A model generated the notes under the pieces. The model had not been told where the DNA came from, ran no database searches, and saw only the letters and a list, made by a program, of their open reading frames with translations. From Winogradskyella luteola (lineage in GTDB: Bacteria > Bacteroidota > Bacteroidia > Flavobacteriales > Flavobacteriaceae): a stretch of 64,000 bases of DNA. Shown in pieces: positions 1 to 64,000 of this stretch (positions within the stretch are counted from its first letter, which is position 1; each line of letters opens with the position of its first letter). The DNA lies in contig NZ_JAGSPD010000015.1 in NCBI RefSeq assembly GCF_019203985.1, positions 1 to 64,000 of the forward strand. The letters run 5' to 3'. The position numbers were made by a program, and so were the translations under genes.

Positions 1-3000
1 TCATTGGTGATCGCTACCGTCTTTACCGCCTCGATGTTAGGACAATCAACACTATTTAATGTAATGGTGTTATTAGAAACGGCTAAACATGTTGGCGTTG
101 ACTGATACCTTACTGCCGGTGTATATGTCGCAGAAGGTAAGCTATTAAACACATTTGATGTTTGCCATGGCCCTGCCGTACCATTAACACTATATTCTAT
201 GGTTCCACCTCCATTATCTGTAGCATCTATTATAATAGAGCCTTGATTTGTTGGACATGTAGGTTGAACAGCACTTGTTGTAACTTCAATAGTTGGTGGT
301 GGCGTTAAAAATGAAGAATCATATATTACAAATACTTTTCCATCTCCGCCATCACCTGGTGATGAATTTCTAAACCTTATTCTAAATCCATAAATATCAC
401 TACCCGATGGAACAAATGCCGTTAAGGGATAGATACTAGCTTCAATATTTTCACCAGGAAAATTTGCTGGATCTGCCTGTACACCTGTATCAATATAAGT
501 TGATACAGATGTTGTTCTTTCTGTCCCTATTGGGTTACCAGCTGCATCTAATGCCTGTATTCTATATGAAATGTTACCATCTCTTTCAGTGGCTACCATA
601 TATCTATTAGCAGCAGATGTAATTGGTGCATCATATCTCACCAATACAAAATCGCCTGGTTCGATTCCTGGTGCAACAACACCTTCTGTGGTAAAATAAT
701 TAGTTAAATCTCTATCTGAATATACTGACAAAAGCTCTGGGTCAAATATTGCTGGACCGTCTGTAATGTCTGATCCAATAGTACCCATATCGTATATAAA
801 CTGATTAACAGCAGCTGAATTTGCAAATGAGTAACTGACTGTGGAAGGGATATAAAACTCTGTAAATGGATTAGGTTCACCAGCTACAGATATTGAATTT
901 AATACTGCCCCTGCAGCACCACCTGTCCCTGTTATATTGAAACTTACATCTGCCAACATCAAAGGTGCAGTTGGATTTCCTGATGGAATTGCATCTGGAC
1001 AAGCATCATCACTACACTCTGTAGGTGCAGTAAAAACAGCTGAGTCAGTGAGTGAACAAGTAGGCGCATCCGAAAATGCTGCAGTTAAAGAAACCGCATT
1101 ACCACTAGCAGAAAAAACAACATCGTTGAATGTATATGGCGATGTTAAACCAACAACAGATACTGTTGCTGTACCATCACCTGTTAAATCTAAAGTTCCT
1201 GTTGTAGGTGTACCATCAAAAGTTATAGTAATATCAGCTGTAAATGTATCATCTGTAATATCTAATGGTGTACTATTGTTGTTACATGCCGTTATATCCG
1301 CAGCAGCAATTGCAGTGATATTAAATCCAGAATCTTCAAGTATGATGTCGTTAATAGAGACTGCCAAACAATCTGGTGCCGATTGGTATCTCACTGCTGT
1401 TGTATAAGTTCCCGGAGTTAAGTTATTAAAGACATTTGATGTTTGCCATGGCCCTGCAACACCATTTATACTGTATTCTATCGCTCCACCACCGTTGTCC
1501 GTGGCATCTATCGTTATTGAACCAAGGTTTGTTGGACAAGTAGGTTGAACAAAACTTGTGGTAGCTTCAATTGTGGGTGGAGCTGTTAAAAAAGCTGAAT
1601 CATATAGGATAAAGACTTTTCCATCACCCGCCTCACCAGATGATGAGTTTCTAAACCTTATTCTGAATCCGTAAATATCATCCCCAGACGGTACAAATGC
1701 TGTTAAGGGATAGATACTAGCTTCAATATTTTCGCCAGGAAAATTAACTGGATCTGCCTGTACACCTGTATCTATATAGGTTGCTACTGATGTTGTTCTT
1801 TCTGTTCCTATTGGGTTACCTGCAGCATCTAATGCCTGAATTCTGTATGAAATATTACCATTTCTTTCAGTTGCCACCATATACCTATTCGCCGCAGCAG
1901 AAATTGGAGCATCATATCGTATTAATACGAAATCACCAGGTACGATTCCCGGTGCTATTCCATTATCCGCAGAAAAATAATTTGTCAATTCTTTATTTGA
2001 ATAGGATTCCAATAACTCAGCATCAAATATGGCTGGATCATCGTTAATATTAGAGCCTATCACCCCCAGATTGGTAATGTATTGGTTAGTTTGTGCCGGA
2101 ATTGCAAATTGGTATTCTATTGTGGATGGTACATATAATTCAGTAAAAGGGTTAGGCTCACCCGTTATGCTAATAGAATTTAATGCAGCTCCAGCAGTAC
2201 CACCTGTTCCTGTAATATCGAAAGTGACATCTGCAGACATTAACGGTGCAGTAGGACTGCCTGTTGGTATAACATCTGGACAAGCATCATCACTACACTC
2301 AAAAGGTGCAGTTAAAACATTTGAATTGTTAAATGTACAAGCACCATCAGCTGAAAAAGTAGCTGTTAAGTCAATTGCTCCTCCATCAGCTGGTAAAACT
2401 ACATCTACAAAAGTATAAGGAGATGTTAAACCAGAAACCGATACCGAAGCAGTACCATCACCTGTAAGATCTAGCGTACCTGCGATAGGTGCATTAGAAA
2501 ATGTAACCGTGATATCTGCTGTAAAAGTATCATCTGTAAAAATTGTTGGTGTACCATTATCTGAACATGGATCAATATTAGATTCTGTAATATCAGATAT
2601 ATTACATGAAGGTAGTACTGTAATACCTAAAGTGGCAACATTAGAACTTGCACCGAGAACATCTTCTACTCTAAAATCTATATCTGCTACACCAACATAA
2701 CCTGTTGCAGGTGTAAGTGTAACATTACCTGTATTATCAACTGAATAAGTTCCAATACCAGCAATTAGCAAATCATTACTTACAGTACCAATATTACTTG
2801 GGTTATTTGTATCTATTAGTACCACTGTTGCTGTATCAATATTGCCTTCTGGATCAGACGATCCAATAAGTACATTTATTGGAGTATTACCTGTAGAATC
2901 CTCTAAAACTGTATTTCCAAGATTATCTACAACAACTGGTGGGTTATTCAATACTGTTGATGCAGAGTTAACAAATGTAACCTCACCAAGAAAACTCACC

Positions 3001-3734
3001 GAATTTTGTCTAGTTCCACCACTAACGGATCTACCATTTCTGAATCTGATAGTACTTACATCGTTATAATTTACATTAACTATATATTCTGTTCTATTAA
3101 CAGTAATCCCTGACGCAAAATCTGTCCCACTTTGAAATCTAGTAAAATTGCCATTTGTAGAAACCACTAGCGCAGATGGACAACCTAATGCATTAGTTAT
3201 TGCACCAGAAGCCTGAGGACATCCTGGTGGAGATGCACCTAGCCCGCCTTCTAATGTATAACTATCTGGTACTTGAACTTCAAAAAATTCATTACCATCA
3301 ACGTCGATAGCGGAAAGCGTATATGATTCTAAAAGAATTGGTACACCATCTGAAATTGCAGATGCCGTACCACTTTCGACAAATATCATTTCCCACTCTA
3401 CATAACCGTTTGCAGCGGTAGTTAGAGTTGACGGCTCAAATCTATTATCATCACCTAATGCCGTATCAACACTCACTAAGTTAATATTATTCAATTCAAC
3501 TATTGTCAAAAGTACGTCTGCATTTGCTGCAGTGCCATTAACGTTTATTACAGCATTAGTATATAAATACCTAGAACCTTGAGTATTAAGAGTTCCTGAT
3601 AATAATGTTGGACCTTGAGTGCCTGCAAATGTTGGTGTATTTTGTGCAGAAAAATTATTTCCAATATAGCTAAAGGAAAAAAATACTAGAGCAAAAAATA
3701 CTTTAGCATAAGAGAATCGGGTAGAGATTTTCAT
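1..3734 (-). CDS. Large secreted SprB-repeat adhesin, 5' part only (3' end outside window)
   Basis: The minus-strand frame is open from an ATG at 3734 to the window edge, about 1244 residues, with no stop. Residues 1-30 are a signal peptide (basic start, hydrophobic core rich in F, A, V and L, cleavage near FSAQN). Residues 31-250 are a unique beta-rich head. Residues about 270-385 look cadherin/Ig-like (DSTGNTPINV, SSDPEGNID). Two 427-residue modules follow (about 390-816 and 817-1240); each ends in a SprB-like repeat (QPTCP.N.GSI.IDATDNGGG.IEYS.NG). The last residues visible (EAVKTVAITN) resemble the start of a DUF11-type repeat. Such proteins are normally exported by the type IX system with a C-terminal sorting domain, which is not visible here. 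The role is inferred to be surface adhesion or gliding; it stands divergent from prfC. Confidence 0.88.
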   Translation of the reverse strand, partial: MKISTRFSYAKVFFALVFFSFSYIGNNFSAQNTPTFAGTQGPTLLSGTLNTQGSRYLYTNAVINVNGTAANADVLLTIVELNNINLVSVDTALGDDNRFEPSTLTTAANGYVEWEMIFVESGTASAISDGVPILLESYTLSAIDVDGNEFFEVQVPDSYTLEGGLGASPPGCPQASGAITNALGCPSALVVSTNGNFTRFQSGTDFASGITVNRTEYIVNVNYNDVSTIRFRNGRSVSGGTRQNSVSFLGEVTFVNSASTVLNNPPVVVDNLGNTVLEDSTGNTPINVLIGSSDPEGNIDTATVVLIDTNNPSNIGTVSNDLLIAGIGTYSVDNTGNVTLTPATGYVGVADIDFRVEDVLGASSNVATLGITVLPSCNISDITESNIDPCSDNGTPTIFTDDTFTADITVTFSNAPIAGTLDLTGDGTASVSVSGLTSPYTFVDVVLPADGGAIDLTATFSADGACTFNNSNVLTAPFECSDDACPDVIPTGSPTAPLMSADVTFDITGTGGTAGAALNSISITGEPNPFTELYVPSTIEYQFAIPAQTNQYITNLGVIGSNINDDPAIFDAELLESYSNKELTNYFSADNGIAPGIVPGDFVLIRYDAPISAAANRYMVATERNGNISYRIQALDAAGNPIGTERTTSVATYIDTGVQADPVNFPGENIEASIYPLTAFVPSGDDIYGFRIRFRNSSSGEAGDGKVFILYDSAFLTAPPTIEATTSFVQPTCPTNLGSITIDATDNGGGAIEYSINGVAGPWQTSNVFNNLTPGTYTTAVRYQSAPDCLAVSINDIILEDSGFNITAIAAADITACNNNSTPLDITDDTFTADITITFDGTPTTGTLDLTGDGTATVSVVGLTSPYTFNDVVFSASGNAVSLTAAFSDAPTCSLTDSAVFTAPTECSDDACPDAIPSGNPTAPLMLADVSFNITGTGGAAGAVLNSISVAGEPNPFTEFYIPSTVSYSFANSAAVNQFIYDMGTIGSDITDGPAIFDPELLSVYSDRDLTNYFTTEGVVAPGIEPGDFVLVRYDAPITSAANRYMVATERDGNISYRIQALDAAGNPIGTERTTSVSTYIDTGVQADPANFPGENIEASIYPLTAFVPSGSDIYGFRIRFRNSSPGDGGDGKVFVIYDSSFLTPPPTIEVTTSAVQPTCPTNQGSIIIDATDNGGGTIEYSVNGTAGPWQTSNVFNSLPSATYTPAVRYQSTPTCLAVSNNTITLNSVDCPNIEAVKTVAITN
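61..2560 (-). repeat. Two 1281-bp (427-codon) tandem modules in the adhesin gene
   Basis: Matching landmarks lie exactly 1281 bp apart at several points: tttgccatgg at 161 and 1442, acatctgc at 946 and 2227, ggtgta at 1267 and 2548. The spacing is a multiple of 3, with no internal indels between these landmarks. Some blocks, such as those around 410-600 and 1690-1880, are nearly identical, whereas others have clearly diverged. Confidence 0.93.
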
Positions 3735-4192
3735 AGTATTATATAGTTGATGTATAATTCAATTTGGTATTTCTAACGACAAATACATTCATCGATAAAA
3801 TGTCATAAAACAAATTTGAAGTAAGAATCCTAGTACTAAAAACTACTATAGCCTTTTCTTAAAGACAATGAGTTGATAAAAATGACCAAATGCTCATTAT
3901 AGATACTTAACTATATAAATGAAAGGGAAGATTTGCTATTAATCTTTTTCATTATTGAAAGTAAACTATTGATTTGGGACATATTATACATAGTAAAATT
4001 TTGTACTACTATTTTTACTAATTCATAATTGCACGCAAATTACTCACAGGAATTTTATTTGAATTAAATAATCGATGAATTGACAAATTCTTCTATTAAG
4101 ATTGAAATAAATAGATTAAGTGTCAATATTATCTATATTAATCAACTATAATCTTGTTGTTTATTTTAATTTTGCATTTCTCAAAAACAGCT
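3735..4192. other. 458-bp AT-rich divergent intergenic region
   Basis: This separates the adhesin (minus) from prfC (plus). I see no gene in it. Besides the adhesin promoter candidate it holds an exact TAnnTTTG match (TAATTTTG, 4167-4174, plus strand) 18 nt before the prfC ATG. That may be the prfC -7 element, but no well-spaced upstream TTG accompanies it. Confidence 0.5.
3780..3814 (-). promoter_or_regulatory. Candidate promoter of the adhesin gene
   Basis: Read on the minus strand there is TTTG at 3814-3811, a 23-nt spacer, then TGTATTTG at 3787-3780. This is one mismatch from the Bacteroidota -7 consensus TAnnTTTG with an upstream TTTG. A start near 3773 would leave a leader of about 39 nt. 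It is inferred from pattern only. Confidence 0.4.
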
Positions 4193-5782
4193 ATGAGTTT
4201 TAAAACAGAAATTAACAGACGACGTACATTTGGTATTATATCACACCCAGATGCAGGTAAAACAACACTTACCGAAAAATTGCTTCTTTTTGGCGGTGCC
4301 ATACAAGAAGCTGGTGCCGTAAAAAGTAATAAAATAAAAAAAGGTGCTACAAGTGACTTTATGGAAATAGAGCGACAACGTGGTATTTCTGTTGCGACAT
4401 CGGTTTTAGCATTTGAGTATAATGGCATAAAAATTAACATCTTAGATACACCTGGCCATAAAGATTTTGCTGAAGATACTTTTAGAACCTTAACCGCTGT
4501 TGACAGTGTTATTGTGGTTATTGACGTTGCTAAAGGTGTGGAGGAACAAACTGAAAAATTGGTTGAAGTTTGCAGAATGCGCAACATCCCTATGATTGTC
4601 TTTATCAACAAACTAGATCGAGAAGGTAAGGATGCATTTGATCTTTTAGATGAAGTTGAGCAAAAGTTGGGGCTAAAAGTAACTCCATTGAGCTTTCCCA
4701 TAGGTATGGGATATGAGTTTAAAGGGATTTATAATATCTGGGAAAAGAATGTAAATTTATTTAGGGGTGACAGTAAACAACATGTTAATGATACAATTGA
4801 AATTTCAGATTTAAATTCTGAAGAATTAGATCATTTAGTTGGCGATAAAGCTGCACAAACCTTAAGAGAAGAAATAGAACTTGTTGAAGGTATTTATCCA
4901 GAGTTTAATAAAGACAATTATTTAAATGGTGATTTACAACCTGTTTTCTTTGGATCAGCTTTAAACAACTTTGGAGTTAGAGAATTATTGGATTGTTTTA
5001 TTGAAATAGCACCTAAGCCAAGACCTAAGCAAAGCGAAGAGCGTTTGGTAAAACCCGAAGAAGAGAAGTTTACTGGCTTTGTTTTTAAAATTCATGCCAA
5101 TATGGATCCCAATCATAGAAATAGATTGGCCTTTATTAAAATTGTATCTGGTGAATTTAAACGAAATACTCCTTACCTGCATGTAAGACATAATAAAAAA
5201 TTAAAGTTTTCCAGCCCAAATGCATTCTTTGCAGAAAAGAAAGAAATTGTGGACATATCGTATCCAGGGGATATTGTGGGCTTGCAGGATACAGGAAATT
5301 TTAAAATAGGAGACACTCTTACCGAAGGAGAAATTATCAATTACAAAGGTGTACCTAGTTTTTCACCAGAACATTTTCGGTACATTAATAATGCGGATCC
5401 AATGAAAGCCAAACAGCTGTACAAAGGAATAGATCAATTAATGGACGAGGGTGTCGCGCAATTATTTACACTGGATTATAATGGAAGAAAAGTAATTGGT
5501 ACTGTTGGTGCATTACAGTATGAAGTCATTCAATATCGATTAGAGCATGAATATGGTGCAAAATGCACTTATGAAAACCTAAATGTACATAAGGCATGTT
5601 GGGTAGAAACCGATAATGAGAAGAGCGATGAATACAAGGATTTTCTTAGGGTAAAACAACGTTATTTAGCTAGAGACAAACAAAATCAGTTGGTATTTTT
5701 AGCAGATTCCATGTTTTCACTGCAAATGACGCAACAAAAATACCCTAGCATTACCTTTCATATGACTTCTGAATTTAAATAA
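4193..5782 (+). CDS. prfC: Peptide chain release factor 3 (RF3)
   Basis: This is a 529-residue translational GTPase that recycles RF1 and RF2 from the ribosome after peptide release. The G-domain motifs are in order: HPDAGKTT (P-loop, about residue 18), RQRGISV (switch I), DTPGHKDF (G3) and NKLDREG (G4). Domain II and a C-terminal RF3-type domain follow (GALQYEV, about residue 440). The length matches the family. I chose the ATG giving MSFKTEINRRRTFG; an upstream TTG at 4154 in the same frame would add 13 residues absent from typical homologues. It is monocistronic, divergent from the adhesin. Confidence 0.96.
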   Translation: MSFKTEINRRRTFGIISHPDAGKTTLTEKLLLFGGAIQEAGAVKSNKIKKGATSDFMEIERQRGISVATSVLAFEYNGIKINILDTPGHKDFAEDTFRTLTAVDSVIVVIDVAKGVEEQTEKLVEVCRMRNIPMIVFINKLDREGKDAFDLLDEVEQKLGLKVTPLSFPIGMGYEFKGIYNIWEKNVNLFRGDSKQHVNDTIEISDLNSEELDHLVGDKAAQTLREEIELVEGIYPEFNKDNYLNGDLQPVFFGSALNNFGVRELLDCFIEIAPKPRPKQSEERLVKPEEEKFTGFVFKIHANMDPNHRNRLAFIKIVSGEFKRNTPYLHVRHNKKLKFSSPNAFFAEKKEIVDISYPGDIVGLQDTGNFKIGDTLTEGEIINYKGVPSFSPEHFRYINNADPMKAKQLYKGIDQLMDEGVAQLFTLDYNGRKVIGTVGALQYEVIQYRLEHEYGAKCTYENLNVHKACWVETDNEKSDEYKDFLRVKQRYLARDKQNQLVFLADSMFSLQMTQQKYPSITFHMTSEFK

Positions 5783-5923
5783 ATCGTCAGTACTTTTCAT
5801 AAAATAGTATAAAAAAATAATGCATTTTGTCGATATAATTTGTTTTTAATCGATGAAATGTTTACTTTTCATATTCAACATCTAATTTTAAAATAAGATT
5901 AACCCCAAACTAATCTACTTATT

Positions 5924-6154
5924 ATGGATACAAATGCAAACGTTTTCAGTAATGAAGATATCACTGTTACTTACGAACCAAATTGCTGTATCAATGCAGG
6001 AATTTGCGCAAGACAACTCTCAGAAGTATTTAGAAATTCTGTAATCCCTTGGATTGATTTAGATGGAGCTCAAACGGATTCAATAATAAATCAGATTAAA
6101 AAATGTCCTTCAGGTGCATTAAAGTATCATTTAAATCAAAAAGATGTAGCCTAA
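5924..6154 (+). CDS. Divergent 4Fe-4S mono-cluster protein (YjdI/Fer4_19-like)
   Basis: This 76-residue soluble protein has cysteines at 21, 22, 28 and 61. The pattern CCINAGICARQL, then PWIDLDGA, then KKCPSGAL matches the Fer4_19 family (E. coli YjdI), which probably binds one iron-sulfur cluster. Family members are often encoded next to a YjdJ-like acetyltransferase; none is present here. The gene converges on the DUF3467 gene, and a strong bidirectional terminator separates the two. The electron-transfer partner is unknown. Confidence 0.85.
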   Translation: MDTNANVFSNEDITVTYEPNCCINAGICARQLSEVFRNSVIPWIDLDGAQTDSIINQIKKCPSGALKYHLNQKDVA

Positions 6155-6181
6155 TTTACTGAATCTACATTGAACTGATTA

Positions 6182-6228
6182 AAATTAAAGCCTTTTGAAA
6201 TTATACTAATTTCAAAAGGCTTTAATTT
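6182..6228. terminator. Bidirectional terminator, 22-bp perfect stem
   Basis: 6182-6203 and 6207-6228 are perfectly complementary around a 3-nt loop, with A/T runs on both flanks. It serves both converging genes, and its right arm abuts the stop codon of the DUF3467 gene. Confidence 0.93.
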
Positions 6229-6546
6229 TTAGGCCTGACCGGTTGGTCCAAAATTTAATGGTATTGGCGGTTGCTCGTAATCCTTGATTTCACCATGGGC
6301 TTTCTCAAAACGTGTCACATTATCACCCAATGCTTTTAATAAACGTTTTGCGTGTTGCGGAGTTAATATGATCCGAGATTTAACTTTACTCTTTGGCGTA
6401 CCAGGCATAATACTTACAAAGTCCACAACAAACTCAGAAACTGAATGATTGATGATTGCCAGGTTTGAATAGGTGCCTTCAGCCACTTTTTCGTCTAGCT
6501 CTATGTTTATTTGTCCTTTTTTAGGGGCTTTCTTTTCGTCTGCCAT
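6229..6546 (-). CDS. DUF3467 domain protein downstream of rpoC
   Basis: This is a 105-residue protein of the DUF3467 family (NHSVSEFVVDFVSIMPG, then RIILTPQHAKRLLKAL). The family is small, soluble and of unknown function, and in Bacteroidota it is commonly encoded just after rpoC, as here. The rpoC terminator at 6605-6641 lies between the two genes, so it is either expressed by readthrough or has its own promoter. A 7-bp hairpin (6563-6580) sits just upstream of the ATG and could affect translation. Its position beside rpoC hints at a transcription or translation link, but this is unproven. Confidence 0.9.
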   Translation of the reverse strand: MADEKKAPKKGQINIELDEKVAEGTYSNLAIINHSVSEFVVDFVSIMPGTPKSKVKSRIILTPQHAKRLLKALGDNVTRFEKAHGEIKDYEQPPIPLNFGPTGQA

Positions 6547-6604
6547 CTTAAACTTGTTTTAGTTTCCATAGAAATGGAAATTTGATTATTCTTTCTTTAT
6601 GATT

Positions 6605-6641
6605 AAAAAAGCCTTCAAACTTTTATAGAATGAAGGCTTTT
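6605..6641 (-). terminator. Terminator downstream of rpoC
   Basis: An 11-bp perfect stem pairs 6607-6617 with 6631-6641 around a 13-nt loop. On the minus strand it is followed by a run of six T (6605-6610), the canonical intrinsic form. Confidence 0.82.
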
Positions 6642-6650
6642 GTTGTATAG

Positions 6651-6670
6651 ATTCCTGCCTTCGCAGGAAT
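6651..6670. repeat. Interspersed 20-bp palindrome, copy 1
   Basis: attcctgccttcgcaggaat forms an 8-bp stem with a 4-nt loop, between the rpoC stop codon and its terminator. An identical 20-mer is at 19591-19610 and a degenerate copy at 29210-29229. Confidence 0.85.
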
Positions 6671-6678
6671 GACAAATT

Positions 6679-9600
6679 CTAATTAAAATTCATCTCTTCC
6701 TTAGCTTTCATCATTTCATCAAACTCTTCTTTAGAACCTACAATAATGCTATCGTATTCTCTAACACCAGTACCAGCTGGTATTCTGTGACCTACAATTA
6801 CATTTTCTTTCAGTCCTTCAAGAGTATCTACCTTACCATTTACTGCAGCTTCGTTAAGAACTTTCGTTGTTTCCTGGAACGATGCAGCTGATATAAATGA
6901 TTTGGTTTGTAATGATGCTCTAGTTATACCTTGTAAGATTGGTGTCGCAGTCGCAGGACTAGCATCTCTAGCTGTTACAAGATTTTTATCTTCTCTTCTA
7001 AGAATAGAGTTCTCGTCTCTAAGCTGTCTAACCGTTATAATTTGACCAGACTTTAAATTCTCAGAATCACCAGCATCTTCAACCACTTTCATTCCGAAAA
7101 TCTTATCGTTTTCTTCAATGAAATCTGATTTGTGTACTAATTGATTTTCTAAGAAAATAGTATCACCAGAATCCATAATCTTAACTTTACGCATCATCTG
7201 TCTTACAACAACTTCAAAGTGCTTATCATTAATTTTCACACCTTGTAAACGATATACTTCTTGTACTTCGTTGACTAAATATTGTTGTACCGCAGATGGG
7301 CCTTTGATATTTAAAATATCGTTTGGTGTAATTGATCCATCAGATAATGGCATACCAGCTTTTACATAATCATTTTCCTGTACAAGAATCTGATTAGATA
7401 ACTTCACTAGGTATTTCTTAATCTCACCAAGTTTAGATTCGATAATAATCTCACGGTTACCACGCTTAATCTTACCAAATGACACCACACCATCGATCTC
7501 ACTAACAACAGCAGGGTTAGAAGGATTACGTGCTTCGAATAGTTCCGTAACACGAGGAAGACCACCAGTAATATCACCTGCTTTTGCAGACTTACGAGGA
7601 ATCTTAACCAAGATCTTACCTATATCGATTTTCTCACCATCATCAATCATAATGTGCGCACCAACCGGTAAGTTGTAAGAACGAATTGTTTCTCCTTTGT
7701 TATCTTCAATCAATAAAGTAGGAATCAATTTCTTGTTTCTAGATTCTGAAATTACTTTCTCTTGGAAACCTGTTTGTTCATCAATCTCTACTTGATAAGT
7801 TACACCTTGTTCAATATTTTCATACTTTACTTTACCAGCAAATTCTGAAATAATTACACCATTATATGGATCCCACTGACAAATTGTATCTCCTTTCTTC
7901 ACTTTTGATCCAGGCTTTACAAAAATATGAGAACCGTAAGGGATATTGTTTGTACTTAAAACAATTCCTGTTTTGGCATCCACTAATTTTAATTCTGAAG
8001 TTCTAGAAATTACTACATCAACCTCTTTTCCTTCACCATCTTTAGTTTTTACTGTTTTAAGGTCTTCAATCTCAGCAACACCATCAAACTTAACAGTTAG
8101 TTTATTTTCCTCAGAAATGTTACTTGCAATACCACCAACGTGGAATGTACGTAATGTTAACTGTGTACCTGGCTCACCAATAGACTGAGCAGCAACTACA
8201 CCTACAGCTTCACCTCGTTGCACCATTTTACCAGTTGCAAGGTTACGTCCGTAACATTTTACACAGATACCTTTTTTGGCTTCACAAGTTAATGGTGAAC
8301 GTACTTCAATACTTTCTAGAGCAGAATCACCAATCTTCTTAGCTATGACATCATCTATGTGACCACCAGCTTCAACGATTAATTCTTCTGTATGCGGGTC
8401 GTAAACATCGTTAAGTGATGTTCTACCTACAATTCTAGCCTCAAGTTTTTCTACAATTTCTTCATTTTTCTTAAGTGCAGAAACCTCAATTCCTCTTAGT
8501 GTACCACAATCTTCTTGGTACACAATGACATCTTGAGATACATCCACTAGACGACGTGTTAAGTAACCAGCATCTGCCGTTTTAAGAGCTGTATCTGCAA
8601 GTCCTTTACGTGCACCGTGTGTAGAAATAAAGTATTCTAAAATTGAAAGTCCCTCTTTAAAGTTAGAAAGAATTGGGTTTTCAATAATTTCACCACCGGC
8701 AGCTGTAGATTTTTTAGGTTTTGCCATTAATCCACGCATACCTGTTAGCTGGCGAATCTGTTCTTTAGATCCACGAGCACCAGAATCTAACATCATAAAT
8801 ACTGAGTTAAATCCTTGCTGGTCTTCTCTAATACGCTTCATTGACAATTCGGTCAATTCAGCATTGGTAGATGTCCAAATATCAATGACTTTATTATAAC
8901 GTTCGTTATTCGTAATAAGCCCCATGTTATAGTTACCAATAGCAACATCCACCTCTTTATTGGCAGCCTGAATCATCGTTTGCTTTTCTTCAGGAATAAT
9001 AATATCACCTAAACTAAATGATAATCCACCTTGGAATGCAAACTTATATCCTAATGTTTTAATCTCATCTAAGAACTCGGCTGTTTCTGGTACAGACGTT
9101 ACTTTAAGTATATTACCAATAATATCTCTTAACGATTTTTTGGTTAATACTTCATTGACATAACCTGCGACTTCTGGTACTTTTTCGTTGAAAAGTACAC
9201 GACCAACAGTTGTTTCAATAATTTGGGTTGTTAACTCACCTTCTTCATTGAAATCTTTAGTTCTAACTTTTATGCCAGCATTAAGATCTACTTGCTTCTC
9301 GTTGTAAGCAATAGTTACTTCTTCTGGAGAATAGAAAGTTAAACCCTCACCTTTTACAGTATAATCCTTATCTGTTTTTCTGTGCTTGGTCATGTAATAA
9401 AGACCAAGAACCATATCCTGAGAAGGTACTGTTACTGGTGAACCGTTTGCTGGATTCAGAATATTATGCGATGCCAACATTAAAAGTTGTGCTTCTAAAA
9501 TTGCTTCTGGTCCCAATGGTAAATGCACAGCCATTTGATCACCATCGAAATCGGCATTAAAAGCCGTACATACTAATGGGTGCAATTGAATCGCTTTACC

Positions 9601-10980
9601 TTCAATTAGCTTAGGTTGGAATGCCTGAATACCAAGTCTGTGCAATGTAGGAGCACGATTTAAAAGTACTGGATGTCCTTTTAAAACATTTTCTAAAATA
9701 TCCCAAACTACAGGTTCTTTTCTATCTATAATCTTCTTTGCAGATTTTACAGTTTTTACAATACCTCTTTCAATTAGTTTTCTAATGATGAAAGGCTTGT
9801 AAAGCTCTGCTGCCATATTTTTTGGCAATCCGCATTCGAATAATTTTAATTCTGGTCCAACAACAATTACAGAACGTGCAGAATAATCAACACGCTTACC
9901 CAATAAGTTTTGACGGAAACGTCCTTGCTTACCTTTAAGTGAATCTGATAACGATTTTAATGGTCTGTTAGAATCTGTTTTTACAGCTGATGACTTACGT
10001 GTGTTATCGAATAACGAATCTACTGATTCTTGTAACATACGTTTCTCATTACGTAAAATCACTTCTGGTGCTTTTATCTCAACCAATCTTTTAAGACGGT
10101 TGTTACGGATAATAACACGACGGTATAGATCATTTAAATCTGATGTTGCAAAACGACCACCATCTAAAGGTACTAAAGGTCTTAATTCTGGTGGAATTAC
10201 AGGAACAGCCTTCATGATCATCCACTCTGGTCTGTTCTCTCTATTTTCGTTAGATTCTCTAAATGCTTCAACAACTTGAAGACGCTTTAAAGCTTCTGTT
10301 TTACGTTGTTTAGATGTTTCGTTGTTTGCTTTATGTCTTAAATCGTAAGATAATTGATCTAAATCAATTCTTGATAATAACTCAATTAAACACTCAGCAC
10401 CCATCTTAGCGATAAACTTATTTGGATCTGAATCTTCTAAATATTGGTTTTCCTGTGGAAGTGCTTCAAGAATGGTTAAATACTCTTCCTCTGTTAAGAA
10501 GTCCATTTTTTGAACTGGTTCACCTTCAGCATTTACAGCAGTACCTGGTTGAATAACCACGTAGCGCTCGTAATAGATAATCATATCTAATTTCTTAGAT
10601 GGTAATCCTAGAAGATAACCTATTTTGTTTGGTAACGAACGGAAGTACCAAATGTGAGCTACAGGCACCACTAAATTGATGTGACCAACACGATCTCTAC
10701 GTACCTTCTTTTCTGTTACTTCTACACCACAACGGTCACAAACAATACCCTTGTAACGTATTCTTTTATACTTACCACAAGCACATTCAAAATCCTTTAC
10801 AGGACCAAAAATACGCTCACAGAACAAACCATCACGTTCTGGTTTGTGTGTTCGATAATTAATAGTTTCTGGCTTTAATACTTCACCACGAGATGCTGCC
10901 AAAACAGATTCAGGAGATGCTAAACCAATAGAAATTTTGTTAAACTTCTGTATTGTATTCTTATCTTGTCTTCTTGCCAT
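6679..10980 (-). CDS. rpoC: DNA-directed RNA polymerase subunit beta'
   Basis: This 1433-residue catalytic subunit carries the N-terminal zinc-binding cysteines ([10 protein letters not shown] and VCDRCGVEV, about residues 68-88) and the active-site Mg2+ motif [10 protein letters not shown] (about residue 470). The second zinc site is [19 protein letters not shown] (about residues 900-918). The length is typical of Bacteroidota. It is the last large gene of the rplKAJL-rpoBC block, 74 bp after rpoB, and has its own terminator. No truncation or unusual residue is seen. Confidence 0.99.
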
Positions 10981-10990
10981 GTTCTTTATA

Positions 10991-11034
10991 GTCTTCAGTC
11001 TTCAGCCTTCAGTACACAGTACTTACTGTATACT
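10991..11034. repeat. rpoB-rpoC spacer: heptamer repeat plus hairpin
   Basis: Three near-identical heptamers (gtcttca, gtcttca, gccttca at 10991-11011) run into a 10-bp stem (11011-11020 with 11025-11034, one G-U type pair, loop actt). It fills most of the 74-bp gap between rpoB and rpoC and has no following U tract, so it is not a standard terminator. It could be an mRNA processing or stability element. Confidence 0.6.
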
Positions 11035-11054
11035 GACGACTGCCTACTATTTTT

Positions 11055-14000
11055 TTATTCTTCTAATCTAATATCTAATCCTAAACCTTTCAATTCGTGC
11101 ATAAGTACGTTGAACGATTCTGGTAGTCCTGGTTCTGGCATTGGCTCACCCTTAACTATTGCCTCGTAAGTTTTTGCTCTACCAATAACATCATCTGATT
11201 TTACAGTTAAGATCTCACGTAATGTGCTCGATGCTCCATAAGCTTCGAGTGCCCATACTTCCATCTCACCAAAACGCTGACCACCAAATTGTGCTTTACC
11301 ACCTAATGGCTGTTGCGTAATTAATGAGTAAGGTCCGATAGAACGTGCGTGCATTTTATCGTCAATCATGTGACCAAGCTTAATCATATAAATAACACCA
11401 ACGGTTGCTGGTTGGTCAAAACGATCACCTGTTCCACCATCATATAAATAGGTATGGCCAAATCTTGGGATGCCAGCTTCGTCTGTGTAAGAATTGATTT
11501 GGTCTAATGTAGCACCATCAAAAATTGGCGTTGCATACGTTCTACCTAAATCTTTTCCTGCCCATCCCAAAACGGTTTCATAAATCTGACCGATATTCAT
11601 ACGAGATGGTACACCTAATGGATTCAATACGATATCAACTGGAGTTCCATCTTCTAAGAACGGCATATCTTCCTGACGAACGATACGTGCCACAATACCT
11701 TTGTTACCGTGACGACCTGCCATTTTATCACCAACTTTAAGTTTACGTTTCTTAGCGATATAAACCTTAGCTAGTTTTATAATACCTGCTGGTAATTCAT
11801 CACCAACCGAAATGGTAAACTTCTCACGTCTTAACGATCCTTGAAGATCATTTTCTTTAATCTTGTAGTTGTGGATTAAATCTGCAACAAGTTCGTTAGT
11901 TTTATCGTCAGTTGTCCACTTACCAGATGTTAAATGCGTATAGTCATCTACAGCATTCAACATTTTTAAAGTGTACTTCTTTCCTTTTGGTATAATTTCT
12001 TCACCAAGATCATTATAGATACCTTGAGCAGTTTTTCCGCTTACAATAGCAAATAATTTTTCAACTAATACAGCTTGTAAATCGTCAAAACGGTTATCGT
12101 AAGCATCTTCTAATCGCTCTATATCTTCTTTATCTTGTGCTCTCTTTCGTTTATCCTTTACTGCTCTTGCAAATAATTTCTTATCGATAACAACACCATT
12201 TAATGATGGAGACGCTTTTAAAGATGCATCTTTTACATCACCTGCTTTATCACCAAAGATTGCACGAAGTAATTTTTCTTCTGGAGTTGGATCAGATTCA
12301 CCTTTAGGAGTAATCTTACCGATTAAGATATCGCCTGGTTTAATTTCTGCACCAATGCGAATCATACCATGCTCATCTAAATCTTTAGTCGCTTCTTCAG
12401 AAACATTAGGAATATCATTGGTTAACTCCTCGTTACCCAACTTCGTATCTCTAACTTCTAATGAATACTCATCAATATGAATCGATGTAAAAATATCATC
12501 ACGAACCACTTTTTCTGAAATTACAATTGCATCCTCAAAGTTATACCCCTTCCAAGGCATAAAGGCTACTTTCATATTTCTACCAAGTGCTAACTCACCA
12601 TTTTGTGTAGCATAACCCTCGCAAAGTACTTGACCTTTGGCAACTTTATCCCCTTTCTCAACGATAGGTTTTAAGTTGATAGATGTTCCTTGGTTTGTTT
12701 TTCTAAACTTCACTAAAGGATATTCTTTAGTGTCGCTGTCGAAACTCACCATGGCTTCTTCTTCTGTACGCTCGTATTTAATAACAATTTTATCTGCATC
12801 TACATACTCAACAACACCATCACCTTCAGCATTAATCAATACTCTAGAGTCTGATGCTACTTGGCGCTCTAAACCAGTACCAACGATTGGTGCCTCTGGA
12901 CGTAACAAAGGAACAGCTTGACGCATCATGTTAGATCCCATCAATGCACGGTTGGCATCATCGTGCTCCAAGAAAGGAATCAACGATGCCGAAATCGATG
13001 CAATTTGATTTGGCGCTACATCTGTATAATTTACATTTGTTGGTTCAATCACTGGGAAATCACCTTCTTGACGTGCAATTACTTTTTCGTGCTGAATTTT
13101 TCCTTTACCATCAACTTCTACAGTAGCTTGCGCTATCATTTGCTCTTCTTCTTCCTCAGCACTTAAATATGTAGGAGCATTTTTAATATCTACAACACCT
13201 CCTTCTACCTTTCTGTATGGTGTTTCGATGAATCCCATAGAATTCACTTTAGCAAATACGGATAAAGATGAAATTAAACCAATGTTTGGTCCTTCTGGTG
13301 TTTCAATAGGACATAAACGTCCATAGTGTGTATAGTGAACATCACGAACCTCGAAACCTGCTCTTTCTCTAGATAAACCTCCAGGCCCTAAAGCTGATAA
13401 ACGACGTTTGTGGGTTATCTCTGCCAATGGATTGGTTTGGTCCATGAATTGAGATAACTGATTTGTTCCAAAGAATGAATTAATTACTGAAGATAAGGTC
13501 TTCGCATTAATCAAATCAATTGGAGTAAATACTTCATTGTCACGTACATTCATACGCTCGCGAATTGTACGCGCCATACGTGCCAAACCAACACCAAACT
13601 GAGTCGATAACTGCTCACCTACTGTACGTACACGACGGTTAGATAAGTGATCGATATCATCAATCTCTGCTTTAGAGTTAATTAACTCAATTAGGTATTT
13701 AATGATTGTTATAATATCCTCTTTGGTAAGCACTTGCTTGTCCATTCCGATATCTAACTGTAATTTCTTGTTCATTCTGTAACGACCTACCTCACCTAAA
13801 GAGTAACGTTGGTCAGAGAAGAATAATTTGTCAATGATACCACGTGCTGTTTCCTCATCTGGCGGCTCAGCATTACGTAATTGACGATAGATATGCTCAA
13901 CAGCTTCTTTTTCAGAGTTTGTTGGATCTTTCTGTAATGTGTTATGAATAATTGCGTAATCTCCTTGTTGCGCACTTTCTTTGTGTAAAAGAATAGTTTT

Positions 14001-14867
14001 TACTTCCGCTTCAAGAATTTCTTCAATATTTTCTTTATCTACGATTGTATCACGATCTAATACAATTTCATTACGCTCAATAGATACAACCTCACCTGTA
14101 TCTTCATCAACGAAATCCTCGTGCCATGTATTAAGTACACGTGCAGCTAACTTACGACCAATGACTTTCTTTAATCCAGATTTAGAAACTTTTACCTCTT
14201 CTGCAAGATCAAAAATTTCTAAAATATCCTTATCACGCTCAAATCCGATAGCACGGAAAAGTGTTGTAACTGGTAATTTTTTCTTTCTATCGATATAAGC
14301 GTACATAACGCTGTTGATATCTGTAGCAAATTCTATCCAAGAGCCTTTAAAAGGAATAACTCTTGCAGAATATAATTTAGTTCCATTAGCGTGGAAGGAC
14401 TGACTAAAGAATACACCAGGTGATCTATGCAATTGAGATACAACTACACGCTCAGCACCATTGATACAAAATGTACCGCTAGGCGTCATATAAGGTATTG
14501 TACCTAAGTATACATCTTGAACAATTGTTTCAAAATCTTCATGCTCAGGATCTGTACAATATAATTTTAATCTTGCTTTTAAAGGCACACTGTATGTTAA
14601 CCCTCTTTCAATACATTCTTCTATAGAGTATCTAGGTGGATCAATGAAGTAATCTAAAAATTCTAATACGAATTGATTACGCGTATCTGTAATTGGGAAG
14701 TTCTCCATGAAGGTATTGTACAACCCTTCTGCTCCTCTTTCTTCTGACTTTGTTTCTAATTGGAAAAAATCCTGAAAGGATTTTATTTGAATATCCAAAA
14801 AGTCTGGGTAATCTGTTCTATTTACAATAGAAGAGAAATTAATTCTTTCAGCCTTTTTTGCTAACAT
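11055..14867 (-). CDS. rpoB: DNA-directed RNA polymerase subunit beta
   Basis: This 1270-residue subunit is complete. The rifampicin-binding region is recognisable ([19 protein letters not shown], then [14 protein letters not shown], about residues 465-500) with wild-type-like residues. The C-terminal part contains GRHGNKG and the [19 protein letters not shown] clamp region. The start [12 protein letters not shown] is an ATG at 14867. It lies 132 bp after rplL; that gap holds a strong hairpin that may set the ratio of L7/L12 to RNA polymerase. Confidence 0.99.
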
Positions 14868-14931
14868 TGATGAACGAGATATTAATTAAATAAAAACTAA
14901 AATATGTATATAACGTTTATATACACAAAAG

Positions 14932-14976
14932 GGTTTAGGTCCTATTTCGAAAAAATTTTCGAAACAGACCTAAACC
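14932..14976 (-). terminator. Candidate attenuator between rplL and rpoB
   Basis: A 10-bp stem (14932-14941 with 14967-14976) encloses a 9-bp stem (14945-14953 with 14956-14964) across a small internal loop. On the minus strand only a short T run follows. A second 7-bp hairpin lies at 14906-14924. In E. coli a partial terminator at the same place lets about one transcript in five continue into rpoBC; a similar role is inferred here. Confidence 0.65.
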
Positions 14977-14999
14977 AAATGTTGTAGGTTAAGCCGAGC

Positions 15000-15377
15000 T
15001 TACTTAAGCTCAACTTCAGCTCCAGCTTCTTCTAAAGAAGATTTTAAGCCTTCAGCCTCATCTTTAGAAACACCTTCTTTAATTGTACTTGGTGCTTCAT
15101 CTACTAAACCTTTAGCATCTTTTAAACCTAAACCAGTTAATTCCTTAACTAATTTAACAACTGCAAGCTTAGAAGCACCAGCTGCTTTAAGGATTACGTC
15201 AAATTCAGTTTGCTCTTCTGCAGCGTCACCGCCAGCAGCACCAGCACCAGCAGCAACAGCAACAGCTGCAGCAGCAGGCTCAATACCGTACTCCTCTTTT
15301 AATATGTTTGCTAATTCGTTAACGTCTTTTACTGTTAAGTTAACTAATTGTTCTGCGAATTCTTTTAAATCTGCCAT
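15000..15377 (-). CDS. rplL: 50S ribosomal protein L7/L12
   Basis: This 125-residue stalk protein has an N-terminal dimerisation helix ([19 protein letters not shown]), an alanine- and glycine-rich hinge (about residues 35-52) and the conserved C-terminal factor-binding domain ([18 protein letters not shown], then [15 protein letters not shown]). It recruits translational GTPases such as EF-Tu and RF3, both encoded in this window. The leader carries a (CA)n tract and an A-rich stretch before the ATG, with no Shine-Dalgarno sequence. Confidence 0.99.
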
Positions 15378-15393
15378 TTTTCTATTGTTTTAA

Positions 15394-15410
15394 TGTGTGT
15401 GTGTGTGTGT
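15394..15410. repeat. (TG)8 dinucleotide tract in the rplL leader
   Basis: Seventeen bases of alternating T and G on the plus strand read as (CA)n on the rplL transcript, 17 to 33 nt upstream of its ATG. A shorter tgtgtgtg run lies at 15431-15438. Confidence 0.95.
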
Positions 15411-15447
15411 TTTATTATAATTTTCTAATTGTGTGTGCTAATAATTA

Positions 15448-15969
15448 TTATCCTTCTCTTTCGGACAATGTTTTTACAATACCAGCTATTGTTCCTCCAC
15501 CAGACTTAAGTGCCGAAATAACATTCTTGGCAGGAGACTGTAATATTGTAATAATCTCGCCAAGAAGTTCTTCTTTAGACTTAATTTCTACTAGAGTATC
15601 TAATAATTCATCGCCAACATAAATTGCCTCTTCAATGAAAGCACCTTTTAGTAAGGGTTTTTCAGATTTTTTACGAAACTCTTTAATTACTTTGGCTGGA
15701 GCATTACCAGTTTCAGAATACATTACTGATGTGTTTCCCTTTAAAGTCGTTGGTAATTCACCGAAATCTTTATCCGATGCTTCCATAGCCTTCTCTAAAA
15801 GTGTATTCTTAACTACTGCTAACTTAATGTTAGACTTAAAGCATGCTCGTCTTAAATTTGAAGTTGTTGCTGCATCTAATCCAGAAATATCTGTTAAATA
15901 GATATTTGTATTATCTGCCAACTGAGCAGTCAACTCTTCAATTACTACGGATTTTTCTTCTCTTGTCAT
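15448..15969 (-). CDS. rplJ: 50S ribosomal protein L10
   Basis: This 173-residue protein anchors the L7/L12 dimers to the ribosome. It begins MTREEKSVVIEELTAQL and contains the L10 core (LRRACFKSNIKLAVVKNTLLEKA, about residues 39-61) and a C-terminal helix for L12 binding. It lies 19 bp after rplA and 70 bp before rplL. The L10-L12 complex autoregulates this operon in E. coli; I could not identify a matching leader fold by eye. Confidence 0.98.
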   Translation of the reverse strand: MTREEKSVVIEELTAQLADNTNIYLTDISGLDAATTSNLRRACFKSNIKLAVVKNTLLEKAMEASDKDFGELPTTLKGNTSVMYSETGNAPAKVIKEFRKKSEKPLLKGAFIEEAIYVGDELLDTLVEIKSKEELLGEIITILQSPAKNVISALKSGGGTIAGIVKTLSEREG

Positions 15970-15988
15970 AATATTCTAAGTTTAACTA

Positions 15989-16678
15989 CTATACTATTTT
16001 TGTATCAATTGCAATACTTGGACTCATTGTACTGGACATGTAAATACTCTTTACATAAGTACCTTTGGCCGAAGTTGGTTTTAACTTCATTAAAGTGGTC
16101 AACAATTCGTTTGCATTACCTACCAATTTTTCAGTACTAAAAGATGCCTTACCAATTGGAGCATGAACGATACCTGTTTTATCTACTTTAAAGTCTATTT
16201 TACCAGCTTTTACTTCAGATACAGCTTTCGCTATATCCATAGTCACTGTACCAGTTTTAGGGTTTGGCATGAGACCTCTTGGCCCTAACACTCTACCTAA
16301 TGGTCCTAACTTACCCATAACGCTTGGCATAGTGACAATAACGTCAACATCTGTCCAACCATCTTTAATTTTTTGTAAGTATTCGTCTAACCCTACATAA
16401 TCAGCACCAGCTTCTTTAGCTTCTGCTTCTTTATCTGGAGTTACCAATGCAAGAACCTTCATATCTTTACCAGTACCATGTGGTAAAGAAACCACACCAC
16501 GAACCATTTGATTGGCCTTACGTGGATCTACACCTAATCTAACTGCTAAATCTACTGAAGCGTCAAACTTTGTGTATGTAATTTCTTTTAGTAAAGCTGA
16601 AGCTTCTTCTACTGAGTAAAGCTTGTTTGTATCAACCTTTGCCCTTGCTTCTTTTTGCTTTTTTGTTAATCTTGCCAT
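15989..16678 (-). CDS. rplA: 50S ribosomal protein L1
   Basis: This 229-residue protein binds 23S rRNA at the mobile L1 stalk. The start is set at [14 protein letters not shown]; an in-frame ATG nine codons upstream would overlap the end of rplK. The family signature [17 protein letters not shown] is present (about residues 122-138). It follows rplK by 10 bp, the usual L11-L1 pair, in which L1 often represses its own operon. Confidence 0.98.
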
Positions 16679-16688
16679 ATCGTAAAAT

Positions 16689-17129
16689 TTAGTTTGGAGC
16701 TTCACCTCCTTTAACAGTGATACCCATCGATCTTGCTGTACCAGCTACCATTTTCATAGCTGATCCGATTTCGAATGCATTTAAATCCTGCATTTTGTCT
16801 TCAGCAATCGCTTTAACTTGATCCCAAGTTACTTTTGCCACTTTACGTCGGTTTGGTTCTCCTGATCCTTTCTTTACCTTGGCCGCTTCTAATAATTGTA
16901 CTGCTGCTGGTGGAGTCTTAATTACAAATTCAAATGATTTGTCTTTGTAAACAGAGATTACCACAGGTAAAACTTTACCTGGTTTATCTTGAGTTCTAGC
17001 ATTAAATTGCTTACAGAACTCCATGATATTAACTCCAGCGGCACCTAAAGCGGGTCCTACCGGTGGCGATGGATTCGCAGCACCTCCCCGAACTTGTAAC
17101 TTAACTACTTTGTCTAGTTCTTTTGCCAT
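16689..17129 (-). CDS. rplK: 50S ribosomal protein L11
   Basis: This is a 146-residue ribosomal protein of the GTPase-associated centre, with the N-terminal motif [21 protein letters not shown] (about residues 18-38) and the C-terminal rRNA-binding segment ending in [12 protein letters not shown]. It is followed by rplA and preceded by nusG. A hairpin in its leader (17145-17180) is a candidate L1 control site. Confidence 0.98.
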
Positions 17130-17144
17130 TTTTTAAATTTTAGT

Positions 17145-17180
17145 GCGCGTTATCTATGTTGGAAGCCTAGATAATGACGC
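17145..17180 (-). promoter_or_regulatory. Hairpin in the rplK leader, possible L1 operator
   Basis: On the minus strand TTATCTA and TAGATAA pair around an 11-nt loop, with further partial pairing outward (gcgc on one side, gacgc on the other). It lies 16-51 nt before the rplK ATG, where L1 regulates the L11-L1 operon in other bacteria. A match to the L1 rRNA-binding fold was not established. Confidence 0.35.
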
Positions 17181-17200
17181 TATCTTTATTGTAACAATTA

Positions 17201-17746
17201 TTATAACTTTTCTACTTGCATATAACTTAATTCTAATGGTGTTTTTCTTCCGAAAATCTTAACCATCACTTCAAGTTTACGCTTTTCTTCATTTATTTTT
17301 TCGATAGTACCATCAAACCCATTGAAAGGTCCATCGATAACTTTTACAGTTTCTCCTTTTGTAAATGGGATAGCCACATTTGCATCAGCTTCTATCGCTA
17401 ATTCATCAACCTTACCTAACATTCTGTTTACCTCAGACTGTCTTAATGGTACAGGATCACCGCCTTTAGTCTCTCCTAGAAAACCGATTACGTTAGTAAT
17501 TGATTTAATAATATGAGGAATCTCACCACTTAAATTGGCTTGAATCATAATATAACCAGGAAAATAAACTTTCTCTTTGTTTATTTTCTTTCCGTTACGT
17601 ATTTGAATTACTTTTTCAGTAGGCACTAAGACCTGATCTACAAAATCATCTAAACCCAGTCTAGAAATCTCATTCTCAATGTAAGTCTTGATTTTATTTT
17701 CTTGACCACTTACTGCTCTAACAACATACCATTTTTTATCAGACAT
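17201..17746 (-). CDS. nusG: Transcription termination/antitermination factor NusG
   Basis: This 181-residue protein binds RNA polymerase and couples transcription to translation. The N-terminal NGN domain begins KKWYVVRAVSGQENKIKTYI. The C-terminal KOW domain contains KGETVKVIDGPFNGFDGTIEKINEEK (about residues 125-150). It lies 26 bp after secE and before rplK, the common bacterial order. Confidence 0.98.
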   Translation of the reverse strand: MSDKKWYVVRAVSGQENKIKTYIENEISRLGLDDFVDQVLVPTEKVIQIRNGKKINKEKVYFPGYIMIQANLSGEIPHIIKSITNVIGFLGETKGGDPVPLRQSEVNRMLGKVDELAIEADANVAIPFTKGETVKVIDGPFNGFDGTIEKINEEKRKLEVMVKIFGRKTPLELSYMQVEKL

Positions 17747-17772
17747 CTTCTTCGTTTGTAAATTGTTAGTTA

Positions 17773-17964
17773 CTAAATTATATCAAAATAAGCTTTTACT
17801 GCTTTGCTAAAAACTGTATCCACTCCCCAAATAGCAAGCGAAAAAATTATTGAGAACACAGCTACAAGAACTGTTAGTCTTTGAGCTTCTGGCCAAGGTG
17901 TCCAAGACACGTGGTTCTTTAACTCTTCGAACGATTCTTTTATATATGTTATTAATCCTGCCAT
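17773..17964 (-). CDS. secE: Preprotein translocase subunit SecE
   Basis: This 63-residue inner-membrane protein is the short single-span form of SecE. It has an amphipathic N-terminal helix (YIKESFEELKNHVSWTPWPEA) and one membrane segment (VLVAVFSIIFSLAIWGVDTVF). The start is set at MAGLITYI; a possible ATG ten codons upstream adds a lysine/asparagine-rich stretch not seen in the family. It lies between tRNA-Trp and nusG. Confidence 0.95.
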   Translation of the reverse strand: MAGLITYIKESFEELKNHVSWTPWPEAQRLTVLVAVFSIIFSLAIWGVDTVFSKAVKAYFDII

Positions 17965-18010
17965 TTGATTTATTTTTTTAAGGTTAAAAATCAACCTAAT
18001 TTATTTATGC

Positions 18011-18084
18011 ACACTTCGACTTTGCTCAGTGTAAACTTATTGAGAGACTTCCTTCGACTACGCTTAGGACAAACTTCTCACCTC
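18011..18084. repeat. Two 'ttcgact' interspersed repeats around a displaced tRNA-Trp 3' fragment
   Basis: Repeat copies lie at 18011-18038 (ttcgactttgctcag core) and 18051-18084 (ttcgactacgcttag core, then aaacttctcacctcg). Between them is ttgagagact (18040-18049), identical to 18105-18114 near the 3' end of the tRNA-Trp gene, 65 bp away. An open frame across this stretch is only the translated repeat. Confidence 0.75.
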
Positions 18085-18098
18085 GTTTTACCTTTTTG

Positions 18099-18171
18099 CA
18101 CGGGTTGAGAGACTCGAACTCCCGACACCTGGTTTTGGAGACCAGTGCTCTACCAACTGAGCTAAACCCGT
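18099..18171 (-). tRNA. tRNA-Trp (anticodon CCA)
   Basis: A full 73-nt cloverleaf: 7-bp acceptor (18165-18171 with 18100-18106), anticodon CCA at 18138-18136, T-arm with GTTCGAG. CCA is not encoded at the 3' end. Its place between tuf and secE is conserved in Bacteroidota. Confidence 0.97.
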
Positions 18172-18182
18172 AAACAACAATC

Positions 18183-18210
18183 AAGGCATCCCGATTTTTT
18201 CGGGACACCT
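18183..18210. other. Hairpin between tuf and tRNA-Trp
   Basis: A 6-bp stem (tcccga at 18189-18194, tcggga at 18200-18205) with a T5 loop, plus partly complementary flanks (aagg and cctt). On the minus strand no U tract follows, so it may be a processing or mRNA 3'-end protection signal rather than an intrinsic terminator. Confidence 0.45.
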
Positions 18211-18234
18211 TAATTAATTATTTAACTATTTTGT

Positions 18235-19422
18235 TTAGTCTAAAATTTCAGTTACCTGACCAGCACCAACTGTTCTACCACCTTCACGGATAGCGAAACG
18301 TAAACCTACGTTCATTGCAATTGGTTGGATTAACTCAACAGTGATTGTTAAGTTATCACCAGGCATTACCATTTCAACTCCATCAGGAAGCGCAATGTTT
18401 CCTGTTACGTCAGTTGTACGTACGTAGAACTGTGGACGGTAGTTGTTATGGAATGGTGTGTGACGACCACCTTCTTCTTTCTTAAGGATATAAACCTCAG
18501 CTTTAAATTTAGCGTGTGGTGTTACAGAACCTGGCTTAGTAATTACCATACCTCTAGAGATTTGAGTTTTCTCAATACCTCTTAATAAGATACCAGCATT
18601 ATCACCAGCTTCTCCTCTATCTAAAATTTGACGGAACATCTCAATACCTGTAATAGTAGATGTTAATTTCTCAGCACCCATACCGATAATCTCAACCGGA
18701 TCACCTGTGTTAGCAACACCAGTTTCGATACGACCTGTAGCAACAGTTCCACGACCAGTGATTGAGAATACATCTTCGATAGGCATTAAGAAAGGCTTGT
18801 CCATATCACGTACTGGCTCTTCAATCCACTCATCAACATTCTTCATTAATTCCATTACTGTGTCAACCCACTTTTGCTCACCGTTAAGTGCACCTAAAGC
18901 AGAACCAGCAATTACAGGACCATTATCACCATCATACTCGTAGAATGATAATAAATCCCTGATTTCCATTTCAACTAATTCTAATAACTCTTCATCATCA
19001 ACCATATCCACTTTGTTCATGAATACAACGATACGTGGAATACCTACCTGACGACCAAGTAAGATGTGCTCACGTGTTTGTGGCATAGGACCATCTGTTG
19101 CAGCAACAACTAAGATAGCACCATCCATTTGAGCAGCACCAGTAACCATGTTCTTTACGTAATCCGCGTGACCTGGACAGTCAACGTGAGCGTAATGACG
19201 ATTTGCTGTTGCATATTCTACGTGTGAAGTATTAATTGTAATACCTCTTTCTTTTTCTTCTGGTGCATTATCGATTTGATCGAAATCTTTTGCTTCAGAT
19301 AAACCTGCATCAGCTAATACTTTAGTAATAGCAGCAGTTAAAGTTGTTTTACCGTGATCTACGTGTCCAATAGTACCTATATTAAGGTGTGGCTTTGAAC
19401 GATCGAAAGTTGCCTTTGCCAT
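18235..19422 (-). CDS. tuf: Elongation factor Tu
   Basis: This 395-residue GTPase delivers aminoacyl-tRNA to the ribosome. Its G motifs are GHVDHGKTT (residues 19-27), RGITINTSH (switch I), DCPGHADY (G3) and NKVD (G4). Beta-barrel domains 2 and 3 follow. The length is typical. It is the only tuf copy in the window and is preceded on the same strand by a tRNA-Thr(GGT) gene, 63 bp upstream, suggesting cotranscription with the tRNA cluster. Confidence 0.99.
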
Positions 19423-19485
19423 GTTTAATTTATTTAATCTTAATTTATATTAGTGTTCAATTTAAATTCTATTCCTTTTAAAAAG

Positions 19486-19557
19486 AGCCAACGACGGGAT
19501 TTGAACCCGTGGCCTCTTCCTTACCAAGGAAACGCTCTACCCCTGAGCTACGCCGGC
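19486..19557 (-). tRNA. tRNA-Thr (anticodon GGT)
   Basis: A 72-nt cloverleaf. The acceptor pairs 19551-19557 with 19487-19493, including two G-U pairs. The anticodon GGT is at 19525-19523. It lies just upstream of tuf. Confidence 0.96.
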
Positions 19558-19590
19558 GCAAAGTGTTTACATCCTCATTACAATTATGAG

Positions 19591-19610
19591 ATTCCTGCCT
19601 TCGCAGGAAT
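19591..19610. repeat. Interspersed 20-bp palindrome, copy 2
   Basis: This 20-mer is identical to 6651-6670. It directly abuts the displaced tRNA-Gly 3' fragment that begins at 19611. Confidence 0.88.
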
Positions 19611-19664
19611 TTTAGAGCGGGAGACCAGTTTTACTTCGACTACACTCAGCATAAACTTCTCACC
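19611..19664. repeat. Displaced tRNA-Gly 3' fragment followed by an interspersed repeat
   Basis: tttagagcgggagaccag (19611-19628) is identical over 18 nt to 19724-19741, the 3' end of tRNA-Gly plus 6 nt beyond it. It is followed by a repeat at 19633-19664 (ttcgactacactcagc, then ataaacttctcacc). The fragment lies 113 bp downstream of the intact tRNA. Confidence 0.88.
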
Positions 19665-19728
19665 TGCTCACTCATTCTTTTAAACAATACTCAAAAACGA
19701 ATAATGTATAATTTAGAATGAACTTTAG

Positions 19729-19801
19729 AGCGGGAGACCAGGTTCGAACTGGCGACATTCAGCTTGGAAGGCTGACGCTCTACCAACTGAGCTACTCCCG
19801 C
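19729..19801 (-). tRNA. tRNA-Gly (anticodon TCC)
   Basis: A 73-nt cloverleaf with a perfect 7-bp acceptor (19795-19801 with 19730-19736) and anticodon TCC at 19768-19766. The T-arm carries GTTCGAA. Confidence 0.97.
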
Positions 19802-19906
19802 TTTTATAATTAAGTATTCTTAATTAATAGTTATCAATATTTCAATTTTTGGATTACTTTGCTTATCTGATAAATCCCTAAACAAATTATTGAACTCAAC
19901 TTCTAT

Positions 19907-20012
19907 TTGTATTTAGGATTACCTCGCTATAGCTCGGTGATCCGTGAAGGGAGACCCTTCACTAAGAATTTTGAAACGCAGCCTTACAAAAGCAAGCTTT
20001 TGACGACTACTT
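19907..20012. other. Hairpin-dense spacer downstream of tRNA-Tyr
   Basis: Three inverted repeats lie in about 100 bp: ggattacc and ggtgatcc (one mismatch) around a gctatagc core, gtgaaggg with cccttcac (19944-19951, 19955-19962), and aaaagc with gctttt near 19998-20011. No gene is seen. It could be a palindromic repeat element or a structured RNA. Confidence 0.45.
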
Positions 20013-20026
20013 ATTCAAAATCTTTG

Positions 20027-20109
20027 TGGGGAGAGCAGGATTCGAACCTGCGAAGTTAAAAAACAACAGAGTTACAGTCTGTCCTCGTTGGCCGCTTGAG
20101 TATCTCCCC
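20027..20109 (-). tRNA. tRNA-Tyr (anticodon GTA)
   Basis: An 83-nt class II tRNA with a long variable arm. The acceptor pairs 20103-20109 with 20028-20034, and the anticodon GTA is at 20075-20073. Unlike three of its neighbours it has no displaced 3' copy downstream. Confidence 0.97.
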
Positions 20110-20168
20110 AAAACTAATTGTGAATTCAAAATTTTGAATTTCAGAATTAGTAGATTTTTCAATATTTC

Positions 20169-20216
20169 AGAGCCGATGGAGGGACTCCATTCGACTACGC
20201 TCAGGATAAACTTCTC
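20169..20216. repeat. Displaced tRNA-Thr 3' fragment followed by an interspersed repeat
   Basis: agagccgatggagggactc (20169-20187) is identical over 19 nt to 20286-20304 at the 3' end of tRNA-Thr(TGT), 117 bp away. It runs directly into a repeat at 20189-20216 (ttcgactacgctcagg, then ataaacttctc). Confidence 0.9.
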
Positions 20217-20287
20217 GTCCCTATATTAATTCCGATTGCCATTACAACTATCCCAATTAACACCTGAGTTAATTTTCAATACATTAG

Positions 20288-20361
20288 AGCCGATGGAGGG
20301 ACTCGAACCCACGACCTGCTGATTACAAATCAGCTGCTCTAGCCAGCTGAGCTACATCGGC
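20288..20361 (-). tRNA. tRNA-Thr (anticodon TGT)
   Basis: A 74-nt cloverleaf with acceptor 20355-20361 paired with 20289-20295 and anticodon TGT at 20327-20325. It is the first tRNA of the cluster leading to tuf. Confidence 0.97.
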
Positions 20362-20395
20362 TTTTTCTTACTTTTTCAAGGCTAATATTAGACCA

Positions 20396-20423
20396 CAAAA
20401 AAGTCCGCTATTTCTAACGGACT
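20396..20423 (-). terminator. Terminator downstream of hpf
   Basis: agtccg (20402-20407) pairs with cggact (20418-20423) around a 10-nt loop. On the minus strand a run of six T follows. It separates the xerC-hpf unit from the tRNA cluster. Confidence 0.72.
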
Positions 20424-20475
20424 GCAAATGTAGTGTTTTATTTTTTTATTCAAAACATTTTTGAAAAAATTTTAA

Positions 20476-20778
20476 TTAAGTTCTAGCTCTTAGTTTTTCT
20501 TTTCGCTTTTTCAACTGTCTTTCTAACGAAGCTACTGCTATATCAGTTCCTTCTTCAAAAGTTTTACATTGTTTTTTTACCACAAAGCTATCTCCTGGCA
20601 CTCTGACCTTAGCTTCAAAAACCTTGTTTTCTTTATCGCTTGTATTTTCAACCTTCAAATAGACATCGGACTGAATTATTTTATCGTAAAACATATCTAA
20701 TTTATTCATTCGCTTTTGAATAAAATCGATTAACTTTCTGTCTGCTGTGAAATTTACGGACTGGGTGTTTACTTTCAT
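20476..20778 (-). CDS. hpf: Ribosome hibernation-promoting factor, short form
   Basis: This 100-residue protein of the HPF/RaiA family binds the 30S decoding region in stationary phase and silences ribosomes. It has the conserved N-terminal strand (VNTQSVNFTADRKLIDFIQKRM) and a basic C-terminus (LERQLKKRKEKLRART). The C-terminal dimerisation domain of long-form HPF is absent. It follows xerC by 62 bp, a common Bacteroidota pairing, and is followed by a terminator. Confidence 0.93.
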   Translation of the reverse strand: MKVNTQSVNFTADRKLIDFIQKRMNKLDMFYDKIIQSDVYLKVENTSDKENKVFEAKVRVPGDSFVVKKQCKTFEEGTDIAVASLERQLKKRKEKLRART

Positions 20779-20840
20779 ACATTTCGTTTTAAGTTCAACT
20801 TAATATTGAAATAATTTCAATATCGCTTTTAGCAGTATGG

Positions 20841-21731
20841 TCAACTTTGATTCCTCGGATGTGACTTAGCATGTACTTTTTTTAATTCTGCTATACTATT
20901 GTGTGTGTATATTTGTGTAGCTGCTAAACTGGTATGTCCAAGAAGTTCTTTTACTGCATTTAAATCTGCTCCTTCATTTAATAAGTGTGTTGCAAATGAG
21001 TGCCTCAATACATGCGGGCTGCATTTTGCTTTTGAAGATGCTTCACTAAAATACTTATTTATTATTCTGTAAACAAGCATTTCGTAAATTTTAAACCCTT
21101 TTTTTGTTAAAAATAAGGCTTCAATATCTTCAATATTCGGTAAATGGGTTCTGTAATCTAAATATTGTTTGATTGAAACAACTAAAGAATCTATAAGAGG
21201 GATATACCGCTCTTTATTACGCTTACCCAAAACCTTTATCTGCTTTTTACTAAAATCTATATCCGATATTTTTATATTTACTAACTCAATACGTCTTATA
21301 CCTGTTGCATAAAAAAGCTCAACGATAAGATGATTTCGTGAACTTTCGAAATCTTTAACTTCTATTGAATGTTCTAGTACGTGTTTTAATTCATCTTCAG
21401 AAAATGGTAACTGCACTTTTTTACTAACCTTTAACGCTTTGTGCTTCTTTAAAGGATTTGTTTCGATAGAATGTGTTTTTTGTAAAAACTTGTAGTATGT
21501 GCTTAACGAAGAAACTTTCCTGTTGATTGTTCTGTTAGAAATTCCGCTATTGACCAATTCCACAATCCACTGTCTTATTTCTGAATAGCCTACCTTACCA
21601 ATAGGTTCTGAATCGTGGTGCTCTTTCAAAAACTCTTGAAACATCTCTAAGTCCATTTTATAAGCTAAAACCGTATGCTTGGAATAGTTTTTCTCTAGCA
21701 ATAGATAATCTAAAAATGCTTTTAAGGCCAT
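20841..21731 (-). CDS. xerC: Tyrosine recombinase XerC
   Basis: This 296-residue recombinase resolves chromosome dimers at dif with XerD. The N-terminal SAM-like domain includes LLLEKNYSKHT. The catalytic residues are visible: Arg in ATGIRRIEL, Lys in LGKRNKERY, His and Arg in HVLRHSFATHLL, His in LLGHTS and Tyr in TQIYTH. I chose MALKAFLDYL at 21731. An ATG at 21749 adds MSQEKV, but a promoter-like TTTG-N19-TATATTTA ends at that ATG, which favours the shorter form. I see no rpsU gene upstream. Confidence 0.93.
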   Translation of the reverse strand: MALKAFLDYLLLEKNYSKHTVLAYKMDLEMFQEFLKEHHDSEPIGKVGYSEIRQWIVELVNSGISNRTINRKVSSLSTYYKFLQKTHSIETNPLKKHKALKVSKKVQLPFSEDELKHVLEHSIEVKDFESSRNHLIVELFYATGIRRIELVNIKISDIDFSKKQIKVLGKRNKERYIPLIDSLVVSIKQYLDYRTHLPNIEDIEALFLTKKGFKIYEMLVYRIINKYFSEASSKAKCSPHVLRHSFATHLLNEGADLNAVKELLGHTSLAATQIYTHNSIAELKKVHAKSHPRNQS

Positions 21732-21777
21732 AACTTTTTCTTGACTCATTAAATATAAGTATTAATAAAGTTAGTCC

Positions 21778-21807
21778 AAAAAAAATCCTGCACATTGGCA
21801 GGGTTTT
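21778..21807 (-). terminator. Terminator downstream of the acyl-CoA dehydrogenase locus
   Basis: aaaatcctgc (21782-21791) pairs with gcagggtttt (21798-21807) with one wobble and a 6-nt loop. On the minus strand a run of eight T follows. It ends the transcript coming from the dehydrogenase and its displaced tails. Confidence 0.78.
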
Positions 21808-21824
21808 CTTTTATGGTTTACAAC

Positions 21825-22041
21825 TTAAGTGGCTGGTTTGTAGTCTTTATCGTCAATTACCATTTTAGCAAAATTGAAAACAATTTTCACTAAAACGATA
21901 ATAAGAAATTCTAAGTTGCCGGTTTATAATCTTTATCATCAATTACCATTTTAGCAAAATTGAAAACAATTTTCACTAAAACGATAATAAGAAATTCTAA
22001 GTTGTCGGTTTATAGTCTTTATCGTCAATTACCATTTTAGC
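21825..22041 (-). repeat. 86-bp tandem repeat of the acyl-CoA dehydrogenase 3' end (2.5 copies)
   Basis: Copies of the last 15 codons (AKMV..DDKDYKP.T and stop) begin on the plus strand at 21825, 21911 and 21997, an exact 86-bp period. They are separated by two identical 41-bp spacers containing a terminator-like hairpin (aaaattg with caatttt). The copy at 21997 is the functional end of the gene; the other two lie downstream. The match ends at 22041. Confidence 0.96.
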
Positions 22042-23163
22042 GATAATCTCTTTTAAGATTTCTGAGGTGCCTCCACCAATTGGCCCCAAACGGCTATCTC
22101 TTGCCATACGCGCTAATGGATACTCTTCCATATAACCATAACCTCCTAAAAACTGAAGACATTGATATATAACATCGTCTGCCATTTTTGTGGATTGTAG
22201 CTTAGACATAGTCGCTTCTTTTACAACATAGTCACCAGCATCTAATCGCTTAGTTACATAATAATTGAACTGTTTACAGATTTCCATTTGTGTAGTGCAA
22301 TCTGCAAACGTATGCCTTAAGGCTTGAAATCTATCGATTGTCCGTCCGAATGCGGTTCTTTCTGACATGTATTGTTTTGCATATTCTAAAGCGTATTCTG
22401 CTCTTGCATGTGCATTAACTCCCATAATTAAACGCTCTAATGCAAAATGTTGCATTATATATGAAAAGCCCTGATTTTCTTCTCCCATTAAGTTGGAAGC
22501 TGGAATCTCTACATTATCGAATGCAATTTCACCAGTATCTGAAGCTCTCCAACCTAACTTATCTAATTTAGTCGCAGAAATCCCTGGGGTATCTCTATCC
22601 ATAACAAAAATGCTAATACCTTTATTTCCAAGTTCTGGACTCGTCTTTGCTGCAACTACCAAATAATCACTGTAAACTCCATTTGTAATAAATGTTTTTG
22701 AACCATTGATTACATAAGTATCATCTTTTTTCACAGCTGTGGTTCTCATCCCTGCAACATCGCTACCACCAAAAGGTTCCGTGATGCACAAGCAACCAAT
22801 AGCATCACCTAATGCACTTGGCGTTAAATATTTTTCTTTTTGTTCATGGTTGGCCTCTTTATTAAGGTGTGTCATTGCTAAATAAGCGTGTGCCCAAATT
22901 GCAGCAGCAAAACCACCAGAATTAATGCGCTGCATTTCCTCTAATAAGATAACAGTATAAAACAAATCGAGATCCAATCCTCCATAGGCTTCTGGTGTTG
23001 CCAAACCGAAGTAGCCCATATCGCCAAATTTTTTCCAGATAAAACGTTCTATATGACCTGTTTCTTCCCATTTTTCAATATGGGGAACAACTTCTTTTTG
23101 CAGAAAACCCCTAAGACTTTCTCTAAATAAATGATGCTCTTCAGTGAAATATAAATCAGACAT
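21997..23163 (-). CDS. Acyl-CoA dehydrogenase family protein
   Basis: This 388-residue FAD-dependent dehydrogenase introduces the alpha-beta double bond into an acyl-CoA. Family signatures are CITEPFGGSDVAGM (about residues 133-146), RMARDSRLGPIGGGTSEIL near the C-terminus and QCLQFLGGYGYMEEYPLAR. The substrate cannot be read from the sequence; candidates are fatty acyl-CoA and branched-chain acyl-CoA. Its final 14 residues and stop codon are repeated twice downstream. It is followed by a terminator and preceded by the HhH gene at 13 bp. Confidence 0.93.
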   Translation of the reverse strand: MSDLYFTEEHHLFRESLRGFLQKEVVPHIEKWEETGHIERFIWKKFGDMGYFGLATPEAYGGLDLDLFYTVILLEEMQRINSGGFAAAIWAHAYLAMTHLNKEANHEQKEKYLTPSALGDAIGCLCITEPFGGSDVAGMRTTAVKKDDTYVINGSKTFITNGVYSDYLVVAAKTSPELGNKGISIFVMDRDTPGISATKLDKLGWRASDTGEIAFDNVEIPASNLMGEENQGFSYIMQHFALERLIMGVNAHARAEYALEYAKQYMSERTAFGRTIDRFQALRHTFADCTTQMEICKQFNYYVTKRLDAGDYVVKEATMSKLQSTKMADDVIYQCLQFLGGYGYMEEYPLARMARDSRLGPIGGGTSEILKEIIAKMVIDDKDYKPTT

Positions 23164-23176
23164 AAACTTCAGTTTT

Positions 23177-24052
23177 TTAAAGGTGCAAATATAGCTTAAT
23201 TATCTCGATCTTGTGGATTGGAAAGTCTTCAACTTTTGTTAATTCGTCTAACGACTTAAAACCTTCTCTCAAAGTACGTTCTTCAATAATATGGTTTGCA
23301 ATTTCGTAGTCTATATATTGGATACTTACCAACTCATCTCTAGTAGCTGTATTAAGATTATATTTTTTAATCGGTCTTGGTGTTTTAACCGTGAAATCGT
23401 TTTTAATGCGCTCAATAACTTCTGATGACAAGCCATAAACTTCTGAAAGCTCTACATCTGCAACAAAGCCACCATTGTACTTACTGCGGTATTTAACAAT
23501 TCGCTCAGAAAGTTTTTCGCCTACACCATATACTTTTTGAAGTTGAGACGCTGTGGCATTATTGAGATCTATTTTTTGCTCGTATACTTTTGGTTCATTG
23601 GATTTAGAGTATGAATTATTGTGAAAATTTGGTTTTGGTTTTGGATTTGTCACCCAATCCGGAAACTTAAAATATGGTGAAATTTTAGCCAATAACGAAT
23701 CTGAAACTTTAGTGACTTTCTGAAACTGCTTAGTGGAATTTACCCATTGATTACCCGCTCTAAATTTATGTAGTCGATCTATTTCTTCGTTAGACATTCC
23801 CAAGGTATAGCCTTTATAATCTGTAATGTAGTTTGGGTTAAAAGGATAAATTTTTGGTCTTCTGTTTTCAATTTTAACTAAACGCAATGAATCAAGCTCT
23901 TCTTTAAAAGCCTCTAATTCTTTATTCTCTGTGGGAATTTCATCATTTGAAAAATCAACAAATGCATACACACATTGTACCGCTATAATAATAGCAAACA
24001 ATAAAAAAATCCCACTCCGCTCTTGATTAGAAAATTGGAAATGGGATTTCAT
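23177..24052 (-). CDS. Membrane-anchored helix-hairpin-helix protein (ComEA-like)
   Basis: This 291-residue protein has one N-terminal membrane segment (SGIFLLFAIIIAVQCVYAFV, about 14-33), a polar linker, then ComEA-type helix-hairpin-helix DNA-binding units. These include DLNNATASQLQKVYGVGEK (about 160-180) and NLNTATRDELVSIQYIDYE (about 230). In other bacteria ComEA binds incoming DNA outside the membrane during transformation. Function here is inferred from the fold only. It may be cotranscribed with the acyl-CoA dehydrogenase and follows the symporter by 19 bp. Confidence 0.82.
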   Translation of the reverse strand: MKSHFQFSNQERSGIFLLFAIIIAVQCVYAFVDFSNDEIPTENKELEAFKEELDSLRLVKIENRRPKIYPFNPNYITDYKGYTLGMSNEEIDRLHKFRAGNQWVNSTKQFQKVTKVSDSLLAKISPYFKFPDWVTNPKPKPNFHNNSYSKSNEPKVYEQKIDLNNATASQLQKVYGVGEKLSERIVKYRSKYNGGFVADVELSEVYGLSSEVIERIKNDFTVKTPRPIKKYNLNTATRDELVSIQYIDYEIANHIIEERTLREGFKSLDELTKVEDFPIHKIEIIKLYLHL

Positions 24053-24071
24053 AATATTTATATATTATAAT

Positions 24072-25703
24072 TTACTCTTTAGAACCTCTAATAGCAGATA
24101 AATATTTAGCCATTTCTTCTCTCACTTTAGGGAATAAAAAGAATAAGCCAATCATGTTAGGGAATACCAATGCCAATATCATAGCATCTGAAAACTTGAT
24201 TACCGCATCTAAAGTTGCCGCTGCTCCGATTACAACAAACAATAAGAATAAAATCTTATAAACTAAATCTGCTGTTTTTCCTTTTCCGAAAAGATATTTC
24301 CAAGATTGAAGCCCATAATAAGACCATGAAATCATTGTGCTAAATGCAAATAATACTATCGCGATAGTTAGAACATATGAGAATCCTGGTATAACAGAAT
24401 CAAAAGCTCTTGATGTTAAATCCACACCACCCAATTGTTCACCTGTAGCAGTGATCATTACATTACTCCCTTCTACTGCTCCATATTCAAATACACTTTG
24501 AAGGTTTGTACCATCAATATTAAAGAATATTATAACTAATGCCGTCATTGTACATATAACAACAGTATCAATAAATGGTTCTAATAGTGCAACTACTCCT
24601 TCTGATGCAGGATACTTTGTTTTTACTGCTGAATGTGCTATAGCTGCTGAACCAGCACCAGCTTCATTAGAGAAGGCTGCTCTCTGAAAGCCAACTATTA
24701 AAACACCTACCAAACCACCTAGTCCTGCCATTGGTGTAAATGCACCTTTAAAGATTAGCCCAAAGGCATCGTCTATATAAGAGAAGTTTGCAAAAATTAT
24801 TATTAACGCCGCTAAAACATATATACCAGCCATAAAAGGAACAATTTTTTCAGTGATTTTAGCAATCCGCTTTATGCCTCCAATGATTACTATACCAACT
24901 AAAACTGAAAGAATAAATCCTATGATAATCCCTGTTGAACCTCCTTCTAAATTCATTAACGAACTTAACTGAACTGCTGCTTGGTTAGATTGAAATGCGT
25001 TTCCACCTCCAAAAGAAGCACCAACACAAAGAATAGCAAAAATTATTGCCAGAGCCTTACCAATACCAGCAAACCCTCTTTCTTTTAAGCCCTTAGATAA
25101 ATAATACATCGGACCACCATAAACAGTTCCGTCTTCACCTACATCTCTATATTTAACACCCAATGTACATTCTACAAATTTTGTTGACATACCGATTAAA
25201 CCACAAACAATCATCCAAAATGTAGCTCCCGGACCACCTAATGCAATCGCTACAGCAACACCAGCAATATTACCTAACCCAACTGTACCTGAAACAGCAG
25301 TTGCCAACGCCTGAAAATGGCTTACTTCCCCTTCTTGACTTTCATCTCTAATCGTATCTGGTAAATCCCCATCAACTATATTTACCGCAACCTTTTCTTC
25401 TGCGCTATGACCTTCGATTTCATCATATTTTCCTCTAACAGTATTAATAGCTAAGGGAAACTTAGTGACACTTGGCACTTTAAAAAATATAGTGAAGAAT
25501 AAGGCTCCACAAACCAACAGAATTACTACAAATGGAATATCATACTCACCAATTGGCACTGTGGTTAAAATAAAACCTTCCCACCAAACCGCAATTGGCA
25601 TAAAAGCATCATTGACTTTTTCATCCAGTCCTTTTTCAGCCTCCTGAGCAAAGTTTAATAAGGGTAATAATAATGCAAAAAGTGATAGAAGAGATTTCTT
25701 CAT
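24072..25703 (-). CDS. AGCS-family alanine/glycine:cation symporter
   Basis: This 543-residue inner-membrane transporter has about ten hydrophobic segments and the AGCS signature around FSNEAGAGSAAIAHSA (about residue 340), with ASEGVVALLEPFIDTVVICT after it. An extra N-terminal hydrophobic stretch that looks like a signal peptide (LLSLFALLLPLLNFAQEAEKG) precedes the usual core, as in many Bacteroidota members. It is predicted to import alanine or glycine with Na+ or H+; the exact substrate is not shown by sequence. Confidence 0.92.
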   Translation of the reverse strand: MKKSLLSLFALLLPLLNFAQEAEKGLDEKVNDAFMPIAVWWEGFILTTVPIGEYDIPFVVILLVCGALFFTIFFKVPSVTKFPLAINTVRGKYDEIEGHSAEEKVAVNIVDGDLPDTIRDESQEGEVSHFQALATAVSGTVGLGNIAGVAVAIALGGPGATFWMIVCGLIGMSTKFVECTLGVKYRDVGEDGTVYGGPMYYLSKGLKERGFAGIGKALAIIFAILCVGASFGGGNAFQSNQAAVQLSSLMNLEGGSTGIIIGFILSVLVGIVIIGGIKRIAKITEKIVPFMAGIYVLAALIIIFANFSYIDDAFGLIFKGAFTPMAGLGGLVGVLIVGFQRAAFSNEAGAGSAAIAHSAVKTKYPASEGVVALLEPFIDTVVICTMTALVIIFFNIDGTNLQSVFEYGAVEGSNVMITATGEQLGGVDLTSRAFDSVIPGFSYVLTIAIVLFAFSTMISWSYYGLQSWKYLFGKGKTADLVYKILFLLFVVIGAAATLDAVIKFSDAMILALVFPNMIGLFFLFPKVREEMAKYLSAIRGSKE

Positions 25704-25800
25704 AAGTGTAGTTATTAGTTAGTTTTTTGTTTTAATAGCCGACAAGATGCTAAAAAAAAATGAGTTTTTAAAGTCTATAACGTTAAAATGGGCTTAGACA

Positions 25801-26823
25801 CTAGGCTATATTATATTCTGAATTTAGTTTTTCAATCTGTTCTGGTCGACCTAAAACAATAATTTTAGACCCGGGAACTAACCTTGTGTTTGCTTCAGGG
25901 TTAACAATATATTCACCTTTATCGTCCTTAAAACCTATAACGGTGCAACCTGTTTTCTTTCTTAAGTCTAAATCTCTTATTGTTTTTACCTGTTTGGCAT
26001 TATACAATTGTTCTACTTTTACCTCTTCGACATTGATATTGCGTTCTCCCACAATACCTAGGTTGTCTATGAACTCCACCAAATCTGGAATAACAACTAG
26101 GGAGGCCATGTGATCACCTCCAATTCTATCTGGCAAAATCACATTGTTGGCACCAGCAAGCTTTAGTTTGTTATACGATGTTTCTTGAGATGCTCTGCTT
26201 ATAATTGTCATTTTGTCATTGATTTGCCTTGCAGAAAGTACCACAAACAAATTATCTGCATCGCTGGGAAGTGCTGAAATTAAAGTACTCGCATTCTCTA
26301 TTCCAGCCTCAAAGAGCGTTTCGTCTTCATTTGCATTTCCAAAAACGTACGGAATCTCTTCTTCTTGAAGTCGCTCTGTTATTTCCTTATCGCGCTCAAT
26401 AATTACATAGGGTTTTCCATAATCCTGTAATTTCCTTGCCGCTTGTTTTCCATTGCGTCCAAAACCACATATAATAATATGATCGGACATGGCTTCAATT
26501 TCCTTTTGCATCTTACGCTGTTTTATGTCTTCAAAATTGTTTTTACTTAAAATATATTCGGTAATTATGGATATAGCGTAACCCACGATAACTACACTAG
26601 ATAAAATTAAAAATATAGTAAATATTTTCGCTTCTACATCTAGTGGATGAACCTCCCCATATCCAACAGTTGTAATTGTTATAACCGTCATGTAAATGGC
26701 ATCTATCCAACTGTAGTCCGATACAAAACGATAACCCAATACCCCTATAAAAATTACAAAGACCAACAACAAAAGTGCTGTGTAAATTCTTGATCGAAAA
26801 AGTTGTATCAGTGGATTGTTCAT
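25801..26823 (-). CDS. RCK-gated potassium channel
   Basis: This 340-residue protein has two membrane helices (about 14-32 and 66-90) around a pore loop with the K+ selectivity filter TVGYG (residues 52-56). A TrkA_N Rossmann domain follows (IIICGFGRNGKQAARKL, about 112-128), then a TrkA_C ligand domain (about 255-340). This is the MthK/Kch-like layout, so gating by a bound nucleotide or ion is likely. Its start lies 1 nt after the PspC stop codon, so the two are probably translated from one mRNA. Confidence 0.93.
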   Translation of the reverse strand: MNNPLIQLFRSRIYTALLLLVFVIFIGVLGYRFVSDYSWIDAIYMTVITITTVGYGEVHPLDVEAKIFTIFLILSSVVIVGYAISIITEYILSKNNFEDIKQRKMQKEIEAMSDHIIICGFGRNGKQAARKLQDYGKPYVIIERDKEITERLQEEEIPYVFGNANEDETLFEAGIENASTLISALPSDADNLFVVLSARQINDKMTIISRASQETSYNKLKLAGANNVILPDRIGGDHMASLVVIPDLVEFIDNLGIVGERNINVEEVKVEQLYNAKQVKTIRDLDLRKKTGCTVIGFKDDKGEYIVNPEANTRLVPGSKIIVLGRPEQIEKLNSEYNIA

Positions 26824-26824
26824 A

Positions 26825-27052
26825 TTATAAATCGAAAACCGACGAACGCTTTGTGTAAATTATATCTTTTATACGGATCCAAAATGCCAGAAACAAATAT
26901 AACGCAAAACCAAAACCAACGGTAACAAAAGTGAGATACATAAATGACGTTCTTACAATCTTTGCCCTGATACCCAAACGATCTGCAATACGCTGGCAAA
27001 CATAATAGCCACGTTTCTGAAAATAAAGTAATAAGTTGTAGAACCATTTCAT
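26825..27052 (-). CDS. Small PspC-domain membrane protein
   Basis: This 75-residue protein has the PspC core (ADRLGIRAKIVRTSFMYLTF) and one or two membrane spans (VTVGFGFALYLFLAFWI). PspC proteins take part in envelope-stress responses in other phyla; in Bacteroidota short standalone versions of unknown role are common. An alternative overlapping frame, 26820-27059, codes for nothing recognisable and is rejected. It lies between the disrupted DUF2851 gene (12 bp upstream) and the K+ channel (1 bp downstream). Confidence 0.85.
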   Translation of the reverse strand: MKWFYNLLLYFQKRGYYVCQRIADRLGIRAKIVRTSFMYLTFVTVGFGFALYLFLAFWIRIKDIIYTKRSSVFDL

Positions 27053-27064
27053 GCTGCAAGTTAC

Positions 27065-28335
27065 TTATTTTTTAACGATTAGACTATTACCAACAGCACA
27101 TTGTAAACATCTATTTGTATTGCAATAATGTTGTTTTAATTGTAATAATGCCTGAGAACTCAATGCATTTTTTTCAATAGGTTTTAATTCTAAAAACTTA
27201 TTGACAATACTATTGTTTTCAATCTTTATTTGTTTTATAAGTTGAAATAATTTGTCATCGATAGTTTGCCCTTGGGTTTTTGCGTAGCTAAACTTTATTG
27301 GGATAATAGTATTAATAATCAACAAATCGATGAATGATTTGGTCAATTGCTTTTTTGAAATTTTTGACGTCTTTGCAAATGTGTAATGCGTCATCCAAAA
27401 ATCAGTAACACCTTTTTTAAATAACTTATAAAACTCGTTCTTGTATCTAACGCCATTATTTTAGAAAACAACTGATGCTCTAAAGTGTATAAATTGGCAA
27501 ATTGTGACAAACGTATCGTTGGGAAGTTAGGTGGTCGAAGTCTAAAAAATTGAGCAGGCAAAACACCTTGATTATTAAGTCTAAATTTCTGCTTTAAAAA
27601 TTGATAACGACGCTTTAGATCTAAAAAGTAGGCATTTTGAACATCGTTATCTAATAAAGATAATTGGCCTAATAACATGGCTTCCATTTCTAAAACATCA
27701 TTCTGAAGTTTTCTAACCACCGAATGGTCTACAGAATTTGCTAAACTCAAAAACGATTCCCCATTAACTTTTAATCCAAAATTTTTGAGTAGCATTTTAA
27801 ACAGTGCTGCTTCCCAATCATTATTGGATGTTTTAAGCAGTTTTGAAATATCTTTAGACTTTCGCTCTAAACGCTCTATAAACAGTCTCTCCAACCAGTT
27901 GCTGAGCAGAAAATCATCAATTGCAGAGAAATCACTTTCACAATTAATCCAAGATTTGGACTGTATTAATCTTTCATAGTTTTTTAATAAGTCTCTATCG
28001 ACATAATGTTTTAATTCCAAGGTCGGAATTTCAGAATTGTCTTGTCTAAAGATTTCGGTATCATGTTCCCAAACCACATGAAGAATAACATTATCGTAAG
28101 CTTTATCCGTTTCGTGATTATGCAGATACCAATCCGAAGATTTTATATGAATCTCTACATTACCTGCCCAAAGCTGACCATCAACACTAACTTGCGCATT
28201 AAAAAAATCTGGACCAGTATTATAATTGTGCTGTCCAAACTGCTTAACAACAACTCTTTCACCATTAGTAGTTTTAAGCGATGATTTTGCAAATGCCTTA
28301 TGTTTCCAGACGTAATGAAGAAAATTTTCTTGCAT
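27065..28335 (-). pseudogene. DUF2851 family protein, interrupted by a -1 frameshift
   Basis: Two frames together make a DUF2851-type protein. The first (ATG at 28335, MQENFLHYVWKHKAF) ends at a TGA at 27391. The second continues as EFYKLFKKGVTDFWMTHYTF, ends at 27065 and carries the expected C-terminal cysteine cluster (YCNTNRCLQCAVGNSL). The break lies between about 27391 and 27479; loss of one A near 27441 (gatacaagaac) would restore a smooth join. A slippery heptamer T TTA AAA also lies in the overlap (minus strand, about 27413-27420), so ribosomal frameshifting or a sequence error cannot be excluded. The family function is unknown. Confidence 0.85.
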
Positions 28336-28442
28336 GGCTCTAAAATAGTAATTCTTGCGCAACACCTCAATTATAAATATTTGTTTGCTGTTGAATTTTG
28401 TACCATCTTTGATAAAATAGCCCCTGTTTAAACAATATCATT

Positions 28443-29147
28443 ATGAAAAGACTGCTATTAATAATTGCACTTTTATTTTGTGTATCTACAAACACAATTG
28501 AAGCTCAAAACCTTAAAATAGATAAAAATACAGTTATAAAAAATGCCGAAGGAAAACAAATAGATTTAGACACATTTTCTGAACTTATGACCTCTGGTGA
28601 ATGGACGATTGAAGAAAAAAAAGATAAAAAGGGACATTCTTATATTCAGCTTAAAAAAACTACGGAAGCTCAAAAAGAGATGATTTTGAAAATGATGAAG
28701 GAGCAAGTCAGCGATTCTGAAAAAATTGGCAAAGAAGCTTCTGAATTTAGCATAACTGACATGGACGGCAATATCATTTCGTCTGAAAACACAAAGGGTA
28801 AAATCGTAGTTCTTAACTTTTGGTTTACCACTTGCAAACCCTGTGTTAAAGAAATACCCGAGCTCAACAAAGTTTATGACAAGTACAAGAATAATGATAA
28901 AATTGTTTTTGCTTCGATAACATTTAATGAAAAACCGAAAGTTGAAAAGTTTTTAAAAAAACATCCTATTAAATACCCTGTAGTAACGGATGAAAGAACA
29001 ACAATTTCTGCATTTGATATTAGTGGTTACCCTACCAATTTAGTTATAGGTAAGGATGGAAAAATTGCTGATTATTTAATGGGCGGTTTAGCAACGATGG
29101 GTGACTATATTGAAAGTGCTAGAGAAAGGGCTTTAAAGGTCGAATAA
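28443..29147 (+). CDS. TlpA-like thioredoxin-fold protein, exported
   Basis: This 234-residue protein starts with a signal peptide (MKRLLLIIALLFCVSTNTIEA), followed by a small N-terminal domain rich in charged residues. A TlpA/AhpC-TSA thioredoxin domain from about residue 97 contains the redox motif CKPC (131-134, in NFWFTTCKPCVKE) and the cis-proline segment SGYPTN. It is predicted to reduce or rearrange thiols in the periplasm. It diverges from the DUF2851 gene across 107 bp and converges on the cysteine synthase gene. Confidence 0.92.
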   Translation: MKRLLLIIALLFCVSTNTIEAQNLKIDKNTVIKNAEGKQIDLDTFSELMTSGEWTIEEKKDKKGHSYIQLKKTTEAQKEMILKMMKEQVSDSEKIGKEASEFSITDMDGNIISSENTKGKIVVLNFWFTTCKPCVKEIPELNKVYDKYKNNDKIVFASITFNEKPKVEKFLKKHPIKYPVVTDERTTISAFDISGYPTNLVIGKDGKIADYLMGGLATMGDYIESARERALKVE

Positions 29148-29209
29148 TTCCCATTAATTAGAAAGGCAAATTCTAACGAAATGATGTTATATCATTCTAT
29201 AAGAGAGAG

Positions 29210-29229
29210 GTTCCCGCCTTCGCAGCAAT
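29210..29229. repeat. Degenerate copy of the 20-bp palindrome
   Basis: gttcccgccttcgcagcaat differs at three positions from the 20-mer at 6651 and 19591. It lies between two convergent stop codons; a 6-bp hairpin (aatgat with atcatt, about 29180-29196) lies just before it. Confidence 0.55.
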
Positions 29230-29235
29230 ATAGAT

Positions 29236-30216
29236 TTACTCTATATAACCCATCTCACGCATCCAATCGTCATTAAACATTTTACCAACGTAGCGGCTTC
29301 CGTGGTCGTGATATAATACTACAACAACATCCTGAGGCTTAAAATGTTCTTTTAACTGTAATACACCTTTAATAGCTGCTCCTGCCGAATTACCTAAAAA
29401 CATTCCTTCATCCTTTGCAAGTTTCTGTGTATAAACAGCGGCATCCTTATCTGTTACTTTTGTAAAACCGTCAATAATACTAAAGTCTACATTTTCTGGC
29501 AGAATATCTTCACCAATACCTTCGGTAACATAAGGATAGATTTCGTTTTCATCAAAGACTCCGGTTTCGTGATACTTCTTAAATACTGAACCGTAGGTGT
29601 CCACTCCCCAGATTTTAATATTTGGGTTTTGCTCTTTAAGGTACTTCCCAACTCCAGAGATAGTTCCGCCTGTACCTACTCCAACCACAAAATGCGTGAC
29701 CTTACCATCGGTCTGTTTCCAGATTTCTGGTCCTGTCGTTTGGTAATGTGCCTTGGCATTGCTTGGGTTATCGTATTGGTTAACATACCAAGAATTCGGA
29801 GTTTCCTCTCCTAAGCGCTTAGAAACCGAATAATAACTACGTGGATCATCTGGCTCTACATCTGTTGGACAAACAACCACCTCGGCTCCCACAGCCCTAA
29901 GTATATCCATTTTTTCTTTGGATTGCTTATCACTAATTACAAAAATACATTTGTAGCCTTTAACTATAGCTGCCAACGCCAAGCCCATACCTGTATTACC
30001 AGAAGTGCCCTCTATAATTGTTCCCCCAGGTTTTAGTCGTCCGTCAGCCTCAGCATCTTCAATCATCTGTAATGCCATACGGTCTTTTACGGAATTGCCT
30101 GGGTTAAAGGTTTCATATTTGGCCAATACCAAACATGGTAAATCTTCAACTAATTTGTTCATTTTTACCAGTGGTGTATTCCCTATCGTACCTAGTATAT
30201 TTTCTGCGTAGTCCAT
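29236..30216 (-). CDS. PLP-dependent cysteine synthase / cystathionine beta-synthase family enzyme
   Basis: This 326-residue fold-type II PLP enzyme has its Schiff-base lysine at K44 (NPGNSVKDRM), a substrate loop TSGNTG (71-76) and the phosphate loop GTGGT (179-183). It makes cysteine or cystathionine from an activated serine. No CBS regulatory domains are present. Its C-terminal HDHGSRYVGKMFNDDWM is typical of the cystathionine beta-synthase-like subgroup rather than classical CysK. A palindrome overlaps its likely -7 element. Confidence 0.9.
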   Translation of the reverse strand: MDYAENILGTIGNTPLVKMNKLVEDLPCLVLAKYETFNPGNSVKDRMALQMIEDAEADGRLKPGGTIIEGTSGNTGMGLALAAIVKGYKCIFVISDKQSKEKMDILRAVGAEVVVCPTDVEPDDPRSYYSVSKRLGEETPNSWYVNQYDNPSNAKAHYQTTGPEIWKQTDGKVTHFVVGVGTGGTISGVGKYLKEQNPNIKIWGVDTYGSVFKKYHETGVFDENEIYPYVTEGIGEDILPENVDFSIIDGFTKVTDKDAAVYTQKLAKDEGMFLGNSAGAAIKGVLQLKEHFKPQDVVVVLYHDHGSRYVGKMFNDDWMREMGYIE

Positions 30217-30221
30217 AATAC

Positions 30222-30241
30222 AAATTTGCGGTGCAAATTTA
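30222..30241 (-). promoter_or_regulatory. Promoter and palindrome upstream of the cysteine synthase gene
   Basis: aaatttgc (30222-30229) and gcaaattt (30233-30240) form a perfect 8-bp inverted repeat with a 3-nt centre. On the minus strand the same bases contain TAAATTTG (30241-30234), an exact -7 match, 18 nt before the ATG. The palindrome could be an operator. Confidence 0.4.
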
Positions 30242-30283
30242 AGTATAAAGTAACAAGTATAACGTTAAAAGTTATTTATGTTT

Positions 30284-31519
30284 TTAATCAAAGCGAATGG
30301 CCTTAACTGGTGAAATTTTAGAAATGATGATTGAAGGAATGAGAAGCATTAGCAGACAAGCAATAAATGTCCCTATATTTAGCAGTAAAATATAATCCCA
30401 ACAAATATACACTGGTGCTTCGCTAACATAATATGTATCAGGATTCAAGGGGAATAATTTAAAATATTTTTGGGCAAATAATAAGCCCAATCCTATAAGA
30501 TTTCCCCAAAGCAAGCCCAAACCAATTAAGTAAGATGCATTATAGAGAAACACCTTTCTAATGGTCCAGTTAGAACTGCCCAATGCTTTTAAAACACCAA
30601 TCATATTAGTACGCTCTAAGATAAGTACCAATAATGTTGTAATCATATTAATACCAGCTACTATAATCATAATAGCGATAATGACATTTGTGTTAGAGTC
30701 AAAAATCTTAATCCATTCAAAAATCGTGTAGTATTTTTGAGTTACTGGTCTTGCATTAAGAAGAGAGCCCACTTCTTTATATACCTGTGGTGTAATGTTA
30801 TCTAATTCTGAAAAATCATCTACGAAGACTTCAAAACTTCCTATTTCATTACTTTCCCATTTGTTGAGACGTTGGATATGACGCAAATCTGCAATACAGA
30901 ATTTTTCATCTAACTCCTGAAATCCAGAATTATAAATCCCAACAATATTAAAAGCCATAATACGCGTGCGCAATTCCTTTAAATCGTTAGTAAACAACAT
31001 CTGAAACTTATCACCAACATTAAACCCCAAACGATTGGCGATGTAACTGGAAATTAAAATATCTTCGTTTCGTTGCCCTGAAAAATCTGGCACACCACCT
31101 TCGACCAAAAACTCTTTGAAATAATCCCAATTATAATCTGCTCCGACACCTTTTACCACAACACCTTCAAAATTGGTTTCTGTTCTAATAACAGCGAATT
31201 TTGAAGCAACACCTTGTATATGCTTTACACCTTCAACGGCATTAAACTCAGGGTAAAAATCTTGGTGCATTGAAATGGGTACTTGAGATTCGTCTGAAGC
31301 ATTGGTATCATAGTTAGTAATTTCAATGTGGCCGTTAAAAGCCACAACTTTGTCTCTTATTTTTTGTTGCAAACCTAAACCAGTAGCAATAGCAATGAGC
31401 ATTACAATAATACCAATGGCAATTGCAGCGATGCCAATTTTAATTATTGGTGCCGAAACACTACTTTTATACGCTTTATTATCAATAATGCGTTTAGCTA
31501 TAAACAACTCAAAATTCAA
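30284..31519 (-). CDS. FtsX/LolE-type ABC transporter permease
   Basis: This is a 411-residue inner-membrane protein of the MacB/LolC/LolE class. One membrane helix near the N-terminus (IIKIGIAAIAIGIIVMLIAI) precedes a large periplasmic domain, and three C-terminal helices follow, including the FtsX-like segment ERTNMIGVLKALGSSNW. It probably works with an ABC ATPase in lipoprotein release. I place the start at a TTG giving (M)NFELFIAKRIIDNKAYKSS, which fits homologues. The frame also runs upstream to an ATG at 31678, but that would lie inside the divergent namZ gene. Confidence 0.88.
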   Translation of the reverse strand: MNFELFIAKRIIDNKAYKSSVSAPIIKIGIAAIAIGIIVMLIAIATGLGLQQKIRDKVVAFNGHIEITNYDTNASDESQVPISMHQDFYPEFNAVEGVKHIQGVASKFAVIRTETNFEGVVVKGVGADYNWDYFKEFLVEGGVPDFSGQRNEDILISSYIANRLGFNVGDKFQMLFTNDLKELRTRIMAFNIVGIYNSGFQELDEKFCIADLRHIQRLNKWESNEIGSFEVFVDDFSELDNITPQVYKEVGSLLNARPVTQKYYTIFEWIKIFDSNTNVIIAIMIIVAGINMITTLLVLILERTNMIGVLKALGSSNWTIRKVFLYNASYLIGLGLLWGNLIGLGLLFAQKYFKLFPLNPDTYYVSEAPVYICWDYILLLNIGTFIACLLMLLIPSIIISKISPVKAIRFD

Positions 31520-31529
31520 AACCTCTGAT

Positions 31530-32837
31530 ATGCGTTTTAAGGTTTTCAAAAATACAGTTTTATTATTTGTTTTATTAGTGATTTCTTGTGCAGGAAAAGT
31601 GGAAAATAAGAAACATGAAGAGAAAATGAGAAAAAACACTTCAACTGCGCTCAGTGTGAACGAGAATGAAAATGACAAAGCTATAATTGTTGGTGCTAAC
31701 AGAACGGCTTCATATTTACCTTTATTGCAAGGTAAACGTGTTGGTGTGGTGTCTAATCAGACGAGTGTGATTAAAGTTGAAAGAAAATCTAGTGGCTTAA
31801 AAAATAGTGAAGCTTCAGGAATTGAAATTAAAACCATTAGATATGAGCATATCGTTGATTCCCTTTTAAAATTAAACATTAACATTAAAAAAGTATTCTC
31901 ACCAGAGCATGGGTTTAGAGGCACTGCAGATGCTGGTGAAAATGTAAAAGATGGAGTAGACACTAAAACACAGTTGCCTATTTTTTCGCTTCATGGAAAA
32001 CATAAAAAGCCCACTAAACAACAATTGGAGGACTTAGACATTATAGTCTTTGATATTCAGGATGTTGGCGTTCGTTTTTACACTTATATCTCAACTTTAC
32101 ATTATGTGATGGAGGCCTGTGCAGAGAATAACGTTCCGTTACTTATTTTAGATCGTCCAAATCCAAATGGTAATTATGTGGATGGACCTGTATTAGAAAA
32201 AGTGCATAGTAGCTTTTTAGGAATGCACCCCATTCCTCTAGTTCACGGTATGACAATTGGCGAATATGCAAAAATGATCAATGGAGAAGCTTGGTTAAAT
32301 AATGGGGTAAAGTGCAACATTACTATTGTAGATATGGAAAACTATACACATCAAAGCAGTTATAGTTTACCTATAAGACCTTCACCTAATTTACCAAACG
32401 ACCAATCTATATTATTATATCCAAGTTTAGGTTTGTTTGAAGGTACTAACATTAATGCAGGTCGTGGAACAGAGTTTCAATTTCAACGTTATGGCGCACC
32501 ATTTTTAGATAAAACATATTATACGTTTAACTATACTCCAAAGCCAAATTTTGGCTCTAAAAATCCTAAACACAGAAATGAAGTTTGCTATGGCGTAGAT
32601 TTGTCCAATGTACAAGCTAAAAGACAATTTACTTTAAAATATGTTATTGATGCTTACAATCGTGCTACAGATAAGTCCAAGGTGTTTAATACAGCCAACT
32701 TTACAATTCATGCCGGAACAGCAAAACTACAACAACAAATAGAGTCTGGACTAAGCGAAGCTGAAATTAAAGCAAGTTGGAAATCTGACCTGGCTATTTA
32801 TAATAAAATTAGATCTAAGTATTTAATTTACAATTAG
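31530..32837 (+). CDS. namZ: DUF1343 / NamZ-type exo-beta-N-acetylmuramidase, lipoprotein
   Basis: This 435-residue protein starts with a lipoprotein signal (MRFKVFKNTVLLFVLLVISC, lipobox VISC). A linker and then the DUF1343 domain follow (GKRVGVVSNQTS, VFSPEHGFRG, DVGVRFYTYISTLHYVME, LDRPNPNG, EGTNINAGRGTEFQF). The family includes NamZ of Bacillus and Tannerella, which removes MurNAc from peptidoglycan fragments. The linker (about residues 34-45) is encoded by a copy of the interspersed repeat. I start at 31530; an upstream frame to 31326 is antisense to the permease gene. The stop overlaps the convergent neighbour by 4 nt. Confidence 0.9.
   Translation: MRFKVFKNTVLLFVLLVISCAGKVENKKHEEKMRKNTSTALSVNENENDKAIIVGANRTASYLPLLQGKRVGVVSNQTSVIKVERKSSGLKNSEASGIEIKTIRYEHIVDSLLKLNINIKKVFSPEHGFRGTADAGENVKDGVDTKTQLPIFSLHGKHKKPTKQQLEDLDIIVFDIQDVGVRFYTYISTLHYVMEACAENNVPLLILDRPNPNGNYVDGPVLEKVHSSFLGMHPIPLVHGMTIGEYAKMINGEAWLNNGVKCNITIVDMENYTHQSSYSLPIRPSPNLPNDQSILLYPSLGLFEGTNINAGRGTEFQFQRYGAPFLDKTYYTFNYTPKPNFGSKNPKHRNEVCYGVDLSNVQAKRQFTLKYVIDAYNRATDKSKVFNTANFTIHAGTAKLQQQIESGLSEAEIKASWKSDLAIYNKIRSKYLIYN
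31547..31554 (-). promoter_or_regulatory. -7 element for the permease gene, inside namZ coding sequence
   Basis: TATTTTTG on the minus strand exactly matches TAnnTTTG and lies 27 nt before the TTG start codon. It is embedded in codons of the namZ signal peptide. No well-spaced upstream TTG was found. Confidence 0.35.
31637..31662. repeat. Interspersed repeat inside the namZ coding sequence
   Basis: cacttcaactgcgctcagtg followed by tgaacg is a copy of the 'ttcgactacgctcag' repeat family. It is read in frame as TSTALSVN in the linker after the lipidated cysteine. Confidence 0.75.
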
Positions 32838-33277
32838 TTATCATTACCTCTAATAGCAACTTTGGTTGGTTCAGTGGCTACTATCGTTTCTTTAGGAATG
32901 ACTTCAACTGTTTCTGACTTTGGTATATCCTTCAATATTTTTACCACAAAAACAATACGCTTAGGAGATTGTACAGCCACTAAAACGTGCTTCCCTTTCG
33001 GCAGCTTGTTTAGTGGCAATCTATAGTGCGTCGTATCCACGTAAACATCAAAATCCCTCCCATAATCTTTATTAATGGAATAGAGGTAATTTATTTTTTT
33101 ATCACTCTGAAGAATTAATGTGTCTTTGGTCGTATTGAGTTTGTGAATTAGACCTTTGGCCTGAATGTTTTTATTTTTCTCGAGCTTGGCATAAGGTTGC
33201 TGTGCTTGTGCATTAAGTGAAAAGCTCAATAGGAAAATGAGAATAATAACGAGACAGATACGGATTAAATTTTTCAA
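32834..33277 (-). CDS. Exported protein of unknown function
   Basis: This 147-residue protein has a clear signal peptide (MKNLIRICLVIILIFLLSFS, cleavage after LNAQA). The mature part is rich in lysine and beta-forming residues (LILQSDKKINYLYSINKDYGRDF) and has a C-terminal tail rich in V, E, T and P. I do not recognise a family. Its stop overlaps that of namZ (convergent, 4 nt), and a 161-bp AT-rich region without genes lies upstream. Confidence 0.7.
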   Translation of the reverse strand: MKNLIRICLVIILIFLLSFSLNAQAQQPYAKLEKNKNIQAKGLIHKLNTTKDTLILQSDKKINYLYSINKDYGRDFDVYVDTTHYRLPLNKLPKGKHVLVAVQSPKRIVFVVKILKDIPKSETVEVIPKETIVATEPTKVAIRGNDN

Positions 33278-33438
33278 TATAGTATAGTATAAGGTTATAC
33301 AAGAGTTTGTCTACCTCAACACTAATTAATCAATCCATTACAAACATAATTAGTTTAGGGGCTTAGAAAGTAAAAAATCCATCAACTACATAAAAACTAG
33401 AGGAAACGACTCTTTTTGTTAATAAAATGTTGATAAGT

Positions 33439-34308
33439 CTATTCTGAAAGAATTTTTATTAGCCGATCGGGATAATCCGTAATGATTCCATCAACTTCCC
33501 AGTGAATCATTTGCTTCATATTATCTTCGCTGTTTATAGTCCATGGAATTACTTGAAAACTTCGACTCTGAAACTCCCTAACCTCGTTTTGAGTTAGCAG
33601 TTTATAATATGGACTTATAATCTCTGGTTTATACGAAAGTTTTTCGAGTTTTGTTTTAATGATTTCGTCTTCATCAACCAGTAAAGCTACTTTCATTTTC
33701 GGTGCTTGCTTTTTTACTTCCTCAAGGATAGCCAAATCAAAGGATTGAAGGTTAATACGATTAAACATTCCATAATCTTTAATTTCATCTAGAACAATTT
33801 TCACATAGTTCTCAGGATAAGGTGTATAGATTCCGTAATATTCTACTTTAGACTTAATTTCTACATTGAAATGCACATCAGAACGTTTTGCCTTCACCAA
33901 TTCAAACACTTCTGAGAGAAGTGGTTTATAGGTTTTAAGTTTTTTTTGATCTGGATATGAAGGATGGAATTTAGAACCACAATCGAATTGTTTAATCTCT
34001 CGATGCGTCATTTTGTAGAGATTATAATACATATCCATTGAATCAGGGATTTCGTTTCCTTCTGCATTAAAACATATAGCACGACTCATAAAAGGCTCGT
34101 GAGAAACCACAACTTTGTTATTCTTGGTAATAGCTATATCTAACTCTAGGGTATTTACTCCTAGGTCAATGGCTTTTTCAAAGGCTGGTAAAGTGTTCTC
34201 GGGCAACAAACCTCTGCAGCCTCTATGTCCTTGAATATCGATTTGTTTACCTGAATTGCAACTCATCATTAAGCCTATTAGAACGACGGCAAAACTATTC
34301 TTCAACAT
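33439..34308 (-). CDS. Glycerophosphodiester phosphodiesterase, lipoprotein
   Basis: This 289-residue enzyme hydrolyses glycerophosphodiesters to glycerol-3-phosphate and an alcohol. It has a lipobox (LMMSC, Cys17), then the GDPD TIM-barrel motifs GHRGCRG (27-33), ENTLPAF (37-43), ELDI (55-58) and VVSHEP (67-72). The start MLKNSF is preferred; an ATG eight codons upstream is also possible. The start overlaps the end of the sterol-desaturase-like gene by 14 nt, so the two are translationally linked. Confidence 0.92.
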   Translation of the reverse strand: MLKNSFAVVLIGLMMSCNSGKQIDIQGHRGCRGLLPENTLPAFEKAIDLGVNTLELDIAITKNNKVVVSHEPFMSRAICFNAEGNEIPDSMDMYYNLYKMTHREIKQFDCGSKFHPSYPDQKKLKTYKPLLSEVFELVKAKRSDVHFNVEIKSKVEYYGIYTPYPENYVKIVLDEIKDYGMFNRINLQSFDLAILEEVKKQAPKMKVALLVDEDEIIKTKLEKLSYKPEIISPYYKLLTQNEVREFQSRSFQVIPWTINSEDNMKQMIHWEVDGIITDYPDRLIKILSE

Positions 34309-35140
34309 CTGCCGAGAGTGTAGGTTTTTCATATTTTTGAAAAGGTTGTTTCAATAATTCGCCAATGTGTCCGTTCTTTTTTTTATCTGGAAACACATCT
34401 ACCCCATACACCAATTTTTCACGTTCCATATACATATACGTTCCCAAAAGGCGATCCCAAACACTAAAGATATTACCATAATTAGAATCTGTATAAGGCA
34501 ATCTGTAATGATGATGAATTTTATGCATATCTGGAGAAACAACAATATAGCTCAAAGCTTTATCCAAACGCTTGGACATCTTAAGATTGGCATGCGTAAA
34601 CTGTGAAAAGACTAGGGACAAGGATTGATACAAAAACACTAAAGCAATGGGAGTGCCCACTATAAAAACACCAAAAAGTGTAAAGAAAAACCGTATTAAA
34701 CTCTCAATGGGATGATGTCTATTTGCTGTTGTTGTATCTACATTATGATCTGTATGATGCACCAAGTGCACCATCCAAAGCGGTTTTAATTTATGCTCTA
34801 CAAAATGTGCTAAATAAGCACCAAAAAAGTCCAATAGCAATACTCCCAACAGAGCATATAACCATAATGGCATATCCGGTAACCAGTTTATGATACCAAA
34901 ATTATTAGCCTCGACCCATTTAGAAGTTTCATACAACAGAAATGCAAGTGCAAAATTAATGACTACTGTGGTCAATGTAAAAAACAGATTCGGTAAGGCA
35001 TGCTGCCATTTATTGTATTTAAACTTAAACAATGGCACACCACTTTCAATAATCCAAAACAAAGCCAGTCCTCCGACAAGAATGAGGCTTCTGTGCTCCG
35101 AAGGAATGGTTTCAAAGTAATTTATAAGGTTTTCCAACAC
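34295..35140 (-). CDS. Fatty acid hydroxylase / sterol desaturase family membrane protein
   Basis: This 281-residue protein has four or more membrane segments and the di-iron histidine pattern of the family: HFVEH (112-116), HLVHHTDH (125-132), RHHP (141-144), HANL (183) and HKIHHH (206-211). It is predicted to hydroxylate or desaturate a membrane lipid using O2; the substrate is unknown. It is the middle gene of a tight three-gene operon (1 bp from the upstream gene, 14-nt overlap with the downstream phosphodiesterase), which suggests lipid remodelling. Confidence 0.92.
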   Translation of the reverse strand: MLENLINYFETIPSEHRSLILVGGLALFWIIESGVPLFKFKYNKWQHALPNLFFTLTTVVINFALAFLLYETSKWVEANNFGIINWLPDMPLWLYALLGVLLLDFFGAYLAHFVEHKLKPLWMVHLVHHTDHNVDTTTANRHHPIESLIRFFFTLFGVFIVGTPIALVFLYQSLSLVFSQFTHANLKMSKRLDKALSYIVVSPDMHKIHHHYRLPYTDSNYGNIFSVWDRLLGTYMYMEREKLVYGVDVFPDKKKNGHIGELLKQPFQKYEKPTLSADVEE

Positions 35141-35141
35141 A

Positions 35142-36044
35142 TTAAGAATTAAGATTGATTAGCTTCTGTGCTTTTTTCAAATCTACTGAAGAAATTTTAG
35201 ATTTCCATATTTCAGCTTTGTCATTATCGCCTAGGCTCATATGCACTGTGTAAAATAAAAATGCCATAAATGCGGTATTTGTGTTGTTTATATCTTCTGC
35301 ATCCATACGTTTTAACAACCTAAGAACCCGTCTTGGTCGCTTTAAAAGCAATAACTGTTGTATCTCTAGTAAATCGCAACGCTGTTGCAAAACGGCTTGA
35401 TCTTCTTTAGGTTCTGTTTTGGTTAATAATCGGGCTTCTTTTAAGTAAATTGTAGATAGATCTATAAGATCTTTTCTTTGGTTTTTATTGATATACATCG
35501 TGTAATCCATATACTTTGAAGCCAAGTAATATGCAGAAAAAAAGGTTTTTTCGTTATAATAGCCTTTTAGCTTTGGAGCTATAAACTCAGTGTTTAATCC
35601 ATATTTTTGAATAATTTTTGTAATGTTTTCAAGATCTTCCAGATATACATCAGACGCGTTTAAGATGTTACCGTTTATATCCATAATCTTTATGGAATTG
35701 TCGTTAAACTTATCGATATATTTTTGACTACGCTTACCTTTTATTTCATAATACATTGATCCGTATTTATTCTCACTAACTATCACAGGTATAAAGTATT
35801 TCCAAATTAAAGGACTTATATATTCGTCGGTGAACAAATTCTCAATAAACACGGTTCTTCCTTTATCATCATTTACAAAAACCGGATAAGTGTATTCTGT
35901 GGTACCTTCCCAAACCATAAGCACCATTTTATTCTCTACCATTGCCAACTTTTGGGCGATGTCTAAATTCGTCATCCACGCCTGGGAAAAAGATAGGTTA
36001 AAAGTAAAAAGGATAAATAGTGATTTTATAAGAAGGCTTTTCAT
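35142..36044 (-). CDS. Exported thioredoxin-like protein lacking CxxC
   Basis: This 300-residue protein has a signal peptide (LIKSLFILFTFNLSFSQA). The region from about 22 to 150 resembles a thioredoxin-fold domain (AQKLAMVENKMVLMVWEG, then IKIMDINGNIL) but has no CxxC. The C-terminal half is helical and TPR-like (AEIWKSKISSVDLKKAQKL). I do not recognise a named family. It heads the operon with the sterol-desaturase-like and GDPD genes and was probably cotranscribed with them. Confidence 0.75.
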   Translation of the reverse strand: MKSLLIKSLFILFTFNLSFSQAWMTNLDIAQKLAMVENKMVLMVWEGTTEYTYPVFVNDDKGRTVFIENLFTDEYISPLIWKYFIPVIVSENKYGSMYYEIKGKRSQKYIDKFNDNSIKIMDINGNILNASDVYLEDLENITKIIQKYGLNTEFIAPKLKGYYNEKTFFSAYYLASKYMDYTMYINKNQRKDLIDLSTIYLKEARLLTKTEPKEDQAVLQQRCDLLEIQQLLLLKRPRRVLRLLKRMDAEDINNTNTAFMAFLFYTVHMSLGDNDKAEIWKSKISSVDLKKAQKLINLNS

Positions 36045-36095
36045 AGCTATATTTTTATTCTGAACTGTATCAAAAATTATTCCGAAGAAATGGTA

Positions 36096-36590
36096 TTACA
36101 ATTGAATTCTTTTTTTCATGGCTTCCACAATATTAAAAGCCGCAGGACAAATGGCCACATTCTTTAACGTGAGGTTAGAAATTTGCTGAAACTTCTTTCT
36201 ATCCGTATGCGGAAATTCCCGGCATGCTTTTGGTCTTACCTCATAAATGGAACAGTAATTATCTGCACCCAAAAATGCACATGGAACAGACTGCAAAACA
36301 TAATCGTTCTCTTCATCTAAACGAAGATAAGTTTCTATAAACTTCTGCTCCTTCATTCTAAAAAACTTGGCAATACGACTAATATCTTTATCCATAAAAA
36401 GTGGGCCAGTAGTTTTACAGCAGTTGGCACATTCTAAGCAGTCGGTACGTTCAAATTCTTCTTCGTGCAACTCTTGCATAATGTAATCTAACTGTTTTGG
36501 CGGCTTTTTTTTAAGCTTGGTAAAAAAGCTTTTGTTTTCCTTATGCTTATCTTTGGCAAGCTTGGTTAGATTATTGATTTGTTCTTGCAT
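36096..36590 (-). CDS. YkgJ-type cysteine cluster protein
   Basis: This 164-residue protein of the CxxCxxCC family (putative zinc or iron chelation) has cysteines at 51, 54, 57 and 58 (CLECANCC), 104, 113, 123 (KACREFP) and 148. The family binds a metal or an Fe-S cluster and its members modify or mature unknown partners. It diverges from the methyltransferase gene across 58 bp and precedes the thioredoxin-like operon by 51 bp. Confidence 0.9.
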   Translation of the reverse strand: MQEQINNLTKLAKDKHKENKSFFTKLKKKPPKQLDYIMQELHEEEFERTDCLECANCCKTTGPLFMDKDISRIAKFFRMKEQKFIETYLRLDEENDYVLQSVPCAFLGADNYCSIYEVRPKACREFPHTDRKKFQQISNLTLKNVAICPAAFNIVEAMKKRIQL

Positions 36591-36620
36591 ATTGTAAAGA
36601 TAGTTAGAATGAGAAGTTGA

Positions 36621-36648
36621 ATCAAATTCAGCATGACAAAAATTTGAT
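36621..36648. promoter_or_regulatory. Inverted repeat abutting the methyltransferase start codon
   Basis: atcaaatt (36621-36628) and aatttgat (36641-36648) are perfect inverted repeats 12 bp apart; the second ends immediately before the ATG at 36649. This is a possible operator or translation-blocking hairpin in a 58-bp divergent gap. Confidence 0.35.
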
Positions 36649-37341
36649 ATGAAAGATGTCTTCGGAAAGGCTTTATTAGATTATTATCACGAAAATCATT
36701 TTGAAGATATCGTCACTTGGACCAATATCTCTGATAAAGATATTTTGCCACTTCTCTATTTATTCAGAAGTTTTTCTGAAATGCCTAAACTAGAAAAAGA
36801 AGCTTTAAGATTATGCAAAGGTACTATTCTCGATGTAGGCTGTGGATCTGGCTCCCATTCACTTTGGCTACAAAACAAGGGTTTTAATGTAAAAGCGATT
36901 GATCGTTCTAGAGGTGCCATTGAGGTAGCGCAACAGCGTGGTGTATTAAATACCGAATTGAAATCTTTATTGGACGAAACCGATACTTTTGATACTATTT
37001 TACTTTTAATGAATGGCACAGGAATCTTTCAAGAGGTTTCTCAAGTTTCTAAATACTTAAGGCATTTAAAATCTCTTTTAAGACCCAACGGACAAATTCT
37101 TATGGATTCTTCGGATATTTCATATATGTATAGTGATGGATTTGAAGCTGAAATTAAATCCGAAAGCAGATATTATGGAGAACTCGATTATTATATTAGT
37201 TACAAAGGTGAAGAAGAAGTCCCTATGAAATGGTTGTATCTCGATTTTGAAACCTTAAAAACAGCTTGTTTAACATTAGGATTACGCTGTGAAAAAGTTT
37301 TGGATGGTAAACATTTTGATTATTTGGCCAGACTATCTTAA
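36649..37341 (+). CDS. Class I SAM-dependent methyltransferase
   Basis: This 230-residue soluble protein has motif I LDVGCGSGSHS (61-71), an acidic loop after strand 2 (VKAIDRSRGAIEVA) and motif IV-like DTILLLMNGTG. The acceptor substrate is not apparent. It stands alone on the plus strand, with its stop 11 bp from that of the convergent amidohydrolase. Confidence 0.88.
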   Translation: MKDVFGKALLDYYHENHFEDIVTWTNISDKDILPLLYLFRSFSEMPKLEKEALRLCKGTILDVGCGSGSHSLWLQNKGFNVKAIDRSRGAIEVAQQRGVLNTELKSLLDETDTFDTILLLMNGTGIFQEVSQVSKYLRHLKSLLRPNGQILMDSSDISYMYSDGFEAEIKSESRYYGELDYYISYKGEEEVPMKWLYLDFETLKTACLTLGLRCEKVLDGKHFDYLARLS

Positions 37342-37352
37342 GTTATAATAGA

Positions 37353-38969
37353 CTACTGCTTTTCACCACCCACAAAAATCTTTAGTACTTTTATATTAGG
37401 AATTTCACTAACATCAACCGTCATTATATCTTTATCTAAAATGATAAAATCGGCAAACTTGCCAGCTTCGATACTTCCTTTTTCGTTCTCTTCAAAATTA
37501 GAGTAGGCTGCCCAAATGGTCATACCTTTTAGGGTTTCTTCTCTAGATAAGGCATTTTCCATCTGAAAACCTCCTTCAGGATATTGCTCTAAATCTTGCC
37601 TTGCAACAGCGGCATAGAAAGTTAAAAACGGACTCACACGTTCAACAGGAAAATCAGTACCTAAGGCAACTTTTCCGTAAGCTTCCAACAATTTTTTATA
37701 AGCATAAGCACCTTTAATACGCTCATTGCCCACTCTATCTTCAGCCCAGTACATGTCACTGGTTGCATGTGTTGGTTGTATAGATGGCATAACATTTTTG
37801 TACAAATCGAAATCTTCTGGTGATACTACCTGTGCATGCTCTACTCGCCAACGTCTATCGTCTTTACCTGTCAATACTTTATTATACGTTTGCAATACAG
37901 CTAGATTTGCCGAATCTCCAATGGCATGCGTATTCATTTGATAATCTGAGTCAGCAATACGCATAGCTGCTTTCTCAAAAGTATTTAAATCGGTAAGCAA
38001 CAAACCTAAATGTTCTGGTTTATCACTATAAGGTTTTTTGAGCATAGCACCTCTAGAGCCCAAAGCGCCATCTGCATAAAACTTAAACGAACGCACATTT
38101 AGTCGTTCAGTTTTTATAACACCCTTATCTAAAAAATAATCTAAATGCTCTGGCGTATACGATACCATGGCATAAATACGCATCTTAAGATCGCCTGATT
38201 GATGTAAGCTATCGATGATCTCAATAGATGATTTACTCAATCCAGCATCATCAACAGTTGTTAAACCTAAATCGAAGCAAATTCTCTGAGCTTCCAATAA
38301 GGCTTCCACATTATCCTTTCGGGATGGTTTTGGCCAAAAATCCATTACTAAGCGTTCTGCATTGTCAACTAAAACACCAGTAAGTTTTCCATTTTCAACA
38401 ACCACCTCTCCTCCATCAATTTTACTATTAATTGTTACTTTCCCTAAATCTAAAGCAGCTTGATTACACAAAATGGCATGACCATCAATTCGTGTTAATG
38501 CAATCGGTGTATTTGGATATAGTTTGTCTAATAACGTTTTGTTTGGAAATGACTTATCTTCCCAATCGTTTTGATCCCAACCACGTCCTAAAATAAAAGC
38601 TTTATTGTGCTTATTCTGAAAATCTAACACGCGTTTTACAACATCTACAAAGCTTTTGGTTCCCACCAAATCGACAGCTTGTTGGTTGTAACCCAAGCCC
38701 AAAAAATGACAATGTGCATCTATAAAGCCTGGCAACAGTGTTTTTCCGTCTGCATCTAATGTATCTACAGAACGGTAAGTTTCTTCAATATTTTTAGTTG
38801 TACCTACAGCTAAAATTTTGCCATCTTTTACAGCTAAGGCTTCTGCTTTACTAAAACTATCATCTACAGTATAGATATTGGCGTTTGTAACAATTAAATC
38901 AACTTGCTGTTTTTCTTTTTGGCATGAAAAAATTGTTATAAGTGCAAGAATTGAGAGTAGCTTTTTCAT
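37353..38969 (-). CDS. Amidohydrolase family protein (YtcJ-like), lipoprotein
   Basis: This 538-residue exported enzyme has a lipobox-like N-terminus (LITIFSC, Cys16). The metal-binding start of the amidohydrolase barrel is LLPGFIDAHCHFLGLG (about 76-91). Further on are NTHAIGDSANLAV, RRWRVEHAQVVS and LGTDFPVERVSPF, the typical amidohydrolase_3 order. It hydrolyses C-N bonds of an unidentified substrate, probably in the periplasm. The neighbours give no pathway context. Confidence 0.9.
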   Translation of the reverse strand: MKKLLSILALITIFSCQKEKQQVDLIVTNANIYTVDDSFSKAEALAVKDGKILAVGTTKNIEETYRSVDTLDADGKTLLPGFIDAHCHFLGLGYNQQAVDLVGTKSFVDVVKRVLDFQNKHNKAFILGRGWDQNDWEDKSFPNKTLLDKLYPNTPIALTRIDGHAILCNQAALDLGKVTINSKIDGGEVVVENGKLTGVLVDNAERLVMDFWPKPSRKDNVEALLEAQRICFDLGLTTVDDAGLSKSSIEIIDSLHQSGDLKMRIYAMVSYTPEHLDYFLDKGVIKTERLNVRSFKFYADGALGSRGAMLKKPYSDKPEHLGLLLTDLNTFEKAAMRIADSDYQMNTHAIGDSANLAVLQTYNKVLTGKDDRRWRVEHAQVVSPEDFDLYKNVMPSIQPTHATSDMYWAEDRVGNERIKGAYAYKKLLEAYGKVALGTDFPVERVSPFLTFYAAVARQDLEQYPEGGFQMENALSREETLKGMTIWAAYSNFEENEKGSIEAGKFADFIILDKDIMTVDVSEIPNIKVLKIFVGGEKQ

Positions 38970-39293
38970 TTAATAGTGAACTAATTTTAAGGTCTCGACT
39001 ACGCTCGACCTCACAGTGGGTTTTATTACGAATAGTAAAAATAAGAAATTGCTTTCTAACCTAATTTCGATTATTAATCGCACTAATTTTAATTAACTCA
39101 TATTATACAGGTTAAAAAAACCTTGCATGATATTTACATCTAACACCATGTACTGATAAACGATTGGTTATAAAACAATAAATATGAAAGAGCTTTCTAA
39201 AAAAATCAAATTGATAATAGTCTACCTACAGCCTGCATTTCAACTTCACTCAATGCCCAACAACATTAAAAATTAATAAGCTCTTGTTTAAAC
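38970..39293. other. 324-bp intergenic region with one interspersed repeat
   Basis: It holds a partly palindromic repeat copy (ggtctcgactacgctcgacc, 38991-39010). It also contains a 30-codon plus-strand frame at 39184-39276 that has no recognisable features, and inverted octamers aagagctt and aagctctt near 39187 and 39278, about 80 bp apart. I see no convincing gene. Confidence 0.55.
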
Positions 39294-41039
39294 TTAAAAG
39301 TCGAATTGATAGGTCGCTCCTACCAAAGCTTGAATTCCTTGTACCGGGAAATTAAGATAACGTTGGTAATCTTGGTTTAAGATATTGTTCGCCTTTGCAA
39401 AAACCGATAATTGGTCATTGATTTTATAACCTAAATATGCATTGGCATCAAAATAACTGTCTAAAGTTATAGTATTCGTTATGGGGCTTCCAACAAACGA
39501 ACCAACAAACGATTGTCTATCTTTTCGCTCCCCAACATAAAATGCACTAGCGCCAGCAAACCATTGTTCAGAAATTTGAACATCCATGAATACAGAACCT
39601 GTAATATCAGGTAGATTCCAAGCTTCATCTTGTGCATCTGTATTATAATTAAAATATTCTCCTTTAAATCCGAGCGTAAAATTTCTGTTGATATCAATAT
39701 TTAACTCACCTGCAACTGAGAAAGTATTAACATCGTCATATACCAAACCAAAAGAGTTTCCAAATTGATATTGTATCTCTTCTGAAGTACCAAGAGGCTC
39801 AGAAACAATATCATTTGCTTTGTACAGTGCCTTGTTTTCTTCAGCATAATAATTACCTCTTATATTATAACTTACACTATTAGACAATTTTCCTTTAAAA
39901 CCGATAAAACCATTGTAGCGTTGATCCGTTGGAGCTATAAATAAGGTTGGAGACACAAATGGGTTTTCGTTGGCAAAATCATAATATGAGTTTTGCTGTA
40001 ATTGACCTGTAATACCACCATAGGCTATCAAAATTTCATCAACCAAGCGGTAAGACGCATCAATATTTGGATAAATAAAGAATTTATTGTCGCTTAACTC
40101 AGTATCGTTGAGGTAAACTAACCGCAAACCTAAATTAACGGTTAAATCATCTTGCTTTAGCTGATACGATGGTGATAAACCAAACGTAACATTACCGTAA
40201 TTGATTTCACTGGTATTTTCAAAATTGGTATCAAAACTTCCTCCAATGTAATCGATATAAAATTCAGCATTAATTTCTTCATCTCTCAGCGCAACGTCAA
40301 AACTTGTTTTAGCTATAAATCTATTTTCACCAGAATCCCTATCATCACCGAAACGTCTAAAACGCACACTACCGTCTTTAATTATGGCATCATCAAACTT
40401 TAGTTTTCCGCCCAAATTAAAACCTGTAAAAGTGTGCCTGGTATCGTCTTCATCACCGGGTGCTTCAGTAAAAAATCCCTCTGGCAAACCATACCAATTA
40501 TAGGTTTGTATATCGAAACCTCCGTCGACTTTCCACGAAAAATCTCTTAGTTTTTGTGAGTAATGCGCATTTAAATTGGTTTTACTAAAGTTATCGTCTA
40601 AAAGTACATCGTCAATACCTCCTTGCGAAGAATGGTGACTAAAATAGCCGCCAACATTTTCCGTGCTACTCAACTCATGATTAAGAAAAACTTCACCTAA
40701 AATCGTGGTATACGTTCCAACACCAAGCGACGCATAATTATCGTACAGTTTTACAGCTTTTGCTTTATCTACATTAGCTGCTTTGCCTTTTGCAGGTGTG
40801 AATGTAGACGCTACAGGAATAGAAAATATATTATACTTTACTTGCTTTTTCTTTACGGTATTGGAATCGTTTAATTTTGGTGTATCCTTAATTTTAAAGG
40901 CATCGGAAATTGTGGGCTTGTAAGGTGTTACCACGTTTACGACTTGGTCGTCAATTGTGTCTTTGGTACGTTCTTGTGCCCATAATAATGATATGCTACT
41001 CGATATGGTGATTATAAAAATTAAAAACTTGATTTTCAT
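39294..41039 (-). CDS. Outer-membrane TonB-receptor-like beta-barrel without plug
   Basis: This 581-residue protein has a signal peptide (FLIFIITISSSISLLWAQ), a short N-terminal region (VVNVVTPYKPTISDAFKIKD) and then a long run of alternating beta-strands. It ends in aromatic residues (VGATYQFDF), as barrels do. The segment SVFAKANNILNQDYQRYLN is the classic C-terminal TonB-receptor signature. No plug domain fits in the first about 95 residues, so it may be a passive or plugless barrel. It lies 72 bp after the TPR gene, suggesting a joint complex. Confidence 0.87.
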   Translation of the reverse strand: MKIKFLIFIITISSSISLLWAQERTKDTIDDQVVNVVTPYKPTISDAFKIKDTPKLNDSNTVKKKQVKYNIFSIPVASTFTPAKGKAANVDKAKAVKLYDNYASLGVGTYTTILGEVFLNHELSSTENVGGYFSHHSSQGGIDDVLLDDNFSKTNLNAHYSQKLRDFSWKVDGGFDIQTYNWYGLPEGFFTEAPGDEDDTRHTFTGFNLGGKLKFDDAIIKDGSVRFRRFGDDRDSGENRFIAKTSFDVALRDEEINAEFYIDYIGGSFDTNFENTSEINYGNVTFGLSPSYQLKQDDLTVNLGLRLVYLNDTELSDNKFFIYPNIDASYRLVDEILIAYGGITGQLQQNSYYDFANENPFVSPTLFIAPTDQRYNGFIGFKGKLSNSVSYNIRGNYYAEENKALYKANDIVSEPLGTSEEIQYQFGNSFGLVYDDVNTFSVAGELNIDINRNFTLGFKGEYFNYNTDAQDEAWNLPDITGSVFMDVQISEQWFAGASAFYVGERKDRQSFVGSFVGSPITNTITLDSYFDANAYLGYKINDQLSVFAKANNILNQDYQRYLNFPVQGIQALVGATYQFDF

Positions 41040-41111
41040 ATTTGATGTTTTGATTAGAGTTCAACTAGACTTAGACTTGCACTCAGCCTAACATTTGATT
41101 AATCACTGCCC

Positions 41112-44100
41112 TTAGTTGTCGTCTGTTTCGATTGATGAATTTGTTTTAGCTTCTTCGGCTTTTATTTTATTAAGTTCTACTGTTGCTTCTTGTACAACAT
41201 CGTCAAAATCTGGAAAATTAGAAATGACACTTTCTAAAATATAGTTGGCCTGAAAAGCATCTCCCAAAGCGTAGAAATTCTTCGCCATAACGACCAAACC
41301 TTTTGCACTGTAGTACTTATAACTACTGTAATCCTTGGCCAACTTTTGAATGGTTGCATTAGACACTTCGTATTGACCTGCTTTATGTTTAAAATAGCCA
41401 TTGTAGTAAAGTGCCTCTGCTGCAACGCTGCCTGTTGCAATTTTTTCAACATCAGCATACGCCGTTTTAGCTTTGGCTTCATTACCTGTTTTTATTGCTG
41501 AACGTGCAATGATAATTTTTGCATCGCTTTTAACCTTATTATCAAGATTTGTGTTTGTCAAGACTTTTTCTGCATAAGTTTCTGCGGCTTTATAATCTTC
41601 AGTCTGGTAGTATGCATTCATTAAATTAGATTGTGCATACAAAACATTTTGAGGATAATCAGCTTCAGTTTCCAGTGTTTGTAATACAGGAATAGCTTGC
41701 GACCAGTTTGAATCATTCAAGTAAATCTCACACAATTTAACAGTGGCCTGTTCCGTATATTCACTTTTAGAAGCTTCAACTACATACTTATAATGTGGCC
41801 GTGCATTTTCGAATAAGTCTTTTTTATAATACAATTGCGCTAAGTAGAAATGTGATTTTAAAGCATGTATGCCATTAGGAAATTGATTTAGATACTTATT
41901 AAACTGACGTATGGCTTTATCTGTGTCATTATCTAAATATGGTTTCTCTGCCGCTAAATACATTGTATTATCCAGTTCAACATCAGTCACCTCAACATAG
42001 TCCAAAGATTTTACCCAAGCTGCATATTCATCTACACGTCCTAAATCTATATAAATCAATCGAGCCGTGGAAACCGCTTGAACCGCTTCCCCTGAACCTG
42101 GAAAATCCTTGGCCACTTTTTTAAACTTTGTCAATGCACGTTCATTATCACTACCATTATAATGCACTAAGCCTTGTCGCAAAAGCGCTTTTGATGTAAA
42201 TGCACCACGTTTGTATTCAGCATTTAAGCGGTCATACATTTGCATAGCTTTATCTGTATCGCCAGACTTAACATAAGAATTTGCCAGTTCGTACATTGCA
42301 TCATCTCTCAACGCTGACTTAGGATAACCCTCAATAAAAGTGTTTAATTCAGAAATCTTTGTAGAGCTTTTTCCTAAATACCCATGGCTCATCGCTTTTT
42401 GAAATGCGGCATAATCTGTCTCAATTTCATTAATTTGAATGGCTTTATCATAAGCGCTTATAGCATTTTGATATTTACTTGACACAAAATAACCATCAGC
42501 CAATCTTAAATAGGCATCATTTCTTCGTGGTCTATCGCTTGAATTTTCATCTATAAACTTTTGAAAATATTTGGAGGCATTATTATAATCTTTCAACTTA
42601 AAATAAGTGTATGCCAAATTATAATTAAGGTTGTCATTTTCTGGCAAACTTGATGCTTCGGACATACCTGCAAATTGCTTAAAACCAATAAGCGCATCGT
42701 TGTAGTTAGTTAAATTATATTCCGTTTCAGATTTCCAAAATGTTGCTTTTGCTACAAAAATTGGATCTCTTGGCTCCTTCAATGAACTATTGAACAAACC
42801 TAAAGCATCATTGTATTTAGTTTCATTGTAGAGCTCAATACCTCTAAAAAATGCCACCTTTTGGTAAGCTACTTTATTTTCAAAGCTGTTCTTTCCTTTT
42901 AAAAGCTCAAGTGCTTCTTTGTAGTTTTTTGAAGTGATATAAGAATCTATAAGTAAAGTTTCTATTTCTTCCCTGTAACTGGTTTCTGGATATTTACCTA
43001 AATACCCAGCTAACACTTGTGGTACCGATTGATAAGGATTACCAATCTCGTAACTGATTTTAGCATAGTTTAACCAAGCATCCTCTTGAATTTTAGCATC
43101 ATAATCCATTTCTGAAGCATTTCTAAAAGCATTTAGTGCTTCTGGTTTCTTATCTAGATTGATATAGCTTTCGCCCAAGTGATAATAGGCGTTTTGAGCT
43201 ACCGAATTATTACCATCTATGATTTTATTAAACTCTGAAATCGCAGCTTCAAAATCGTTTTGTTTGTAGTAAGTGTAACCCAATTGATAGTAATCGGTAT
43301 TGTTCCACTTTCCTCTTTTGCCTTTGTAAGCTTTGAGATATGGCAAAGCTTCAGCATACTGCTCTAAGTTAAAATAGCTTTCCCCAATTATTTTAGACAA
43401 TTCAGATTCTTCATCTCCTCTGCTATTAGGCAATTGCTCTTTGGCGAGTTCTATGGCTTTCTCAAACTTGCCCAATTTAAAATTTAAATCGGCTTGATAA
43501 TACGACAGTTTTTCTTTGTATTTTTCGTTATCACTAACTTGGTCAAAATACTCATTTGCAGTATCGTAATCATCACCTTCATAGGCCATATAACCAATGT
43601 AGTATTTGGCTTGCGAGCCGTATTCTTTTGAATTGATGACACGGTTAAGGTATTTAGTGGCTTCCGTTTTACTCTTCGTTGCATATAAACTGTAACCATA
43701 ATTAAAGTTGAATCTATCACGTTCTGAGCGCGCAATGCTTAGTTCATCCACTTTCTGATACCACTTGCGTGCATATGCGTATTTAGAATTTTCAAAATAG
43801 TAATCTGCAACGTCTAAGTAAGCTGTATTGCGTTTTGTACTCGTAGGGTATTCCTCAACGAATTCTGTGATTAAAGCGTCTGCATTCTTTTGGTTTAAAC
43901 GTACTGCACAATTAGCAATGTAGTAAGCGCAATCTGATTTTATGGTAACATCATCTGTATTATACTTAATATCATCAAACAAAGACTGAGCAGCTTTGTA
44001 TTGTTTGTTATTGTACAAAGTTAATGCTTTCTGATAGTCTTTTAAGTCACTGGTATAAACTGCTGATTTTTGAGCAAAACCCAAGAACGAAAAGGCAAGA

Positions 44101-44135
44101 AAAACGATGATGAATTGTCTCTTTATATGTAGCAT
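41112..44135 (-). CDS. Large exported tetratricopeptide repeat protein
   Basis: This 1007-residue protein has a signal peptide (FIIVFLAFSFLGFAQ) and then TPR-type helical repeats over nearly its whole length. Recurring patterns are YYLGESYINLDKKPEALNA, AYTYFKLKDYNNASKYFQK and LRLADGYFVSSKYQNAISAY. Such periplasmic TPR scaffolds resemble BamD or YbgF in fold. Its neighbour downstream is the TonB-receptor-like barrel and it is divergent from ftsE. A structural role in envelope assembly is likely; the partner is inferred from position. Confidence 0.9.
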   Translation of the reverse strand: MLHIKRQFIIVFLAFSFLGFAQKSAVYTSDLKDYQKALTLYNNKQYKAAQSLFDDIKYNTDDVTIKSDCAYYIANCAVRLNQKNADALITEFVEEYPTSTKRNTAYLDVADYYFENSKYAYARKWYQKVDELSIARSERDRFNFNYGYSLYATKSKTEATKYLNRVINSKEYGSQAKYYIGYMAYEGDDYDTANEYFDQVSDNEKYKEKLSYYQADLNFKLGKFEKAIELAKEQLPNSRGDEESELSKIIGESYFNLEQYAEALPYLKAYKGKRGKWNNTDYYQLGYTYYKQNDFEAAISEFNKIIDGNNSVAQNAYYHLGESYINLDKKPEALNAFRNASEMDYDAKIQEDAWLNYAKISYEIGNPYQSVPQVLAGYLGKYPETSYREEIETLLIDSYITSKNYKEALELLKGKNSFENKVAYQKVAFFRGIELYNETKYNDALGLFNSSLKEPRDPIFVAKATFWKSETEYNLTNYNDALIGFKQFAGMSEASSLPENDNLNYNLAYTYFKLKDYNNASKYFQKFIDENSSDRPRRNDAYLRLADGYFVSSKYQNAISAYDKAIQINEIETDYAAFQKAMSHGYLGKSSTKISELNTFIEGYPKSALRDDAMYELANSYVKSGDTDKAMQMYDRLNAEYKRGAFTSKALLRQGLVHYNGSDNERALTKFKKVAKDFPGSGEAVQAVSTARLIYIDLGRVDEYAAWVKSLDYVEVTDVELDNTMYLAAEKPYLDNDTDKAIRQFNKYLNQFPNGIHALKSHFYLAQLYYKKDLFENARPHYKYVVEASKSEYTEQATVKLCEIYLNDSNWSQAIPVLQTLETEADYPQNVLYAQSNLMNAYYQTEDYKAAETYAEKVLTNTNLDNKVKSDAKIIIARSAIKTGNEAKAKTAYADVEKIATGSVAAEALYYNGYFKHKAGQYEVSNATIQKLAKDYSSYKYYSAKGLVVMAKNFYALGDAFQANYILESVISNFPDFDDVVQEATVELNKIKAEEAKTNSSIETDDN

Positions 44136-44282
44136 TAGCTTCGTTTTTTGATTACTATTTATTGATGATTCAAATATAATCTATAACGGCAGAAATTCTG
44201 TATAATTATAAACTGAGTTATTAAAAATCATTAAACCGATATATTAAACTAAAAAGTTTAGCGTTAAACTAATCCTTGTTAA

Positions 44283-44314
44283 TTTGATAATTGATTTTAT
44301 TAATAATACATTTA
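44283..44314 (+). promoter_or_regulatory. Candidate ftsE promoter
   Basis: TTTG (44283-44286), a 20-nt spacer and TACATTTA (44307-44314, one mismatch to TAnnTTTG). The leader would be about 21 nt. Upstream at 44231-44270 the motif ttaaac occurs three times and taaact-aaaa-agttta is palindromic, a possible regulator site. Confidence 0.42.
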
Positions 44315-44341
44315 CACATACCAAAAATTTTACGAAAAAAT

Positions 44342-45025
44342 ATGTCCGAAACGGTTTTACAACTCAAAGATGCCACCATTTATCAAGGTGACAGCATGGT
44401 ACTTGCCAATGTAGATTTTGAAATGCAAAAAGGTGACTTTGTATATCTTATAGGTAAAACAGGGAGTGGTAAGAGTAGTTTTATGAAAACCCTTTATGGT
44501 GATTTAGAATTAACAGAAGGCGAAGGCCAAGTTGTGGATTTTAATTTAAGAACCATGAAGGAAAAAGATATTCCTTTTTTGCGCAGAAAATTGGGCATTG
44601 TTTTTCAGGATTTTAAGTTACTACCAGATCGCACCATTAATGGCAATCTAGAATTTGTACTTAAAGCCACTGGTTGGAAGGATAAAGATAAAATAAAGGA
44701 GCGCATTGAAACTGTTTTAGATAAAGTTGCCATGAAAACCAAGGGTTTTAAATACCCTCATGAACTCTCTGGTGGTGAGCAGCAGCGTATTGCCATTGCA
44801 CGAGCTCTGTTAAACGACCCAGAATTAATCTTAGCTGATGAGCCAACTGGGAATTTAGATCCGCAGACCAGTATTGAGGTTATGGAAGTTTTACAGGACA
44901 TCAATAAAAATGGCAACACTATTTTAATGGCCACTCACGATTATGCTTTACTTCTAAAATACCCAAGTAAAACTTTGAAATGTGATGAGAACAAGGTTTT
45001 TGAAGTGGTACAGCGCAAGGGTTAA
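44342..45025 (+). CDS. ftsE: Cell division ATP-binding protein FtsE
   Basis: This 227-residue ABC ATPase works with FtsX at the division site to activate peptidoglycan hydrolases. It shows Walker [10 protein letters not shown] (38-46), Q-loop [11 protein letters not shown], signature LSGGEQQR and Walker [13 protein letters not shown]. The start MSETVLQLK is chosen over an upstream in-frame start at 44291. No ftsX gene is adjacent; instead two GT2 genes follow, the first after 21 bp. Confidence 0.93.
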
Positions 45026-45046
45026 TGACTTTTCAAAGTATAATAA

Positions 45047-45940
45047 ATGCTTTCAATACTTTTACCAATATATAATTATGCGGTTAATGACCTCTTAACC
45101 TCTTTAGATAAAGCCACTGAGGGATTAGATTTCGATTATGAAATTCTATGTTGGGAAGATGGTTCCCAGTTATATTTAGATGAGAACAAGATGGTGTGCG
45201 ATTCTGTAAAAAATACAACCCATCATATTTCAAACGATAACAAAGGGAGAATCACTTCCCGTCAATTACTAGCAAAAAAAGCCAAATATAATTGGTTGCT
45301 TTTTTTAGATGCTGATGTAGAATTACCAGATAATAATCTAATTAATAATTATTCAAATTATCTAACACATGAACATGATGCAGTTTATGGTGGTTATGCC
45401 TATAAGCCAAATCGTCCAAGTGAAGAATTCACCCTAAGGTGGACTTATGGTAAATCTTACGAAAATGCAAATGCTGTCATTAGAAACAAATTGCCTTATA
45501 AGGTGGTAATTTCTGGAAACTTCATGATAAGAAAAAACGTGTTTCTAGATATTAATTCTGAAATAAAAAATGACGGTTATGGTTATGATAATATTTTTGG
45601 AGCACTAATGAAATCTAAAAGCACAAAGGTTTTTCATATTGATAATGCGGTTTTTCATAATGGTTTAGACAGTAATGCCCTTTTTTTAAAAAAAACAGAA
45701 CATGCTGTAAAAACCCTATTTTACAACTATCATAGTCTAAAAGTAATATCCACAGACAATACGCTTTTAGAATTATATAAATCATTAAAACGATTTAGAG
45801 TTCATAAAATAGTTGCCATACTATTTAATCTATTTAAACACCCTATTCGCATTCAGCTATTAAGTAAGCGCCCCAGTATGAAACTATTTCAATTTTATAA
45901 ATTGGGCTACCTTTGCGCATTAAGTCCAAATAAAAGATGA
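45047..45940 (+). CDS. GT2 family glycosyltransferase
   Basis: This 297-residue GT-A-fold enzyme has the N-terminal LSILLPIYNYAVNDLL, an acidic nucleotide-binding segment CWEDGSQ and a DxD-type LFLDADVELP (about 88-97). The donor sugar is unknown. Its stop overlaps the next GT2 gene by 4 nt (ATGA), and it follows ftsE closely, so the three genes are likely one transcript. Confidence 0.88.
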   Translation: MLSILLPIYNYAVNDLLTSLDKATEGLDFDYEILCWEDGSQLYLDENKMVCDSVKNTTHHISNDNKGRITSRQLLAKKAKYNWLLFLDADVELPDNNLINNYSNYLTHEHDAVYGGYAYKPNRPSEEFTLRWTYGKSYENANAVIRNKLPYKVVISGNFMIRKNVFLDINSEIKNDGYGYDNIFGALMKSKSTKVFHIDNAVFHNGLDSNALFLKKTEHAVKTLFYNYHSLKVISTDNTLLELYKSLKRFRVHKIVAILFNLFKHPIRIQLLSKRPSMKLFQFYKLGYLCALSPNKR

Positions 45941-46878
45941 CACCATTTTTTTCTGTTGTGGTTAGTGTGTATAACAAAGCTAATTTTGTTGAAAAAACTA
46001 TAGCCAGCATTTTAAGGCAATCCTTTAGTGATTTTGAATTAATCGTCGTTGATGATGGTAGTACAGACGATAGTTTAAAAAAACTACATAGTATAGAAGA
46101 TGAAAGAATTACTATTTACCCAACAAAAAATCAGGGTGTATCTGCGGCAAGAAACTATGGCTTAAGCAAGGCCAAATGTAATTATATTGCACTTTCTGAT
46201 GGTGATGATATCTGGTTAGAAAATCACTTGTCTGAATTAAAGGCCTTAATAGAGGCTTATCCAAGATGTGGTATCTATGCAACATCTTACGAAAAACACT
46301 TTTTTGAACGTTATGTTACGCAACCAAAATTTAGTAATGTTGATCATCCTTTTTTCGGTATCGTAGAGGATTACTTTAGAACAAGCTTAGTAGATAATAT
46401 TCTTTGGACTTCTGCAGTGGCTATACCAAAACAAGTTATTAACGATGGCTTCGTTTTTGATGAGAGTATTGGTTGTGGCGAGGATATTGACCTTTGGATA
46501 AGAATTGCAAAAGATTATAATGTCGCTTTTTCTTCAAAGCCTACCGCCCATAAAATGATTCACTCAAAAGATAATCACCTATCGTTAACCAAGAATATAC
46601 CCGATTTAATTTCAATTTTAGATAAGCATGAAAGAGATGAAAAAAACAACCCATCATTAAAAGCATATCTCGATATTAATAGGTTTACAATTGCAATGGA
46701 AGCCAAAATAAGAAATGATTTTATCAACTACAGGAAGATTAAAAAAGAAATTGATCCCAAACACCTAAACCAAAAATTAAAATTGCTATTAATTTTACCT
46801 GCCAGTATTTTACGATTATTAAAACGGTTAAAATTTTTTCTTCTAAAAAAGAGACTTTACATTTCACCTTTTAGATGA
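45937..46878 (+). CDS. GT2 family glycosyltransferase
   Basis: This 313-residue enzyme has the GT2 start FFSVVVSVYNKANFVEKTIASIL, the acidic motif VVDDGSTDDS and a DxD-type ALSDGDDIWLENHL. GEDIDLWIRIAKDY (about 185) matches the family's base region. The C-terminus is basic and may lie on the membrane. It converges on the ketoisomerase gene with a 22-nt overlap of coding ends. Confidence 0.92.
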   Translation: MTPFFSVVVSVYNKANFVEKTIASILRQSFSDFELIVVDDGSTDDSLKKLHSIEDERITIYPTKNQGVSAARNYGLSKAKCNYIALSDGDDIWLENHLSELKALIEAYPRCGIYATSYEKHFFERYVTQPKFSNVDHPFFGIVEDYFRTSLVDNILWTSAVAIPKQVINDGFVFDESIGCGEDIDLWIRIAKDYNVAFSSKPTAHKMIHSKDNHLSLTKNIPDLISILDKHERDEKNNPSLKAYLDINRFTIAMEAKIRNDFINYRKIKKEIDPKHLNQKLKLLLILPASILRLLKRLKFFLLKKRLYISPFR

Positions 46879-47267
46879 CAAAACGTATTATAATCCCTTA
46901 CATACTCAGTTTCATCGTATGTAGTTGAGGCTAAAACCAAACAAACAGCTCCTGAAGAAAAATTATCAATTTCTCGCCAAATATGAGTTGGGATATATAA
47001 GCCTTGATTAGGTTTATTTAGCAACATACGTTTCCGTGATGTTCCATCATCTACAATGACTTCAAAACTACCGCTGAGTGCTATAATTACGGACTCTTGT
47101 TCATTATGAGCATGTCCACCTCTATAACTATCACTTGGTACATCGTATAAATAATAGACGCGCTTAATAGAAAATGGAATCACATCTCTTTCAATTACTG
47201 CAAGTGAGCCACGTTCATCATGCACTTTAGGTATTTTAATTAGGTTTGTATCTTTTACAGTGTTCAT
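46857..47267 (-). CDS. fdtA: Sugar 3,4-ketoisomerase, FdtA/QdtA-like cupin
   Basis: This 136-residue RmlC-like cupin has the family motif RGGHAHNEQESV (residues 49-60; His52 and His54 probably catalytic) and GLYIPTHIWREID. FdtA and QdtA isomerise dTDP-4-keto-6-deoxyglucose to the 3-keto sugar, the step before the FdtB-type transaminase, which is encoded here at 52148-53266. FdtA and QdtA differ in product stereochemistry, and I cannot tell which applies. It is separated by 3 bp from the GT4 gene upstream. Confidence 0.85.
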   Translation of the reverse strand: MNTVKDTNLIKIPKVHDERGSLAVIERDVIPFSIKRVYYLYDVPSDSYRGGHAHNEQESVIIALSGSFEVIVDDGTSRKRMLLNKPNQGLYIPTHIWREIDNFSSGAVCLVLASTTYDETEYVRDYNTFCHLKGEM

Positions 47268-47270
47268 CAG

Positions 47271-48359
47271 TTATTTCAGTATAGTTTTCCATTGCTGCCC
47301 GATAGTGCTCTTAGAAAACTTTTCAATACTCTTTTGGGCATTAGACTTACATTGTAAATATAAATTTTTATCCTCTAACATTCTATTCATAGCATTTGTT
47401 AGAGCCTCTATATTATGATTTTCTACCAAAAGACCATTTTTTTCATTCACAATAATTTCATTTGGACCAGACTTACAATCAACCGAAATTACGGGTGTAC
47501 CAACAGAAAGAGACTCTACCAGAGCTCTTGGAAATCCTTCAAACCTGCTTGTTAAAACCGTAAAAAAAGCAGCTTCAACAAAGGGATAAGGATTAACCAG
47601 AAACTCTAAAAACTCTACATGATTACTTAAGCCCAAAGTATCACTTTTTTGTTTTAACATCATTTTATCCTTGCCATTACCAAGAATTTTGAGCTTTACT
47701 GAATTATGTGGAAGCTTTGATTTGGAATAGGCTTCAAGCAAAAGGGAAATGTTTTTTATGTCGTCATTTAACCTTCCGAAAAATAGAATATAATTGTCTT
47801 TTATTGTTTTTTTAACTAAAAGTTCCTCAGCATCTATTGCTACTTGGTTGTGAATGACCTCAAGATTTTTAAACCCAAATTCATTATTCAGTTTTTCTGC
47901 AATAGCTTTTGATACAGAAACAATTTTATATGCAGAACCATACAATAATTTAGCAAAAAATTTACTGGGATATATATACATATCCGTATTGTAACTGCGG
48001 ACACAATATATCGTGTTTTTTGCATTATAAATCCATTTGGAAACAATCAGTTCTTTAAATAGTCCTATACGGGTTCTGTTATCAATAACATAATCAAACT
48101 TATGTGCTTTAAGGTAATTCTTAAAAATCTTTAAGCGCTTAAATCTACCCATTTTAGAGTCGTCTTCTGCCTTAAGTTTTCCTAGGTTAAGCAATTTCCC
48201 TTTGTAGGGGTAATCAATCTTATCCAATACCGAAACAATATGAACATCAAAGTCTAGATCAAAAAGCATTTCTGATAATAAAGCTGAAGACCTTTCTGCA
48301 CCGCCAACACCAAGCGATGAAACTACAATACATATTTTTTTGGTGTTAGTTTTAATCAT
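47271..48359 (-). CDS. GT4 family glycosyltransferase
   Basis: This 362-residue GT-B enzyme begins KKICIVVSSLGVGGAERSSALL. Its C-terminal half has the nucleotide-sugar site: ILFFGRLNDDIKNISLLLEAY, KILGNGKDK, then SRFEGFPRALVESLSVGTPVIS with the conserved EX7E-type motif. It adds a sugar to a growing glycan. It shares a 36-bp divergent promoter region with the gene at 48396. Confidence 0.93.
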   Translation of the reverse strand: MIKTNTKKICIVVSSLGVGGAERSSALLSEMLFDLDFDVHIVSVLDKIDYPYKGKLLNLGKLKAEDDSKMGRFKRLKIFKNYLKAHKFDYVIDNRTRIGLFKELIVSKWIYNAKNTIYCVRSYNTDMYIYPSKFFAKLLYGSAYKIVSVSKAIAEKLNNEFGFKNLEVIHNQVAIDAEELLVKKTIKDNYILFFGRLNDDIKNISLLLEAYSKSKLPHNSVKLKILGNGKDKMMLKQKSDTLGLSNHVEFLEFLVNPYPFVEAAFFTVLTSRFEGFPRALVESLSVGTPVISVDCKSGPNEIIVNEKNGLLVENHNIEALTNAMNRMLEDKNLYLQCKSNAQKSIEKFSKSTIGQQWKTILK

Positions 48360-48366
48360 TTACAAG

Positions 48367-48386
48367 TATCTTTGAAAACAAATGTA
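48367..48386. promoter_or_regulatory. Overlapping divergent -7 elements
   Basis: TATCTTTG (48367-48374, plus) and TACATTTG (48386-48379, minus) are both exact TAnnTTTG matches. They lie within the 36 bp between two divergent start codons. Their -33 regions would fall in the opposite gene. Confidence 0.45.
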
Positions 48387-48395
48387 ACGATATAA

Positions 48396-49544
48396 ATGAA
48401 GATATTATTAGTTGGTGAATATAGCAGGCTTCATAATTCATTAAAAGAGGGATTGGAAAAATTAAACCATGATATCACTATTGTTGCAGCTTACGACGGT
48501 TTTAAAAAGTACGACGTTGATTTACTAATTAAAAAAAAATATCGAAGAGGGATAAAGAAAAAAGTAAAAAACTTACTCTATAGACTAACTGGCTTTGATC
48601 TTGAATCTTACAATGTTATACAACAAATACAACAATTAGAATCACAATTGAGAGGCTACGATATTGTACAATTTATCAATGAAACGCCTTTTGGTTGTTC
48701 CGCAGAGATTGAAACTAAAATTTTCGATTTTATTTCGTCTCGGAACAACAACACATACCTTCTATCTTGTGGTACAGACTACATTAGTGTTAATTATGCT
48801 AATGGTAAAAATTTAAGGTATTCCATCCTCACCCCTTACAAAAACGGTAAGGATAAAACCAATCTCTTTGCATACGGTCTAAAATTTTTAAAACCAGAAT
48901 TTAAAGCATTACATTATCATATTTATAACAAAATAAATGGCGTTATTGCATCGGATATGGATTATCACCTACCTCTCCAAAACCACCCTAAATATTTGGG
49001 CTTAATCCCCAACCCAATAAACATAGATAATTTAAAGTTTGAAGAGCTAAAAATTAAAGATAAGATTATCATTTTTCATGGTATTAACATTCAAAACTAT
49101 TACAAAAAGGGAAATGATATTTTTGAAGATGCCTTAGGCATTATTAAGCAAAAATATTCGGATAAAATAAAGGTTATAACAGTAAGAAACTTACCGTATT
49201 CTGAGTATATTAAAGCCTATAACCAATCCCAAATTTTATTAGATCAGATCTATGCTTACGACCAAGGTTATAATGCTCTAGAAGCCATGGCAAAAGGCAA
49301 AGTCGTTTTCACAGGTGCGGAAAAAGAATGGTTAAATCATTATAATGTCAAAGAAGACACTATTGTTATTAATGCTTTACCAAATGCCGCAAGTATTGTT
49401 GAAAAATTAGAATGGCTGATTAAAAACCCCAGCAAGATTATTGAGATATCTAAAAATGCCAGACAATTTATTGAAGAACATCATCACTATGTAACATCGG
49501 CCAAAAACTATCTAAATATTTGGGGAACCAACAACAAGCTCTAA
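48396..49544 (+). CDS. Glycosyltransferase, GT-B-like
   Basis: This 382-residue soluble protein has an N-terminal Rossmann start (MKILLVGEYSRLHNSLKEGL) and a C-terminal half resembling GT4/GT1 donor sites: IIIFHGINIQNYYKKGNDI, AYNQSQILLDQIYAYDQGYNALEAMAKGKVVFTG. It is plus-strand inside a minus-strand glycan operon. Its stop overlaps the flippase stop by 4 nt. The sugar is unknown. Confidence 0.82.
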   Translation: MKILLVGEYSRLHNSLKEGLEKLNHDITIVAAYDGFKKYDVDLLIKKKYRRGIKKKVKNLLYRLTGFDLESYNVIQQIQQLESQLRGYDIVQFINETPFGCSAEIETKIFDFISSRNNNTYLLSCGTDYISVNYANGKNLRYSILTPYKNGKDKTNLFAYGLKFLKPEFKALHYHIYNKINGVIASDMDYHLPLQNHPKYLGLIPNPINIDNLKFEELKIKDKIIIFHGINIQNYYKKGNDIFEDALGIIKQKYSDKIKVITVRNLPYSEYIKAYNQSQILLDQIYAYDQGYNALEAMAKGKVVFTGAEKEWLNHYNVKEDTIVINALPNAASIVEKLEWLIKNPSKIIEISKNARQFIEEHHHYVTSAKNYLNIWGTNNKL

Positions 49545-50830
49545 CCATTTTCGGAAGATTTATTACTGTAATAAGCACCAATAACAAAAACCACAATGAT
49601 AAAGTAAACGATATAACGTACCAAATGTGCTATAACAACTCCTTCGGTCCCGTAGTATTGTATAAATAGTTTAGTAAGTACAAAGAATAACACCAATGAA
49701 ATGATTTCGGTAATCACGAAGCTTTTTACCAAACGCTTAGCTAAAAATTGATGAGCCAATACCAATGCACAAAGCCGTATAAAATCACCTAACAATTGCC
49801 ATTTAAACAACGGTTCCATTCCTGTGAAATTTGGATAAACAACATCAATAATAAGATTTCTAAGCACGTACACCAAGAGCATGCCTAATCCAAAAATTGG
49901 TAGAATAGTTTTATAGATATTTAAAACTTCATTTTTAAATTCGTGTTTAGTATTAATATTTGCAAATTTAGGAATCACGTATAACGTAAATAATCCTGTG
50001 GCAAACACCATATAATTCCGTGAGATAAATGTCATAGCTGTCCAATAACCAGCTTCATTAACATTGATTTCATCCGTAATCAATGTTCTAATATCCAATT
50101 CTATATAATTGAGTAGAAATGTGGATACGAAAGACATTAATGTAAAAGCTAAAAGCTCATTTCTATAAACAAGATTTAGTTTTATATCTTTAAATCCTAT
50201 ATATTTTCTTAAAGTTTTACCGAATACAAACCCTAAAACACTAAGTTGTATAATTGGGGCAATAGCAATGGCTATAATTACTCCTTCTAAGTTTGAAGTA
50301 TATAACCCTATAAGAATAGCTGCTGTTGCCAACAAGTAACTAATAAGTTCAATTTTAGCGTATTTTTTATAATCTGAAAGCCCATTTACAACACCTCCAA
50401 TAGTTCTATTTAAGGCAATAAAAGGTACTATGACAGCCAACAATCTAAATACATAAATAAAGTCATCTGATTTAAAAAGGTAGTTGGAGAAATAACTTGA
50501 ACCAAAAAATAAAACTAATGCAGAAATAAAAGACCCGAGAATAAAAAATACCGTAGCTGTAGAAAACAACTTGGCTAATTCTGGTTTGTTTTCTTTGTAT
50601 TCCGCAACATATTTTACAACACCATTAAAAACACCAAGCGTTGATGTACTGGTCAACATTGCCATAACATTACGCACCTGTCCAATACTAGCAATACCTG
50701 CTTCGCCAACGGTAATTGCCAACAAACGCTGAATAAAAACCGAAACGATAAGTCTTATGGTAATTACGACCGCATTAAGAGATGTAATCTTTAAGACTGT
50801 ATTACCGCTAAGAAATTTTGGAAGCCTCAC
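49541..50830 (-). CDS. O-antigen flippase, WzxE-like (second copy)
   Basis: This 429-residue polytopic protein of the polysaccharide exporter (MATE/MVF) type has about 12 hydrophobic segments and the conserved segments GQVRNVMAMLTSTSTLGVFNGVVKYVAEYKEN and AGYWTAMTFISRNYM. It flips lipid-linked oligosaccharide across the inner membrane. It is paralogous to the next upstream gene, 10 bp away. Confidence 0.9.
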   Translation of the reverse strand: MRLPKFLSGNTVLKITSLNAVVITIRLIVSVFIQRLLAITVGEAGIASIGQVRNVMAMLTSTSTLGVFNGVVKYVAEYKENKPELAKLFSTATVFFILGSFISALVLFFGSSYFSNYLFKSDDFIYVFRLLAVIVPFIALNRTIGGVVNGLSDYKKYAKIELISYLLATAAILIGLYTSNLEGVIIAIAIAPIIQLSVLGFVFGKTLRKYIGFKDIKLNLVYRNELLAFTLMSFVSTFLLNYIELDIRTLITDEINVNEAGYWTAMTFISRNYMVFATGLFTLYVIPKFANINTKHEFKNEVLNIYKTILPIFGLGMLLVYVLRNLIIDVVYPNFTGMEPLFKWQLLGDFIRLCALVLAHQFLAKRLVKSFVITEIISLVLFFVLTKLFIQYYGTEGVVIAHLVRYIVYFIIVVFVIGAYYSNKSSENG

Positions 50831-50840
50831 GTTTAGTTAT

Positions 50841-52148
50841 TTAATAATCATCCATTCCTTCTTCGTTCAACACACCAAACAAAGAACTACCAAAGATTAG
50901 CAATATTATGCAGAAGTGCATAAAATAACTTAAACAGTGTCCCATCACAGCCCCTTTTAATCCAAAGACATCTATTAAATAAATACTGGACACATACATA
51001 ATGACAAATAAAAAGATTTCGATAATTATAAAATGGGCAAACATTTTCTTAGCTAAAAACTTATAGGCAATAACCATTGACATAACGCGCATAAAATCAC
51101 CCAGTATTTGGTAACCAAACAAGTCTTCAATAGGTCTAAACTCTTCGGTAAATAATAGGTTAACCAACAACCCTCTGCTTAAATAAATAATACCCAAAAT
51201 AACAGCAAATATTGGCAATACCGTTTTGTAAAAGCTAAACACCTCTTTTCTAAATTCCTTGTGCGAATCTATTTCTGCAAAACGGGGTAGAATATACAAT
51301 GCCATTAATGAATTTATAAACATTAAATAATAATCAGAAACTCGGGTAACTGCCGTCCAATAACCAGCTTCCTTAATACCAATTTCAGAAATGAGATAGT
51401 TTCTTATAATTATATAAACAATAGGCAAGGCAATTGATGATACTAAGGCCATAACCATAAATGGACCTAGCTTTTTAAGTATAGAAAATTTAATATTAGT
51501 AATCCTTATGTATGACATCAAATTTTTTCTAAATGCGATACCAACTATGGTAATCAAAAGGTTTAACGCAGGAGTTATTACTACTGCAATTAGAGCACCA
51601 TCTATTTTGTTTTGCCATATTAAAAGTATCGTCACCAGAAGTCCAAGTATCTGGCCAATGATATTTATGACTAATAAAATTTTGTATTTAGAAAAGCCAT
51701 TCATTATTGAAAATACAAACATATTTAAAGCATAGAATGGCAAAACAATGGCCAAAGTCTCTATAACATAAGTATAGTTATTGTTTAGAAAGATTAAGCT
51801 ATTGATATATTCGGCATTGTAATAACATATAAATGCCAACAGAATTGATGAGAAAAATCCAAAATAAAATACAGTAGATAATGTACCGGTAAGCTCAGTT
51901 ATATTATTCTTACATCTTCCAATAAGCTTTACAACACCATCATATAGGCCGGCGATGGCAATAGACTGTATCGTACTCAAAAAATTTCTAACATTACCTA
52001 TTAATGCCATGCCTTCTGGCCCAACAAAAATGGCAATGAACTTAGAAATAATTATACCAGCAATAATTTTAATGCTGATATTAGCCGTATTAAGATTTGC
52101 CGCTTTTACTAAAACTTCATTATTTATGTAATGAAAAAACTTTTTCAT
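50841..52148 (-). CDS. O-antigen flippase, WzxE-like (first copy)
   Basis: This 435-residue multispanning protein aligns throughout with its downstream neighbour (GNVRNFLSTIQSIAIAGLYDGVVKL, AGYWTAVTRVSDYYLMF). The start codon overlaps the last base of the aminotransferase gene, so they are translationally coupled. Two flippases in tandem suggest two different lipid-linked substrates or a recent duplication. Confidence 0.9.
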   Translation of the reverse strand: MKKFFHYINNEVLVKAANLNTANISIKIIAGIIISKFIAIFVGPEGMALIGNVRNFLSTIQSIAIAGLYDGVVKLIGRCKNNITELTGTLSTVFYFGFFSSILLAFICYYNAEYINSLIFLNNNYTYVIETLAIVLPFYALNMFVFSIMNGFSKYKILLVINIIGQILGLLVTILLIWQNKIDGALIAVVITPALNLLITIVGIAFRKNLMSYIRITNIKFSILKKLGPFMVMALVSSIALPIVYIIIRNYLISEIGIKEAGYWTAVTRVSDYYLMFINSLMALYILPRFAEIDSHKEFRKEVFSFYKTVLPIFAVILGIIYLSRGLLVNLLFTEEFRPIEDLFGYQILGDFMRVMSMVIAYKFLAKKMFAHFIIIEIFLFVIMYVSSIYLIDVFGLKGAVMGHCLSYFMHFCIILLIFGSSLFGVLNEEGMDDY

Positions 52149-53266
52149 TAATAGGAATTTAAAACTTCAATAACTGTTTTTAATTGTTCATCCGTCATTA
52201 CCGGACTGATTGGCAAACTTATAACTCTTTCTTGAATTTGCTCGGTTAAAGGCAACTTTAAATGTGAAAATTGGCGAAATGCATTTTGCTTGTGCGGTGC
52301 AAGGGGATAATGAATCAACCATCCAACCTTATGCTCATCCAAAAATTTTGTAAAACTCCCCCTATCTTCTACTTCCATGACAAAGGCATAAAATACGTGA
52401 TTGTGTGAACCATCGTAAGACGGTAATTTTAATTTTGGATTACTAATGCCTTCTAAATACTGTTTGGCAATCGCTCTTCTCTTTTCATTATCTAAGTCTA
52501 AATACTTTAGCTTTATACTAAGAAATGCAGCTTGCAGATCATCCAATCGACTATTGAATCCTATAATTTCATTTTTATACTTTTCTTTACTGCCATAATT
52601 TCTCAATAGAGAAACAGCTTCAAATAATTCTAAATCGTTAGTTGTTACAGCACCTCCATCACCAAGAGCTCCCAGATTTTTACTCGGATAAAAACTAAAT
52701 GCTGCGGCATGCGAGAGGTTTCCTGCTTTTAAACTTTTGAAGTTTTCATTTTCGGTGCTCGCAATAGCTCCATGAGCCTGTGCAGCATCTTCAATAAGCA
52801 ATAAATCATTTGATTTACAAAGCTGCATTAAACTTTCATTATCAGCCAATTGCCCATATAGATGCACCATGATTATCGCTTTCACATTTTCATCTAATGC
52901 TTTTTCAACATGTTCTATTGAAAGATTATAGGTGTATGGATTTGGCTCTATCAAAACAGGTTCTAGTTCTGCATGCAAGACAGATAAAATAGTAGCTATA
53001 AATGTATTGGCCGGAACAATAATTTTATCACCTTTTTTCAGTTTTCCTATTTGAATATAGCCTTTTAAAATCAATGTAAGTGCATCTAATCCATTAGCTG
53101 TACCTATACAATATGCTGTACCGCAATATTGGGCAAACTCGCTTTCGAATTTTGAAACATTCTCGCCTAAAATATAATTTGAAGCATCTAAAGATTTAGA
53201 GAAAGCGGCTTTAAACTCGTTTCGGAATCGGTCATTAACTTTATGTAGGTCTAAAAACTTAATCAT
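52148..53266 (-). CDS. fdtB: DegT/DnrJ/EryC1/StrS aminotransferase, FdtB-like
   Basis: This 372-residue PLP enzyme transfers an amino group to a 3-keto sugar nucleotide. The Schiff-base lysine is K196 (FSFYPSKNLGALGDGGAV), and the acidic residue in LLLIEDAAQAHGA (156-168) contacts PLP. With the FdtA-like isomerase it would yield dTDP-3-amino-3,6-dideoxyhexose. Its start overlaps the acyltransferase-like gene by 4 nt and its end overlaps the flippase start by 1 nt. Confidence 0.92.
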   Translation of the reverse strand: MIKFLDLHKVNDRFRNEFKAAFSKSLDASNYILGENVSKFESEFAQYCGTAYCIGTANGLDALTLILKGYIQIGKLKKGDKIIVPANTFIATILSVLHAELEPVLIEPNPYTYNLSIEHVEKALDENVKAIIMVHLYGQLADNESLMQLCKSNDLLLIEDAAQAHGAIASTENENFKSLKAGNLSHAAAFSFYPSKNLGALGDGGAVTTNDLELFEAVSLLRNYGSKEKYKNEIIGFNSRLDDLQAAFLSIKLKYLDLDNEKRRAIAKQYLEGISNPKLKLPSYDGSHNHVFYAFVMEVEDRGSFTKFLDEHKVGWLIHYPLAPHKQNAFRQFSHLKLPLTEQIQERVISLPISPVMTDEQLKTVIEVLNSY

Positions 53267-54243
53267 ACAAATACATCATCTAACAGTTTATAGTTTTCTG
53301 TCTTAATCTTATAAAATCCTTGAGTGATTGATCGTGCTCCAAAACCTTCTTTCCAAAATTGAAGTCCTTTGTTGACTTTTTGACCAACTTCAATATTTGA
53401 CGTACCAAAACTAAAATAAGGTTTATCTTTAAACGTAATATCTAACAAATGTGTATGAAGGAAATCTAAACTCCCCAATTCGTTTTTGTCTGCGTTTCCC
53501 GAAATATATTGGCAGTGTGCTACATTATGGGTTTCAAAAATTGTAGTGCCACCAACAATGACATCATTGTAAAACACATTGAATTGCCTTATGTTTTTCG
53601 GAAATCTAGATTTCAAAAGATTAATTTCTTCTAAAGTGTGTACGGGTTGCACACCGTGTTTAGACTTTAAATTAGGAATTAATATAGCTTTCCAAAACAG
53701 GTCTAAGTTATCCGACTCTTGAACTTTTAAATTATGCTTCCGACCTCTTTTGAGACCTTCTTTTCTACTATTGGAATAGGATTTAAAATTTAAATCTACA
53801 ACCGAGTGCATATCATTTCTCAATAGCTCTGCATTGGTTTTAAAACATAGATAAAGCATTGTATTATTAGTGGTATTTTGAAGATAAATACTTGGCAACT
53901 CCTTTAGAATTAAACTATCAACTTCTTTTTCATTAAGAAACTTTAATATAGCCTTAAAAACCAGAATCGCATCTTCAGACTTTAACTCTTTTGTATAGAT
54001 CAAACCTCCATAACTTAGGCCTTGATGCGAATAGACTTCATTACCTATTTTATTAGCTGGTAATAAAGCTAGTAGTTTATTATTTTTATAAGCCATCAAT
54101 GAATAGTCCTGAAATCTATCGCAATGGTAATCCATAAAGTCTCTTTGAAACAGAAAAGTCTGTTGATTGCTTGATTCAACAAAGCTATCCCATTCATCTT
54201 TATTTGTTCGTTGATATAGAGTAATATCCAATGGTTGCATCAA
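53263..54243 (-). CDS. FemAB/GNAT-like acyltransferase
   Basis: This 326-residue protein resembles FemAB-type acetyltransferase_6 proteins (TFLFQRDFMDYHCDRFQDYSL, GLKRGRKHNLKVQESDNL, and a C-terminal GTSNIEVGQKVNKGLQFWKEGFGA). In similar clusters an acyltransferase makes the N-acetyl group of the 3-amino sugar; that role is inferred from position before the FdtB-like gene (4-nt overlap). The start may be MMQ or MQ. The divergent gap of 188 bp upstream has no clear promoter. Confidence 0.8.
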   Translation of the reverse strand: MMQPLDITLYQRTNKDEWDSFVESSNQQTFLFQRDFMDYHCDRFQDYSLMAYKNNKLLALLPANKIGNEVYSHQGLSYGGLIYTKELKSEDAILVFKAILKFLNEKEVDSLILKELPSIYLQNTTNNTMLYLCFKTNAELLRNDMHSVVDLNFKSYSNSRKEGLKRGRKHNLKVQESDNLDLFWKAILIPNLKSKHGVQPVHTLEEINLLKSRFPKNIRQFNVFYNDVIVGGTTIFETHNVAHCQYISGNADKNELGSLDFLHTHLLDITFKDKPYFSFGTSNIEVGQKVNKGLQFWKEGFGARSITQGFYKIKTENYKLLDDVFV

Positions 54244-54431
54244 CCAAAAATAGTTTTAATTTTTATTTTCGGTTTAAAAAATTGGTTTTTTAATGCCTAT
54301 ATCTATTTAGTAGGTCATGTTCAGTCTTAATATTAAGTTCCCAGAGCTACATTCTTCCTTAAAAGTTTCAGGACATTAGTAATCAACGCTTATTATTTTA
54401 TATTAGCAAAAAATAATCCGATTGATTGACT

Positions 54432-56003
54432 GTGAACAGTAAGAACCTATATAAATTCCTTTTTTTTGGAATACTGATTTTTTATATGATAGCGTATGGA
54501 CCTTATGGCATAGATGAGGGAGATATGGGGTCTATTTTTGGTATATCATGGAGTATGTACAACGGTTATTTTCCACACAGAGATTTTGTGTATATAAAGC
54601 CTGCATTCTCTCCTTATTTTCATTCGCTACCACTTTATATATCAGAAACTTATGCCTATCTAATTAATCGGTATTTATATTTTGCACAGGTATTCACTTA
54701 TTCTTATTTAGCTAGTGCCATTGCTTTTAAGTTATTAAACCTTCCTAAAAAGTATATCTTTTTTATTGCTACTATTGGTGCATTAGTTTCTATTCATAAT
54801 TATCCACCAATGCCTTGGAACACTGTAGATGGTCTATTCTTTAGTATTATTGGCCTGTTCTTTGTCACTAAAACCACCAAAAAATGGTGGTGGATCGTTT
54901 TAGGTGCGTTTTTTCTTTTTTTAGGAGCTTTATGCAAACAGCCTTTTTATTTTTTCCCGCCACTCGTGGCTTTGTTTTTGTTATTTGGAAAGGATTTAAA
55001 AGCTTTCATTATATTAAGTATTAGCGGCCTATTATTTGCTGGTGTTTTTATTCTCTTATTTTGGTGGCAAGATGCTCTCAACCCTTTTATTGAACAGATG
55101 TTCAGTTTTACCTCTGGTTCTAGCTTACTAAATACTGGCGTGAAGTCTTATTATTTAGGAATTAAGTTTCATGTTTTATATATAGTCATTACAATTATTG
55201 GCATTTGGCTTGCTAAAAAATATCTCAGTAGAAATTTAGCATTTTTACTAATTCATGTTCTTATAGTTACCATATTTGTATGGTTATACTATAAAAACGA
55301 AAGTCTATACAAACCTTTAAAATATGGCATCATCCATATTCTATGGGCATTTGGTGTTTTATATTCGATTGTAAAAAGTATAAAGCAACCAAAGTATACG
55401 ATTTTGGTTGTGCTGTTTGGTTTATCCTGGTGTGCTTCTATAAGTAATGGTTATAATACACCTATCGATTTCTCAACACCATCTATTTTATTCATTTCAA
55501 TACTTACCTTAGGTGAGACGTTTACCATAAAAAAATGGACTCCACCATTACTTATAGGTATTTATTTGGGAACTTTCTATTTAGGATATCAATATCCATT
55601 TAACGAAGAGAATCGCAATCAATTAAATCATAACTTAGGCAACTTATATCCACATTTACAAACCATCCATACCAGTAAAGAGCGGTATGATAAGTTTGAA
55701 GAGCTAAAAGTATTATCAAACAGATACGATAACTTTACGATTCTACCATCAATGACCTTAGGCCATTATATTACCAATACCGTAAACCCGATTGGTGTAG
55801 ATTGGGTATTTAATCACCACCTCGCAGACGAATTAGAGAACTATAAACAAATGCTTAGTGATAAAAACCTGACCATTTTTATAGAAAACTTTGAAGACCA
55901 CAAAGATAATTACCAAGAGACATCTTTACTAACGGTTTTTGTTGTTGATAATTGGGTACTTAAAGAAAAACACAAACACTTTAGGGTTTATCAACAACGC
56001 TAA
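54432..56003 (+). CDS. GT-C-type membrane glycosyltransferase, PMT/ArnT-like (module A)
   Basis: This 523-residue protein has about 11 membrane segments and a periplasmic C-terminal region. The first exposed loop carries an acidic motif (GPYGIDEGDMGSIFG) and HRDFVY, the kind of site where GT-C enzymes hold the catalytic aspartate. Such enzymes use polyprenyl-phosphate sugars as donors. I start at GTG 54432; a TTG two codons upstream is also possible. It is followed 37 bp later by a polyprenyl-phosphate GT2 that could supply its donor. Confidence 0.78.
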   Translation: MNSKNLYKFLFFGILIFYMIAYGPYGIDEGDMGSIFGISWSMYNGYFPHRDFVYIKPAFSPYFHSLPLYISETYAYLINRYLYFAQVFTYSYLASAIAFKLLNLPKKYIFFIATIGALVSIHNYPPMPWNTVDGLFFSIIGLFFVTKTTKKWWWIVLGAFFLFLGALCKQPFYFFPPLVALFLLFGKDLKAFIILSISGLLFAGVFILLFWWQDALNPFIEQMFSFTSGSSLLNTGVKSYYLGIKFHVLYIVITIIGIWLAKKYLSRNLAFLLIHVLIVTIFVWLYYKNESLYKPLKYGIIHILWAFGVLYSIVKSIKQPKYTILVVLFGLSWCASISNGYNTPIDFSTPSILFISILTLGETFTIKKWTPPLLIGIYLGTFYLGYQYPFNEENRNQLNHNLGNLYPHLQTIHTSKERYDKFEELKVLSNRYDNFTILPSMTLGHYITNTVNPIGVDWVFNHHLADELENYKQMLSDKNLTIFIENFEDHKDNYQETSLLTVFVVDNWVLKEKHKHFRVYQQR

Positions 56004-56040
56004 TCAAAAAAAATGATAGCTTTGTAGTACAAGTTAAATT

Positions 56041-56985
56041 ATGAATTTTAAAGATGCTACACTCTCATTGGTAATCCCTCTCTATAATGAAGAGGAAAAT
56101 ATACAGCAGCTATTAAAAAATATTGATGAGGCTTTAGAAGGTCTTAAATTTGAAATGATTTTGATTGATGATTTTTCTACAGACAAAACTGTTAGCGAAA
56201 TCAAAAGGTTAAATCATCCAAAGGTTAAACTCATTGAACTTCGCAAAAATTATGGACAAAGTTCTGCCCTTGCTGCAGGATTTGATAATGCCAGCGGGGA
56301 TTATATCATTACACTAGATGGTGATTTACAAAATGACCCGATGGATATTTTACCAATGCTTCAAAAACTACAAAAAGAAGATTGGGACGTTGTTGTAGGA
56401 ATTCGCAACAAACGAAAAGATAATTTTGTAAAAAAACTACCTTCGAAAATTGCAAACTTTTTAATTAGGAAAGCCACCAAACTTAACATTAAAGATCATG
56501 GTTGTGCTCTTAAAGTATTTAAAAAGGAAATCGCTAAAGAATTAAATCTCTATGGGGAAATGCATCGTTTTATAGGTTTGCTCGCCTATCTAAATGGCGC
56601 CCGTATTGGGGAAATAAATGTAAAGCATCATCACAGAATTCACGGAAAATCTAAATATGGTTTGGGCAGAACGTTTAAAGTTGTAAATGATATTCTGCTC
56701 ATCTTGTTTCAGCGTAATTATCTTCAAAAACCACTGTATTTGTTAGGCAATCTTGGAATTTTCTTCTTTGCGCTTGGAGCCATCATAAATGTATATTTGT
56801 TGATTGAAAAAATCCTTGGTAATGATATTGGAGATAGACCATTACTTATTTTAGGCGTACTATTTTTACTTGTAGGAGTTCAGCTTTTTACTACAGGCAT
56901 TGCTATAGACTTACAAATGCGAACATATTACGAAACTCAAAACACTCGTCCTTATAAAATTAGAGAGATTACTGATTTTGATTAA
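56041..56985 (+). CDS. GT2 polyprenyl-phosphate glycosyltransferase, DPM1/ArnC-like (module A)
   Basis: This 314-residue enzyme has a cytoplasmic GT-A domain (LVIPLYNEEENIQQLL, ILIDDFSTDKT, ITLDGDLQNDP) and two C-terminal membrane helices (LYLLGNLGIFFFALGAIINV and LLILGVLFLLVGVQLFTTGI). This is the ArnC/GtrB pattern, forming polyprenyl-phosphate sugar. It is placed between two GT-C-type genes and is likely to feed one of them. Confidence 0.9.
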   Translation: MNFKDATLSLVIPLYNEEENIQQLLKNIDEALEGLKFEMILIDDFSTDKTVSEIKRLNHPKVKLIELRKNYGQSSALAAGFDNASGDYIITLDGDLQNDPMDILPMLQKLQKEDWDVVVGIRNKRKDNFVKKLPSKIANFLIRKATKLNIKDHGCALKVFKKEIAKELNLYGEMHRFIGLLAYLNGARIGEINVKHHHRIHGKSKYGLGRTFKVVNDILLILFQRNYLQKPLYLLGNLGIFFFALGAIINVYLLIEKILGNDIGDRPLLILGVLFLLVGVQLFTTGIAIDLQMRTYYETQNTRPYKIREITDFD

Positions 56986-57005
56986 AAGAAGTGTAGTTTT
57001 ATTTT

Positions 57006-58322
57006 ATGAATAAATTTAAAATCAATTTTATAAAGCTCAATCCAAAAACATCTATTTTACTCTTAGTCTATCTAATTGTATTTCTCTTCTGTACATTCAA
57101 TGAGCCTCTTTATTCGCCAGACACATACAGTTACTTAAGAGCTATGCCTTACCGCCAAATGGGTTACGTTATCTTTCTGAAAGTTTTTACCACATTATTT
57201 GGGTCTTTTTACGATGTTATAGTTGTTATTTTTCATGCCGTTTTTAGCTTGTTTGGTGTGCATTATTTTTTTATAAGAATTTCAAAAGTTTTTAAACTTA
57301 GTAATCTTCAAAGATCGCTATTACTCATTATTTTAATATACCCTTTTTTCCCACCACTAAGCATAGCCAACAACCTATGCTCAGAAGGTTTGGGTTATGG
57401 CTTATATCTTATGTTTATTGCTATGGGTATTGATATTTTGTTCAATAAGAAATATCAAAACCTTAAGTATTATCTCATTGTCTACTTGGCTTTGGTTTCT
57501 GTAAGAAGTCAATTTATCTTTTCAACTTTAATCTTTGCTGGCACTTATTTTTTAATGTATCGAAAAGAGTTACTTCAAAAAAAGCACATCTTAAATATTT
57601 TAGTGTTTGTCGGTATCATACTAGTCGCTAGTATTACAGAACGCACTTATCACAAAATCAAAGATGGTTTTTTTAAACCCACACCTTTAGGTTACACAAG
57701 TGCCGCAACAGCCCCAATTTATCTTTCAGACAAAGCTGACTATAAGCTGATAGAAAATGAAGACTATAGAGAAATTTTTAAGATAAGTTACGATAGTCTT
57801 ATCAAAAAAGATTTATTGATAAAGCCTGAATATACTACAAAGGAAGCCTATAAGTTTTTTCATGATAACTTGCCTAAAATTTGTAACCAGACCGTTAGAG
57901 AGGTTGGCAAAGCATATTACTCTATTAAACCCACACCTAAAGAATGGAGCGATAGCCAAGCTAACTCTTATATTTTTTTTGAAACCGAAGCTGCATGTAA
58001 AGAATACACCAAAGTCTTGATTCTAAATAATCTTAAAGAATGGTCAAAATTATTTTACGCAAACATTACATATGGCTTTAAATATCAACTTTTACTCTGG
58101 TTTGTAGTTCTTATGTTTTTCTTTAGTCTCATCAAAACTTTTCTGAATTATGAAAAAGAGTATAGCATTATATTCCTTTTATCATCACTTATATTATCAA
58201 ATGCTATGTTTGTAGCATTTGCCGTTCATTCTATACAGCGTTACCTATTCTATAATTATGCTTTAATATTTTTATTGTTTCTTAGCACATACAACCTTTT
58301 AAGACGTGGACAAAAACCCTGA
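57006..58322 (+). CDS. GT-C-type membrane protein (module B)
   Basis: This 438-residue polytopic protein has about ten hydrophobic segments. Its first loop contains NEPLYSPDTYSYLRAMPYRQ, an acidic site in the place expected for GT-C transferases. I do not recognise a specific family, and the assignment rests on topology and the partner gene. It follows module A by 20 bp, and the next gene starts within its last codons (17-nt overlap). Confidence 0.68.
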   Translation: MNKFKINFIKLNPKTSILLLVYLIVFLFCTFNEPLYSPDTYSYLRAMPYRQMGYVIFLKVFTTLFGSFYDVIVVIFHAVFSLFGVHYFFIRISKVFKLSNLQRSLLLIILIYPFFPPLSIANNLCSEGLGYGLYLMFIAMGIDILFNKKYQNLKYYLIVYLALVSVRSQFIFSTLIFAGTYFLMYRKELLQKKHILNILVFVGIILVASITERTYHKIKDGFFKPTPLGYTSAATAPIYLSDKADYKLIENEDYREIFKISYDSLIKKDLLIKPEYTTKEAYKFFHDNLPKICNQTVREVGKAYYSIKPTPKEWSDSQANSYIFFETEAACKEYTKVLILNNLKEWSKLFYANITYGFKYQLLLWFVVLMFFFSLIKTFLNYEKEYSIIFLLSSLILSNAMFVAFAVHSIQRYLFYNYALIFLLFLSTYNLLRRGQKP

Positions 58323-59457
58323 ACTTTCTATAGTAATGCCATGCCTCAATGAGGCAGAAACTCTAGCCATCTGTATTAAAAAAGCACAATCGTTTTTTAC
58401 TACCTACAAAGTTGACGGAGAAATAGTCATTGCTGATAACGGGAGTACAGATGGCTCTATTGAGATTGCAAAATCACTAAACACAAAAGTGATTCATGCT
58501 GAGAAAAAAGGATATGGAAGCGCACTAAAAGCTGGTATTACCGCATCCAAAGGCACTTACATCATTATAGGAGATGCAGATGACAGTTACGACTTTGGTA
58601 ATCTTATGCCTTATCTCAAAAAATTGCGAGATGGTTTTGATCTGGTTATGGGAAATCGATTTAAAGGCGGAATAGAAAAAGATGCTATGCCTTTTTTGCA
58701 CAAATACCTTGGCAATCCTGTATTGTCATTTATTGGCCGTTTATTTTTTAAGATTAAAATAGGTGATTTTCATTGTGGTTTAAGAGGATTTTCAAAAGCG
58801 GCTTATAATAAAATGAGCCTAAAAACTTCAGGTATGGAGTTTGCTTCCGAAATGGTCGTAAAATCTAAGTTGAATAGCTTATCCATTACTGAAGTCCCAA
58901 CAACTCTGAAGAAAGACGGTAGAACAAGACCACCACATTTAAATACATGGAGTGATGGCTGGAGGCATTTACGATTTCTAATGCTTTATGCGCCTAATTG
59001 GTTATTCCTTTATCCTGGCATTGTGTTAGCCTTAATTGGATTGATATTATCAACTGTATTAGTTATTCAACCTTTAAAAATTGACGGCTTAACCTTAGAT
59101 GTTCACACATTACTTTATGCCTCATCTTTTTTATTGGTCGGTTTTCAGTTTATTATTTTTTATGGGCTTACAAAGATTTTTGCCGTTGAGAATGAATTAT
59201 TGCCAAAGTCTAATCGTTACAATAAACTCTTCAAAATTATTAATCTCGAAAGAGGGCTTGTTATTGGTTTTATTGCTTTAAGCATCGGACTATTCTTAAG
59301 CCTTAGAGGTCTATCGGTTTGGAGTGACACTAACTACGGAACCTTAGATGCAAGCACTACATTACGTCTAATTATACCTGCGATTACTTTATTGCAATTA
59401 GGTATTCAAACCATATTATTCAGCTTGTTTTTTAGTGTTTTAGGATTAAAGAAATAG
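58306..59457 (+). CDS. GT2 polyprenyl-phosphate glycosyltransferase (module B)
   Basis: This 383-residue enzyme starts with GTG inside the previous gene. The GT-A domain has LSIVMPCLNEAETLAICI, IVIADNGSTDGS and the DxD-like IIIGDADDSYDF. Four C-terminal membrane segments follow. It resembles dolichol-phosphate mannosyltransferase-like proteins that make polyprenyl-phosphate sugars. Its stop codon directly abuts that of the convergent sulfatase-fold gene. Confidence 0.9.
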   Translation: MDKNPELSIVMPCLNEAETLAICIKKAQSFFTTYKVDGEIVIADNGSTDGSIEIAKSLNTKVIHAEKKGYGSALKAGITASKGTYIIIGDADDSYDFGNLMPYLKKLRDGFDLVMGNRFKGGIEKDAMPFLHKYLGNPVLSFIGRLFFKIKIGDFHCGLRGFSKAAYNKMSLKTSGMEFASEMVVKSKLNSLSITEVPTTLKKDGRTRPPHLNTWSDGWRHLRFLMLYAPNWLFLYPGIVLALIGLILSTVLVIQPLKIDGLTLDVHTLLYASSFLLVGFQFIIFYGLTKIFAVENELLPKSNRYNKLFKIINLERGLVIGFIALSIGLFLSLRGLSVWSDTNYGTLDASTTLRLIIPAITLLQLGIQTILFSLFFSVLGLKK

Positions 59458-60951
59458 CTATGGGATATAAAATTCTTTGAGTATTACCTGATCATAATCG
59501 TTTATATATTCATAGATACCATTAGAAACTCCATGCCTCAGAACTTTATAACTTACATCGGCTTCAAGATGTTTTAAATAAGCATTGTTATCCGACAGAT
59601 AGGTAAAGAGCAAACGAAAAACATTTACTGAAGTTTTAAACTTATCATTAAAGCTAGGCTTTTCGTTATTTGGCCAGTGTATAGACAATTGGCTACTGTA
59701 AATTGAGTAAATCAGATCTCTATCTTTTGTCACAGTATCTGCTTCACTGGCATAATTAAAACCTACATAACCTCCATGGTCTGCAGCAATTATGATTAAC
59801 GCATCTTTATCGTATTCCTTTATTAATTCTATTGCAGACCTAAGCACCGTATTTGCTTCTTTAAGGTTATTTAGCCACTCTCTTCTTTCTACAGCTTTAT
59901 CGTTACTAGAGTTTTTTTTCTTGCTCTTAATATGCCATGGTTTAAGTATTTGAACAAAGACAAATTTTGGTTGTTCTGTGGCATTAGAAACAGTAGATTT
60001 TAAATCTCTACTTATATCTATTGGTTTAGCAATTCCTGGGCTTATATAAGGAAAATCACCATAAGTGATATTACAGTAATCATAGCCCATTTCTGGTCTG
60101 TTAAACATCATATAGCCTGTTTGCGTTATAAAATGGGTACTGTAACCATTATTCTTAAATATCTCTAAAACAGGATTTTTAGAAACAATCATGTTTCGTG
60201 CATTATACAGTTCAAAATTAGAAATGCGCTTGTTATAATAATGGTGTTTCATCATAAAGAATGATGAATTAGAGGATAATGTTGTAGAATAATTGCTTCT
60301 AAAATAGGGGTAATGTGTAAAATTGTTATCAGTTAGGAAAGCTTCGAATTCAGAATTATCATAATCATAATAGCCTCTATCAAGTTCTGAAAAATTAGTA
60401 TAACCATCTGGTTGAATCATATAAACATTAGGCTTTTTCTTAAACTTTACCTTAACAATATCATCGGGCAGGTTCTGCCAAGTATTGGATATACTTAGGT
60501 TTGTATAAATTGTATATGCGAGACTAAAGGCACTAACAAAGGCCAATAAAAATTGCAATAGCAACAAACGTTTAAGATGTTTTTTGAGATACAAAGCAAA
60601 CAATACAGCTATTAGTATGATGAAAACTATTTTTTTACGTTGTACGCCAGAATACGTAATGGTTTTAATAAGGAACAAAAAGGTAAACACATTAAGAAAT
60701 GTCAATACCATCAGACTGTTTTTCTCTTTGTCTAACCTTTTTAATATCCAATGCACTGCAGTAAAAATTAAAGATGGCAGTACTAAAAAGATTGATATAA
60801 AAAACACCAAATGTTCAAAAGAATTTACGATAGAAAAGTTTTTAGAATAGACATATATCATTGGATACAAACCAGATGCCAGTCCATAAACTGCAGGGTA
60901 CAATTTGTCGCTTTTTAAAAATTTTTGAATGGATGCTCTTATATTCATCAA
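59458..60951 (-). CDS. Alkaline-phosphatase-superfamily membrane protein (paralogue 2)
   Basis: This 497-residue protein has 4-5 N-terminal membrane helices and then a periplasmic sulfatase/phosphoethanolamine-transferase-like domain from about residue 170. Metal-site motifs are IQPDGYTNF (Asp182), SNYSTTLSSNSSF (candidate nucleophile) and AADHGG. The C-terminal GVSNGIYEYIN tail is shared with its paralogues. It may transfer or remove a phosphate- or sulfate-containing group on the surface glycan. It is the last gene of the operon. Confidence 0.82.
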   Translation of the reverse strand: MMNIRASIQKFLKSDKLYPAVYGLASGLYPMIYVYSKNFSIVNSFEHLVFFISIFLVLPSLIFTAVHWILKRLDKEKNSLMVLTFLNVFTFLFLIKTITYSGVQRKKIVFIILIAVLFALYLKKHLKRLLLLQFLLAFVSAFSLAYTIYTNLSISNTWQNLPDDIVKVKFKKKPNVYMIQPDGYTNFSELDRGYYDYDNSEFEAFLTDNNFTHYPYFRSNYSTTLSSNSSFFMMKHHYYNKRISNFELYNARNMIVSKNPVLEIFKNNGYSTHFITQTGYMMFNRPEMGYDYCNITYGDFPYISPGIAKPIDISRDLKSTVSNATEQPKFVFVQILKPWHIKSKKKNSSNDKAVERREWLNNLKEANTVLRSAIELIKEYDKDALIIIAADHGGYVGFNYASEADTVTKDRDLIYSIYSSQLSIHWPNNEKPSFNDKFKTSVNVFRLLFTYLSDNNAYLKHLEADVSYKVLRHGVSNGIYEYINDYDQVILKEFYIP

Positions 60952-60960
60952 TATAGAATT

Positions 60961-62451
60961 CTACTTAAATTTTTTAAAAACTATATGTCCTTTATCATCT
61001 ATATACTCATAAATTCCGGTAGCCGCACCTTTTCTAATTGTAATATAGCTTTTGTTTTCTTGTAAGTGAAGTAAGTAGTCATCATTTTCACTTAAGTGGG
61101 TAAATAAAATTCTAAAAAGGTTAACTGAAGATTTTAGTTCTTCATGATAAGTAGGGTTAGAACCATTTGGCCATTTTATTGCCAATAATGACGAAAAAAT
61201 TGAGTTAATCAATAAAGGACTATCTGTTTTAGTAAGTTTTTCTCGGTAAAAATTAAAACCTACAAATCCGCCATGATCTGCCGCTATAACGATGAGACCG
61301 TTTGGATCTTCTTTAGTAATAAAATCTATCAATTCCTTAAGCCACAAATTAGCTTTCTCTATACGCTCTATATATAATTTACGTTCGTTCTGTACAGAAC
61401 TCTCAGGGTTATAATTTGTAGTGATATGACTTGGCAACATAGACTCAATAAAAAAGAAATTAGAAGTGGTTTTATTATTCTTAATCGCTAATTTAGTGTC
61501 TTCCGTTAAGTCAGTTTTACCAGAAAAACCTCTATTGAGATATGAAATATCATCCAAAGATATATTACAATAATCAAAATCAATATTGGGTCTATTAGAT
61601 AACAAATATGGAACCTGTAGCATTAAAAATGTCTTGTAATTATTGTGCTTTAGAGTTCTTAGTACCGGGTTGCTTTCCACTATTTCATTTCGCTTGTTAT
61701 GTCTTGGATTAATCCCTAATGTAGTGTTACCATAATAATGGTGCTTCATAGCAAACAAAGCACTGTTAGAACCTAAAGTGGAAGAGTAATTGCTTCTGTA
61801 CTCATCATATATTGTGAAGCTTTTCGATTTTAAATAGGTCTCAAATTCGCTGTTATCATAATTGTGAATGGAATCCCTAAATGTAGAAAAGCTAGTATAA
61901 CCATCGGGTTGAATCACATAAATATTTGGTCTCTTTTTAAACTTAGCCAACTCAATGTCATCTGGTTGCTCCATCCACTGTTTTGTATATGTGATTTCCC
62001 TATAAAAATCTGGTATCAATTTTGGCAATACCAAAAGGATTAGAATACACTGAATAACCATTACTTTTTTTAGATGAACTCTTAAAACATAACCAGAAAT
62101 GATACCCAAAAGCATAGCTGCCAAAAGTTTAGGCACATCAAAACCATAAAGACTAACAACTATGGTTAAAAAAAAGCAGCTCAAATTAAATATAGGAAGT
62201 AAGTAATGTCTCCATAGATTGGTCTTGATATTCTGTTTAAATAAAAAATCTAAGAAATAGAACAATAAAAGTGGGCCAATAATATAAAGTGCCACTAGAT
62301 AGGTAAACTGTGATCTGGAATTGATCAATGCATAATTCTTATCATAATAATATAGTAATGCATACGCACCTGCCACTAAAATTGCTATGATAGGATTTGC
62401 TTGACTATCATTTAAGAAATTTCGAAACTTCTTAATCAAAAATTTGAACAT
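60961..62451 (-). CDS. Alkaline-phosphatase-superfamily membrane protein (paralogue 1)
   Basis: This 496-residue protein is close to its downstream neighbour throughout, including the membrane region (about 20-150), IQPDGYTSF (Asp183), SNYSSTLGSNSALF (221-234), LPSH (339-342), AADHGG (390-395) and GAATGIYEYIDDKGH. LTA synthase and EptA-like enzymes share this fold. Spacing is 6 bp from the kinase/methyltransferase gene and 9 bp to the next paralogue. Confidence 0.83.
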   Translation of the reverse strand: MFKFLIKKFRNFLNDSQANPIIAILVAGAYALLYYYDKNYALINSRSQFTYLVALYIIGPLLLFYFLDFLFKQNIKTNLWRHYLLPIFNLSCFFLTIVVSLYGFDVPKLLAAMLLGIISGYVLRVHLKKVMVIQCILILLVLPKLIPDFYREITYTKQWMEQPDDIELAKFKKRPNIYVIQPDGYTSFSTFRDSIHNYDNSEFETYLKSKSFTIYDEYRSNYSSTLGSNSALFAMKHHYYGNTTLGINPRHNKRNEIVESNPVLRTLKHNNYKTFLMLQVPYLLSNRPNIDFDYCNISLDDISYLNRGFSGKTDLTEDTKLAIKNNKTTSNFFFIESMLPSHITTNYNPESSVQNERKLYIERIEKANLWLKELIDFITKEDPNGLIVIAADHGGFVGFNFYREKLTKTDSPLLINSIFSSLLAIKWPNGSNPTYHEELKSSVNLFRILFTHLSENDDYLLHLQENKSYITIRKGAATGIYEYIDDKGHIVFKKFK

Positions 62452-62457
62452 ATCTAT

Positions 62458-63849
62458 TTATGTGTTCAGATTCTTATGCTTTAAAAGTAATAATACGCGT
62501 TCAGAATCTTTTATCGCTATTTGTTCTATAACATCAAATACCGTTGAGTAAGCCTCGATAAAATTTTTAAGATTATAAAAATCAAAATAATCCTTAAAAT
62601 CTGCCTTATTGTTTAGCAAACGTTTTACCCAAGAATCATCTCGTTTAGGAAACTCAATTACTAAATATTTTGAAAAACCGCTAAAAAATTCTGCGGACCT
62701 TTCAAACGGCACATTACCAGATAATGAAATATGATGTATCACAGCAAGCGCAAATGTTACATCGGGTGCAAATGCTTTAATTCTATCTAAAAAGGAATCA
62801 CGCTCTTGGTTATTTAACCCTACAGCAGGTGATGGTGACAAAACATCTAAGACTAATGGCAGCATGGATGTCTCTTCGTTAAGCTTCATGGTTTTGTAGT
62901 TATAGTCAACCGCATTATTGTCTATGTCGCTTACCAAAGCCAATTCTACTCTTTTTTGAAGTTTTCTCACAAATGTACCATCATTACCACCTACATCAAT
63001 TAAAGTCTCAGGGTTTATCTCCCCAACCCATTGATTGATTATTGTAGATTTTTCATCAAATGCTCTATCTGTGTAATTGGTCTTATCGTAGTAATTTTCC
63101 CATTCGGACTTCTCTTTTAGTTCAAGCTTTTTAATATAATCATACAGGCTCCTAATAATATTGAGCTGGCCTTTTTTTGATAATGATGCAACCTTAGCCT
63201 CACCTTTATAATCTTCATTATGTTTATCCTCTAATTTCGCCAACAAATGGATATTAGAATATAACAATGGACTTAACTTAGTTTTTGTCGGTAACATTGA
63301 ACTGATCTGTTTTACCGGTATACCATCAATAAAACTACTCAATAGCTTCAACTGTTGCGCACCATGATAATGTGCTAAAAGTAATGGTCCAAAAAAATGT
63401 GTAATAAACTGTTTGTAAGCTCTCCAAGGGGAATTTTCAATATAAAAGTCGAAGGATAAGGTATCAATAAATACAGCTTTTCCTTTGTAAAAAGTGACGT
63501 TAAAAGCAGAAGCGTCTTTTAATGAAAACCCATGTTCCAAACTATACTTTTGAAGCCTCAACGTTAGCAAAGCAGCTTCTTTATACATATTAAAACTCCA
63601 CTCGTAAGGATAAGATATAAATGGTATTTTTTCGGCCTCGATGATAATTTCTTTTTCGGATCTAGAAATCTCTTTATGTCGAATCAACACATCACTTTTA
63701 AATAAGCTATTGTAAAAACCACTTTCAGTTAGTGCTTTATATGGTTTAAAATATATAGGATTAATGACTCGTTTTATAGTGCCGTTTTCGACAAAAATAT
63801 AACCTGAAGGATCTCTAAAAGAAGCAGAATGAGCGTTTTTTGCTTGCAC
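62458..63849 (-). CDS. Kinase-like N-terminus fused to a SAM methyltransferase
   Basis: This 463-residue protein has two parts. Residues 1-240 resemble a kinase-type fold: a catalytic-loop-like KDASAFN (111-117) and a metal-loop-like VFIDTLSF (126-133). Residues 245-463 form a class I methyltransferase with motif I LIDVGGNDGTFV (283-294). NoeA-type nodulation proteins have a comparable length and layout, but the match is from memory. It is embedded between three sulfatase-fold genes. It may phosphorylate or methylate a glycan precursor or lipid carrier. Confidence 0.75.
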   Translation of the reverse strand: MQAKNAHSASFRDPSGYIFVENGTIKRVINPIYFKPYKALTESGFYNSLFKSDVLIRHKEISRSEKEIIIEAEKIPFISYPYEWSFNMYKEAALLTLRLQKYSLEHGFSLKDASAFNVTFYKGKAVFIDTLSFDFYIENSPWRAYKQFITHFFGPLLLAHYHGAQQLKLLSSFIDGIPVKQISSMLPTKTKLSPLLYSNIHLLAKLEDKHNEDYKGEAKVASLSKKGQLNIIRSLYDYIKKLELKEKSEWENYYDKTNYTDRAFDEKSTIINQWVGEINPETLIDVGGNDGTFVRKLQKRVELALVSDIDNNAVDYNYKTMKLNEETSMLPLVLDVLSPSPAVGLNNQERDSFLDRIKAFAPDVTFALAVIHHISLSGNVPFERSAEFFSGFSKYLVIEFPKRDDSWVKRLLNNKADFKDYFDFYNLKNFIEAYSTVFDVIEQIAIKDSERVLLLLKHKNLNT

Positions 63850-63874
63850 TTATTTTTGGTTTACTATATCAGAA

Positions 63875-64000
63875 TTAATCAGTTATTTTATCAAAAATAA
63901 CGTTATTATCTTTATCTATAGCTTTGTAAACACCAAATGGTGCTTCTTTTTTTATTGCCAAATAGCTAGCATCTTCCTGCAAATGATTTAAATAACGCTT
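63875..64000 (-). CDS. Third alkaline-phosphatase-superfamily paralogue, C-terminal end only
   Basis: The last 41 codons and stop of a gene that starts beyond the window. The residues KRYLNHLQEDASYLAIKKEA then PFGVYKAIDKDNN align with the C-termini of the two paralogues (LKHLEADVSYKVLRHG, GIYEYIND). It lies 25 bp upstream of the kinase-like/methyltransferase gene and is presumably the first part of the same operon seen here. Confidence 0.85.
   Translation of the reverse strand, partial: KRYLNHLQEDASYLAIKKEAPFGVYKAIDKDNNVIFDKITD

Follow-up and report, generated by a model that had tools for sequence, protein, structure and literature searches.

Displaced tRNA 3' ends in Winogradskyella luteola: probable members of a tRNA-tail insertion module family shared with the E. 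coli tyrT/tyrV repeats

The window studied here is a stretch of 64,000 nucleotides from Winogradskyella luteola in which three tRNA genes are followed by a repeat and by a displaced copy of their own 3' end. In this study, we found that these repeats probably belong, together with the tyrT/tyrV repeats (RtT) of E. coli, to one family of tRNA-tail insertion modules. The E. coli repeats share the layout of the window units, and we therefore propose that the latter are RtT-like tRNA-tail insertion modules. The junction at T-loop position A58, the own-tail copies and the GAGAAG motif are common to Bacteroidota and E. coli and, from metagenome assemblies, to Chlorobiota, Neomarinimicrobiota and Patescibacteria. 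Should this reading hold, an isolated E. coli curiosity would turn out to belong to a widespread family that has an exact insertion point, and the long-standing question of the nature of the E. coli repeats would become directly testable.

Results

Three tRNA units in the window

Re-examination of the window bore out all three displaced tails reported in the initial annotation, at the positions compiled in Table 1. On the 3' side of tRNA-Trp, tRNA-Gly and tRNA-Thr(tgt), the elements follow the same order: trailer, short arm (P1), GAGAAG, hairpin, A and own-tail copy. The repeat matches the window four times with at most 3 mismatches, as against a mean of 0.00 over 100 shuffles. The shortness of the Trp copy (10 nt) is due to a second repeat, which took the place of CCC in the displaced tail; the trailer after the remaining GTGC resembles the trailer at the empty site of a relative (G010). 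The trailer 3' of the displaced Gly tail is the one that stands immediately behind tRNA-Gly in many unit-free relatives.

Table 1. Features of the three tRNA units in the window.
Feature	Position	Strand	Covariance model match
tRNA-Trp(cca), intact host gene, unit 1	18098..18171	-	
Displaced Trp tail, first 10 nt (AGTCTCTCAA); remaining GTGC at 18009-18012	18040..18049	-	
Second repeat hairpin, nested inside displaced Trp tail, occupying the place of CCC	~18013..18039	-	
Trp unit core: P1 (AGGT), GAGAAG, hairpin and tail-copy start	18041..18087	-	E 9.9e-13
tRNA-Gly(tcc), intact host gene, unit 2	19728..19801	-	
Gly unit core: P1 (AGGT), GAGAAG, hairpin and tail-copy start	19623..19669	-	E 9.9e-14
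Displaced tRNA-Gly 3' end copy, 18 nt	19611..19628	-	
tRNA-Thr(tgt), intact host gene, unit 3	20287..20361	-	
Thr unit core: P1 (GGGAC), GAGAAG, hairpin and tail-copy start	20178..20224	-	E 9.9e-16
Displaced tRNA-Thr(tgt) 3' end copy, 19 nt	20169..20187	-	

Tail copies and empty sites in the home tRNA cluster

We compared one tRNA cluster in 55 stretches, namely the window and 54 relatives, which together hold 272 tRNAs. A downstream copy of the last 17 nt with at most one mismatch was present at 8 of these tRNAs (Gly in three genomes, Thr-tgt in three and Trp in two), and the repeat immediately precedes the copy in all eight. As for the other tRNAs of the cluster, one stands at 4 mismatches, three at 5 (the window Trp included) and 260 at 6-10.

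Relatives with empty sites, the comparison proposed in the initial annotation, exist at tRNA-Thr (G034 versus G011) and at tRNA-Trp (G010 versus the window), and E. coli NZ_CP148282 has a unit-free allele relative to K-12 at both tRNA-Tyr genes. These sites fit a precise insertion directly after A58. At single sites, however, recombinational loss between tails would yield an identical empty site, so the polarity there may be gain or loss. The layout agrees with the postulated insertion in the T-loop and restoration of the tRNA 3' end, and the units are much too small for autonomy.

Module design and the A58 junction

A GAGAAGTTTA-like motif (at most one change) combined with an own-tail copy (at most 4 mismatches) selected 164 distinct tRNA loci, counts in which related genomes enter at full weight. 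These loci represent 20 anticodon types; tmRNA is also a host, as one array stands behind it. The first tail copy is perfect over 16 nt in 115 loci and has 1-4 mismatches in 49. Arrays comprise 1, 2, 3, 4 and 6 units in 133, 22, 7, 1 and 1 loci, respectively. Unit length ranges from 58 to 173 bp, with clusters near 64 and 113 bp, and a 21-nt hairpin stretch occurs in 118 loci.

Two properties are independent of the way in which the loci were selected: copy identity begins at T-loop A58 or one base earlier in 162/164, and the base at the A58 position is A in every one of the 164. The breakpoint common to the loci is thus base A58 itself. The TCGA of the repeat, to which the initial annotation had assigned a role, is incidental, given that the module also occurs with a TCGA-free hairpin in relatives from other families and classes (L343, L348 and L356). 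As the junction keeps to the T-loop A in these three loci too, template switching at a shared TCGA finds no support in the form in which it was put forward.

P1 complements the beginning of the copy and pairs with its nt 59, 60, 61 and 62 in 158, 156, 154 and 143 of the 164 loci (GU allowed). In the first 34 cores, 85.3% of the pair cells pair, as against 45-47% after a one-column slide, and the covariation of 0.418 was reached by 0/500 shuffles. An origin of P1 as a copy of the T-stem was considered: P1 agrees with the T-stem 5' strand 49 times and with the copy complement 53 times at the 129 positions that distinguish the two, which favors neither. The last two P1 bases, however, track the complement of nt 59-60, with TT in only 4/164 loci. 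Thermodynamic folding was dropped as a proof of structure, being non-significant for three of four cores: folded as single-stranded DNA, the Thr and Gly cores of the window (z -0.31 and 0.63, respectively) and L112 (z 1.98) are no better than shuffles, and L343 (z -2.36) beats them.

The two-sided changes seen in P1 and P2 would also suit units that encode an RtT-like RNA or a mimic of the tRNA 3' end, involved in tRNA processing or modification and kept for this function, with insertion and loss being secondary. In this sense, RtT constitutes an Rfam family, and RttR is annotated in E. coli K-12 with its 3' end at the end of the tail copy. Passages of published work note a tandem GA motif in RtT (PMC7657543) and list rttR among REP-containing sRNAs (PMC12306157). 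However, the presence of units is patchy, both in the cluster (8/272 tRNAs in the 55 stretches) and in E. coli, where 4695/5426 genomes have a match and the rest have none at the sensitivity used. Moreover, long units lie, by reading, behind a terminator-like hairpin and most would therefore be poorly transcribed, which counts against a functional RNA. Retention for such a function seems rather unlikely.

The trailers bring in another explanation, in which hairpins induce replication slippage among the T-arm, the terminator hairpin and the repeat hairpin, with no dedicated mechanism. Same-locus trailers are alike (score of at least 80) in 20/119 loci, as against 0/2380 cross pairs, and this likeness ends, by reading, near the end of the terminator-like hairpin in about 13 of the 30 cases that match well. 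Although both observations favor this passive route, it leaves unexplained the recurrence of one conserved linear GAGAAG motif, found with tRNAs of 20 anticodon types and in several phyla, as well as the match of P1 to the last two T-loop bases, and we consider it decidedly unlikely.

A scan blind to tRNAs

An 18-base pattern derived from the units was used in a scan blind to tRNAs and retrieved 116 genomic loci, with related genomes again at full weight. A tRNA lies within 300 bp upstream on the same strand in 88 of them, and within 300 bp on the other strand in none; 77 of the 88 tRNA-linked loci carry an own-tail copy. The other 28/116 loci lack a called tRNA within 300 bp: in 13 the upstream sequence is shorter than 300 bp, and the 15 with more include chance matches plus some loci without explanation.

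The tRNA-less arrays show individual features. L247 has an ISL3-type insertion within its first repeat, L252 has prophage-like genes and L250 has an M78-DUF4411 gene pair, the single case of a unit with cargo genes; L249 and L253 are further arrays of this kind, and some sit at contig ends. Carriage by phages was considered and rejected, as 10 of 11 viral contig matches have no tRNA or unit nearby. By reading, the viral contig match L489 resembles an Asn-type unit at a prophage end.

The initial annotation had suggested that the repeats could be what is left of tyrosine-recombinase integrative elements, or miniature versions of them. A direct repeat of the tRNA 3' end is indeed present at both unit borders, and a duplication from the T-loop to the 3' end with restoration recalls attL/attR at tRNA genes. 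Nevertheless, no integrase was seen in units of 58-173 bp, and this origin is at odds with own-tail copies at 20 anticodon types, with the shared P1-GAGAAG-hairpin design and with the arrays. The neighboring tyrosine recombinase gene of the window (20841-21749) keeps its place whether or not units are present, occurring in 30/30 stretches tested, 24 of which come from genomes that are unit-free at the cluster. In addition, at a tRNA-Met (G190) a prophage-like gene run (by ORF reading) terminates in a partial tRNA-Met starting from the anticodon, after which come the tail, a terminator and the unit; the unit there thus looks older than the island. These data, and the own tails in 77/88 tRNA-linked loci, make such remnants barely credible.

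GIY-YIG genes in tRNA loci

Short GIY-YIG genes in tRNA loci are bordered by an intact tRNA and, in most of the cases read, by a partial, displaced copy of that tRNA on the opposite side; a hairpin is often inserted in the displaced copy. Among 20 places picked for short ORFs irrespective of tRNA, 17 have a GIY-YIG ORF that lies no more than 120 bp from a tRNA. Counted by distance from the GIY-YIG domain match, the repeat core occurs 37 times at up to 250 bp (50 loci x 500 bp), as against 6 times farther out (50 x 2000 bp; 50/53 loci). GIY-YIG genes per Mb are also higher in unit-bearing genomes (Mann-Whitney p 7e-5, 68 genomes), a comparison uncorrected for kinship and based on Pfam counts that include UvrC and others. 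All these observations favor a tRNA-directed GIY-YIG nuclease that moves the modules, with the units as its non-autonomous derivatives. However, the displaced copies at GIY-YIG genes break variably (D-arm, anticodon arm or T-arm), unlike the units at A58. Among the unit loci searched, GIY-YIG ORFs adjoin a unit at three places (L181, L198 and L216/L251); five GIY-YIG ORFs were found in these loci in all, those of L216 and L251 being one place and that of L254 lying 12 kb from the unit. Movement by such a nuclease is, in our opinion, very unlikely.

Long direct repeats flank some GIY-YIG genes (at least 38 nt in 8/41; none of 300 cross pairs above 21). They were set aside as evidence because one is a tRNA copy and several resemble palindromic element repeats, not target duplications.

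Discussion

The RtT-like module that we propose reads tail (59 to 3' end) - trailer - P1 - GAGAAG(TTTA) - hairpin - A. Because it stands directly after A58, the tRNA 3' end is intact and the original tail is displaced downstream. Such a module would behave as a small non-coding self-spreading element, probably with little harm to the host, as the tRNA is restored. Its GAGAAG-hairpin core would spread to new tRNAs, with the tail and P1 matched to the local tRNA, and arrays would grow or shrink through recombination between tail copies of 17-19 nt.

Movement may take place by RNA-templated copying, GIY-YIG nuclease homing or template switching at hairpins. In the first case, which we regard as unlikely, the 3' portion of a pre-tRNA or tmRNA would be copied to DNA and reinserted with a GAGAAG hairpin at the same gene; copying would run from the RNA 3' end (mature or terminator end) and halt at A58. 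If true, both borders of the duplicated piece would be RNA landmarks (A58, and the tRNA 3' end or terminator end), and the module would represent a bacterial non-coding tRNA-derived retro-module across several phyla. The units would also be relevant to genome annotation, because displaced tRNA tails can pass for the borders of islands, and to genome assembly, as arrays sometimes sit at contig ends.

Comparison with known systems

Searches of Rfam and the titles and abstract beginnings of open-access literature yielded RtT as the sole described member of such modules, and these literature entries contained no description of them outside E. coli. The Rfam RtT model, run on 17 sources at E up to 5 and then on 6 further ones together with E. 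coli at E up to 2, matched the E. coli locus L492 alone, and no ready-made Rfam family fell on non-E. coli units in those source sets at these thresholds. Other matches in the same stretches were tRNA, tmRNA, RNase P, TPP riboswitch, the E. coli RtT and weak matches.

REP elements (GTAG/CGTC-tagged palindromes), associated with RAYT transposases, are short hairpins like the units, and genomes also contain scattered copies of the hairpin core CTGAGCNNAGTCGAA in the form of partial covariance model matches. Unlike REP, the GAGAAG-P1-tail context of the units occurs at tRNAs, and the passages of PMC3733652 on REP/RAYT make no mention of tRNA tails. A Y1_Tnp match is present in 31/68 genomes, and its association with units is at most weak (Spearman p 0.048, Mann-Whitney p 0.12). 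Tyrosine-recombinase elements at tRNAs also target the tRNA 3' part and leave the tail restored and displaced, but the units differ in having no recombinase, the A58 junction, own-tail copies and cargo genes in one case (L250).

Free-standing GIY-YIG homing near tRNA genes occurs in T4 SegB-type systems; the loci described here likewise have GIY-YIG genes in tRNA regions, but the units carry no such ORF. Integron attC cassettes, whose mark is the attC boxes, resemble the units in their cassette-like array and in an arm near the unit end that complements the beginning of the next unit. Unlike in integrons, attC boxes were not seen in the units, and genes are present in one unit (L250).

The closest comparison is with the E. 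coli tyrT/tyrV 178-bp repeats and the RtT RNA (Rfam RF00391; rttR, tpr). The E. coli unit measures 178 bp, with a structured part of about 80 nt and GAGAAGCTTC, whereas the units described here have lengths clustered near 64 and 113 bp and have GAGAAGTTTA; the hosts also differ, RtT standing at tyrT/tyrV and the present units behind tmRNA and tRNAs of many types. Among the four E. coli units, a single one has GAGAAC in place of GAGAAG. Like the units of this study, RtT contains tRNA 3'-end copies that start from A58, a P1 (GGGGAAGGAT) complementary to the start of the copy, then GAGAAG and a structured region, and it forms a tandem array whose presence varies within the species.

Units behind tRNA genes in the window

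In the window, three of the five tRNA genes are followed by a displaced copy of their own 3' end behind the repeat, as the initial annotation had described. Read in the sense of the tRNA, the order is trailer, P1 (a short arm), GAGAAG, hairpin, A and copy. The Thr-tgt unit reads GGGAC-GAGAAGTTTATCCTGAGCGTAGTCGAATGG-AGTCCCTCCATCGGCTC, and the Gly copy carries a single base change close to its start. In the Trp copy, CCC is replaced by a second repeat, and the displaced tail is AGTCTCTCAA ... GTGC. A XerC-like tyrosine recombinase gene adjoins the tRNA cluster, and this synteny is conserved with or without units.

Genes of the tRNA cluster in the window
Feature	Position	Strand
tRNA-Trp	18098-18171	minus
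tRNA-Thr-ggt	19485-19557	minus
tRNA-Gly	19728-19801	minus
tRNA-Tyr	20026-20109	minus
tRNA-Thr-tgt	20287-20361	minus
XerC-like recombinase	20841-21749	

The suggested tie between copy and repeat was borne out when the tRNA clusters of the window and 54 of 59 same-genus relatives were compared (272 tRNAs). A 17-nt copy with at most one mismatch occurs at 8 of the 272 tRNAs (Gly and Thr-tgt in three genomes each, Trp in two), and the repeat precedes it in all eight. The next-best copy, that of tRNA-Tyr in the relative G011, has four mismatches and a different hairpin inside its T-loop; three tRNAs, window Trp included, have copies with five mismatches. At L046, downstream of tRNA-Tyr, a Tyr tail copy holds a different hairpin (TCCTGACGCTTCGGGA) in its T-loop and lacks GAGAAG before the copy.

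Empty sites agree with a clean insertion just behind base A58 of the T-loop. In the relative G034, tRNA-Thr is followed by taaattccttctaaagaagg, which in G011 stands after the displaced copy, 115 bp being inserted directly behind A58. The picture is similar for tRNA-Trp when the relative G010 is compared with the window. A CTGCGAAGGCAGG-like trailer lies within 45 nt of the tRNA-Gly end in 26 of 55 stretches, and in the window behind the displaced copy. Individual events could have run either way, since loss by tail-tail recombination would look alike.

Anatomy of the unit

We collected 164 distinct tRNA loci. Two criteria were applied, a motif close to GAGAAGTTTA and an own-tail copy that could be recognised; motif conservation and copy presence are therefore partly due to selection. 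They span 20 anticodon types (Thr-tgt 49, Leu-tag 23, Gln 15, Trp 15, Gly-tcc 13, and others). Unit length ranges from 58 to 173 bp, with clusters near 64 and 113 bp; one unit is present at 133 loci and two to six at 31.

Other features were not selected for. The copy starts at A58 or the preceding base in 162 of the 164 loci, with an A at that place in all, and P1 pairs with copy bases 59, 60, 61 and 62 in 158, 156, 154 and 143 loci, respectively. The last two P1 bases vary together with the copy (AC/GT at 90 loci, GC/GC at 24, GT/AC at 9, AT/AT at 4, AG/CT at 2); GC stands against GT, a wobble, at 9 loci, and there are rarer exceptions. For the first 34 cores, 54 two-sided changes were counted in the two helices against a shuffled mean of 22.8, and 85.3% of the cells are paired against at most 47.1% in slid versions, kinship being ignored in both comparisons. 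Folding scores of the cores were weak. The covariance model of RtT, the E. coli tyrT/tyrV repeats, detected no units outside E. coli.

Distribution and linkage to tRNAs

The repeat pattern matched 19 of 68 same-genus genomes, and the reversed pattern none. A tRNA lies upstream on the same strand at 27 of the 30 loci returned; the others are two loci of one G011 array (L100, L119) and one at a contig end (L126). Our covariance model matched 48 of the 68 genomes (E 0.01), many of these being partial matches to a dispersed hairpin core, as well as 104 of 249 family genomes (E 0.001) and 15 of 296 phylum genomes (E 1e-5). Six of the phylum genomes lie outside the family. Four of them (L342/L356, L343, L347, L348) retain the tail copy, P1 and GAGAAGTTTA or something close to it, but their hairpin differs; the matches in the other two (L344, L349) are not at tRNAs.

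A tRNA-blind scan of one genome per species, with an 18-base pattern derived from units (ACGAGAAGTTTAYCCYGA), returned at least 116 loci. Among the 116 listed, a same-strand tRNA lies within 300 bp upstream at 88, an opposite-strand tRNA within 300 bp at none, and a tail copy (at most 3 of 16 mismatches) at 77. Of the 28 listed loci without such a tRNA, 13 have stretches with less than 300 bp of upstream sequence; the remaining 15 include some that resemble chance matches (e.g. L366, L369, L398, L399) and others that are not so explained. The 80 named rows are mostly Bacteroidota. The exceptions, from Chlorobiota (L371), Candidatus Magasanikbacteria (L377), Patescibacteria (L394, tRNA 580 bp off) and Neomarinimicrobiota (L425, an array with no tRNA in the stretch), are all metagenome assemblies, where binning errors are possible.

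Arrays and their growth

Tandem arrays have a period of about 112-117 bp. Trailers before and after a unit of the same locus are strongly alike (score at least 80) at 20 of 119 loci, whereas none of 2380 cross pairs reaches that score; at most loci the two are not alike. By reading, among 30 loci scoring at least 50, likeness fades near a terminator-like hairpin end in about 13 (clearest in L128, L164, L228, L231 and L237) and continues through P1-GAGAAG in about 17, the last unit often being cut within the core. This pattern indicates that arrays grow in place, and that the local tail and terminator were the source of some units.

In the genome G357, an array stands behind tmRNA. Its copies correspond to the end of the tRNA-like part, from the T-loop onward, and P1 CGGGAG is opposite CTCCCG. 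The target is therefore the T-arm and no particular tRNA. In the tandem array behind tmRNA at L348:1100-1620, the last unit is cut just after GAGAAG.

Some arrays reach or closely approach a contig end (L178, L186, L209, L222, L225, L425), so that arrays probably break assemblies and are under-counted. At L250:17757-19710, a tRNA-Leu unit has two genes between tail and P1, one for an M78 (IrrE-like) and one for a DUF4411/PIN protein; the two may form a toxin-antitoxin pair. At L247:18152-19650, an ISL3-type element with AAGTTTATG on both sides lies within the first unit of the G011 tRNA-His array.

Mechanism and candidate machinery

The geometry of insertion, the own-tail copies, the complementarity of P1, the arrays and the patchy presence are directly observed, and the units are probably a low-cost self-spreading module. 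That the module moves by an RNA route is a guess; such a route would explain why the copied piece is bordered by A58 and by the 3' end of an RNA.

GIY-YIG genes offer a lead on the machinery, because the same genomes have them at tRNA loci, next to both intact tRNAs and displaced copies, with the shared hairpin core nearby, and because unit-bearing genomes have more of them (a genome-level test that ignores kinship). However, the junctions at GIY-YIG genes are unlike unit junctions.

At L256-L308, the CTGAGCNNAGTCGAA hairpin core flanks GIY-YIG genes in inverted orientation (50 loci; left, 16 plus and 2 minus; right, 14 minus and 5 plus). Short GIY-YIG nuclease genes lie at tRNA loci L254, L264, L276, L319-L321, L323-L336, L181 and L251, with an intact tRNA on one side. 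Most of the cases read have part of that tRNA, as a displaced copy, on the opposite side, and this copy often holds a hairpin in the D-arm, anticodon arm or T-arm. Short GIY-YIG genes at tRNA loci possibly constitute a large family of elements that home to tRNAs.
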